40,052 nt of DNA from contig SIAQ01000040.1 in assembly GCA_009697105.1 (NCBI GenBank), positions 1 through 40,052 on the forward strand, given 5' to 3'. The notes beneath the pieces are model-generated. The model did no database searches, was not told the DNA's origin, and saw only the letters and a program-made list of their open reading frames with translations. This DNA is from Gemmataceae bacterium (GTDB taxonomy: Bacteria > Planctomycetota > Planctomycetia > Gemmatales > Gemmataceae). The position numbers and the translations under genes are program-made. Shown here in pieces: positions 1 to 40,052 of the stretch; within the stretch, counting starts at the first letter, position 1, and every line of letters starts with the position of its first letter.

Positions 1-111
1 TGCGATGGTTTCCCCGGCTGGATCACGCTCTGGCGTGGCTGGCAGAAGCTTCAGGCCATGGTCGACGGTTATCGCGCCGCCCAACGCAAAACGAAAAAAA
101 AGTTGTGGTAA
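1..111 (+). CDS. IS4-type transposase, C-terminal fragment (partial)
   Basis: The frame is open from the first base and ends in TAA at 109-111, giving 36 residues. It contains the string GWITLWRGWQKLQ followed by a basic tail ending KTKKKLW. A Trp-rich G-W-x-T-L-W-x-G-W-x-x-L motif close to the C-terminus is typical of IS4/Tn5-like transposases, where it belongs to the C-terminal dimerisation part. The catalytic DDE domain would lie to the left of the window, so it cannot be seen whether the element is intact. The terminal inverted repeat of the element, if present, should lie in 112-199, but I could not identify it without the other end. The family call rests on this short motif alone and is tentative. 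Confidence 0.55.
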   Translation, partial: CDGFPGWITLWRGWQKLQAMVDGYRAAQRKTKKKLW

Positions 112-154
112 AACTTAAGGCTGGCGCTCAGGCTCTGACCGGACAAATTCATTC

Positions 155-173
155 GCTCGAATTATGATCGAGC
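155..173 (-). terminator. Weak hairpin downstream of leuA
   Basis: GCTCGA (155-160) and TCGAGC (168-173) can form a 6-bp stem with a 7-base loop just beyond the leuA stop codon. There is no convincing U-run after it on the minus strand, so termination here is only a possibility. Confidence 0.2.
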
Positions 174-199
174 ACAAAGCCGCACGCGGAAAACTGGAA

Positions 200-1756
200 T
201 CATGCCGAGCCGAGCGGTCCGGTTTGTGGGTTCATTTTGATCTGTTCGCGCAGGATCGCGCGGTTAATTACTTGCAAGTACGCCAACGCGCTCGCATCAA
301 TGATGTCGGTGCTGACGGCTCGTCCGCGCAGCACACGGCCTTCATACTCGGCTTCGATCTGAGCCTCGCCTTGCGCGTCCTCATCTTCGGTAACGCTGGT
401 GACGGAAAACTTGCGCAGCTTCACATACACATTCGTGATGCGTTCTATGGTTTTGAAGACGGCGTCAATCGGCCCGTCACCCGTGCCAGCGTCGCGATGA
501 ATCACGCCCTCCTTGTGCCACAGAGCGACGGCGGCGCTTGGCACCGTGCCCGATCCGCCGTTGCAGGTCACGGCTTCGAGCGTCCAAACCACGGGGCCTG
601 AGTGCAGAACGAGTTCCGCCAGGGCTTCGATGTCGCCATCGTAGATCGTCTTCTTCCGGTCTGCCAAGGTCTTGAACTGGTCGAAGACCTTGTTCAGCTG
701 CTCGTTGTCCAGATGATACCCGAGATCGCGGATGCGCTGGCTGAGAGCATGGCGGCCGCTGTGTTTGCCGAGCACGAGTTCGGTGCGCGATACACCGACA
801 TCTTCGGGCAGCATGATTTCATAGGTCTGGGCGTGCTTGAGCATGCCGTCCTGGTGGATGCCAGCTTCGTGGGCGAAGGCGTTTTGGCCAACAATAGCTT
901 TGTTGCGTTGCACCTGCATGCCTGTAACGCGGGCAACGAGTCGGCTCGTCGGCATGAGTCGGCGCGTCTGGATACCGGAGTCAAGCTTAAAGAAATCATT
1001 GCGCGTGCGGATCGCCATGATGATCTCTTCGAGGGCGCAATTGCCCGCACGTTCGCCCAGGCCGTTGATCGTGCACTCGACTTGACGTGCGCCTTCCTTC
1101 AGCGCCGCCAAACTATTGGCGACGGCCAAGCCCAGATCGTTATGGCAGTGCACGCTGATGACTACATTGTCGATGCCGCGAACATTTTGTTTCAGATAGC
1201 GAATCGCAGCTGCATATTGCTCGGGCACGGCATAACCGACGGTGTCGGGAATGTTGACGGTTGTCGCGCCGGCTTCGATCACGCGTTCGACAACCTCGGC
1301 CAAGAACTCCAATTCGGTTCGTGCCGCGTCTTCGGGCGAGAACTCGACCTCGACACCGTAATTTTTTGCGCGGGCCACACCAGCGACGGCGCGACGCACG
1401 ATCTCTTCCTTGGCCATGCGCAGCTTGAATTCGCGATGAATCGCGCTCGTCGCCAGGAACACGTGGATGCGCGGCTTGCTGGCATTGCGCAATGCCTCCC
1501 AAGCGCGGTCGATGTCGTCGTTATTGCAACGTGCCAGGCCGCAGATGATCGGGCCTGTCACCTGCTCGGCGATCGTTTTCACCGCCTCGAAATCGCCAGG
1601 CGACGCAATCGGGAAGCCCGCCTCGATAACATCAACGCCCAATTCGGCAAGCGCGTGGGCGATCTCGATTTTTTCAGCAAGATTCATGCTACAACCAGGC
1701 GATTGCTCGCCGTCGCGCAGCGTGGTATCAAAAATTATCAGCCGATTGTCGCTCAT
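200..1756 (-). CDS. leuA: 2-isopropylmalate synthase
   Basis: LeuA condenses acetyl-CoA with 2-oxoisovalerate to 2-isopropylmalate, the first committed step of leucine synthesis, in the cytosol. The 518-residue protein has the usual length. The N-terminal TIM barrel carries the DTTLRDGEQSPG motif (residues 10-21, with catalytic Arg14 and metal ligand Asp15), the HCHND metal motif (His203 and His205) and GLGERAGNC (232-240, with Asn239). A linker region with QNAFAHEAGIHQDG (291-304) leads to the C-terminal LeuA dimer/regulatory domain (about 370-510), where leucine normally binds for feedback inhibition. The start ATG at 1754-1756 is followed at once by conserved sequence. The gene is preceded by a leader peptide and attenuator (1799-1950), so transcription is probably controlled by leucine as well. 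No other leu gene is next to it. Confidence 0.97.
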   Translation of the reverse strand: MSDNRLIIFDTTLRDGEQSPGCSMNLAEKIEIAHALAELGVDVIEAGFPIASPGDFEAVKTIAEQVTGPIICGLARCNNDDIDRAWEALRNASKPRIHVFLATSAIHREFKLRMAKEEIVRRAVAGVARAKNYGVEVEFSPEDAARTELEFLAEVVERVIEAGATTVNIPDTVGYAVPEQYAAAIRYLKQNVRGIDNVVISVHCHNDLGLAVANSLAALKEGARQVECTINGLGERAGNCALEEIIMAIRTRNDFFKLDSGIQTRRLMPTSRLVARVTGMQVQRNKAIVGQNAFAHEAGIHQDGMLKHAQTYEIMLPEDVGVSRTELVLGKHSGRHALSQRIRDLGYHLDNEQLNKVFDQFKTLADRKKTIYDGDIEALAELVLHSGPVVWTLEAVTCNGGSGTVPSAAVALWHKEGVIHRDAGTGDGPIDAVFKTIERITNVYVKLRKFSVTSVTEDEDAQGEAQIEAEYEGRVLRGRAVSTDIIDASALAYLQVINRAILREQIKMNPQTGPLGSA

Positions 1757-1798
1757 GGCGAGCAGGTCCTCGTAGCTTGGCGTGGGCGGCGCGGTCTA

Positions 1799-1830
1799 AT
1801 AAAAAACCCTGAGACGATTAGTCCCAGGGT
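1799..1830 (-). terminator. Attenuator terminator in the leuA leader
   Basis: Read on the minus strand, ACCCTGGGAC and GTCTCAGGGT form a 10-bp stem around a TAATC loop, followed by TTTTTATT. One pair is G-U in the minus-strand RNA but A-C on the plus strand, which fits function in the leuA direction. It lies between the leader peptide stop (1873) and the leuA start (1756), where an attenuator terminator is expected. The heptamer CTGGGAC in its 5' arm (plus coordinates 1821-1827) can instead pair with GTCCTAG at the end of the leader ORF (1873-1879). The two structures exclude each other. Function is inferred from this architecture. Confidence 0.85.
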
Positions 1831-1872
1831 CCGTTATTTCTCATTGGCAGAGTGTGAAATATGGCGGCGCAT

Positions 1873-1950
1873 CTAGGACAGATCCCCTCGAAGGAGAAGA
1901 AGAAGAAGAAGAAGAAGAAAACCCAACAGGATTTCTCGCTGGCGTTGCAT
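1873..1950 (-). CDS. leuL: leu operon leader peptide (25 residues)
   Basis: A small ORF starts with ATG at 1948-1950 and stops with TAG at 1873-1875. It begins MQRQREILLGF, continues with nine consecutive leucines (seven CTT, one CTC, one CTT; 1891-1917), and ends RGDLS. Twelve of its 25 residues are Leu. Leucine-rich leader peptides ahead of leuA are the sensor of ribosome-mediated attenuation in several bacterial phyla. A ribosome stalled in the Leu run would leave GTCCTAG free to form the antiterminator, giving leuA expression. A ribosome reaching the stop codon would cover it, allowing the terminator. There is no strong Shine-Dalgarno sequence: upstream is GAGAGAGTAGAG, about 17-28 bases before the ATG. 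The symbol is used by analogy with the enterobacterial leader. Confidence 0.85.
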   Translation of the reverse strand: MQRQREILLGFLLLLLLLLLRGDLS

Positions 1951-2096
1951 AGTCACCGGTGCAATCTCTACTCTCTCTTACCACTCTAGCGCATTGTCCG
2001 CAAAAAAGCAATGTTAGTTGTGCGAAAATGTCACCGCTTGCCGTTTATCGCTCACGTGGGATGGTCCGAGCGGGAAACGCACACTCCGCATCACGC

Positions 2097-2474
2097 TCAT
2101 TTGTTCGGGTACGGCTTCTGCCAAAAAATATCGCCGCTGATGTTCATCTCGGGTTTCGTTTCAACCTTGATGTCTCCAGTGACAGTACATTGGCACGCGA
2201 GCCGCATTTCGTCCTCCATGCCCAGCGACTCGAAGACGTGTAGCACGCCGAGACTCGCCTTCTCGATCAGGCCCGGCTTGCTGACGTTGTCTTTGCCTTC
2301 TTTCACGAGCACTCGGCACGTGGCGCACATGCCGTGGCCCATGCAGTTCAAGCCGGGATATTTGAATATCCAAGGATGCAGCTCGACCGCGGCCTTGCGA
2401 GCCTCATCGCGCAGGTTCGAGCCGGTGGGGACTTCGATTTCGACTTTTTCAGTGACGAAAGTGACTTTTGGCAT
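2097..2474 (-). CDS. 2Fe-2S ferredoxin
   Basis: This is a 125-residue soluble electron carrier of the plant/adrenodoxin-type 2Fe-2S fold. The start is set at ATG 2472-2474, which begins MPKVTFVTEKVEIEVP, because AAAGGA lies 8 bases upstream and the family's first beta strand starts there. The frame is open 14 codons further upstream. The cluster ligands are visible: Cys in GLNCMGHGMCATC (C-x5-C-x2-C) and a further Cys in the LACQC segment near residue 95. This spacing is normal for the fold, although MGHGM between the first two Cys differs from commoner ferredoxins. The C-terminus (FWQKPYPNK) is short and carries no extra domain. The gene stands alone, divergent from the phosphoesterase gene, and its redox partner cannot be named. 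Confidence 0.85.
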   Translation of the reverse strand: MPKVTFVTEKVEIEVPTGSNLRDEARKAAVELHPWIFKYPGLNCMGHGMCATCRVLVKEGKDNVSKPGLIEKASLGVLHVFESLGMEDEMRLACQCTVTGDIKVETKPEMNISGDIFWQKPYPNK

Positions 2475-2555
2475 CGCAGCCGTCCTTTGGATGTTGATCG
2501 CCTTGCCGTACAACATTGGTATAGGAATTTACCGATCGAATCTCAACGGGTTTCG

Positions 2556-2655
2556 TCGTTTAGCCGCTCGCCTTTGGCGGGCGTGAGCGCAGCGGTCAAA
2601 CCGAAGCGACAAAGCGGCGAGTCCGCCTTCGCCAAAGGCGAACGTCCAAACGGGT
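2556..2655. repeat. Degenerate palindromic repeat, TTTAGCCGC family
   Basis: The left part holds GTTTAGCCGCTCGCCTTTGG and the right part GCCAAAGGCGAACGTCCAAA in inverted orientation, with unrelated sequence between. It is an imperfect member of the family seen in perfect form at 3564-3627 and 24354-24390. It fills the gap between the divergent ferredoxin and phosphoesterase genes. Confidence 0.6.
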
Positions 2656-2662
2656 AGCCGCC

Positions 2663-3559
2663 ATGATTCGCCTCGCACATTTCAGCGATATTCACGTTAC
2701 CACTCCGACGCTGGAGTGGCAACGCGAAGACTGGTTCAACAAACGGCTGACATCCTGGTTCAACCTTTGCTTCTTGGGGCGGGGTAAGCGGTTCGCCCAT
2801 GCCGAGGAGGTCGCGAGCCGAATGATGGAGGAGATCGCCGTCCGTAATGTCGATCACCTGATTTTTTCCGGCGACGCGACGGCACTGGGATTTGAATCGG
2901 AAATCCGCCGCGCCGCCGAGCTTTTGCGCGTCGGCGAGCTGGCAATCCCAGGCCTGGCGATACCAGGCAACCATGACTATTGCACGGGAACCGCGGCGGC
3001 GTCGGGGCACTTCGAGCGCTATTTTTCCGCCTGGCAGACGGGGCGACGGATTGACGCGTACCATTACCCGTTCGCGCAGCCAGTCGGGCCGATTTGGCTG
3101 ATCGCCGTCAATGCCGCCACGGGCAATCGTTGGGCCTTGGACGCCAGCGGAACCATCGGCGCCGCGCAGCTGGAACGGCTCAAGCGATTGTTAAACGAAC
3201 TGGAACCGGGCCTCAAAATTCTCGTCCTGCATTTTCCAATCTGCCTCAAGGATGGCCAACGCGAATTAAACCTTCACGGCTTGCGTGATCTCGACGCGCT
3301 GCTCGCCATCGCAAATGCCGCCGGCGTCAACCTTTGGCTGCACGGGCATCGCCATGCACCGTATCATTTCCAGAAATCCGCGCATGCGAATTTCCCCGTC
3401 ATCTGCGCCGGCGCCGCCACGCAGACCGGCCTCTGGTCCTACGGCGAATACACCATCCACGACACGACGCTGACCGCGCTGCGCCGCGAATACGATCCAA
3501 CAACGAAACGATTCCGCGATGCCGAAACTTTTTCGCTCAGCCTTTCTCATAACCGATAG
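2663..3559 (+). CDS. Calcineurin-like metallophosphoesterase
   Basis: This 298-residue protein has every motif of the calcineurin-like phosphoesterase superfamily: D-x-H (Asp9, His11), GD (Gly70-Asp71), GNHD (102-105), His190 in the VLHFP segment, and HGHRH (227-231). These residues bind two metals that activate water for phosphoester hydrolysis. There is no signal peptide or membrane segment, so it is probably cytoplasmic. Length and motif spacing resemble the CpdA-like (cyclic nucleotide phosphodiesterase) and related branches, but the substrate cannot be read from sequence. The start ATG 2663 begins directly with the first beta strand (MIRLAHFSDIH). The Shine-Dalgarno sequence is weak. A perfect palindrome follows 4 bases after the stop codon. 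Confidence 0.88.
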   Translation: MIRLAHFSDIHVTTPTLEWQREDWFNKRLTSWFNLCFLGRGKRFAHAEEVASRMMEEIAVRNVDHLIFSGDATALGFESEIRRAAELLRVGELAIPGLAIPGNHDYCTGTAAASGHFERYFSAWQTGRRIDAYHYPFAQPVGPIWLIAVNAATGNRWALDASGTIGAAQLERLKRLLNELEPGLKILVLHFPICLKDGQRELNLHGLRDLDALLAIANAAGVNLWLHGHRHAPYHFQKSAHANFPVICAGAATQTGLWSYGEYTIHDTTLTALRREYDPTTKRFRDAETFSLSLSHNR

Positions 3560-3563
3560 GCCC

Positions 3564-3627
3564 TTGTTTAGCCGCGACGCGGAGCGAGTTCGCCGTCCGC
3601 GGTCCGCTCCGCGTCGCGGCTAAACAA
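3564..3627. repeat. Perfect 23-bp-arm palindrome, TTTAGCCGC family
   Basis: The left arm at 3564-3586 begins TTGTTTAGCCGCGACGC, and the right arm at 3605-3627 is its exact reverse complement. The 18-base loop is GC-rich. It sits immediately after the phosphoesterase stop and could act as a terminator, but there is no U-run longer than the repeat's own ends. Confidence 0.85.
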
Positions 3628-3703
3628 AACTCGTTGAACCCGCCGTACCTTGCCGTATAAAAATTGCACCTATCGCCCGTCACGCTTACTCGGAGCTTCA
3701 CTA

Positions 3704-4117
3704 ATGCGTCGTACATGGTTCGTCGGTTTGGTCTGTTTCGTTCTCGGTCTCGGCATCGCCGGTTGGCAGATGAGTGGCAACACGCAAGCGCAGCCCAAGG
3801 CGGGGCCGATGCTCTCGCACGATGTCTATTTCTCGCTCAAGGACAACTCGCCGGCCGCGAAGAAAACGCTCATTGACGCCTGCCAGAAATATTTGACGGG
3901 CCACGAAGGCGAAGTCTTCTTCAGTGCCGGCGAACTCTGTGGCGAACTCAAACGCGAAGTCAACGACATCGGCTTCGACATCGCCCTCCACATCGTCTTC
4001 AAGGACATGGCCGCCCACGACAAGTACCAGATCGCCAAACGGCACGATCAGTTCATCGCCGAGAACAAAGCCAACTGGACGAGGGTCCGGGTGTTTGATT
4101 CGTATATTCAGAAATAA
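3704..4117 (+). CDS. Secreted Dabb (stress-responsive A/B barrel) domain protein
   Basis: This 137-residue protein has an N-terminal signal peptide: MRRTWFVGLVCFVLGLGIAG, then a polar stretch with NTQAQ as a likely cleavage region. The rest matches a Dabb-type dimeric alpha/beta barrel: HDVYFSLKDNS as first strand, a helix with KKTLIDACQKYL, and the closing features DIALHIVFKDMAAHDKYQ and HDQFIAENK. Dabb proteins are small homodimers, and no general biochemical role is established. The ATG at 3704 is preferred over one 18 codons upstream because the signal peptide starts there and CGGAGC lies about 10 bases upstream. The export signal suggests action in the periplasm. It stands alone. Confidence 0.8.
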   Translation: MRRTWFVGLVCFVLGLGIAGWQMSGNTQAQPKAGPMLSHDVYFSLKDNSPAAKKTLIDACQKYLTGHEGEVFFSAGELCGELKREVNDIGFDIALHIVFKDMAAHDKYQIAKRHDQFIAENKANWTRVRVFDSYIQK

Positions 4118-4132
4118 ATCGCGATGTTTACG

Positions 4133-4182
4133 TTTAGCGCTCGCGCCATCCCTCGTAAAAAAATGGCCCAGCGAGCGCTAAA
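4133..4182. repeat. Palindrome with 12-bp arms between convergent genes
   Basis: TTTAGCGCTCGC (4133-4144) and GCGAGCGCTAAA (4171-4182) are exact inverted copies. The element lies between the convergent Dabb gene and the unknown gene at 4205-4585, so it may terminate transcription from both sides. It belongs loosely to the TTTAGC-type palindromes. Confidence 0.7.
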
Positions 4183-4204
4183 TATAAGCCCGATTATTTT
4201 GTTG

Positions 4205-4585
4205 TCATGAGAACTTCGTCGGCAGACCTGCACCCGCAGCAAAACCGTCGGCGGTTTTTGTCTCGCCGTCAACAATGACGCTGGCGCCGGTGACACGCGC
4301 CAACATCAACGTCAATGTGTTCCACGATTGGCGCATGGCGTCGTCAGCGTTGCCCCAGACGACGACGCTGATGCCGTCGTTATCGCGCCGCAGCGTGATC
4401 ATGCCCCCGGAGGTGCTGATGCGCAGCTCTTTCCAATCGTGGGGCGGCGTCTCATCGGGAAACGCGAGCTCGCCGTCGATCATGCGAAGCTGCAGCGGGA
4501 ACGCCCATGCGTTGCAATAGGCCGTGAGTTCGGTCCAAATGATGGCGGTGTTCCGTGCTATGCTGACTTTGTGTTCCATGCCCAT
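4205..4585 (-). CDS. Conserved-looking protein of unknown function
   Basis: I do not recognise this 126-residue protein. It has no signal peptide or membrane segment. The middle contains short beta-rich strings such as ELRISTSGGMITLRRDNDG and ISVVVWGNADDAMRQS, suggesting a small alpha/beta domain. The start ATG at 4583-4585 is well supported: AAGGAGG lies 6 bases upstream, one of the best ribosome binding sites in the window, so the gene is very likely real. It is divergent from the Tat-exported protein at 4652 with 66 bases between the starts, so the two may share a control region. The C-terminus (GLPTKFS) is unremarkable. Confidence 0.7.
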   Translation of the reverse strand: MGMEHKVSIARNTAIIWTELTAYCNAWAFPLQLRMIDGELAFPDETPPHDWKELRISTSGGMITLRRDNDGISVVVWGNADDAMRQSWNTLTLMLARVTGASVIVDGETKTADGFAAGAGLPTKFS

Positions 4586-4651
4586 GTCGAATCCTCCTTG
4601 TCGCGATATGGTACAGAGATAGCGAATTCAACCGGACGTGGGGAGAACACG

Positions 4652-6055
4652 ATGCGAAATACACGACGCCGATTTCTGCAGACCAGCACTGTGGCCACTA
4701 CGGGCTATTTTGTCGCGCCTGCGCTCGGGCAAGAGACTCCCACCTGGCCACCCGTGCTGCGCGGTGCCAAGAACGGCACAGTGACACTGCGTTCGGACCG
4801 CTTTCTCGACGTGCCCGACACCGTCGCGAAATCACGCCAGGTTGCTGGCGCCGCGGAGTTCACCGTCGCCAGAACCGCGCCGACCGTCGATCTCGCCTTC
4901 CACAATAACCTCGGCCCGAACGCGATCGGCCGACGCTTGTGGTCGTCGTGGGGCGACATTGGTCTCGCCTCCGATGGCAAGGTCTACAGCGGCATCGGCG
5001 ATCATGCCGACGACGCCGGCGGCGATGCGCGGTGCTTTCTTTACGTCTGGAACCCAGCCACGAAGACGCTCGAACAGATCGTGGACATGAACCGCGTCAT
5101 CCCGCCGCAAGCCGGGCAGCCGGCCTGGTCGAAGGTGCACGCGAAAATCGACGAAGCCGCCGACGGCAAGATCATCTTCTCCTGCACGCTCAACGACGGC
5201 AACCGCGCCGCCAACGCCAACTTCCGCTGGACGAAACAATTACCCGGCGGGCAAATCCACCAATACGATCCGCAGAAACGCCAAACCACCGTGCTCGCCA
5301 CGCTGCCGAACGCGCCGCGTTGCACGGCGACTTCGCTTTTCGACCGCCAACGCAATACCTGGTGGGCGAATCTCGAAGTCGGGCCGAATGCGATCTACGG
5401 GCTTGACCTGCAAACGCGCAAGCCGGTCTTTCAGTCCGAGAATGGCGCCGTCGTGTTCAACCGCGCCATTGCTCTCGCTCGCAACGGCGACATCTTTTTC
5501 AACGGTGCCATGGGCAGCCTTTGGCGCTACGACCGCACCGCCAACCGCGTCGGGCAGACGAAATCGAATTTCGGCAAATCGCCCGGCATGCGTTCATCCA
5601 CTCGCGAATCGCGCGATGGCCATCTCTTCGGCACCGCCCACCAAGTCGGCAACCTCTGGCGCTATCACGTTGCCCGCGACACAATGACGACTCTCGGTCC
5701 CGCCTGGCTCACCGGCGACTACATCACCGTCACCGAACTGTCGCCCGACGAACGCTTCCTCTATTATCTCCCTGGCGCCCACGGCCAGGCCTCGCGCAGC
5801 GGCACGCCCGTCATCCAGTACGACATCGCCAAGGGCCAACGCAAAGTCATCGCGTTCCTGGCCCGTGCCTTCGAGCAAGCCCACGACTACGTCCCCGGCG
5901 GCACCTACGGCGTCAAAATCAGCGCCGACGGCAGCACGCTCTACGTCAACTTCAACGGCCATCCAGCCAAAAACCTTCCCAAACACCTCCGCGCCAACGG
6001 CTTCGGCCTATGTGCTTTCGCGGCGATTCAGATACCGCGCGCTGAACGTCAGTAG
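4652..6055 (+). CDS. Tat-exported beta-propeller-like protein of unknown function
   Basis: This 467-residue protein begins MRNTRRRFLQTSTVATTGYF and continues to APALGQE. The RRRFLQ motif with a following hydrophobic stretch is a twin-arginine signal, so the protein should be exported folded. The mature part has repeated strand-rich segments with W and G (IGDHADDAGGDARCFLYVW, GQIHQYDPQKRQTTVLATLP, IYGLDLQTRKPVF, LWRYDRTANRV, LWRYHVARDTMTTLGP, VIQYDIAKGQRKVIAFL). Short repeated blades of the form x-YD-x are typical of WD40-, SMP-30- or YVTN-like propellers, but I cannot choose among them or name a substrate. The frame extends 108 codons further upstream, overlapping the opposite gene. ATG 4652 is chosen because GGGGAGA lies just upstream and the Tat signal begins there. 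Confidence 0.75.
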   Translation: MRNTRRRFLQTSTVATTGYFVAPALGQETPTWPPVLRGAKNGTVTLRSDRFLDVPDTVAKSRQVAGAAEFTVARTAPTVDLAFHNNLGPNAIGRRLWSSWGDIGLASDGKVYSGIGDHADDAGGDARCFLYVWNPATKTLEQIVDMNRVIPPQAGQPAWSKVHAKIDEAADGKIIFSCTLNDGNRAANANFRWTKQLPGGQIHQYDPQKRQTTVLATLPNAPRCTATSLFDRQRNTWWANLEVGPNAIYGLDLQTRKPVFQSENGAVVFNRAIALARNGDIFFNGAMGSLWRYDRTANRVGQTKSNFGKSPGMRSSTRESRDGHLFGTAHQVGNLWRYHVARDTMTTLGPAWLTGDYITVTELSPDERFLYYLPGAHGQASRSGTPVIQYDIAKGQRKVIAFLARAFEQAHDYVPGGTYGVKISADGSTLYVNFNGHPAKNLPKHLRANGFGLCAFAAIQIPRAERQ

Positions 6056-6147
6056 TCCGCGGTCCGTAGTCCGTGGCAAATGCACAGCCAACAGCAGCAC
6101 GCAGCCGCTTGAATTTGCCAAGGACTACGGACTACTGACCACGGACG
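6048..6147. repeat. Inverted repeat, AGTCCGTAGTCC family
   Basis: The left arm (6048-6085) contains AGTCCGCGGTCCGTAGTCCG and the right arm (6111-6147) carries GGACTACGGACTACTGACC in inverted order, both next to a GGCAAAT/ATTTGCC segment. The left arm supplies the stop codon of the preceding gene (TAG at 6053-6055), which suggests insertion at the gene's end. It lies between convergent genes. Confidence 0.7.
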
Positions 6148-6149
6148 AT

Positions 6150-6701
6150 TCAAGGACGAATTTCAAATATCGCCTCGATCTCCACCGCAACCCCGTTCGG
6201 CAGCGATGCAAACCCCAGCGCGCTGCGGGCGTGCCAGCCGTCGGTTTGGGCGCCGAAGATTTCGTGCAGCAGGTCCGAGCAACCGTTGATGACTTTCGGC
6301 TGATCGATGAAGTCCGGCGTCGAGTTTACGCAACCCAGCACCTTGACGACGCGCAGATTGTCGAGCGTGCCATGGCGGTCGTGTACGGCACGCAGAACCT
6401 CGATCACGCATTCCTTCGCCGCCTCACGGCCCTGTTCGACCGTCAAATCCTTGCCGAGCCGGCCTTTGATCTTACTGGTGTGGCCCGATGTGAAGAGGAG
6501 GCTGCCCGAGCGCACACAGCGATTGAGGTAGCCGGGCTTGATCTTCTCGAAGGTGATGCCAAGCGCTTCGGCTTTCTTCTGCGGACTTGTGCCTACCGCG
6601 AGTTTCTTGTCCTGTGCCGATTGTGCGACAGGACTTGGAACGATGGCGTGCAGCACGTAGCCGGCGAGCATGGCAATGAGGATGGTGACGATCGATTTCA
6701 T
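6150..6701 (-). CDS. Exported RidA/YjgF-family protein
   Basis: This 183-residue protein consists of a hydrophobic N-terminus (MKSIVTILIAMLAGYVLHAI), a linker of about 25 residues and a RidA (YjgF/YER057c/UK114) domain. Family features are FTSGHTSKIKGRLGKDLTVE near the start, VVKVLGCVNSTPDF in the middle, and the C-terminal block HARSALGFASLPNGVAVEIE. The Arg in HARSALG corresponds to the Arg that binds the substrate carboxylate in RidA. RidA enzymes hydrolyse reactive enamine/imine intermediates from PLP enzymes in the cytosol. An exported version would act elsewhere, so deaminase activity should not be assumed. GCGGAGA lies 8 bases before the ATG. It has no PLP-enzyme neighbour. Confidence 0.85.
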   Translation of the reverse strand: MKSIVTILIAMLAGYVLHAIVPSPVAQSAQDKKLAVGTSPQKKAEALGITFEKIKPGYLNRCVRSGSLLFTSGHTSKIKGRLGKDLTVEQGREAAKECVIEVLRAVHDRHGTLDNLRVVKVLGCVNSTPDFIDQPKVINGCSDLLHEIFGAQTDGWHARSALGFASLPNGVAVEIEAIFEIRP

Positions 6702-6715
6702 GAATGAGTCTCCGC

Positions 6716-6795
6716 AAGCCCCACCATGAGCGCAGCGACTGGTGGGGGTCTAGTTGAAAAACACCCCACCAATCGCTGCGCTCATGATGGGGCTT
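6716..6795. repeat. Paired hairpin repeat, GCGCAGCG family
   Basis: Two inverted copies face each other: AAGCCCCACCATGAGCGCAG at 6716 and its near-complement ending at 6795. Each half is itself a hairpin, since CCCCACCA pairs with TGGTGGGG around a GCGCAGCG-containing loop. It lies between two minus-strand genes. A second member is at 11312-11381. Confidence 0.8.
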
Positions 6796-6801
6796 GAAGC
6801 C

Positions 6802-9510
6802 TTATTTTACCGTCACCGCCACCACGCGCAGATCGCCCGCGGCGATGCGCAGTGAAATCTCCGTGCGTCCTTCATTGCGTTCCACGCCAACCGCGCCCGC
6901 TTCGGTCATATCGCGAGCAGATGTCACGTTCAACTTCGTTCGCACGTTGACATCGACGAACTGCCGGCGATCGACACGGGCGATGCCGTTCTGCGTCTTG
7001 TCGATGCCGCGATGGTTGTAGAACGTGAGCAGCCAGCCGGCCTTGGTTTTGTTGGTGGAGTACATCACCTCGCCAGTCGGATGTTGGCCGTTGGCGAGAC
7101 GCACATCGAATGACACCAGGTCGTCGGTCAGCGCGTTCATCAGAACGGGCAGGGCAGGGTGGGCGCGTTCGTCCAGGCCGATACCACGCGGCACGAGGAT
7201 CGTAATCACCGCGCCATCGCCAACCTTGTTGCGCGTCACCAGCGGCATCTTGCCCTCGGCGAACATCAACGCCTCGGCCCCGTTCAGCTTCACAGGCACA
7301 ACCTCGAAAGGCGTGGCGGGATCGGATGCGACACCGTCAAGCGACCAAGTCTCCGCGCGGATTGGCTTGCCGGCGACATCAAAGCCGAGCAGCGCCGCGG
7401 GCAGGTCTTTGGCCTGCGTGATCGTCGTCACGAGCGTGCCGCCCGATTTGACGTAGTCGGTGATCGTTGGCAACATGTCGCCCGTCAGCTTCACATCCCC
7501 CGCGGCCCAGACGACTGGATATTGGTGCAGCGCCTTCGCCTTGCCGGGCCGATCGACGAGCACATCGAAGATGTCGCCATATACGCCGCTGGGCATCGAT
7601 TGCACGTCAGGCGATGCCGGCATGCCTTCGTTTACGGCGGCGGGGTGCCAGCAGACATTAAAGAGTTCGCGCAGTTCGATGTCGTTGATGTCTTCGGGGA
7701 AATCGTGCAACATCTTGCAGCGATAGTTGACGCGCTCATAGCCGTGGCCCGCGCTCAACAGCAGCGCGATCGGCGTGTACGGCTCGCCGCGATCGGGCGT
7801 CCGCGTGACGAACGATTGGAAGTCCTCCGTCGCCCGGCCAAATGGCGACAGCCCGATTGGATGCGTGCCTGGGCCGGGCAGCAGATACTGATTCGTGAGG
7901 TTCTGTTCCCAGTAAATCGCCGACGCGCCGCCGAGATAGTTCATGTAGTACAATTTTCTGTACCATGAAATACTTACGCCATCGGTGACGGCATATTTGC
8001 TGTGAAACCACGACGGAGCCCCGCGCGGGACGACAGGATTCTGCGTGAAGTAGTTGCAGGCATCGCCGAAGTTGCCCGAGGCGTAGTTGATCCATGTGCC
8101 GCCGTATTGCCGGGCGGCGCCGCGTTCGAAGGCGATACGCATCGGGGCGTGCACATTGGTGGCGTCGATTTCATAGCCAACGGTGCGCGAGCCGGATTCG
8201 TGATAGAGATGCGCCAGCGCGATCGAATCAACAGAAAGACATGAGATGCCACGCGACCAGTGGGCGGGCGAGACCTTCGTTTTGTAGATATTGCTCCAGG
8301 CGTCGGCTTGCTTTTCGCGCAAATATTTCGGCAATGAATCGACATAGCCACGCCGGTCGAGTTTCGATTTGTTGTCCGGCAGGCCGATGCCGACGGTGCC
8401 GATCGCCTCGCCGTGAATGTAGCCGAGGAACTGCTCGGCAAGCGGCCCTGTCGTGATCGCTTGATACGTGCCGGGACCGGACTTGTCGTTGTAACTTCCG
8501 CTGGCGTAATTCGTCATGATAAAGAACGGCGATTTCGTGCGTTCGAGCCATTTGCGGATTGGGCTGCCCTCGGATAGATCGGGCGAGTTGCCCAGATAAA
8601 AGCCGGGCGTCAGGCCGGGCCAGGACATGATCGGCACATCTTTCTTGCCCGCGAACTGCTTGTGGAATTTGTCGCGGATATCGCTCGGCGGCGAGAATTG
8701 GAAGAACGCATCGTAGACCGAGAGTTTATCGACATCCTGTTTGCCCCACCATTTCAAATCGGCGTCGATGCCGGTCCACATGCCGAAATCCCGGCTGGCG
8801 ATCGGCTGACGCTGGCTGTCGGGCGCGATCGCGAAATCGCGCTTCTTGCCTCGCCAGGCGGTGCCGTCCACAGGCCGAAGCTCGAACGCCGACTGATAGG
8901 CGAAGCGCGGCTTCTCACGTCCGTTCGGGGTGAACTTGGCGTCCTCGGTCAGCAGAATCGCATCGACCTGCCGCCAGGCCTGACCGGGCTTGTCGATCGA
9001 TACGATCAGCTTGGCTTGCCCCTCCGCGAGTTTCACTTTCAGCGAATCCCACGCAAACGAAAAGCCCCAGAAGAGTTGATACTCGTCATTCACCGGCAAC
9101 ACCGGCCTGACGCCAAACTCGCCGACGAAGGCGACCTTGTCGCCCTGCTCGACGCTGACTTTGAACGGCGACGTTTTCTTACGATGCTCGACAAACCGCA
9201 CCCATAGCACATACTCGCCGCCGCGCGGAACGACGATATCACGCTGGCAGCGTGCACTGGTCTCATCGGCGGCGACACCCATCGAGTTCCACTCGCTCTC
9301 GCCGCCCTGCGACCACTCGGCGCTGATGCCCGGCCCCGCGATGCCCCAGGTCCCCGTCGCCTTGGCCGTGCCGGTCCAGTAACCAAATGAGCCTTTGACG
9401 CCATCGAACCATTCGGGTTCGTACCAAAGGTGGATGGGGGGACGGTGTTGGGCGTGCGAGTGATAGGTAAAGGTGAGAAGTATGCCTATCGAGATAATGA
9501 AGGGTCGCAT
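6802..9510 (-). CDS. Large secreted protein, glycoside-hydrolase-like architecture
   Basis: This 902-residue protein starts with a signal peptide (MRPFIISIGILLTFTYHSHAQ). Residues of about 25-190 are strand-rich and end in a segment resembling carbohydrate-binding modules (WRQVDAILLTED). The central part (about 230-600) has many aromatic residues and substrate-pocket-like strings (MSWPGLTPGFYLG, FIMTNYASGSYND, WINYASGNFGDACNYF), suggestive of a TIM-barrel glycosidase, but I cannot identify catalytic acids or a GH family. A later segment (PTITDYVKSGGTLVTTITQA) resembles the class-I amidotransferase-like domain that follows the barrel in some such enzymes, and the C-terminus is a beta domain. 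TAGGAG sits 6 bases before the ATG. Role in polysaccharide breakdown is inference only. Confidence 0.7.
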   Translation of the reverse strand: MRPFIISIGILLTFTYHSHAQHRPPIHLWYEPEWFDGVKGSFGYWTGTAKATGTWGIAGPGISAEWSQGGESEWNSMGVAADETSARCQRDIVVPRGGEYVLWVRFVEHRKKTSPFKVSVEQGDKVAFVGEFGVRPVLPVNDEYQLFWGFSFAWDSLKVKLAEGQAKLIVSIDKPGQAWRQVDAILLTEDAKFTPNGREKPRFAYQSAFELRPVDGTAWRGKKRDFAIAPDSQRQPIASRDFGMWTGIDADLKWWGKQDVDKLSVYDAFFQFSPPSDIRDKFHKQFAGKKDVPIMSWPGLTPGFYLGNSPDLSEGSPIRKWLERTKSPFFIMTNYASGSYNDKSGPGTYQAITTGPLAEQFLGYIHGEAIGTVGIGLPDNKSKLDRRGYVDSLPKYLREKQADAWSNIYKTKVSPAHWSRGISCLSVDSIALAHLYHESGSRTVGYEIDATNVHAPMRIAFERGAARQYGGTWINYASGNFGDACNYFTQNPVVPRGAPSWFHSKYAVTDGVSISWYRKLYYMNYLGGASAIYWEQNLTNQYLLPGPGTHPIGLSPFGRATEDFQSFVTRTPDRGEPYTPIALLLSAGHGYERVNYRCKMLHDFPEDINDIELRELFNVCWHPAAVNEGMPASPDVQSMPSGVYGDIFDVLVDRPGKAKALHQYPVVWAAGDVKLTGDMLPTITDYVKSGGTLVTTITQAKDLPAALLGFDVAGKPIRAETWSLDGVASDPATPFEVVPVKLNGAEALMFAEGKMPLVTRNKVGDGAVITILVPRGIGLDERAHPALPVLMNALTDDLVSFDVRLANGQHPTGEVMYSTNKTKAGWLLTFYNHRGIDKTQNGIARVDRRQFVDVNVRTKLNVTSARDMTEAGAVGVERNEGRTEISLRIAAGDLRVVAVTVK

Positions 9511-9573
9511 AATGCTCCTAGGTTTGTGTATGCTGCTTGTGGCTTAGCGCTCGGAGCATCCCGCACGGACGTT

Positions 9574-9603
9574 GTCAGAGCCACGCACGAAGTAAGTGGT
9601 TGA
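9574..9603 (+). repeat. Diverged copy of the GTCAGAGCC repeat
   Basis: This 30-base stretch starts GTCAGAGCCACGCACGAAGT. It matches the 28-30-base unit present three times at 15056-15172, with about four differences. It is a solitary, decayed copy upstream of the secreted protein gene. Confidence 0.6.
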
Positions 9604-9643
9604 ATTTGCGGGCGTGGTATACCTGAATCAAGCTGAAGCAACT

Positions 9644-9853
9644 CTATCCGAAGGCGTGTGGCGAAACATAAACAATCCAAAGCCAGATCAGGACGCCAAT
9701 GACGGCACACAGAGCCAGCAGGACCCCACAGCCGCCGCCGATAAGGAACCCGCAGCCGCTGCCGGGAATCCAGTTCGGGCCGCCGGCTTTGGCGGTATCG
9801 TCGTCGCTTGAAGTGGCGCGTTTAGCAGAGCCCATTTCGGTCGGGTCAGACAT
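9644..9853 (-). CDS. Small Gly/Cys-rich single-pass membrane protein
   Basis: This is a 69-residue protein with a polar N-terminus (MSDPTEMGSAKRATSSDDD), a Gly- and Cys-rich stretch (GSGCGFLIGGGCGVLLAL) and one strong membrane helix (CAVIGVLIWLWIVYVSP). GGAG lies about 10 bases upstream of the ATG. Codon composition fits the neighbouring genes, and the acidic-then-hydrophobic layout is typical of small membrane proteins. I recognise no family. It is divergent from the M20 gene, 119 bases apart. The hydrophobic segment could also arise by chance in GC-rich DNA, so confidence is moderate. Confidence 0.55.
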   Translation of the reverse strand: MSDPTEMGSAKRATSSDDDTAKAGGPNWIPGSGCGFLIGGGCGVLLALCAVIGVLIWLWIVYVSPHAFG

Positions 9854-9972
9854 TGGAAGGCTCCGAAAGGTAGATGGACGATTGTTGCTTGGCCGCCAGT
9901 TTTATCATGTTATTTCGTTATACTGAGAGGGAAGCGGAGTTCATCATGCTGTAACCGATTCAGGAGCTTCCG

Positions 9973-11301
9973 ATGCTACGTGCCGTCATAGCTGTATTCA
10001 TGTTGCTTGCGATCCACGTTCATTCCCTGCACGCCCAACCGAATCGCAAGCCGCTGGTCACGGCAATCAACAAGCAGATCGACGGCGAGATCGAATCGCT
10101 GCTCGCCCTGTACAAGCACATTCACGCCAATGCGGAGTTGGCGTTTCAAGAAGAACAGACTGCCGCCCGGCTTGCGAAAGAGTTGCGCAAGGTCGGCTTC
10201 GAGGTCACGGAGAAAGTCGGCATCACCGGCGTCGTTGGCGTGCTCAAGAACGGGCCGGGACCGACGGTCATGGTGCGGGCGGACATGGACGCGCTGCCGA
10301 TCGTCGAAGAGACCGGCGTGCCTTACGCCAGCAAAATCCGCACGCGCGACAAGGACGGGCACGATGTCGGCGTGATGCACGCTTGCGGGCACGACATGAA
10401 CGTCGCTTCGCTCGTCGGCACGGCTCGCGTCATGGTCGCCCTCAAAGACCGCTGGCGGGGCACGCTCGTGTTCATCGGTCAACCTGCCGAAGAGATCGGC
10501 GCCGGCGCTCGCGTCATGATCGAGGACGGCTTGCTCAAGCGTTTCCCGCGGCCCGACTTCGCCCTCGCGCTGCATTGCGATGGCCGATATCCCGCGGGGC
10601 ACGCCAACTATCGCGAAGGACAGATGCAAGCGAACGTCGATTCGGTCGATATCATCGTCAAAGGCAAAGGCGGACACGGGGCGGCACCGCACACGACCAT
10701 CGATCCGATCGTCATCGCCGCTCGCATCGTGCTCGATTTGCAGACGATCGTGAGCCGAGAACGCAACCCGCTCGAACCCGCAGTCGTCACCGTTGGTTCG
10801 ATTCACGGCGGCACGAAGCACAACATCATTCCGGATGAAGTGAAGTTGCAGATCACGGTTCGCACGATGAACGACACCTCGCGCAAAGAGGTGCTCGAGT
10901 CGATCGCCCGCATCGCCAAGGCCGCCGCGATGGTGGGCCGCGCGCCAGACCCGATTGTCAAGACCCGCCTGGAAAGCTTCACGCCGGCGCTCGTCAACGA
11001 AAAAGAGTTGACGCAGAAGTTGGTTGGCGTATTCCAAGATGTACTCGGCTCGGATCGCGTACACGAAAGGCCGATGTCGATGGGCGGCGAAGATTTCAGC
11101 CAGTTCACGCGGGCCGGCATCCGCACGTTCTACTGGCATCTCGGCACCGCAGACGCTGTCGCCCACGCCGAGGCGAAGAAGGGTGGCAGGACGCTCGCGA
11201 ACACGCATTCGCCGTTCTATGCCCCAGTCCCGGAACCGACGCTTCGCACCGGCGTGTTGACGATGAGCATGGCGATTATCGAATTGATGAACGAGAAGTA
11301 A
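9973..11301 (+). CDS. Exported M20-family amidohydrolase/carboxypeptidase
   Basis: This 442-residue protein has a signal peptide (MLRAVIAVFMLLAIHVHSLHAQ) followed by an M20D-type metal amidohydrolase, the fold of hippurate hydrolase, N-acyl amino acid hydrolases and IAA-amino acid hydrolase. Visible motifs are VRADMDALPI (101-110), HACGHDMN (136-143, with the metal ligands Cys138 and His140), AEEIGAGA (172-179, catalytic/metal Glu), LHCDG (His201), the dimerisation-domain segment KGKGGHGAAPHTTIDP, and C-terminal GGEDFS. The usual final metal His is probably within the NTHSPFY string. It should cleave amide bonds of N-acyl amino acids or similar compounds outside the cytoplasm; the substrate is unknown. 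CAGGAG lies 8 bases upstream of the start. Confidence 0.93.
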   Translation: MLRAVIAVFMLLAIHVHSLHAQPNRKPLVTAINKQIDGEIESLLALYKHIHANAELAFQEEQTAARLAKELRKVGFEVTEKVGITGVVGVLKNGPGPTVMVRADMDALPIVEETGVPYASKIRTRDKDGHDVGVMHACGHDMNVASLVGTARVMVALKDRWRGTLVFIGQPAEEIGAGARVMIEDGLLKRFPRPDFALALHCDGRYPAGHANYREGQMQANVDSVDIIVKGKGGHGAAPHTTIDPIVIAARIVLDLQTIVSRERNPLEPAVVTVGSIHGGTKHNIIPDEVKLQITVRTMNDTSRKEVLESIARIAKAAAMVGRAPDPIVKTRLESFTPALVNEKELTQKLVGVFQDVLGSDRVHERPMSMGGEDFSQFTRAGIRTFYWHLGTADAVAHAEAKKGGRTLANTHSPFYAPVPEPTLRTGVLTMSMAIIELMNEK

Positions 11302-11311
11302 TAACATCGCC

Positions 11312-11381
11312 AAGCCCCACCATGAGCGCAGCGATTGGTGGGGGTCAACCCCCAGGAATCGCTGCGATTATCCTGGGGCTT
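11312..11381. repeat. Paired hairpin repeat with covarying stems, GCGCAGCG family
   Basis: Copy 1 (11312-11345) has the hairpin CCCCACCA/TGGTGGGG. Copy 2 (11348-11381, inverted) has CCCCAGGA/TCCTGGGG. Two adjacent base pairs are changed on both sides of the stem, while the loop centre CGCAGCGA is kept. It separates the M20 gene from bioDA, and the bioDA start is 16 bases downstream. Confidence 0.85.
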
Positions 11382-11396
11382 ACGAGACCTCAAATA

Positions 11397-13457
11397 ATGT
11401 CGCGATTGATCGTGCTCGCCACCGATACCGATGTCGGCAAGACGACGTTCTCGCTGCTCTGGTTGCACGCATTTGCCGGTGCGTATTGGAAGCCGGTTGA
11501 GACGGGCGAGTCTGATTCCGCGCTTGTCACTCGGCTTGTGCCTGGCGCGGTGGTGTATCCGCCGGTGATGGCGCTGCGTGAACCGGTCGCGCCGCCCTTG
11601 GCCGCTCGGCGTGAAGGGCGAATGATTCCGTCGGCACGCGAATTGGCGATCGCGATGCCGACCGGTGATATGCTGGTGGAATCGTTCGGTAGCCCGTTCT
11701 CGCCGCTCAATGATTCCGAATTGCAGGTCGAGTTAGTCCGCGACCTGACGTTGCCGAGCGTATTGGTGGCGTCATCGGCGCTCGGCGCAATTGGCCGGGT
11801 GATGCAGTGCTGGTCGGCGCTCGATGCGGAGGGATTGAGGCCGACCGCGATTGTGTTGTTGGGTATGCGCGACGTGTATGCGGAGGACGAGATTCGCAAG
11901 CACACTCACGGCTCATGCGTGGTGTCGCTCGAACGGCCGACGGCGTGGACGATCGATGCGCTGCGTGAATGTGCAACTCGACAACGAGAGCAGTTGGACG
12001 ACGCGCATGGGGCGATACCTAAGCACCTGGACCGTTACGTTATCATGCCGTCGCCGAGTAAGTCGGACGCTTTTCCGAGCCGCGACCGTCAGGGAGCGGC
12101 TGACAATGCGCGCACGGTATCCGGTCGACCGATCCCTGACGGTCGCGGCTCGGAAAGGATTCAATCCGTCGATAAAAGCGACACCTTCCGCGGTGCGCGG
12201 TCTAACCCCAAGACGCTGCTCGCCGACGATCGCCGCTGCGTTTGGCATCCGTACACGCCACTGGAAGGTTCCGCGGATCCGTTGGTTGTCGTTGGCGCGA
12301 AGGACGAGTTTCTCGAATTGGCCGACGGTTCGCGCGTTATCGATGGCATATCGTCGTGGTGGACGATTCTGCACGGGCATCGCCATCCGCCGTTGATGCG
12401 TGCATTGGCGGAAGCAGCGAGTCGCATCGATCATGTGCTCTTCGCGGGGGTGACGCATCCCGCCGCCGTCGAACTCGCCGATTTGCTGCTGGGCACGATG
12501 CCGTGGTGTGGCGGGCGCGTGTTCTACTCCGACAACGGCAGCACGGCGGTCGAAGTCGCGCTGAAGATGGCGTACCAATACTGGTGTCACCTTGGCGAAC
12601 CGGGCCGAACGCGTTTCATCGGGTTCGAGCATGGCTATCACGGCGATACGTTTGGCGCGATGGCGGTCAGCCGTGATCCGGTGTTCTTCAGTCGCTTCGA
12701 GCCGCTGCTGTTTCGCGCCGACATTCTACCAATCGATGCGAATCGGCTGGACGACCATCTCAAGCATCATGCTCACGAAACCGCGGCGATTATCATCGAG
12801 CCGCTCGTGCAAGGCGCGGGCGGAATGCGGATGCACACGCCGCAAATGCTCAGTGACATCGCCGCGGTCACCAAGCGTCATAGCGTGCTGTTCATCGCGG
12901 ATGAAGTGATGACCGGCGGCGGACGCACCGGCACGCTGTGGGCGCATCAGGCGGCAGGCGTCGGGCCGGATTTCGTCTGCGCCGCCAAGACGCTGACCGG
13001 TGGCATATTGCCCCTGGCGGCGACGCTGGTATCACCAAGGATCGTCAAAGCATTTCAAAGTGCCGATCGCGTGCGCACATTCTTTCACGGTCATTCGTTC
13101 ACAGCCAACCCGCTAGCGTGCGCCGTGGCCGCGTGCAATATGCGATCGATGCTCAAATCGCAAAATGAGCCAAAGCGTATCGAAGCGTTCTGGTCGCAAG
13201 CTCTGAATCCGCTTCGCGATGATCCGAATGTCGCCGAGGTGCGTATCCGCGGCACAATCGCTGCAATCGAACTCGCTGGATCAACCGGTTACCTCGCCGA
13301 GATCGGCCCGCATCTGCATCGCTACTGCTTGGAGCGTGGCGTGTTCCTTCGTCCCCTCGGCAACGTGCTCTACACCATGCCGCCATTCTGCACATCTGAT
13401 GCATCGCTAAGCCGAATCGCGAAAACGATGGCGGACGCAGTCGCCCTTAACCATTGA
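11397..13457 (+). CDS. bioDA: Bifunctional dethiobiotin synthetase / DAPA aminotransferase
   Basis: This 686-residue fusion would catalyse two consecutive steps of biotin synthesis: 7-keto-8-aminopelargonate to DAPA (BioA, PLP and S-adenosylmethionine) and DAPA to dethiobiotin (BioD, ATP and CO2). Residues 1-215 are BioD: P-loop TDTDVGKT (9-16), KPVETG (32-37) and LVESFGSPFSPL (93-104), where most enzymes have VEGAGG. Residues 273-686 are BioA: HPYTPL (284-289), SSWWTILHGH (319-328), DNGSTAVEVALK (379-390), GYHGDTFGAM (413-422), FIADEVMTGG (499-508) and the PLP lysine Lys531 in AAKTLTGG. The linker (225-254) is encoded by a palindromic repeat. The order BioD-BioA matches the plant BIO3-BIO1 fusion. 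The frame is open 25 codons upstream through a repeat; ATG 11397 starts with the conserved first strand. Confidence 0.92.
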   Translation: MSRLIVLATDTDVGKTTFSLLWLHAFAGAYWKPVETGESDSALVTRLVPGAVVYPPVMALREPVAPPLAARREGRMIPSARELAIAMPTGDMLVESFGSPFSPLNDSELQVELVRDLTLPSVLVASSALGAIGRVMQCWSALDAEGLRPTAIVLLGMRDVYAEDEIRKHTHGSCVVSLERPTAWTIDALRECATRQREQLDDAHGAIPKHLDRYVIMPSPSKSDAFPSRDRQGAADNARTVSGRPIPDGRGSERIQSVDKSDTFRGARSNPKTLLADDRRCVWHPYTPLEGSADPLVVVGAKDEFLELADGSRVIDGISSWWTILHGHRHPPLMRALAEAASRIDHVLFAGVTHPAAVELADLLLGTMPWCGGRVFYSDNGSTAVEVALKMAYQYWCHLGEPGRTRFIGFEHGYHGDTFGAMAVSRDPVFFSRFEPLLFRADILPIDANRLDDHLKHHAHETAAIIIEPLVQGAGGMRMHTPQMLSDIAAVTKRHSVLFIADEVMTGGGRTGTLWAHQAAGVGPDFVCAAKTLTGGILPLAATLVSPRIVKAFQSADRVRTFFHGHSFTANPLACAVAACNMRSMLKSQNEPKRIEAFWSQALNPLRDDPNVAEVRIRGTIAAIELAGSTGYLAEIGPHLHRYCLERGVFLRPLGNVLYTMPPFCTSDASLSRIAKTMADAVALNH
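12070..12158. repeat. Palindromic repeat in frame inside bioDA
   Basis: The left arm at 12070-12095 (beginning CTTTTCCGAGCCGCGACCGT) and right arm at 12133-12158 (TCCCTGACGGTCGCGGCTCG and on) are inverted copies of 26 bases with one mismatch. The length keeps the reading frame. It encodes residues 225-254, a polar, Arg/Gly/Asp-rich linker between the two enzymes. Confidence 0.85.
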
Positions 13458-13474
13458 GGAAAACCGAAGCAACA

Positions 13475-13538
13475 ATTTGCCGCTTGCGGCTTAGCGTTCG
13501 CAAGGCACCACGAGAGCGCTAAGCCGCAAGCGGCAAAT
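13475..13538. repeat. Palindrome with 22-bp arms after bioDA
   Basis: ATTTGCCGCTTGCGGCTTAG (start of the left arm, 13475-13496) is matched exactly by the right arm at 13517-13538. It shares its core CCGCTTGCGGCTYAGCG with the palindrome at 19078-19137. It is placed 17 bases after the bioDA stop codon, so it may end that transcript. Confidence 0.85.
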
Positions 13539-13801
13539 ACGAACCTGCCCACGGACGAATTAGGTATTTTTCCTGAATTTCTCGAAAAGTCCTCTGGACT
13601 TGCCCTCTTGGATCAGTTAAACTCACCTTTAGTTAAAGTAATGCGCATCCACGCAAGCCAATCCATTGTCGCTTTCCTTTTTTGGTCCGTGCGTAAAGAC
13701 TCTGTGGCAAAATAATCGTGTCGTGTCATTTGCCGCACGCTCTTTGTCCTGGACCGGGCGGCCTGCTTGCACCAAGGGATGCCATTCACCTGGAGGTTGA
13801 A
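13539..13801. other. Gap upstream of the helicase gene
   Basis: Together with the preceding palindrome this makes a 344-base gap. I see no credible gene, RNA gene or strong promoter in it. It probably holds the promoter and a 5' untranslated region of the helicase gene. DEAD-box helicase genes often have long, structured leaders, but no specific structure could be established here. Confidence 0.5.
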
Positions 13802-15043
13802 TTGACCGCATCTACCGTTGTGGAACCCGTTGCAGGGTTTCACGGTCTCGGACTCTCGCAAACTATTCTCGACGCCGTCACCAAAGCCGGCTACAAAAAG
13901 CCCAGCAGTATCCAAAAAGCGTTCATACCGCGCGTTCTCGCCGGCTCGGATGTCATGGGGCAAGCCCAAACGGGCACGGGTAAAACCGCCGCCTACTTGC
14001 TGCCGTACTTTGAACGCTGGCAGCCTTCCGCCGACCGCGATCCCACCGCACTCATCCTCGTCCCGACCCGCGAACTCGCGACGCAAGTTTGCGAGGAAGC
14101 CGCCAAGCTCGCACCCCACGACCGCATTCGCGTCTTGCCGATCTACGGCGGCAAACGCATGGATGGCCAAGTCCAGGCCCTTCGCAAAGGCATCGACCTC
14201 GTCGTCGGCACGCCAGGCCGAATCCTCGACCACCTGAGCCGATCGACTCTGGTCTTCCATAAGGTTCAATACCTTGTCCTCGACGAAGCCGATCGCATGT
14301 TTGACCTCGGCTTCCGTGACGACATTCGCCGAATTCTCAAGCAATGCCCCGACGCCCGGCAAACCATGCTGCTGTCCGCGACGATGCCGCCGGACGTGCT
14401 TAACCTCGCCAAGCGCTACATGCGCAAGCCGATCGTGCATATCCAGATCGCGCCGAAAAAAGTCACCGTCGAAAAGATTCGCCAATCGTACATCACGGTG
14501 GACAAAGAAAACAAATACGATGCATTGCTCCGCGTCATCGAACGCGAACAGCCTCGCCAATGCATCATCTTTTGCGAACGCAAGATCGGCGCCCACCGCA
14601 TCTACACCAAGCTCTGCGGCGAACGCAAACGTGTCGCGGCGATGCACGGCGACCTCGAACAAAACCAACGCGAACGCATCATGAAGGCGTTCAAGGAAGG
14701 AAAAATCGTCTACCTCGTCGCCACCGATGTCGTCGGCCGCGGCATCGATGTCATGGGCATCTCGCACATCATCAACTTCGACCTGCCGATGGACCCGGAA
14801 AACTACGTCCACCGCATCGGCCGCACCGGACGCATGGGCAAGGACGGCGTGGCGATCTCGCTCGTCGAGCCCGAAGAAGGCAAGGAACTGACGCGGATCG
14901 AGGACTTCATCAACAAACTGATTACGGAAGAGCAGCTGCCCGATTTTGAAGCATTCATTCCTCGCGTCAAAGTCGAACAGGAGCCGAAGGACGTGAAGCC
15001 GGTCTATGGCCAACGGTCTCGGCGTTATAGCCAGCGGTTGTAG
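13802..15043 (+). CDS. DEAD-box ATP-dependent RNA helicase (TTG start)
   Basis: This is a 413-residue RNA helicase core with little beyond the two RecA-like domains. Motifs in order: Q motif KKPSSIQ (32-38), I AQTGTGKT (55-62), Ia PTRELATQ (88-95), Ib TPGRILD (137-143), II DEAD (161-164), III SAT (192-194), IV IIFCER (255-260), V ATDVVGRGID (307-316) and VI HRIGRTGRMG (337-346). Such enzymes remodel structured RNA or ribosome precursors with ATP. The start is placed at TTG 13802 because GGAGG lies 5 bases upstream and there is no in-frame ATG near it. The alternative ATG at 13718 would add 28 unrelated residues. The short basic tail (GQRSRRYSQRL) may bind RNA. Confidence 0.93.
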   Translation: MTASTVVEPVAGFHGLGLSQTILDAVTKAGYKKPSSIQKAFIPRVLAGSDVMGQAQTGTGKTAAYLLPYFERWQPSADRDPTALILVPTRELATQVCEEAAKLAPHDRIRVLPIYGGKRMDGQVQALRKGIDLVVGTPGRILDHLSRSTLVFHKVQYLVLDEADRMFDLGFRDDIRRILKQCPDARQTMLLSATMPPDVLNLAKRYMRKPIVHIQIAPKKVTVEKIRQSYITVDKENKYDALLRVIEREQPRQCIIFCERKIGAHRIYTKLCGERKRVAAMHGDLEQNQRERIMKAFKEGKIVYLVATDVVGRGIDVMGISHIINFDLPMDPENYVHRIGRTGRMGKDGVAISLVEPEEGKELTRIEDFINKLITEEQLPDFEAFIPRVKVEQEPKDVKPVYGQRSRRYSQRL

Positions 15044-15055
15044 CACTGCAATCGT

Positions 15056-15172
15056 GTCAGAGCCGCGCACGCAGTAAGCGGTTTGAGTAACCGATCGCGG
15101 GATGCTTGAACCGCTTACTGCGTGCGCGGCTCTGACGCGAACCAAACCGCTTACTGCGTGCGCGGCTCTGAC
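15056..15172. repeat. Triple GTCAGAGCC repeat (one direct, two inverted copies)
   Basis: The unit GTCAGAGCCGCGCACGCAGT plus AAGCGGTT occurs at 15056-15083 on the plus strand, and inverted at 15108-15136 and 15144-15172. The copies are nearly identical. The last copy ends on the base before the ATG of the next gene. A decayed copy is at 9574-9603. Confidence 0.88.
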
Positions 15173-15997
15173 ATGAACGATCTCGCGTCACAATTGCGAT
15201 CTGGCAAACTGCTGCTCATGGATGGCGCCATGGGCACGGAACTTCAGCGTCGCTGCCGGATGCCGCATCTCGTTGACCTGGCTACTTGCAACCATACCGA
15301 ACCCGCGATTGTGCATGAAATCCACGCGGACTATCTACGTGCGGGTGCACAAGTTCTGCTGACAAACACCTTTCAAGCTAATCCAGAAACTCTGCCGCCG
15401 GATCAACTCCGCTCAACGTGGGAGTCGGCACTTGCATTGGCACGCAATCACACACAGCCGCATTTCGTGCTAGCGGATGTTGGCCCCGTACGCGAAGTCA
15501 CCGATACCTTCATGGGGATGCTGCGTTCCGTGTCATCCCATGTTGATGGAATATTGCTAGAAACGTGGTCGTCAGCGACGGCCCTTCTCCAGGTTGCCGA
15601 GCGATTGGAGGTTGGCGCCCCATTGCTCATTTCGTTTACGTTTCGACAAATGGGCGACTTGACAACATTCGCCGGTGATTCGCCCGAAGTATGCGCCGGG
15701 GCGGCATCGGCGGCGGGTGCCTTGGCCGTGGGCGTGAATTGTGGATGCGATATCGGATTCGCGGAGACAATCGAGATCGTGCAGCGGTACCGAAAGGTGT
15801 GCGACCTCCCGATCTTCGCGCGACCGAATGCAGGCACGCCGATTCGCGGAAAAGACGGATGGGAATACGAAATGTCAGCGGCGCAGTTTGCCCGCGGCAT
15901 ACAAGCACTGATTGAAGCAGGCGTGGTGGTGATCGGCGGATGCTGCGGAACCAAGCCGACTCATATTCGGGCGATATATGATGAAATGTTGAAGTAA
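15173..15997 (+). CDS. Homocysteine S-methyltransferase family protein
   Basis: This 274-residue protein is a single zinc-dependent homocysteine-binding barrel (pfam S-methyl_trans), like the N-terminal module of MetH, MmuM or BHMT. It begins with LLLMDGAMGTELQRR (13-27). The zinc ligands are visible as Cys190 in GVNCG and the Cys257-Cys258 pair in IGGCCGTKPTHIRAI. The family moves a methyl group from a donor (S-methylmethionine, betaine or a cobalamin partner) to homocysteine, making methionine. With no folate or cobalamin domain, the donor cannot be told. The start ATG is directly at the border of the upstream repeat, with no Shine-Dalgarno sequence. An in-frame GTG at 15122 would begin inside the repeat and add residues translated from it, so it is rejected. 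Confidence 0.87.
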   Translation: MNDLASQLRSGKLLLMDGAMGTELQRRCRMPHLVDLATCNHTEPAIVHEIHADYLRAGAQVLLTNTFQANPETLPPDQLRSTWESALALARNHTQPHFVLADVGPVREVTDTFMGMLRSVSSHVDGILLETWSSATALLQVAERLEVGAPLLISFTFRQMGDLTTFAGDSPEVCAGAASAAGALAVGVNCGCDIGFAETIEIVQRYRKVCDLPIFARPNAGTPIRGKDGWEYEMSAAQFARGIQALIEAGVVVIGGCCGTKPTHIRAIYDEMLK

Positions 15998-15998
15998 G

Positions 15999-16036
15999 AA
16001 AGCCCAAAGGTTCGGAGTACCTCACCCTTGGGCTTT
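15999..16036. repeat. GGTGAGGTACTCCGAACC hairpin repeat (copy A), likely bidirectional terminator
   Basis: AAAGCCCAA and TTGGGCTTT at the ends pair, extending inward to a 13-bp stem with one G-U around the loop GAGGTACTCCGA. It lies exactly between the convergent homocysteine methyltransferase and rpmA genes. In both directions the stem ends in TTT, so termination for both is plausible. Confidence 0.8.
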
Positions 16037-16044
16037 ACTGAAAT

Positions 16045-16302
16045 TTACGCTTGCGGCGGGCTTTCGACGATGGCGATGCGTTTGCCGTTGCTTTGGAACT
16101 CGACCTTGCCATCGACGAGAGCGAATAGGGTATGATCACGGCCCATGCCAACGTTGCGGCCGGGATGAAATCGGGTGCCGCGTTGGCGGACGATAATGCT
16201 GCCAGCGGAAACCGTTTCTCCGCCGTAGGCTTTAATGCCGAGACGTTTCGCATTGGAATCGCGGCCGTTGCGGGTTGAGCCTTGGCCTTTCTTATGTGCC
16301 AT
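16045..16302 (-). CDS. rpmA: 50S ribosomal protein L27
   Basis: This 85-residue protein is a canonical bL27, a basic protein near the peptidyl-transferase centre of the large ribosomal subunit. It begins [20 protein letters not shown], the conserved N-terminal tail reaching toward the tRNA acceptor ends, followed by [21 protein letters not shown] and [20 protein letters not shown]. It has no N-terminal extension requiring processing. AGAGGCAGG lies just upstream of the ATG. In most bacteria rpmA follows rplU (L21). Here the gene upstream is an unrelated secreted protein about 90 bases away, so the usual pair is split. A palindromic repeat lies in that gap. Confidence 0.97.
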
Positions 16303-16327
16303 TGTCCTGCCTCTTTTGATTGAGATC

Positions 16328-16388
16328 GTTTAGCCGCTTGCCTATGGGGAGCGCCACGGTCGGGCTTACCAAAGGCAAACGCCTTAAC
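16328..16388. repeat. Decayed TTTAGCCGC-type palindrome
   Basis: GTTTAGCCGCTTGCCTATGG (16328-16347) and the inverted right arm (16369-16388) match at about 15 of 20 bases. It lies between the secreted protein gene and rpmA, on their common direction of transcription. Confidence 0.5.
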
Positions 16389-16392
16389 ATAA

Positions 16393-17190
16393 TCAGTTCT
16401 GTTTTTCCTCAATTTTTTGAGGTTTGGCAATTGTACGAGTCGCCGCCCGATAAATCCACTGGGGCGGTGAGACAAATTCGATATCGCGTGAATCGAGCGA
16501 AAAACGATCGCCTTTGCGCTTAAAATTCAGCTGCAATGTTTTGTATTGCGTAATCTGTCGTAACCCAGGCGTTAGGGCGTCGACTTCAACGGCACCGTTG
16601 CTGATACCGCGGACAAAGATGCTGAACCGCGTCGTGTCGGCCAACTCTTTGTAGAGCGGATCACGTTTCTTCGGATCGGCCGGCCCGGCATCCCAAATCG
16701 CCACACCCGTGATCGGCCGCGGAAACGCCTCGTCTACCGGCTTCGACGCGGGAATCGCAAATTTTGAGATCATGACTGTGTTCTTGATATCTTGATAGCC
16801 TGTCGGATCCTCGATCTTCCGAATCATCTCCTCGGCAGTGATCAGAATTTCGTCGCGGTAAATCCCTGGGTTGTCCAACGTAACGATCTCGAAATACGGC
16901 GACACCTCTTGCGGCTTACCGGACCGATTGACAAGTTGATACCAAACGTACCAACAAAGGCGATCGCCGCGAGTCGGGAGGTTGACCTTGATGATGCGCG
17001 GATCCTTGAACCGCACGTCCATGGCCCAGATAAGGTTGTCCTTGTCAAGGAGGGACCGTTGCGCTGATGCTTCACGTTCGTTGAAATTACGTGTGCCCTG
17101 AGCAGGCATAATTCCCACGATCGTCGCCAAGCCGAGCACGATAAGTAGCAGCGGCGTGCAGAGTCGGACTTTTTTGAGGCAGTCAAGCAT
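16393..17190 (-). CDS. Exported protein of unknown function
   Basis: This 265-residue protein starts with a membrane/signal segment (MLDCLKKVRLCTPLLLIVLG, continuing LATIVGIMPAQG). The mature part describes a soluble, strand-rich domain with strings such as LIWAMDVRFKDPRIIKV, CWYVWYQLVNRSGK, SPYFEIVTLDN and FSIFVRGISNGAVEVD. The arrangement looks like a protein that compares text-like beta strands, but I recognise no family and no catalytic motif. The C-terminus is basic and Lys-rich (PQKIEEKQN). Because it precedes rpmA with only a decayed repeat between, the two may be cotranscribed, without any functional link being evident. Confidence 0.7.
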   Translation of the reverse strand: MLDCLKKVRLCTPLLLIVLGLATIVGIMPAQGTRNFNEREASAQRSLLDKDNLIWAMDVRFKDPRIIKVNLPTRGDRLCWYVWYQLVNRSGKPQEVSPYFEIVTLDNPGIYRDEILITAEEMIRKIEDPTGYQDIKNTVMISKFAIPASKPVDEAFPRPITGVAIWDAGPADPKKRDPLYKELADTTRFSIFVRGISNGAVEVDALTPGLRQITQYKTLQLNFKRKGDRFSLDSRDIEFVSPPQWIYRAATRTIAKPQKIEEKQN

Positions 17191-17726
17191 CGATTTCTTT
17201 CTCAGAGATGAGCGAGGAAACAGGCGTCAATCGAAACACACCTTCGTTCCTTATAAGGTGATGGATCGCTCAGGTCAAGGCGGAAACTTGCGGAGGTTTA
17301 CGTAGGTTCGCCGTCGCCACTGCATTTCAGGATTCGATCCGACTCGATCCGATCGCGGAGGACAATAGAAAGTAAACACCATAAAAAAGACCTGATGCTG
17401 ATGGTTTCAGCGAATAATGCTCTGCCCTCAGCGGTTTGCTTGAGTTGACACATTGTTATCTGGTTGTCCCCGGCCACCTAGGCTTCCTTGCTTGTCAGTT
17501 CGGGTTTGTCGATTGTATCGATTGCGCCAAACGGACGGGTTGCACGAACCATGCGGGATGCCATTCTGTCGTGGACGGGTGGGAATGCTGGACGGAACTG
17601 GGCGATGATGTAGTGTCGGGGATGGTTTTACGCTGCTGCGAAATCCCGGTTTCTTCCGATTGGCGCTCGTGTGGGATAGTTCGATCGCTCCACTGCGATC
17701 GTTTATCATAATAAGGGTTCAATACC
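17191..17726. other. 536-base gap without a convincing gene
   Basis: This is the gap between the divergent exported-protein gene and the adaptor gene. Two opposite, fully overlapping frames (17428-17709 minus and 17436-17711 plus) exist, but neither has a ribosome binding site, family resemblance or normal composition. The only structured element found is the small inverted repeat at 17682-17701. Confidence 0.5.
17682..17701. promoter_or_regulatory. Inverted repeat near the adaptor gene promoter (possible operator)
   Basis: CGATCGC (17682-17688), six bases, then GCGATCG (17695-17701) form a symmetric site. It is followed directly by TTTATCATAATAAGG, which resembles a -10 region, 25-40 bases before the ATG of the export operon. 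A dimeric regulator could bind here. Short symmetric GC sites also occur by chance. Confidence 0.3.
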
Positions 17727-19058
17727 ATGAAAAAAATATTGACGCTGGTGTTGCTGACATGTGCAGTCGGCGGAGGAGTTTACTGGTACGTCAACAACTC
17801 AGGGCCGCAGCATCTGTCGGAGAAGTCGCTAAAGTTCAACGAGGTTCGCCGCGTGACGATTCGCGACATCGTCAGCGCGACTGGCTTCGTCGAGCCGAGC
17901 GAAATCATCATCGTCTCGGCGGAGATGCCGGGGATAATCGCGAAGATTCACGTTAGTATCGGCGATGCGTTGGGCGAACACAAGGATCTAGCCAGGCTCG
18001 ATGATCGCAGGATCAACCTTAAAGTTGAGGAAGCCAAGAACAACGTGCAGATGGCGCAGGCGGCGTATAAGCAAGCCGAGTCGGCCCTTGCCCAGGCGGA
18101 TGCGGTCTGCGAGGCGGCGGCGCGAAACCTGAAGATTCAGATGGAAACCGCGAAAGCTGCTCCTGCCTTCCGCACCGACCGCGAGCTTGCTGAGGCCCAG
18201 CATCAAACTGCACTGGCCGGTATTAGGTTCGCCAAGGCGGGCATCGAGGTCGCCGATGCCAAGACGAAAGCCGCCAACACCGCTCTTCGCGAGGCAACGC
18301 TGGCTCTCGACATGACGAAAATCAAAACGCCCGGCACGTCTGGCGAACGCAAGTTCCAGGTGCTCGATCGCAAGATTCACGAAGGGCAGATGGTCGGCCC
18401 CCAGAGCGGTCCGCTCTTCACGCTCGCCGGAAGTCTTGAGACCGTCGAGGTCCACACACAAATCGTCGAAGGCGATATCAACAAGATTCGCGAAGGGCTG
18501 ACGGTCTCGTTCCTCGTCAAAAACTATCGCGATGAGGAGGAAGAGGTATTTACCGGCCAAGTGATGCGTATCCGCCCCATGGCGACGATGACGAAGCCGG
18601 CGGTTTATTACGACGCCATCGTCGAAGTCAAAAACCGCAAAGACCCGATGACGAAGGATTGGCTGTTGCGGCCGGGCATGACCATGTCGGTCGATATTAT
18701 CCGGCGTGAAGCAAAGGACGCCTGGCGAATCCCCGTCGATGCACTGAACTTTAAGCTTGAACCCGCGTATCAGGACGCCGCCGCCAAGGCGAGGTTGGAA
18801 GAATGGAAACGCCGGTCCGACCACGAAGATTGGCGTGCACTGTGGACCTGGGATGTGAATGCCAAGCGGGCGCACCCGACATTCGTGCGACTCAGTGGTA
18901 AAAAGAATGGCGAATTGGGATTGAAAGATAGCGAAGGCAACGAGATACTCGAGTGGGAACCCGGCACCGAGCCGACGGGGCCGCTACGTGTCATCATCGA
19001 TGCTCCGCCCTCGCGACCGCCGGGAATCTTCGACCAGCCGGCGAATGTGAAAATCTAA
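17727..19058 (+). CDS. Membrane-fusion (periplasmic adaptor) protein, MacA/HlyD-like
   Basis: This 443-residue protein has one N-terminal membrane anchor (MKKILTLVLLTCAVGGGVYW). A lipoyl-like half-motif (GFVEPSEIIIVSAEMPGIIA) follows, then a long alpha-helical hairpin (about residues 95-195, rich in Ala, Lys and Glu), then a beta-barrel part with VGPQSGPLFTLAGSLETVEV and DINKIREGLTV. This is the order of MacA/HlyD adaptors, which link an inner-membrane transporter to an outer-membrane channel. The C-terminal 90 residues are longer than usual and contain a Trp-rich insertion (WKRRSDHEDWRALWTWDVN). AAGGG lies 9 bases before the ATG. The ATPase and permease genes follow, so this is the first gene of an export operon. 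No outer-membrane channel gene is present. Confidence 0.9.
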   Translation: MKKILTLVLLTCAVGGGVYWYVNNSGPQHLSEKSLKFNEVRRVTIRDIVSATGFVEPSEIIIVSAEMPGIIAKIHVSIGDALGEHKDLARLDDRRINLKVEEAKNNVQMAQAAYKQAESALAQADAVCEAAARNLKIQMETAKAAPAFRTDRELAEAQHQTALAGIRFAKAGIEVADAKTKAANTALREATLALDMTKIKTPGTSGERKFQVLDRKIHEGQMVGPQSGPLFTLAGSLETVEVHTQIVEGDINKIREGLTVSFLVKNYRDEEEEVFTGQVMRIRPMATMTKPAVYYDAIVEVKNRKDPMTKDWLLRPGMTMSVDIIRREAKDAWRIPVDALNFKLEPAYQDAAAKARLEEWKRRSDHEDWRALWTWDVNAKRAHPTFVRLSGKKNGELGLKDSEGNEILEWEPGTEPTGPLRVIIDAPPSRPPGIFDQPANVKI

Positions 19059-19077
19059 GAACATAGAATTATTCGAA

Positions 19078-19137
19078 TTTCCGCTTGCGGCTCAGCGCTC
19101 ACTGCGTGTCATGCGAGCGCTGAGCCGCAAGCGGAAA
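19078..19137. repeat. Perfect 23-bp-arm palindrome inside the export operon
   Basis: The left arm (19078-19100) starts TTTCCGCTTGCGGCTCAGCG and is exactly matched by the right arm (19115-19137), with a 14-base loop. It lies between the adaptor and ATPase genes, where a strong hairpin could attenuate or stabilise parts of the mRNA. It is related to the palindrome at 13475-13538. Confidence 0.88.
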
Positions 19138-19163
19138 ACGCCCGCGAGTCAAAGGATGGAACC

Positions 19164-19877
19164 ATGCGAATCGTCATCGAATTGGCGGATGTCACGAAAA
19201 CCTACGACAGCGGCGCCGCTGAAGTGAAGGCGCTTCGCGGCGTATCGCTCACGATTCAGAGCGGCGAGTTTGTCACCATTCGCGGTTCGAGCGGGTCCGG
19301 CAAATCGACGCTTATGAACATCCTCGGCTGCCTCGATCGGCCGACGACGGGCGAATATTATCTCGATGGAGAAAATGTGCAGCGCATGTCGAAGGCGTCG
19401 CTCGCTGTCATGCGCAATCGCAAATTGGGCTTCGTCTTTCAGGGGTTCAATCTGCTCAAACGCATGAGCGCCATCGAGAACGTCGAACTGCCCTTGCTCT
19501 ATGCGAACGCGACCCCTGCGGACCGCAAAGCACGCTCGCTGGAAATGCTCGACCTCGTTGGCTTGAAGGGCAGGTCGCACCATCTGCCGAACCAGATGTC
19601 GGGCGGTCAGCAGCAGCGCGTGGCCATCGCGCGGGCCCTCGTCAATCGCCCGCAGATTCTGTTTGCCGACGAACCGACGGGAAATCTCGACACGAAGACG
19701 GGCCAGGAGATTCTAACGGAGTTCCACCGCTTGAACCGCGAGCTTGGCCAAACGATCGTGCTGGTGACCCACGACATCGCCGTGGCTGAGAGCGCCCCAC
19801 GCCAGATCACTGTGCGCGACGGCCTCATCGCCCACGACTTCCGCAAAGACGCCAGCAGCGTAATGCTGGCGGGGTGA
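19164..19877 (+). CDS. ABC transporter ATP-binding protein (MacB/LolD type)
   Basis: This 237-residue ATPase has the complete nucleotide-binding fold: Walker A GSSGSGKST (41-49), Q-loop in VFQGFNLL (91-98), signature SGGQQQR (146-152), Walker B ILFADEPTGNLD (165-176) and the H-loop in VTHD. The sequence around VFQGFNLLKRMSAIENVELP is typical of the MacB/LolD/FtsE group. In that group the ATPase drives conformational change in a FtsX-type permease rather than classical transport through the membrane. AAGGATGG precedes the ATG. The adaptor is upstream and the matching permease downstream. In most MacB proteins ATPase and permease are fused; here they are separate. Confidence 0.95.
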   Translation: MRIVIELADVTKTYDSGAAEVKALRGVSLTIQSGEFVTIRGSSGSGKSTLMNILGCLDRPTTGEYYLDGENVQRMSKASLAVMRNRKLGFVFQGFNLLKRMSAIENVELPLLYANATPADRKARSLEMLDLVGLKGRSHHLPNQMSGGQQQRVAIARALVNRPQILFADEPTGNLDTKTGQEILTEFHRLNRELGQTIVLVTHDIAVAESAPRQITVRDGLIAHDFRKDASSVMLAG

Positions 19878-19895
19878 TGCGAAGGAAATACGTAT

Positions 19896-20025
19896 TAACC
19901 ACAGAGGACACAGAGAACACAGAGGAAATGCGCGGAATTGTGAAAGCGGTCTATTACGATTCGGCTCGGTTGGTTCGTTTCTATTCCATGTATTTCCTCT
20001 GTGTTCTCTGTGGCCTCTGTGGTTA
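19896..20025. repeat. Inverted CACAGAG repeat between ATPase and permease genes
   Basis: TAACCACAGAGGACACAGAG (left, 19896 onward) is mirrored by a right arm ending at 20025 (CTCTGTGTTCTCTGTGGCCT and on). The 60 bases between the arms are unrelated. Near-identical CACAGAG tracts recur in many unrelated bacterial genomes and produce spurious proteins containing TTEATENTE. A half copy lies at 31707-31736. Confidence 0.85.
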
Positions 20026-20060
20026 GATGGATTTGCATTGTTTTCTTACGTGGATGTGCC

Positions 20061-21272
20061 ATGAACCTACTCACCGCCTTCAACATGTCGATCAACGCGC
20101 TCATCCTGCACAAAGGACGATCGACGCTGACCAGCCTCGGCATCATCATCGGCACCGGGGCGGTTATCTCCATGGTCTCCGCTGCCGGAGGCGCTCGCCA
20201 AAAACTCGACGAACGGCTCGACAACGTCGGCAAGACGCTCATCATCATTCGGGCCGGCTCACGCACGCAGAACGGCACGCTCGCCGACATCAAGCCGCTC
20301 ACCAACGACGAAGCATCGACTCTCCGCAAGCAACTCCGCAATCAAACCCTGGGCTTGGCCGAGGTGCAAGCGACCATCCGCCCCGTTTCGACACGCACAC
20401 GCAACTGCGTCACCATGGTCGTCGGCACCAGCCCCGACATGCAGAAAGTACGCACCTGGGTCTTGCAATATGGTCGATTCCTGACCGAAGAGGATCTGAA
20501 GAAACAAGCCGGCTTCTGCGTGATCGGCCAAACCGTGCGCGATAAGCTTTTCCCCGACATGCCCAACCCCGTTGGCCAAATCGTTCGCGTCGATAGCTTA
20601 CAACTGCGCGTCATCGGCGTGCTCGAAGGCAAAGGCCGATCGCCCATCGGCGGCGATCAGGACGACCAAATCTTCATTCCCCTCAACACGCTCCAGCGCA
20701 AACTCGTCGGCATCGAGAGCCTGAGCATGTTGCTCACGTCGGTGGAAAGCGTCGATCGGCTCGAACGGACCAAAGAAGAAATATCCCGCATCCTGCGCGA
20801 GAAACGCAGAGTAAAGAAGGGGCTGGAAGATTTCGATGTCTCCAGCGTTCAAGAAATGGCCGAGATCGCCGTCGTCATGACGCGTACCATGCAGTTCCTG
20901 ATCGGCATCATCGCCTCGATCTCGCTCTTCGTCGGCGGCATCGGCATCATGAACATCATGCTCGTCTCCGTCACCGAACGCACCCGCGAGATCGGCATCC
21001 GTATGGCGATCGGGGCAACGCCGAGCGATATCCTTACACAGTTTCTCATCGAGGCCGTCGTACTGTCGTTGTTGGGCGGTGTGATCGGTATCACTCTCGG
21101 CATCGGCGCCGCCACCGCGCTTGCCTGGGTCGCCAAATGGCCGATCTTTATCGACTACTCGATGGTCCTGCTTTCCTTCGCCGTCTCCGGCGGCGTCGGC
21201 GTCTTCTTCGGCTACTATCCCGCACTCAAGGCCTCGCGGCTCGACCCAATCGAAGCGCTGCGGTATGAGTAA
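20061..21272 (+). CDS. MacB-like ABC transporter permease (FtsX type)
   Basis: This 403-residue protein starts with a cytoplasmic stretch and a first helix (STLTSLGIIIGTGAVISMVS), followed by a periplasmic MacB core domain of about 220 residues. Three C-terminal helices come next (near TRTMQFLIGIIASISLFVGG, FLIEAVVLSLLGGVIGITLG and SMVLLSFAVSGGVGVFFGYY). The FtsX motif ERTREIGIRMAIGATPSDIL lies between the first two of these helices, and the end is the usual YPALKASRLDPIEALRYE. This 1+3 topology is typical of MacB/LolC-like permeases that transmit force rather than pass substrate through the membrane. The preceding frame is open through a repeat, so ATG 20061 is chosen for its alignment to the family start. 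The Shine-Dalgarno sequence is weak. Confidence 0.93.
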   Translation: MNLLTAFNMSINALILHKGRSTLTSLGIIIGTGAVISMVSAAGGARQKLDERLDNVGKTLIIIRAGSRTQNGTLADIKPLTNDEASTLRKQLRNQTLGLAEVQATIRPVSTRTRNCVTMVVGTSPDMQKVRTWVLQYGRFLTEEDLKKQAGFCVIGQTVRDKLFPDMPNPVGQIVRVDSLQLRVIGVLEGKGRSPIGGDQDDQIFIPLNTLQRKLVGIESLSMLLTSVESVDRLERTKEEISRILREKRRVKKGLEDFDVSSVQEMAEIAVVMTRTMQFLIGIIASISLFVGGIGIMNIMLVSVTERTREIGIRMAIGATPSDILTQFLIEAVVLSLLGGVIGITLGIGAATALAWVAKWPIFIDYSMVLLSFAVSGGVGVFFGYYPALKASRLDPIEALRYE

Positions 21273-21274
21273 TG

Positions 21275-21566
21275 AAAGCCCAGTGGGTGAGGTACTCCGA
21301 ACCCCTGGGATGAATGCGCATTTCCAATCAATTGTTTCCAATCGTTGGGAATGCAAGAAATGCAACGGTAAATAGTAAACGGTAAATAGTAAATGACAAA
21401 GTGCTACCGTTCCATGCCGGCGCGATTGTAAGAGCATTTTACCTTATCATTTATCGTTTACTATTCACTATTTCTCGTTGCAATTCAATGACGACAAAAG
21501 AACGTTAATTCAGCATCTTCGCTTGGGGACAGATCCCAGGGGTTCGGAGTACCTCACCCACTGGGC
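21275..21566. repeat. Composite inverted element bounded by GGTGAGGTACTCCGAACC repeats (copies B and C)
   Basis: Copy B (21275-21311) and inverted copy C (21533-21566) are identical over 34 bases, starting GCCCAGTGGGTGAGGTACTC. Inside them is a second nested inverted repeat: GTAAATAGTAAACGGTAAAT around 21366 against ATTTATCGTTTACTATTCAC around 21450. The whole 292-base unit could fold into one long hairpin. It has no transposase gene, so it resembles a MITE-like unit. It fills the gap between the permease and DUF4139 genes. Confidence 0.8.
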
Positions 21567-21718
21567 GTCCGCCTTTTTCTCCATCGCGGCAATCCAATCC
21601 CTCTTCCAATTCGTCTTCATTTCGTATACATTCAACCACCCAACCTTACCAGTCGGCAAAATTGCGCGATTTTGGATAGTCGCGCTCGGCAATGCCTTTT
21701 TTCATCCGGGAGATCGTT

Positions 21719-24343
21719 ATGAACAATCGCAGATGGGCCTGGCTCTCCGCCTCGCTGCTTGGTGTATTCGGCCTTGGCGTCGCCAGTTACACTTATCTTT
21801 CCAACGTCAACGCGGATACGACCAACGTCATCGGCGGCAAGGGCGTCAAAGGCGCCGATACGCTCCCGATCAAGCAGGTCGTCCTCTTCAACAGCGGCGT
21901 CGGCTACTTCCAACGCGAAGGCGAAATCGACGGCAACGTGCGCATCCAGCTCTCCTTCCCCGTCGGCGATATCAACGATCTCCTCAAGAGCCTCGTGCTG
22001 CAAGACTCAAAGGGCCGCATCGGCACCGTCAACTACGACTCCTCCGACCCGATCGACAAAATCCTGCGCAGCTTTGCCCTCGATCTCACCACCAACCCGA
22101 CGTTTGGCCAAATCCTGAACCAGGCCCGCGGCGAGAAAATCGAGATCACCCGCACCGACAAGAAGGAAGCAGCCGTCAAAATCATCGGCGTGATTGTCGG
22201 CATGGAAACCAAGAAAATCCCCGTCGGCAAGGACCAGGTCATCGACGCGGAGTTCTTGACGCTCAACACCAGCACCGGCCTGCAAGCGATCCAGATGGAC
22301 CAGGTCATTTCCGTTCGCTTCCAAAACCCGACGCTCGAAAGCGAACTCCAGCGGGCCTTGAGCGTGCTCGCCTCATCGCATGACACGCAAAAGAAAACCG
22401 TCAGCGTCGGCTTCAACGGCGAAGGCAAACGCGACGTCCGTGTCGGCTACGTGGTCGAACGGCCCATCTGGAAAACCAGCTATCGCCTGCGTATCGACAA
22501 CAACAACAAGGTCTTCCTGCAAGGCTGGGCACTCGTCGAAAACACCTCCGACGACGACTGGAACGACGTCAAGATGTTCCTTGTGTCCGGCAAGCCGATC
22601 TCGTTCAAGATGAACCTGTACGACCCAATCTACATCCCGCGTCCGACGGTCGAGCCGGAGATGTTCGCCTCGCTGCGCCCGCCCGTCTACAGCGGCGCGA
22701 TGGGTGGCGACGAACTCGCGGCAAAGGCCGTCAAGGCGGCGATGGAGCCGCATTTGAATATGCCCTCGACGGGCTTCGGCAACTTCGCCCCCGGTACTCC
22801 TCCGATGATGCCGGGCCCAAACGCCGACGCGAAGGCGGCCCAGAACGCATTCCAGCAGCAACAGAATTTCCGCAATCTCGAAAATGCCGCTCAGGTCCGC
22901 GCTCGGGATGCCAACAAGCTGTCGTATGACGAACTGATACGCCGTCGGCAGGAGCAGGTCGTCAAGGTTGATGAAGCGAAGAAGGTAGGCAAAAACATCG
23001 CTGGCTTCAACTTCAAGGAAGGCATCCAGTCAGTCGCCAGTGCGGATGAAGTGGGCGATTACTTCCAGTACGCCATCGACCAGAAGATCACGCTTCCGCG
23101 CCAGAAATCAGCGATGTTGCCGATCCTCGACCAGTCGATCGAAGGTCTCAAGGTCAGCATCTACAACGAAGCGACGCACGCCAAGTTCCCGCTGCTGGGC
23201 CTCAAACTCAAAAACACATCGGGCCAACCGCTCACGCAAGGCCCGATCACCGTGTACGACGGCGGCATCTTCGGTGGCGATACCCGCATTCTCGATGTGC
23301 AGCCTAACGAGACGCGGTTGCTCAGCTACGCTCTCGACCAGGGCACTGAGGTCAAGACCGAAACCAAGCAATCGCCCAGCCCGGACATGATCTTCCGCAT
23401 CGGTTCCGGCGAATTCAGCGCTCGCTACTTCATTCGCCAAACGAAGACCTATTCGATCAAGAACCGCTCGACGCACGATCGCCAGGTGATTCTCGAACAC
23501 CCGATTCGCTCCGAGTGGAAGCTGTTCGAGCCAAAGAAGCCGGCCGAGCAGACGCGCGATCTCTACCGCTTCATGGTCTCGGTCCCCGCCGGCAAGAGCG
23601 TCACGCATGACGTGATCGAAGACATGCCGCGCGTCGATAACCTCGGCGGGGCGCAGTCCTACGCTGTCGCTGCGGGTATCAACGTTCGCATCGAGACGGC
23701 GGTGGACCTGAACAAGCTCATCGGCCTGCGTATCAACAAGGGCTTCGTCGTTCCGACCTACAAGACGCGCGAGACCAAGGCGGTCTACGTCCAAAACCTG
23801 TCCGATGTCGATCGCAGCTTCACGGTCGATCACGTCGTCCGTCCGGGCTGGACTCGGCTCGACGACAAGAACGACCCGATCCCAGGACCGGAAGTCTTCC
23901 GCTTCAAACTCGAAATCGCCAAGGGCAAGACGGGCAACAAGGCCGTCCGCGAAGAACGCACCCACTCCGAAGGCGGACAGTTGCTCAAGACCCTGAACGA
24001 GGTGACGCTTCTCGCTTACATGAACAACGTCATCGTCAGTGCCGACGTGAAGGCCGCTTTCACCAAGGCGATCAGCATGCAGGCGAAAATCGTCGAAACG
24101 CAGACGCAGATTGCCGAGGTCGAGAAGCAATTGACCATTGTCACCGGCGATCACAACCGCGTGCGGGAGAATCTGAAGATCATTCCGATGAGTTCCGAGC
24201 ACTACAAAGCAGCACTCGAAAAGTTCGTCGCTCAGGACAAGCAGATCGAGACGTTCCAGAAAAACGTCCGTGATCTAAACGCGACACTGCAAGGCCATAT
24301 CCGCGACTATGACCTGTTCCTGTCGAAGCTCGACGCGGAGTAA
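21719..24343 (+). CDS. Large exported DUF4139-type protein
   Basis: This 874-residue protein has an N-terminal signal/anchor (MNNRRWAWLSASLLGVFGLG). The first 250 residues (QVVLFNSGVGYFQREGEIDG, then DINDLLKSLVLQD) precede a segment diagnostic of the DUF4139/MuiA-like beta domain: RPIWKTSYRLRIDNNNKVFL, then QGWALVENTSDDDWNDVKMF. A low-complexity linker with PGTPPMMPGPNADAKAAQNA separates this from the C-terminal half, which ends in a long predicted coiled coil (about 790-874). The family's biochemical role is unknown; one member was named for effect on mucoidy. GGGAG lies about 8 bases before the chosen ATG; a start nine codons upstream is possible. It follows the export operon but a repeat intervenes, so cotranscription is uncertain. 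Confidence 0.8.
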   Translation: MNNRRWAWLSASLLGVFGLGVASYTYLSNVNADTTNVIGGKGVKGADTLPIKQVVLFNSGVGYFQREGEIDGNVRIQLSFPVGDINDLLKSLVLQDSKGRIGTVNYDSSDPIDKILRSFALDLTTNPTFGQILNQARGEKIEITRTDKKEAAVKIIGVIVGMETKKIPVGKDQVIDAEFLTLNTSTGLQAIQMDQVISVRFQNPTLESELQRALSVLASSHDTQKKTVSVGFNGEGKRDVRVGYVVERPIWKTSYRLRIDNNNKVFLQGWALVENTSDDDWNDVKMFLVSGKPISFKMNLYDPIYIPRPTVEPEMFASLRPPVYSGAMGGDELAAKAVKAAMEPHLNMPSTGFGNFAPGTPPMMPGPNADAKAAQNAFQQQQNFRNLENAAQVRARDANKLSYDELIRRRQEQVVKVDEAKKVGKNIAGFNFKEGIQSVASADEVGDYFQYAIDQKITLPRQKSAMLPILDQSIEGLKVSIYNEATHAKFPLLGLKLKNTSGQPLTQGPITVYDGGIFGGDTRILDVQPNETRLLSYALDQGTEVKTETKQSPSPDMIFRIGSGEFSARYFIRQTKTYSIKNRSTHDRQVILEHPIRSEWKLFEPKKPAEQTRDLYRFMVSVPAGKSVTHDVIEDMPRVDNLGGAQSYAVAAGINVRIETAVDLNKLIGLRINKGFVVPTYKTRETKAVYVQNLSDVDRSFTVDHVVRPGWTRLDDKNDPIPGPEVFRFKLEIAKGKTGNKAVREERTHSEGGQLLKTLNEVTLLAYMNNVIVSADVKAAFTKAISMQAKIVETQTQIAEVEKQLTIVTGDHNRVRENLKIIPMSSEHYKAALEKFVAQDKQIETFQKNVRDLNATLQGHIRDYDLFLSKLDAE

Positions 24344-24353
24344 TAATAACCAA

Positions 24354-24390
24354 TTGTTTAGCCGCTCGCCTCTGGCGAGCGGCTAAACAA
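24354..24390. terminator. Perfect 17-bp palindrome between convergent genes
   Basis: TTGTTTAGCCGCTCGCC (24354-24370), loop TCT, then GGCGAGCGGCTAAACAA (24374-24390) form a very stable short hairpin between the DUF4139 gene and the giant membrane protein gene. It is the simplest member of the TTTAGCCGC family. Bidirectional termination is likely but not shown by a long U-run. Confidence 0.75.
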
Positions 24391-24394
24391 CGTT

Positions 24395-27300
24395 TCAATC
24401 CCATCGTTTCATGTTGTCGATGACGTGCAGCACTTCGTTGCGCTTCTTCTCGAAGAGCGCGAACAGGATCAGAATCAACACGCCGAGAATCAGACCGCTT
24501 GCCCACCATATCCACGTTTGTTGCTTATCCACGGCTGCATGCCAAATCTGTGCGAAGACCACCACCAACAACGCCATAAATCCGGTCAGCATAAACGCCC
24601 TGACGCGGAACAGGATGCCGAGCAGCATGCCCGCCACGGCTATCAACGCGAGGATGATCGCGAACCACGGCTGCGACAGGCCCTCCTTGAACATCTCGAT
24701 CGTGCTCGAAAGATAGATGAGCGTCAGCCCGACATAGCGTAGCGATAGACTGTGCCAAAAGCCGACACGCTCGCGGTTGACGTACTCCGCGACCAGCACG
24801 ATCAGGCCGAGCGGGATCAGCCACAGCTGCGGGCGCTGGAGGAACGTCGTCGCGTCTTGATTGCCGAGCAACACCCAGACGCCGAAGTTGATCGCCAGCG
24901 CCGCGGCGATGCCGAAGTTGCCCGACGCTCGCCGCTGCGCCTGCCAGCCGAGGAAGACGCCGAGCAGCATCCAGCAGACTGCTTCCCAGTGATAGCCCTG
25001 CGAGAAACGCACAAGGTAATCGAGGAACGGCTCCAACCCCGGCACGGCTTCGCGCATCTGGTGCAGCATGCCCGTGCAAATCGGAGCGAGACGAAACGCC
25101 AGCACCGGCACAAACGCCAGCCCAAACGCACTGCGGCGGATCGGCACGGCAAGGATCGTCAGCCCCTTCTGCGTGAACAGGTCGCTGGTCGTCGTCATCG
25201 CCAGCGCGAGCGCCATGACCACGAAGAACCAGTATTGCCCAAGCACCGGATGGAACAAATTCGGCACATTGAGCCGAGCGTGGATGGCGAGCATCAAGAT
25301 CAACGCTTCGGCGATGTAGACGTAAGCCGAGCGATGTTCGCCTTCGATTCCGTAGGCGTCGGCTTCCTTGGTGAGCACCGAATGCAGTGTGAGCGCGATG
25401 ACGCCGGCGAACCCCAGTCCAGCCAGAACGGCGAGGCCCTTGTGCAGCGGGCAGACTTTGATACCTTCCCTGCCATCGAAGTGAACCAATTCCTGACCGA
25501 TCAATAGTGCCATCGCCACGACACTAACGACTGCCAGCACGGCACTGAACGAACGCCCGGCCGCGCGCCAATCAGCGTCGCGCACGATTATCGGAAGCGA
25601 GTAGCGCAGGGCAACGCAGCACAAGGTGAGGACAGGCAGCACTGCACCGCTGCGATGCAGCCAAATCGGCGGCAGATCGAACACCGCCAGCGACGCTTCG
25701 AGTAGGCTGAGCAGGCCGACGCTGAGGACGACCTGGAACGCCAATCGGCGGTCGTCGAGCAAAAGATCTGCGCGGCGAATCCGCGGCCAGACGCAGGTCA
25801 TGACGAACGCCGACGCCGTGAGCAACGCACACGCCGCCGACCCGCCGAGCCTGGCAGTCCGGGTGTCGAAGTCGAGTGTGATCCAGAGCGACAGTGCGAG
25901 GAGTATCGCCATGGCGCTCATCTGAATGTACCACAGCCAGCGACCGTGCGATGCCCTGTGTGGCTCGAAATGGAGCAGGCCTCGCACGAACGCGGTTTCT
26001 TCCATGATGTACATACTAACGCAAACGGCAAGGACGTAGCTTGAGCCAAGGACGGTGGCATACCAAAGCCAGTCGGCGGGTTGCAGGTTCAGCGAATACA
26101 GAACGAGGCCGAGCGCGGTGAGACCGCAGACGTAAAGCTGCCCGCGTGCGAATTGGCGGTCGGCCTCACGCCATAGTTCGACGCAGGCGCCGAACGCCAG
26201 GCTTGCCAGCGCGATGCAGGCAAGCGGCATGGAGAAGGGCAGAGGATCACGGTTCCAATGCGAAATGCTGGCATACGCCGTCAACGCGAAGAGCGAGAAT
26301 ATGCCGGCTGAGATCGCCGCTTGCGAGAATGCGAAGCCGAGATCGTCGGTGAATGCTTCGCCCTTGCGAGTGGTCACGCGCTCGATCAACGACCACACGA
26401 TGCCGGCGCACGCTGCGCAGAGCGCTTGCGTGAGTACGATCATGTTAAATCGCTCAGCATCGCTCCACTCAGGGCCGACGGACCAGGCGATGGCGAGTGT
26501 CAGGCCGACGAGTTGCAGCATCAAGCCGGAAAGATACTGATAGCGCGTCGCCTGTGCCCAAATTGCTTGGAGTGCGAAGAGGACAGCGACAGCGCCGAGA
26601 TAGCCGACGGGCCAAACCAACTGGCCATCCTGCGTCCAGGCGATCCAGAGCGTAATGAGCGTGACGAACACGCTGAGCAAGCTGGCCCAGCCACGTGTTG
26701 GGCCCGCTGGAAAGCCGCGCCAGAACAAGTCGCTCCACCATGGCCCGCGTTCGATGGCGACGAGTCCCTGGCTTTGGCGAACTTGCGACATCCACGACAC
26801 ACCAACGATGCCGAAGGCGCTGGCCAGCCAAACGCCGGCGAGGGCATGAAACGCCGCCCAGGACGCATCGGATATGCCGTCGGCGGTGCCCGCGAGGAGC
26901 ACGCCGGCCATCAAGCCGCATAGGGAGATGATGTCTTCAATCGACCATCCGCGTACCACGATGTAATACCAAGTCGCTGCGATCGCATTGAGCGCGAAGG
27001 CGATCCAGCCAATTGCGCTGGCGAGATCTTGCAGATACGGCGATTGCTGATTCGGCACCCAAGCCCAATTGAGCAAGCCGTTAATCAGCATCAGGCCCTG
27101 GATGCTGATGCCGATTGCGATCTGCACCGGCAGGCAGCGGAAGCTGCCGAGTTCGACGTCAACACCAGCCAGCCAGGGGTGCAGAGCGAGCCGAACCAGC
27201 GACACCACGCCGAGCACCGCGAAATTGACGTGGATGATCCACAGCCAGAATGGGCGCTGGTTTTCGCCCAAATGAATAGCGAGGATCGTTCCCGCAAGCA

Positions 27301-30300
27301 TCAGCAGAAATGTCGCGCCGACGGCATAGCGCTCGGCTCGGCGATGACGCGCGAGCAAGAGGCCCGCAGTCGCAGTAAGGCTCGCCGTTATCGCGGCGTG
27401 ATAGGGTTGCTCGTCGTGCCACAGCGTCGAGAGGCTCATCGTCGCGGCCAACAAACCCGATGCGATGGTATAAACCGTGGCTTCGGAAAGCTCGCCTGAC
27501 ACGCGCAGCCAGCGCGGCGGATTGAGGCCATCAAAGGAGACGTGCAAGGCAACCCAGCCACAGCAGAAGATACCACTGGCGAGCATCAACCCCGCGAAGC
27601 CCTGGCCGACCAAGCCGCGTTCGATGCTGCACGCCACCACGCCGAGCGCGATCATGCCTAGCGACCCGATCACGTGAAGCGACACCGAGGCATGGCGCTG
27701 TCGAGCGTACAGTCCGTAACCGCCGATCATGAGTACAAACGCCGCCCAACTCCAGATGGAACCGCCAAGATCGATCCACGGCTTCAGCGCGTCGTCCACG
27801 GAAAACAGAATCTGGATCACGGCTGGGACAAGTGCGACGAGGTAGAGCGCCACGCCAGCTACGTTGTTGAGCAGTAGCAGCGGCGATTCGAGCAACGGAC
27901 GATCTGTCTCGCGGTGAATTCGGCCGGCGATGGCGACCCAGAGGAACGTCCATATCCACGCCGTCGCCGAGCCGATCAATAGCGACGCCGGCGCGATCCA
28001 GCTTTCGCCGAGATCGGCGCGAGGCAACGTCAACAGGAACCCGCCAATCGCGCACGCGACATTCAGCACGCCCGCGGAGGATAAGTAATAAGCAAGCCGT
28101 TCGCGGAAGCCATGCCCGGCGAGAACGATGCTCGTAACGGCAAGCGGCGCGAGGAGGGAGAGCGGCCTGCCCATCGCGCGGAACACGCCGTCCAGCGGAC
28201 CGGGAATCGCGATATGATTGAGCCGCGACGCGACGACATAACCCGACAGCACGAGCGTTGGCACAACGGCGCCGGCGAGCAAGATGCCACGCACCCAAAC
28301 GATCGGCAAGCGCGCCTCGATGTCGCCCAGCAACCGATGACGCCACCACAGCACCGCCGACCCGCCGGCGAACGCCAACGTCAAGCCCCAGCGCGTCGCC
28401 GACGCCATCGCGCGTTGGTCCGCGAAGAACATGCCGGCCGCCAGCATCGGCACCGTCAGTATTAGAATCGCCATCGCCGGTGCGGCGAGTTTGACATGCC
28501 CATCCTTCGCCCAGATGGCGACGATCGTCGCCAGCACGATCACCAACGCCCACCCAATCCACGATAGGCCGTGATCGTGCCATTCAATCGTAAACGCACG
28601 CCAGGCGTCCGGCGTGATGCTGATCTCCTGCCCGATGCCCCAGAGAATCACCAACGCCACGAGCAGATACTGCCCGATCAACATCATCCCCGCAAGGATG
28701 CGGTCGATCGGCACAAATTTTAGCGTGAGGACCATCGCGATCGATTGGCTCTTGCCCATCGACAACCGAATCATCTCCCAACCCAGGCTCAGACCAGCGA
28801 TCCCGAGCGCATAAACCGAGAGGCAGTACGGCTCGCGCCAATCGAAGCCGCGTTCCATCAGCATGTCGCCAGAAATCAAGACCAAGGCCGTGGCCACCAC
28901 GAATTGACTGCACGCGAACAGGATCGGCCAACACTCAACGATAGCGAGCGTCAACCATAGCACGGCAAGCCAACAGCAGGCCGCGCCGCTCCAGGACCAC
29001 GCCAGGCCAAAGTGTGACGCCTCAAACCCGACGACAACCGCGGCAACGACGCTCGACGCGACGGCCGAAAACTGCATCGGCACCCGATACATGTCTTGCA
29101 GCCAAGCGATTGCTCGTAACCGTGGCACGAAACGCAGCGCCAGGCTGAGGACGAGAAACACGCTGGCGTGCCCGAGTAGGCCCCAGATCACTCGGTGGGC
29201 CAGCGACGTATCGTGAAACCAGTGTTGCGTGCCGATACAAATCGCCGCCGCGAACGCTAACGTGCAGGCGTAGGTAATCTCCGCGAAACGATGGCGCAGG
29301 TTTGCCGTCAACCAGATCACGCTCACCGCCGCCAGAGTCATGGCCGTCGCGAGCGGATGGTCCTGGGCGTAGGGCAGAATCAACAGCCCGGCGAGCCCCG
29401 TCGATACCGCCGCGCCGATCGACCAGCAGTAGGCGTCGCGCACACGGCGACAGCGCATCATTGCCTCGGCGGCGATTGCCTGCACGACGAGTAAACCGGT
29501 CAAGCGCAACGCCGCCAGTGGTTGGCGAACCATCGCGTCGATATCGAACGCCCAGCCCATGACGATCAGCGTGGCAAGATAGAGTTGCACAGGCACAAAT
29601 AGAATCGACGAGCGCAGCAGCCAGGCGGTCGTCGTTAGTACCACCAGGTTGAACAAGCCGACGGCCCAGCGATGCAGCGGATCGGAAACGCTCACGATGA
29701 ACGCGCCGAAGAGTACGAACTGCCCCGCCAGCGCCAGCGACGTTCCCAGGACGCGCCACATTGCGCTCGGACCCGCGTCGGCTGCTGTGCTGTCACCGAT
29801 CGGCAGCTTGCGATTGAGTAGCACGCCGATCGTCAGGATCGGCACGCCGAACAGCGCGAGCGCCGGCGAGAAATGTAAGAGGACTTGGGCCAAGTCGCGA
29901 TCGCCGAACAGCGTGGACGCGACCGCCACGCCGCTGGCGAACATCATCGCCCCGGCCGCAATCAGCACGGCGGCGATCCGCGCCACCGACCACGTTTCGA
30001 GCCTCGCCAGCGGCACCAGCAGCCAGCCAACTGCCAGCACCATCGCGAGCACCGGAATCAAGCTGATGGCGTAATCGACGCCCACGCCGCCGGTGCGCGC
30101 CATCGCGATCGGCGCCGTCAATTGTGCCATCGAACTGACTAGCACCGACGCCGTCATGATCTCCGCGCTCGGCAGCGATAGAGCGAGCGGATCGCGCACC
30201 AGGATTCGACCGGCGCGATGCAAAAATCCGCCCAGCACCACCAGCGCCCCCGCGGCCATCGCGTAACCGACCCAGCCTGCTCCCTCCTCGCGCGTCAATC

Positions 30301-31510
30301 CCGCCAGCACCAGAAAATTCAACGGCGTCAGCAACATCGCGATCAGCAGCAAGCCGCGACTCGTCGATTCGAGCTTCCAGTGGTGCAGCGTATAAAGGCC
30401 CGCCCCAAAGAGCGAACACGTAATGGCTGCGATAATGAAGAACGGCGAAAACGGAATCTGCTCCAGCTTCTGCCAAAAGCTGATGACCAGCGCGATCGAA
30501 CAGCCGACGACCAGCGTGCCGCCGATCAACTCGCCCCAGAGGATGTTGCGTTCCTCCATGAACACCCCGAACCATTCCGCGAAGCTGCGCCGACGAGCGA
30601 CGGGCGCCACGGGTTCGGGAATCGACTCGGCTTTCTGCGCAGCGATCGTCACCGCCACAAGTGTCGGCGCTATCGATACCGGCGTCGGTTCGGCGACGTG
30701 TCGTGGGAACCATTTCGCCAACGCGGGCTGCGACGCCACGATAGCCGGGTACGCCGACAGCCGCAGCACCATTGCATCGAGCGATTCGCTGGTCGGCAGT
30801 TTGCTCGCCGTCTCCAAGGCCTCGACGGCGATCTCCGCCAGCAGGTTCAAATCGGTCGGATGCTCAAGTACCACCTGATAGGCTCGACATGCCCGGCTCG
30901 TCATGCCGACCGCTGCCTGCAACCGCGCAACGCCCACCAACGCTCGCGGCGATAGGTGGCGTAGCTCCTCGTCGAGCAATCCGCGTGCCAGGGCTAGGGC
31001 CTTTTTCTTGTCGTCGGTGCTGAGCGCTCGGCCCAGGTCGCGAGCGAACCAAGCTTCCAGTTGTGCAAGCGGCGGCAACGGCACCGACTTTATTGGCGAA
31101 ACCAGAACGCCCACCTTTGGTGATGGGTCAGGCTTGCCGAGCAAAAATGCGATTCGCGCGGTAAGCGCTTGCAACGACTCCTCGCCCACTGCCGACGTGA
31201 GACGCTTATTCTGGATCAGGTCGCGCAGTACTCGCTGGGCGGCGTCGATGTCCTTCAGCTCGGACGCAACCACGCCTTCCGGATTCAAGCCGCAATGCGG
31301 GCAGTCGTCGCTGTCGTCGGGCTGAAATAACTCTTTGCAGCCGATACATGACACGGACCGCCGCGATTGTCGTGGCTGCTCCGCCGCCGGCTTGGGCGAC
31401 GCGAAGATCGACGCAAACATCAGCCAAATTCCGTGGCCAACACCGGCGACCACGGTAATCACGGCGGCAAGCGCGAGGAGGAAGCAAAAGAGGCCAGCCA
31501 GGACTTCCAT
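24395..31510 (-). CDS. Giant polytopic membrane protein with N-terminal zinc ribbon
   Basis: A single uninterrupted frame encodes 2371 residues. After one N-terminal helix (MEVLAGLFCFLLALAAVITV) comes a zinc-ribbon motif C-x2-C-x10-C-x2-C (SCIGCKELF to DDCPHCG), then about 250 soluble residues with helical, TPR-like segments (SRACRAYQVVLEHPTDLNLL). From about residue 310 to the end, the protein is almost entirely alternating hydrophobic helices and short loops, by eye more than 50 membrane segments. The membrane part opens with NILWGELIGGTLVVGCSIAL. It resembles the very large multi-helix proteins annotated DUF2339-like, but I cannot confirm a family, and no transport or enzyme motif is visible. 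The start is ATG 31510; a TTG at 31552 is possible. Long overlapping frames in this region are shadows. Confidence 0.85.
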   Translation of the reverse strand: MEVLAGLFCFLLALAAVITVVAGVGHGIWLMFASIFASPKPAAEQPRQSRRSVSCIGCKELFQPDDSDDCPHCGLNPEGVVASELKDIDAAQRVLRDLIQNKRLTSAVGEESLQALTARIAFLLGKPDPSPKVGVLVSPIKSVPLPPLAQLEAWFARDLGRALSTDDKKKALALARGLLDEELRHLSPRALVGVARLQAAVGMTSRACRAYQVVLEHPTDLNLLAEIAVEALETASKLPTSESLDAMVLRLSAYPAIVASQPALAKWFPRHVAEPTPVSIAPTLVAVTIAAQKAESIPEPVAPVARRRSFAEWFGVFMEERNILWGELIGGTLVVGCSIALVISFWQKLEQIPFSPFFIIAAITCSLFGAGLYTLHHWKLESTSRGLLLIAMLLTPLNFLVLAGLTREEGAGWVGYAMAAGALVVLGGFLHRAGRILVRDPLALSLPSAEIMTASVLVSSMAQLTAPIAMARTGGVGVDYAISLIPVLAMVLAVGWLLVPLARLETWSVARIAAVLIAAGAMMFASGVAVASTLFGDRDLAQVLLHFSPALALFGVPILTIGVLLNRKLPIGDSTAADAGPSAMWRVLGTSLALAGQFVLFGAFIVSVSDPLHRWAVGLFNLVVLTTTAWLLRSSILFVPVQLYLATLIVMGWAFDIDAMVRQPLAALRLTGLLVVQAIAAEAMMRCRRVRDAYCWSIGAAVSTGLAGLLILPYAQDHPLATAMTLAAVSVIWLTANLRHRFAEITYACTLAFAAAICIGTQHWFHDTSLAHRVIWGLLGHASVFLVLSLALRFVPRLRAIAWLQDMYRVPMQFSAVASSVVAAVVVGFEASHFGLAWSWSGAACCWLAVLWLTLAIVECWPILFACSQFVVATALVLISGDMLMERGFDWREPYCLSVYALGIAGLSLGWEMIRLSMGKSQSIAMVLTLKFVPIDRILAGMMLIGQYLLVALVILWGIGQEISITPDAWRAFTIEWHDHGLSWIGWALVIVLATIVAIWAKDGHVKLAAPAMAILILTVPMLAAGMFFADQRAMASATRWGLTLAFAGGSAVLWWRHRLLGDIEARLPIVWVRGILLAGAVVPTLVLSGYVVASRLNHIAIPGPLDGVFRAMGRPLSLLAPLAVTSIVLAGHGFRERLAYYLSSAGVLNVACAIGGFLLTLPRADLGESWIAPASLLIGSATAWIWTFLWVAIAGRIHRETDRPLLESPLLLLNNVAGVALYLVALVPAVIQILFSVDDALKPWIDLGGSIWSWAAFVLMIGGYGLYARQRHASVSLHVIGSLGMIALGVVACSIERGLVGQGFAGLMLASGIFCCGWVALHVSFDGLNPPRWLRVSGELSEATVYTIASGLLAATMSLSTLWHDEQPYHAAITASLTATAGLLLARHRRAERYAVGATFLLMLAGTILAIHLGENQRPFWLWIIHVNFAVLGVVSLVRLALHPWLAGVDVELGSFRCLPVQIAIGISIQGLMLINGLLNWAWVPNQQSPYLQDLASAIGWIAFALNAIAATWYYIVVRGWSIEDIISLCGLMAGVLLAGTADGISDASWAAFHALAGVWLASAFGIVGVSWMSQVRQSQGLVAIERGPWWSDLFWRGFPAGPTRGWASLLSVFVTLITLWIAWTQDGQLVWPVGYLGAVAVLFALQAIWAQATRYQYLSGLMLQLVGLTLAIAWSVGPEWSDAERFNMIVLTQALCAACAGIVWSLIERVTTRKGEAFTDDLGFAFSQAAISAGIFSLFALTAYASISHWNRDPLPFSMPLACIALASLAFGACVELWREADRQFARGQLYVCGLTALGLVLYSLNLQPADWLWYATVLGSSYVLAVCVSMYIMEETAFVRGLLHFEPHRASHGRWLWYIQMSAMAILLALSLWITLDFDTRTARLGGSAACALLTASAFVMTCVWPRIRRADLLLDDRRLAFQVVLSVGLLSLLEASLAVFDLPPIWLHRSGAVLPVLTLCCVALRYSLPIIVRDADWRAAGRSFSAVLAVVSVVAMALLIGQELVHFDGREGIKVCPLHKGLAVLAGLGFAGVIALTLHSVLTKEADAYGIEGEHRSAYVYIAEALILMLAIHARLNVPNLFHPVLGQYWFFVVMALALAMTTTSDLFTQKGLTILAVPIRRSAFGLAFVPVLAFRLAPICTGMLHQMREAVPGLEPFLDYLVRFSQGYHWEAVCWMLLGVFLGWQAQRRASGNFGIAAALAINFGVWVLLGNQDATTFLQRPQLWLIPLGLIVLVAEYVNRERVGFWHSLSLRYVGLTLIYLSSTIEMFKEGLSQPWFAIILALIAVAGMLLGILFRVRAFMLTGFMALLVVVFAQIWHAAVDKQQTWIWWASGLILGVLILILFALFEKKRNEVLHVIDNMKRWD

Positions 31511-31552
31511 AGCGATCTCGAGTGAGAGTTCGGAAGCTGCGCGAGAAAACAA

Positions 31553-31920
31553 GTTAGCTTCTGCAAACTTATTACATTATAACGCGTGTAAGATGGGGGA
31601 AGTCAAACGAATAACCGGAAAAAGGCGAAAAATTGAGTCGTCTGCCATCGGTGAATGAGAACTTACTTCACGTAAAAGCATCGCTGTGGAAGATTCCGCG
31701 CATGGCCTTCGTGTTCTCTGTGTTTTCTGTGGTGAATCGCTTTCGTTCGCCACTGTTTCCTTAAGGCGGGCATCGATTCATCTGTCGGTATGGCGATCCG
31801 TCCGCGCTCCGTTGCGCGTCGAGGCTAACCGGATCGACGGACTTCCTTACAAGCCAACCTTGCAAAGCTGGCTCAATGCCGTCACAATGACGTTAGGAGA
31901 TTATTTCACGAGGATCGACC
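31553..31920. other. Divergent intergenic region
   Basis: This 368-base gap lies between the giant membrane protein gene and the DUF1549/1553 gene. It holds a candidate promoter for the former (31576-31606), a half copy of the CACAGAG repeat (31707-31736) and a GAGG ribosome site about 8 bases before ATG 31921. I see no gene in it. Confidence 0.5.
31576..31606 (-). promoter_or_regulatory. Candidate sigma-70 promoter for the giant membrane protein
   Basis: On the minus strand, TTGACT (plus 31601-31606) and a perfect TATAAT (plus 31576-31581) are separated by 19 bases. Transcription would start about 60 bases before ATG 31510. The spacer is two bases longer than optimal, so the promoter may be weak or need help. 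Confidence 0.45.
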
Positions 31921-34542
31921 ATGCAGCTACGGTGGTGGGCGAGAACGGCGGTCGTCGTCGGCGTTATTGCGACGCTGGCGTGGCTGTGGCTGCGCACACC
32001 GGACTCCGACGCGCCGCCGATCGTTCTCCAATCCCAGCCGACGGCCACGCGCACCGTGCAGTTCCGCCGGGATGTGTTGCCGATCCTTTCCAGCAAATGT
32101 TACTCGTGCCATGGCCCCGATAGCTCCTCACGCAAGGGCGGCCTGCGGCTCGATCAACGCGAGTTCGCCCTGGCCTCATGGCGTTCCGGCGAAACAGCGA
32201 TTGTTCCAGGTAAGCCAGCCGACAGTGAAGTCGTGCGGCGTATCCATAGCGGCGATGCCAAAGCAATCATGCCGCCGACGAAGACGGGCAAGTCGCTGAC
32301 AGCGAAAGAGAAGCAGATGCTGGAGAAATGGATCGCCGAGGGAGCCGAGTATCAGCAGCACTGGGCATTCGAGTCCGCCGTGCGACCAGCTGTGCCGACC
32401 GTGAAGAACATGACCTGGGTGCGTAATCCCATTGATGCCTTCGTGCTGGCGAGGCTCGAAGCGGCAGGCATCGAACCATCGCCTCGCGCGGATCGCGTGA
32501 CGCTGATTCGGCGACTGTCGATCGACCTGCGCGGTCTGCCGCCAACAATGGGCGAAGTCGATGCGTTTCTCGCCGACGAGTCACCCGAGGCTTGGGATAA
32601 GCTAATCGACCGCATGCTCGCCTCGCCGCACTACGGCGAGAAGATGACGCAAGTCTGGCTCGACCTCGCCCGCTTCGGCGACACGAGCGGGTATCACAAC
32701 GACAGCACCCGCCAGATGTGGCTATGGCGTGACTGGGTCATCAACGCCTTCAACACCAACATGCGCTACGACCAGTTTACGATCGAGCAACTCGCTGGCG
32801 ACCTTCTGCCCAATGCGACAGTGCAGCAAAAAATCGCCACAGGGTTCAATCGCAACACACGCTTCAACGAAGAAGGCGGCGTCGATCCCGAGGAATATGT
32901 CGTCCGCTACACCGTCGATCGCGTCAACACGCTCGGGCAGATTTGGTTGGGCCTGACGCTCAACTGCGCGGAATGCCACGACCACAAATTCGACCCGATT
33001 TCGCAGAAGGAATATTACCAGCTCTTCGCGTTCTTTAGCGGCATCAAGGAACCGATGGTCGAAGGCGCGGCGATTCATGGCAAGCCGCTGCCGCCGATCT
33101 TGTCGCTGCCGTCGTCTGAGCAGACCAAAAAGCTGGTGGATTGTCGCAACGAGCAGGCGATGATCGAGAAGGCGATCGTCAAGGAACTGGATCGCTTCAA
33201 GTATGTCGATCCGAATGATAAGAATCCGAAGCGTTCGCAGTCGGCATGGGAGGCGAGCGTGCGCGATTCGCTCGATACGCCAGCCGATATCCGCACCATA
33301 GTGAATATGGCCGAGCCGCAGCGCGACGACAAACGCAAGCGGGTATTGCGAGACTACTACCTTCGGCACGTGCATGAGGATGCCAGCGAGGTCATCGGCC
33401 CGCTCGATCGCCATCTAGATGAGCTTGCCAAGCAAATCAAGGACACGGAGGACGCCATCCCGCATGGCATGGTCACCGAGCAAATGGTGAATCCCAGGCC
33501 CGCGTTTGTTCTGAAGCGTGGCGACTTCGCAAGCAAGGGCGAACGCGTCGCGCCAGGCGTGCCCATCGTCTTTGCCGGTACGAAAGACACGGCATCAAGC
33601 AGTCGCCTCGACCTCGCCCGCTGGCTAATGCGGGCGGACCATCCGCTCACCGGACGTGTGACGGCGAATCGCCTCTGGACGCAAATGTTTGGTACTGGAC
33701 TCGTTCGTACGTTCGGCGACTTCGGCACGCAGGGCGAACCGCCGACGCATCCCGAACTGTTCGATTGGCTGGCGAGCGAGTTGGCCACGAGCGATTCACC
33801 GTGGGATCTGAAGCGTATGCTACGGCTAATCGCCAGCTCGGCGACGTATAAGCAGGCGTCGATCTATCGCGCGGATGTGGCGAAGATCGACCCACAGAAT
33901 CGGCTGGTCTCACGCATGGGCCGGCATCGCCAAAGCGCGGAGGAGTTGCGTGATAGTGCCTTGGCCATCGCCGGCTTGCTGCAGCGCAAGGTCGGTGGTC
34001 CGTCGTTTCAGCCGTATCAGCCGCCGGACTTCTACAAGTTCAAGAACGAGGACTGGTCATGGAACCCGAGCGAAGGCGCGGAGCAGTATCGCCGAGGTAT
34101 TTACGCATTTTGGCGTCGCACGGCTCTACATCCGATGTTCACGATTCTCGATGCTCCGAGTCGGCAGGAATGCATCGTCGTGCGCGATCGCTCGAACACG
34201 CCGTTGCAGGCGTTTGTGCTGCTCAACGATCCGACGTTCGTCGAGTCAGCTCGAGTGCTCGCGGAGAAATTGTTGCAGCAGAACCTCGCACATGACGACC
34301 GCCTCAAGCTGCTATTTCGCATGGCGACTTGTCGTGTGCCCGATGCGACGGAGGTGGACATACTACGTGAACGCTGGAAGTTGCTGCACGAGCGGTTCCG
34401 CAAGGATCCCGACGGGGCAGGGCGGTTCGTCAGCGTGGGGCAGTATCCGCGTGACATTAGCATCGATGTTGTGGCGTTGGCAAGCTGGACCGCCCTCGCG
34501 AATATGGTGCTGAATCTGGACGAAGTCATCATGCGCGAATAA
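31921..34542 (+). CDS. Planctomycete cytochrome c-type DUF1549/DUF1553 protein
   Basis: This 873-residue exported protein has an N-terminal membrane anchor (about residues 9-24), then a PSCyt1-type haem domain with CYSCHGP (Cys60, Cys63, His64) for covalent haem c. DUF1549 follows (about 165-370; strings PIDAFVLARLEAAGI and RLSIDLRGLPPT), and DUF1553 (about 580-850; LARWLMRADHPLTGRVTANR, TFGDFGTQGEPPTHPELFDW, then SAEELRDSAL). This domain set is abundant and largely confined to Planctomycetes and relatives; its reaction is unknown, and roles in periplasmic redox chemistry or polysaccharide use have been guessed. A DUF1501 gene follows directly, the classical partner. GAGG lies upstream of the ATG. 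Confidence 0.95.
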   Translation: MQLRWWARTAVVVGVIATLAWLWLRTPDSDAPPIVLQSQPTATRTVQFRRDVLPILSSKCYSCHGPDSSSRKGGLRLDQREFALASWRSGETAIVPGKPADSEVVRRIHSGDAKAIMPPTKTGKSLTAKEKQMLEKWIAEGAEYQQHWAFESAVRPAVPTVKNMTWVRNPIDAFVLARLEAAGIEPSPRADRVTLIRRLSIDLRGLPPTMGEVDAFLADESPEAWDKLIDRMLASPHYGEKMTQVWLDLARFGDTSGYHNDSTRQMWLWRDWVINAFNTNMRYDQFTIEQLAGDLLPNATVQQKIATGFNRNTRFNEEGGVDPEEYVVRYTVDRVNTLGQIWLGLTLNCAECHDHKFDPISQKEYYQLFAFFSGIKEPMVEGAAIHGKPLPPILSLPSSEQTKKLVDCRNEQAMIEKAIVKELDRFKYVDPNDKNPKRSQSAWEASVRDSLDTPADIRTIVNMAEPQRDDKRKRVLRDYYLRHVHEDASEVIGPLDRHLDELAKQIKDTEDAIPHGMVTEQMVNPRPAFVLKRGDFASKGERVAPGVPIVFAGTKDTASSSRLDLARWLMRADHPLTGRVTANRLWTQMFGTGLVRTFGDFGTQGEPPTHPELFDWLASELATSDSPWDLKRMLRLIASSATYKQASIYRADVAKIDPQNRLVSRMGRHRQSAEELRDSALAIAGLLQRKVGGPSFQPYQPPDFYKFKNEDWSWNPSEGAEQYRRGIYAFWRRTALHPMFTILDAPSRQECIVVRDRSNTPLQAFVLLNDPTFVESARVLAEKLLQQNLAHDDRLKLLFRMATCRVPDATEVDILRERWKLLHERFRKDPDGAGRFVSVGQYPRDISIDVVALASWTALANMVLNLDEVIMRE

Positions 34543-34553
34543 ATCCACGACGT

Positions 34554-34621
34554 AAGCCCAGAGGTGAGGTACTCCGAACCTCTGGGATCCCAAAGGTTCG
34601 GAGTACCTCACCCTTGGGCTT
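34554..34621. repeat. Two inverted GGTGAGGTACTCCGAACC hairpins (copies D and E)
   Basis: Copy D (34554-34586) has the 9-bp stem CCCAGAGGT/ACCTCTGGG. Copy E (34589-34621, inverted) has CCCAAGGGT/ACCTTTGGG with one G-U. Each forms its own hairpin, and together they form one long palindrome. They lie in the 87-base gap between the DUF1549/1553 and DUF1501 genes. Confidence 0.85.
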
Positions 34622-34629
34622 GCTCACCT

Positions 34630-36033
34630 ATGAACCTCGCACGCCGACATTTTTTGACGCGATCCACCGGTTGCCTCGGCATCGCCGCTCTGGCCTCGCT
34701 CCTCAAAAGCGACGCCCAAACTCCGGTGCCAGGGCAGCTTGAGCGCACCCATATCGCGCCGCGAGCCCGCAACGTCATATTTCTGTTCATGGGCGGTGGG
34801 CCATCGCATATCGACACCTTCGACCCGAAGCCAATGCTAACTCAACGGCACGGCGAGGAGATGCCGCAGTCAGTCCTTGGCACGCAGCGAGTGACGTTGA
34901 TGACGCGAAGCCAGGGCCACTTCCGCGCCGCCGCCACGCCATTTCGCTTTCGCAAAGCTGGCCGCGCGGGCCATGACATGAGCGACCTTTGGCAGCACCT
35001 GCCGAGCGTTGCGGACGACCTTACATTCATCCGCTCGATGCACACCGAGCCGATCAATCACGACCCCGCCGTCACGCTTATGCAAACGGGCCGACCGGAG
35101 TTCGGCATGCCCAACATCGGCTCGTGGTGCAGTTATGGCCTCGGCTCGGAGAATCGCGATTTGCCCGCCTTCATCTTCATGATGTCGGGCAACTTCGATC
35201 AGCCGATCACCACGCGCTACTTTGGCAGCGGATTCCTCGAAGGCCGGCATCAGGGCGTGCAGTTCCACCCCGCCAGCGATCCCGTGCAGTACCTCAACAA
35301 CCCCGCCGGCATGTCGCGTGAAATGCGTGGCGACGTCATTGACGGCATCAACGCGCTCAATCGACACAGGCGTGAGCGCGTGGCCGATCCTGATATCGAT
35401 GCCCGTATCCATTCCTACGAGATGGCGTTTCGCATGCAGGCCGCCGTGCCCGAATTGCTCGACGTCCGCAGCGAAACCGAACGCACGCTAAATCTGTACG
35501 GCCCCGACGTGCACAGTCCCGCGACGTTCGCACGCCAATGTCTGCTCGCACGCCGTCTCGTCGAACGCGGCGTACGCTTCGTGCAACTCTTCCACCGCGG
35601 CTGGGACGCACATAGCGCGGTCACGACCAACCTGCGCCGCCAGGTTCGCGACGTCGATCAGCCGATCACCGCTCTGCTGCGTGATCTGAGATCGCGCGGC
35701 TTGCTCGACTCGACGCTCGTTATTTGGGGAGGGGAGTTTGGCCGAACGGCCTATGGTCAGGGCGATCTCGCGGGCGAATTCGGACGCGACCATCATCCGC
35801 GCTGCTTCACCTATTGGCTCGCCGGCGGCGGGATCAAACCGGGCCTGACGATCGGTGCAACCGACGAGTTCGGCTACAACATCACCGACAGGCCGATCCA
35901 CGTCAACGATCTGCACGCGACTATTTTGCACTGCCTGGGAGTTGACCACCTGCGTCTGACCTATCGTCACGCCGGCCGCGACTTCCGTTTGACGGACGTG
36001 GCCGGGGAAGTGGTGAGCGAGATTGTGGAGTGA
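34630..36033 (+). CDS. DUF1501 family exported protein
   Basis: This 467-residue protein has a twin-arginine-like signal (MNLARRHFLTRSTGCLGIAA). The mature domain is DUF1501, related to the alkaline phosphatase/sulfatase fold: NVIFLFMGGGPSHIDTFDPK near the start (VIFLFMGGGPSHID is the family signature), MQTGRPEFGMPNIGSW, then WGGEFGRTAYGQG and GRDHHPRCFTYWLAGGGIKP near the C-terminus. The sulfatase-type Cys/Ser formylglycine motif is absent, and the catalytic mechanism is unknown. DUF1501 genes nearly always follow DUF1549/1553 genes, as here, so the two probably act together in the periplasm. The frame extends 22 codons upstream into the repeats; this stretch (beginning MRYSEPLG) is rejected, and ATG 34630 is used. 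Confidence 0.93.
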   Translation: MNLARRHFLTRSTGCLGIAALASLLKSDAQTPVPGQLERTHIAPRARNVIFLFMGGGPSHIDTFDPKPMLTQRHGEEMPQSVLGTQRVTLMTRSQGHFRAAATPFRFRKAGRAGHDMSDLWQHLPSVADDLTFIRSMHTEPINHDPAVTLMQTGRPEFGMPNIGSWCSYGLGSENRDLPAFIFMMSGNFDQPITTRYFGSGFLEGRHQGVQFHPASDPVQYLNNPAGMSREMRGDVIDGINALNRHRRERVADPDIDARIHSYEMAFRMQAAVPELLDVRSETERTLNLYGPDVHSPATFARQCLLARRLVERGVRFVQLFHRGWDAHSAVTTNLRRQVRDVDQPITALLRDLRSRGLLDSTLVIWGGEFGRTAYGQGDLAGEFGRDHHPRCFTYWLAGGGIKPGLTIGATDEFGYNITDRPIHVNDLHATILHCLGVDHLRLTYRHAGRDFRLTDVAGEVVSEIVE

Positions 36034-36048
36034 CGGTGAGGCTCAACT

Positions 36049-36078
36049 TCGCACGGTCGGTCAATGAGAGCCGTGCGA
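36049..36078. terminator. Hairpin between convergent genes
   Basis: TCGCACGG (36049-36056) and CCGTGCGA (36071-36078) form a perfect 8-bp stem with a 14-base loop between the DUF1501 gene and the convergent methyltransferase gene. There is no clear U-run, so its terminator role is only inferred from position. Confidence 0.45.
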
Positions 36079-36112
36079 GGAAGAATGAACCCAATCTTTG
36101 AAACAAACAAGC

Positions 36113-37177
36113 TCACCTCAAAGTTCGACAAAAAACAAGCGGTCCCGTGCGAGGGATGGATGCCCCTTCTTGCTGTTGTTGAACTTCTTTTCCGCGTAGA
36201 ATCCGCTTGATGGTTTTTTTTGTGAGATTCTTGGCCTTTCGCAAGATCGTCTTGAACATTGCTATCGTATCGAGAGACGATTTAGGCAAGGCCTGATGGA
36301 AAAAGCGAGGCGCGAGCGTATCCCTCATGCGAAGGAAAGGCTCAGCCGTTTTGCCGCCAGGGACTCCAAGTTTGGGCCTTTCGGATTTCCAGAAACGCTG
36401 GGCGGCATCGAGATATTGCGATTGCTCGTTTTCGCTTCGATATTGCGCCTGGATCGGACTTCGATCCCACGCCGAGTGGTTGCCTTTTTCAGCAACGATT
36501 ACGGTCATATAGTCAACAAATCGGAATGGCGCCTGATTGATCCAATTGGTCGCCCAACCATTGCTCGTTTCGATAACCGGATCCCATCCATAGAAATCCC
36601 AGGGCCCTTCGAGGCTATCGAAGTGGGCAACGTAGGTTTTGCAATCCTGGAATTCATTGATGGCGTAGTAATCGAAAAACCAATCAACCGGATAGATCAG
36701 ATAGGGTCCATTCACTGGCGTCCCGTGTTCGAGGTGAACGATTCGGCCGCCCGGTTTGAGGAGGCGCGACAGGTTCTTGATACTCGTCGCTGGGTCGAAG
36801 AGATTGTCCAACACGCTGCCATTGTAGATGAAGTCGAATTGGCCAACGTATTTATCGGGGATCGGATAATTGAGGTTACATACGATTTCGGCGCCTTCAT
36901 AGTCACTCACATCCAGCGCCTGAACGGTAGCGTCGGAGAAGAGGTTGAAAAGCGATCGGTCAGCGATGAAATTATGATCTCTCGCATTGCGAGTGGTATG
37001 ATCCAAAGCCACGGTGACACCTGGCCGGACTGCGACACCCTCGTCGCTGATCAATTTCATTGCGTTGTCGGGTGACAAAGGCACGGTTTGACGACCAATC
37101 AGCAAGACCTTTCCAGTAATTGGCCTGTACTTATGCTCATTGAGCAACACTCTTGCCATTTGCGGGAGAAGACCCAT
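36113..37177 (-). CDS. SAM-dependent methyltransferase (paralogue 1)
   Basis: This 354-residue class I methyltransferase has the Rossmann-like pattern GKVLLIGRQ, ADRSLFNLFSDATVQALDVS, FDFIYNGSVLDNLF, LLKPGGRIVHLEHG and FFDYYAINEF. The LLKPGG strand-turn is typical of the family. The gene at 37596-38585 encodes a related protein with the same order (GRILTLGRQ, then FDVVFDGGTMEHIF, MLAAGGRVIHH and FWDYYSANEF). ATG 37177 is chosen because TGGAGT lies about 9 bases upstream and the two paralogues then start at the same place; a start five codons upstream is possible. The C-terminal 100 residues are basic (LRKAKNLTKKTIKRILRGKE). Acceptor unknown; the context suggests surface sugar or glycolipid modification. 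Confidence 0.83.
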   Translation of the reverse strand: MGLLPQMARVLLNEHKYRPITGKVLLIGRQTVPLSPDNAMKLISDEGVAVRPGVTVALDHTTRNARDHNFIADRSLFNLFSDATVQALDVSDYEGAEIVCNLNYPIPDKYVGQFDFIYNGSVLDNLFDPATSIKNLSRLLKPGGRIVHLEHGTPVNGPYLIYPVDWFFDYYAINEFQDCKTYVAHFDSLEGPWDFYGWDPVIETSNGWATNWINQAPFRFVDYMTVIVAEKGNHSAWDRSPIQAQYRSENEQSQYLDAAQRFWKSERPKLGVPGGKTAEPFLRMRDTLAPRFFHQALPKSSLDTIAMFKTILRKAKNLTKKTIKRILRGKEVQQQQEGASIPRTGPLVFCRTLR

Positions 37178-37595
37178 GAGAATGTACTCCATTGCTTAAA
37201 AAATTTGCTTCCCGCTGTACCGCGGGGTTAGCTCAAAAACACGAATAAGGCAAATCCGGCGGGTACGTCAATGCCAGAATCCTGCCACGACAGCGCCACC
37301 TCGCAGGTCAGGCTTTCCAGTTTGACCAGAGATTCCCATATTCGTTAAATACGGAAAGGTAGCGTTTGGCTGGAAAGCCTGACCTACGTAGCCAGCGCTG
37401 TCGTACGACGGCACGTTCGAGCCATAGATTTGTTCCGAGGTCGGTTCCGCCAATTACCGGGCCAACGGCGTTTGCTCGCGGCCCATATTCCGCACCTACA
37501 ACACTGCCAGCAACAAATTGATTCGCCCAATTACGGCTTGGTCATGAAACCATGGATTCATTGCTTCTGAGCGATACCGAACAAACGCCCGTTAC
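37178..37595. other. Gap between the two paralogous methyltransferases
   Basis: This 418-base gap holds the GTCAGGCTTTCC inverted repeat (37288-37403) and several short minus-strand frames. A 61-codon frame (37268-37453) is mostly repeat. Fragments such as NPWFHDQAVIGR and VVGAEYGPRANAVGP occur in different frames at 37405-37560, possibly from a decayed gene, but none is long enough to call. Confidence 0.4.
37288..37403. repeat. Inverted repeat, GTCAGGCTTTCCAG family
   Basis: The left arm (37288-37327) contains CGACAGCGCC and GGTCAGGCTTTCCAG. The right arm (37369-37403 onward in reverse) contains CTGGAAAGCCTGACC and GGCGCTGTCG-like ends, with several mismatches. Its translation gives GQAFQP, a string that I recall from spurious planctomycete ORFs. 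Confidence 0.7.
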
Positions 37596-38585
37596 TCAAT
37601 GGTATTTCGTTCGGAGTTTTACCACCGGAAGCTGAAGCCCTTTGGCGGTGGCGGCTGGCTTGATGGCTCTCGGGCTGGTGAGAAAACGGACGGCAGAGCG
37701 GAGAAAACGCCTAACGCGATGCGGGACAATGGCTTTCGCTAATCGAATCGCTAGAGGGCGCGGTTCTTGCGTGTTAGGCGTTTCCGTTTTCGCAGGTCCC
37801 GCCAAAGGCACCACAGTCAATTGAGGCGAGTTCGACAACTGCCACGACTTTGAATAAAACCCCTGCTGAGGAATTCGATGACCAGTGGTCGCCGGAGTCT
37901 TGGAGGCAACGCAGTGAATAGCGTACATTCCGTCGTCCAGCCCACCGAAACTGACTGTATTTAAGCAGTCAGGGGTGTAGTCGGTTAGCTCCCAAGGGTC
38001 CGTTTGGACATCCGGGGTATGCCGAATCAACTTTATACTGTTGATGTCGAACTCATTTGCCGAATAATAGTCCCAGAAAAACGTGGGCGAGAACATATAG
38101 AATCCATGATCTATGTGATTGCAAGATACTGCGTGGTGAATCACACGCCCGCCGGCCGCCAGCATCCGAAATATATTGTTCAGCACATTGGGTAAATGGA
38201 AGATATGTTCCATCGTGCCGCCATCAAAAACGACATCAAATTTTCCCACGAGAGATTCGGGAAGCTCGGGGTTATTGAGATCAAAGATATGATCGGCGTT
38301 TTCAAAGCCCGAAGCGTCAAGTGAGACAATCGCGGAGAAACCGAGAGAATGGGAGAAGTAACGGTCTGAAATATATTGATTCGTAGAATTGACCTCGCAA
38401 GAATTCTGCGCTTCATGTTCAAGAGCGACCTCCGTAAGGCCGATTCCGGCTTCGGCAGCAATTTGGTTAAACGAAGGGGCGGAGAAATGCATTTGCTGCC
38501 TGCCGAGAGTCAAAATGCGACCGTGGAACGGCCTATGGGCGGATTCTTCCAACCACAATTTTGCGCTTCCAATGGATATGCCCAT
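37596..38585 (-). CDS. SAM-dependent methyltransferase (paralogue 2)
   Basis: This 329-residue class I methyltransferase is a diverged tandem copy of the gene at 36113-37177. It has GRILTLGRQ at the N-terminus, SDRYFSHSLGFSAIVSLDAS, FDVVFDGGTMEHIFHLPNVL, MLAAGGRVIHHAVSCNHIDH, and FWDYYSANEF near residue 180. The two proteins share the order of motifs but differ in most positions, so the duplication is old or they were acquired together. AAGGA lies 10 bases before ATG 38585. The C-terminal region is basic (RLAKAIVPHRVRRFLRSAVR) and may contact a membrane or polyanion. Its target is unknown. Confidence 0.83.
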   Translation of the reverse strand: MGISIGSAKLWLEESAHRPFHGRILTLGRQQMHFSAPSFNQIAAEAGIGLTEVALEHEAQNSCEVNSTNQYISDRYFSHSLGFSAIVSLDASGFENADHIFDLNNPELPESLVGKFDVVFDGGTMEHIFHLPNVLNNIFRMLAAGGRVIHHAVSCNHIDHGFYMFSPTFFWDYYSANEFDINSIKLIRHTPDVQTDPWELTDYTPDCLNTVSFGGLDDGMYAIHCVASKTPATTGHRIPQQGFYSKSWQLSNSPQLTVVPLAGPAKTETPNTQEPRPLAIRLAKAIVPHRVRRFLRSAVRFLTSPRAIKPAATAKGLQLPVVKLRTKYH

Positions 38586-38717
38586 TTCTACTTCCTTTTT
38601 TTATTTGAGATTATTCAATGCCTGAATCCACATCCTGACAGCCGGGCATAACTGTACAGAACGGTCATATCTCCCCGATTTCGTTGAGCAACACTTCTTA
38701 GCAACGGCGGAAATCCA

Positions 38718-39983
38718 TCAAGCAGCAAGGCGGCGTTGCGATTTCTGAAAAGAAGGCACCGGCACCACGAAGGTGCCCCCCTCTTGCTGAAACCTGGCAT
38801 GGTTTTGCATGATCGTGGGCGCAAAACGCCAGGCGAGGATGATGACGATCTCGGGTCGTTTGGAATAGAGCGTATCGGGATGATAGACCGGCACACGGTA
38901 GCCCGGCGACACGGTCCCGTGACGGAGCGGATTGTCGTCCACGAGGAAATCGATCAGTTTGCCCATCTTGAAGTGATGCATCAGCGTCGTGACGGTGGCC
39001 GACGCACCATAGCCGGCGATCGTCGCGCCGGTGGCACGGGCCTGGTTCAGGAAATGGACCGTCTGATCGCGCAAACCATCGACGCGAGAGCGGAATGCCT
39101 TGTAGGTGGACGGATCGTAAAGCCCTGCCGCTTCCTCGACGGCGATCAACTCGGCGACGCGCGGCGAGACCGGTCGTGGTCCGCCGATCTTCTGGGCGAA
39201 GCCGCGAATCGAGCCGCCTTTGCTGGGCACGCGTTCAACATCGACGAGGTGCATGCCGTGGCGGCGCAGGAACGCGTCCATTGGTTTGACGGAATGATAG
39301 CAGAGGTGTTCGTGGTAAACAAAATCAAACACCAGGCCCTGCACCGTGTCAAGAAGATACGAAACCTCGAAAACGAAGACGCCGTTGTCGGCGAGCAGCG
39401 AGCCGATCGCGGCCGCCATGTTTCCCAGCGCGTCGTTGTGGGCGAACACATTGTTGGCGGTGCAAACCTTGACCGGCCCGTATTCCTCGACGACGCGGCG
39501 AGCCGTCGGCGCATCCATGAAGGCGTTAAGCGTGGGGATGCCGGCGGTAGTCGCGGTCCGTGCCAGATCGGTCGCGGGATCGATGCCGACCACGCGCATT
39601 CCATGACCTGCGAATTGACGCAACAACGTCCCATCGTTGCTGCCCACATCGAGCACCAGCGAACCGGCGGGCAAGGACAGCTTTTCCACGACCTGCTTGG
39701 CGTAGCGCTCGAAATGCGCCTCTAGCCCCGGCGATGACGCCGACGTGTATTGATAGCAGGAAAACAGACGAACCGGGTCGATCACATCCAGCAGTTGAAC
39801 GTGGCCGCACGAACGGCACAGGAACAGGTCCATCGGAAAGACATCGGCCGCCTCGTCCGCTCGTTCCGGCGGATAGTACCATTCGGCAAGGGCCGACGGC
39901 TCAAACTCGAATACGCAATCGATCTGCGTCGATTCGCAGAGCCGACAGGAACGACGGCGATGGTAAATTGGACTCGTTGTCAT
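38718..39983 (-). CDS. Sugar C-methyltransferase, TylCIII-like
   Basis: This 421-residue protein has the three-part layout of NDP-hexose C-methyltransferases such as TylC3. An N-terminal zinc-binding domain has CRLC (near residue 15) and CRSC (near 55), followed by VLDVGSNDGTLLRQFAGHGM (SAM-binding; GSNDG is the loop), then VFVFEVSYLLDTVQGLVFDF and the YHEHLCYHS motif with catalytic histidines. A C-terminal Rossmann-like domain includes TIAGYGASATVTTLMHHF. Such enzymes methylate a carbon of a nucleotide-activated 4-keto sugar, often to make branched deoxy sugars of O-antigens or glycosylated products. GGAG sits 7 bases before the ATG. It is followed upstream by another gene ending 21 bases before it, suggesting an operon. 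Confidence 0.9.
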   Translation of the reverse strand: MTTSPIYHRRRSCRLCESTQIDCVFEFEPSALAEWYYPPERADEAADVFPMDLFLCRSCGHVQLLDVIDPVRLFSCYQYTSASSPGLEAHFERYAKQVVEKLSLPAGSLVLDVGSNDGTLLRQFAGHGMRVVGIDPATDLARTATTAGIPTLNAFMDAPTARRVVEEYGPVKVCTANNVFAHNDALGNMAAAIGSLLADNGVFVFEVSYLLDTVQGLVFDFVYHEHLCYHSVKPMDAFLRRHGMHLVDVERVPSKGGSIRGFAQKIGGPRPVSPRVAELIAVEEAAGLYDPSTYKAFRSRVDGLRDQTVHFLNQARATGATIAGYGASATVTTLMHHFKMGKLIDFLVDDNPLRHGTVSPGYRVPVYHPDTLYSKRPEIVIILAWRFAPTIMQNHARFQQEGGTFVVPVPSFQKSQRRLAA

Positions 39984-40004
39984 CGTGACTCTCCGCGGAA
40001 AAAT

Positions 40005-40052
40005 TCAAGCAGTCAAAGTCTCATGCCAGCGCAGCGAGATGCCGCCGTCCAC
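40005..40052 (-). CDS. C-terminal tail of an upstream gene (partial)
   Basis: The minus-strand frame is open from the window edge to TGA at 40005-40007 and encodes VDGGISLRWHETLTA. It ends 21 bases before the C-methyltransferase start, in the same direction, as expected for the previous gene of one operon. In similar clusters that position often holds a sugar epimerase or nucleotidyltransferase, but 15 residues do not allow an identification. Confidence 0.4.
   Translation of the reverse strand: MDGGISLRWHETLTA

Follow-up and report, generated by a model that had tools for sequence, protein, structure and literature searches.

The ribosome-mediated attenuator of the Escherichia coli leu operon (leuL) corresponds to the Rfam family Leu_leader (RF00512). 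Attenuators in early planctomycete genomes may, reportedly, be listed in the broad surveys by Merino and Yanofsky in 2005 and by Lopatovskaya in 2010. In actinobacteria, the LEU element has a Leu-rich leader ORF before leuA, as does the locus studied here, according to the passages on this element in Seliverstov et al. (2005, PMC1262725). A similar arrangement is given for the ilv-leu operon of Staphylococcus aureus in the part of PMC5794164 that deals with it: a terminator lies 52 nt past the stop codon of a 26-amino-acid Ile/Leu leader, and Leu-dependent attenuation was proposed. For planctomycetes, leader genes were counted in general terms in PMC4833913, where the portion concerned names neither leucine nor leuA, and no planctomycete leucine attenuator was described in the titles and abstract openings of the matches listed from the literature on planctomycetes or Gemmata.

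The sequence analyzed here, referred to as the window, is one complete contig of 40,052 nucleotides from a genome of 5.4 Mb in 187 contigs. A planctomycete host had been suggested in the initial annotation, which was made from the DNA letters only, and agrees with the LeuA protein, which shares 84% identity with its counterpart in 'Gemmataceae bacterium isolate Baikal-deep-G160'. The closest relative, with a LeuA 98% identical to that of the window, is labelled 'Singulisphaera sp. GP187 isolate MaH-04nov19-250', and Baikal-deep-G160 is of the same genus; the labels Singulisphaera and Gemmataceae of these two relatives refer to different planctomycete families. The window LeuA scored 775.8 bits against NF002086 (cut-off 532) and 720.1 bits against TIGR00973 (cut-off 598.7). 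All parts of the layout described at the outset, a 25-codon ORF with nine successive Leu codons and then a terminator ahead of leuA, were found (Table 1). Eight of the nine run codons had been counted as CTT or CTC; in fact all nine are, eight being CTT and one CTC. The idea that these codons would favor stalling suits CTT, which is uncommon (11.8% of the Leu codons in 22 long ORFs of the window), but not CTC, which is not (31.8%). Upstream of the leader promoter lies a ferredoxin-like 2Fe-2S gene (2097-2516, minus strand) that scored far under the fdx_isc cut-off.

Table 1. Predicted elements of the leuA leader in the window.
Feature	Position	Strand	Basis
Predicted promoter, -35 element TTGCTT	2006..2011	-	Located by sequence pattern
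Predicted promoter, -10 element TAGAGT, spacer 17 nt	1983..1988	-	Sigma70-like pattern; transcription start inferred
Predicted leader peptide ORF, ATG at 1950, 25 codons MQRQREILLGFLLLLLLLLLRGDLS, then TAG	1873..1950	-	ORF list
Control region, nine Leu codons in a row (CTT x7, CTC, CTT)	1891..1917	-	Sequence
Antiterminator strand GTCCTAG, includes the leader stop codon	1873..1879	-	Pairs with 1821-1827
Terminator 5' arm ACCCTGGGAC, used by the antiterminator and terminator helices alike	1821..1830	-	Fold, covariation
Terminator 3' arm GTCTCAGGGT	1806..1815	-	Fold, shuffles
U tract that closes the intrinsic terminator; the attenuated transcript is predicted to end here	1798..1805	-	Sequence and fold
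leuA, 2-isopropylmalate synthase, 518 aa, ATG at 1756, proposed regulated gene	200..1756	-	Profile matches

The terminator of the window is made up of ACCCTGGGAC/taatc/GTCTCAGGGT (1830-1806) and a U tract reaching to 1798. Its hairpin has a predicted energy of -16.5 kcal/mol (z -5.5), which none of 200 shuffles equaled, and is separated from leuA by 49 nt. The end of the ORF with its stop codon, GTCCTAG (1879-1873), is complementary to CTGGGAC in the terminator 5' arm (1827-1821), as had been claimed, over 7 base pairs, one of them G-U, and the last codon of the CTT run starts 14 nt ahead of it. Folded alone, the antiterminator hairpin reached -15.8 kcal/mol (z -2.3; 5 of 200 shuffles were as good), nearly the same energy as that of the terminator. 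Scored as a duplex in the window alone, the pairing was within chance (z -1.0 against shuffles), so that it becomes convincing through comparison with relatives.

On these data and those from relatives given below, we put at about 0.87 the probability that the region is a ribosome-mediated transcription attenuator of leuA, which would use the Leu-rich ORF, the terminator and the strand across the stop codon. When charged tRNA-Leu is ample, the leading ribosome would reach the stop codon and cover GTCCTAG; the 5' arm of the terminator would then pair with the 3' arm, and transcription would end near 1798. When Leu-tRNA is scarce, the ribosome would stall within the CTT run and leave GTCCTAG free; this strand would capture the 5' arm while the 3' arm is still unmade, and RNA polymerase would continue into leuA. 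The elements themselves, their recurrence, their covariation and the excess of UAG are observations; stalling, occlusion of the strand, the folding order and the leucine response are deduced from them. A short ORF rich in the cognate codon, an intrinsic terminator before the gene and a predicted antiterminator that would exclude this terminator by using its 5' arm are the parts of such an attenuator that can be read from the sequence. Judged by geometry, the control codons are so placed that a stalled ribosome should free, and a terminating ribosome should cover, the antiterminator strand.

To see the locus in its relatives, leuA was located in 50 of the 59 genomes of a relatives search and in 249 of the 257 of a class search. 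The upstream regions taken from these numbered 158: those of 48 of the 50 matched relatives' genomes (the other two had no leuA start), 12 loci of the class search and 98 further listed places, a sample drawn from the more similar of the 249 matched class genomes. A region was counted when it had a terminator and, ahead of this, an ORF in which 14 codons near the stop included 5 or more Leu, the leader being chosen by a score favoring Leu, ATG and strong terminators; dinucleotide shuffles, chosen likewise, served as the control. A Leu-rich leader ORF with a terminator was found in 109 of the 158 regions and in 2 of 790 shuffles, the median distance from stop codon to terminator being 35 nt. 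A sigma70-like pattern lay no more than 110 nt before the leader start at 91 of the 109 class loci, compared to 89 of 2180 shuffles. These counts bear on a trivial explanation, in which the hairpin is an ordinary terminator, perhaps serving the ferredoxin-like gene upstream, and chance made a Leu-rich ORF out of the CTT repeat. Intrinsic terminators alone are indeed common, and the long CTT run of the window is absent from its closest relative. However, relatives keep leader and terminator together far beyond the shuffled level and with a promoter-like pattern just ahead of the leader, and the layout occurred at none of the 29 ilvB loci parsed (scored for Leu only; one of 30 was too short), which makes a chance origin hardly credible.

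The leader with terminator was present in 17 of the 19 sampled families: f1 (41/65), f2 (3/4), f3 (17/29), f4 (16/17), f5 (2/2), f6 (7/8), f8 (5/7), f9 (1/2), f11 (5/5), f14 (4/4), f16 (2/2) and, with 1/1 each, f7, f10, f13, f17, f18 and f19. In families f15 (0/6) and f12 (0/1) the parser found no Leu-rich leader with a terminator, and in f15 this looks like a real absence of the leader. The total of 109 is probably a lower bound, since 17 of the 49 regions missed carry an ORF with a Leu score of at least 5 that was left unjoined to a terminator; in several of these the U tract is weak. When a covariance model built on 19 leaders of Gemmatales was run on 59 genomes, it gave 16 matches with E < 1e-6, all of them ahead of leuA; 14 are training sequences, and of the other two, one is in G020 and one in G003, where it lies at a contig end. 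As the layout recurs over much of the class, it is likely to be a switch by which a shortage of leucine at the ribosome would turn on leucine synthesis.

A few loci of the survey depart from the common form. At L006 (G001:C111), of the same genus, the leader TAG has become TGG, and the ORF, its stop lost, continues past the antiterminator. In family f1, mostly in genus g16, some leaders are poorer in Leu (score 3-6) and have, ahead of the stop, a conserved coding tail like RGRSSSR (L153-L155, L158, L160, L238-L240); the antiterminator of these leaders may lie in the coding tail. At L377 (G018:C255) a distant paralogue of leuA (32% identity) has a terminator-like CCCTGGAGC...GCTCCAGGG directly upstream, and no Leu-rich ORF was found there.

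Outside the class, a phylum sample supplied 23 leuA loci, 3 of which (L283, L288 and L303) reached a Leu score of at least 5, and the element is thus not shown to be phylum-wide. Among the leuA loci of a named set, four from Phycisphaeraceae (L061, L063, L064 and L067) pass the parser, and the first three have an antiterminator across the stop codon, indicating that this overlap also occurs beyond the class of the window. The leaders of L061 and L064 end in GCCGGATAGGG, which is complementary to the terminator arm CCCTGTCCGGC.

Among the 109 leaders the stop codon is UAG in 79, compared to 36 of 180 long ORFs of the same loci (Fisher p 8e-19), and in 66 of the 79 leaders whose antiterminator overlaps the stop. 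The Leu codons of the leaders are enriched for CTA (16.0% versus 3.2%) and CTT (29.5% versus 15.0%). All 109 have at least 3 Leu codons starting at least 12 nt before the antiterminator, a count taken without a shuffle control. When the sequence from the ORF start to the terminator was searched, the best antiterminator strand overlapped the stop codon in 78 of 109 leaders, compared to 24% of shuffles, and touched the footprint of a ribosome at the stop, assumed to be about 12 nt, in 102, compared to 53% of shuffles. A narrower search, beginning 33 nt upstream of the last base of the stop codon and so favoring strands close to the stop, gave 79 and 102 of 109, respectively. The antiterminator duplex was in the best 5% relative to shuffles in 64 of 109 leaders with the narrower search, 28 of these beating all 60 shuffles, and in 69 of 109 with the wider one.

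The two partners of this duplex are matched to each other within loci. At the 70 loci with a strand spanning the whole stop codon, strands scored 17.6 with their own arms and 13.4 with permuted ones (sd 0.44; highest of 200 permutations 14.6), and in several antiterminator columns a T-A pair is swapped for C-G. The mean duplex energy was -17.3 kcal/mol with own arms, -13.6 with arms from any permutation and -15.9 with arms permuted within families (sd 0.2; lowest of 2000 permutations -16.6). In 19 aligned Gemmatales sequences 91.2% of antiterminator and 96.3% of terminator pairs are standard, with 3 and 4 pairs, respectively, changed on both sides; when the partner was shifted by one column, standard pairs fell to 53-62%. 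Since both helices need the one 5' arm, the antiterminator and terminator are mutually exclusive. At 25 of the 70 loci the A of the stop codon faces a C, an A-C mismatch that would be expected if the stop codon cannot change. Recurrence, arm-swap controls and paired substitutions in relatives thus lend support to the attenuation logic put forward in the initial annotation. Of the features that it expected close relatives to keep, the Leu-rich ORF, the terminator and the pairing with compensatory changes are conserved, but the run of nine Leu is not.

Folds of the nascent RNA were computed up to the point just before the 3' arm is made. With a ribosome on the middle Leu codon, 108 of 109 leaders had half or more of the 5' arm sequestered; with a ribosome at the stop codon, this was so in 25 of 109. 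The arm is GC-rich, and half sequestration was also reached in 68% of shuffled leaders (1485/2180), so that this test is supportive and not decisive; a cut at 70% sequestration separates better (88/109 real compared to 29% shuffled). In equilibrium folds, just 21 of 109 stalled leaders keep half of the arm sequestered, which means that the switch would have to be kinetic and decided during transcription. When no ribosome was present, the nascent arm was half sequestered before the 3' arm in 79 of 109 leaders, and untranslated leaders are therefore not clearly predicted to terminate.

For this last state a classical three-segment leu attenuator has a further part: in an untranslated leader, the antiterminator strand is held in a 1:2 hairpin by a leader segment upstream of it. 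Such a hairpin of good strength is formed by one leader, L186 (z -4.0), and a similar fold of E. coli leuL pairs the antiterminator strand upstream at 83%. Over the whole set, however, pairing between upstream and antiterminator segments at p <= 0.05 was found in 11 of 109 leaders with 5.5 expected, the median z was -0.4 and that of the window 0.5, and a looser test gave 102/109 for real compared to 876/1090 for shuffled leaders. We consider it unlikely that the leaders are built in this way, and a protector (1:2) hairpin, searched for as a general part of the 109 leaders, was not clearly above chance. In the folds of L004, L008, L011 and L030 a small hairpin joins the last Leu codons to a purine-rich stretch before the antiterminator; none of the four was clearly better than shuffles (z 0.5, 0.2, -1.6 and -1.1).

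A leader could also sense leucine or its tRNA directly, as a T-box or riboswitch, or bind a protein in the manner of the actinobacterial LEU element, with the ORF left untranslated. Precedents exist in the LEU element at leuA itself (in the part of PMC1262725 describing it) and in the tRNA-Leu T-box of the Bacillus subtilis ilv-leu operon (as mentioned in a portion of PMC5794164). Against this, the best Rfam hit in positions 1-6000 of the window had E 2.2, within chance and under the gathering scores, and no Rfam family reached its gathering score in 14 related loci. The Leu_leader and T-box covariance models in particular gave no match at E <= 5 in positions 1-6000 of the window and none at gathering score in the 14 loci. 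In addition, the median of 35 nt between stop codon and terminator leaves little room for an aptamer, and the ORF is conserved in both Leu content and codon bias, making an RNA or protein sensor that bypasses translation a very remote prospect.

Besides ilvB, two more biosynthetic genes were parsed for leaders of this kind. None of 30 trpE loci had a leader with two or more Trp codons, and among 22 hisG loci (8 of 30 were too short) there was one weak case with two His and no run. The leuA covariance model also matched terminators before DAHP synthase genes (TIGR01361). A leader with at least 5 Phe/Tyr/Trp in 14 codons and a terminator was found in 16 of 51 DAHP synthase stretches and in 0 of 255 shuffles; the 16 correspond to 13 distinct class loci, three having been read twice, and among twenty of the stretches some had been picked because of leuA-model matches. 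One of the loci is on another contig of the window's own genome (L418, G000:C81:14780-15500, minus strand), where the DAHP synthase gene has the Phe/Tyr/Trp-rich leader EFGYRITYWHYYP and a terminator. The leader ends in EFGYRITYWHYYPKLTVSGAL, the complementary strand is GGTTTCAGGAGCGTTG and the duplex has z -4.0; by its sequence, L418 is likely to be an aromatic amino-acid attenuator. When the 13 aromatic leaders were tested, 6 had a duplex z of -2.6 or lower and the strand ended before the stop codon in 11. The aromatic type thus has the sensor principle in common with the leuA leaders, but overlap with the stop codon is rare in it.

The nine-Leu run of the window requires an explanation of its own. 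In the relative with the 98% identical LeuA the run is of four Leu, and the aligned leader is 15 nt (five CTT) shorter than that of the window; in the other 108 leaders the longest runs are of 1-6 Leu. The run therefore likely arose by in-frame microsatellite expansion in the lineage of the window. We lean slightly towards regarding its length, and only its length, as the outcome of neutral CTT slippage (or of the assembly of the metagenome-derived genome) with no tuning of the switch, as the missing five CTT in so close a relative and the maximum of six elsewhere would suggest. Against pure neutrality stands the fact that the change in length is in frame and leaves the stop codon and antiterminator undisturbed.

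A bolder view can be put forward tentatively, with more doubt than confidence. UAG may be kept for its pairing inside the antiterminator, and the arrival of the ribosome at the stop codon would then decide termination; the two-state design free of a protector could be an old strategy of the phylum, reading leucine for leuA and Phe/Tyr/Trp, in a related leader, for DAHP synthase; and an in-frame CTT microsatellite could act as an evolvable dial of sensitivity. The attenuator proposed for leuA would supply a concrete model, shared by most of the families sampled in the class, for the control of amino acids in planctomycetes. The recurrent UAG in the antiterminator leads to a simple rule, that another stop codon should alter read-through via base pairing alone. 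Many natural variants, including the nine-Leu run beside a four-Leu relative, bear on how the number and choice of codons set the sensitivity.

In comparison with known systems, the leaders resemble E. coli leuL in having consecutive Leu codons in the leader ORF, an intrinsic terminator before leuA and a strand able to pair with the 5' arm of the terminator. They differ from it in the position of this strand. In E. coli K-12, a search from the start of leuL places the best strand within the ORF, from 35 to 27 nt ahead of the stop codon's last base, whereas with the same kind of search it overlaps the stop in 78 of 109 leaders here. Moreover, unlike the E. coli leuL type, the planctomycete leaders had no general 1:2 hairpin that could be detected, and there was no Rfam match in positions 1-6000 of the window or, at gathering score, in the 14 related loci. 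In an alphaproteobacterial locus (L084) the antiterminator strand reaches the first base of the stop codon, so that overlap with the stop may not be confined to planctomycetes. In the actinobacterial LEU element, as described in the relevant part of PMC1262725, where a terminator is unmentioned, the Leu run pairs with the Shine-Dalgarno box of leuA in a pseudoknot-like structure, whereas here there is a terminator with a U tract and a competing helix. The S. aureus ilv-leu leader also differs, since its antiterminator is predicted to pair with the poly-U tail and leave the terminator stem intact, and its first gene is ilvD (passages on this operon in PMC5794164). The kind of regulation proposed is thus a known one, classical ribosome-mediated attenuation, in a host group and with a systematic use of the stop codon that were not found described in the literature searched. 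What distinguishes this variant from classical attenuation is the stop codon lying inside the predicted antiterminator.
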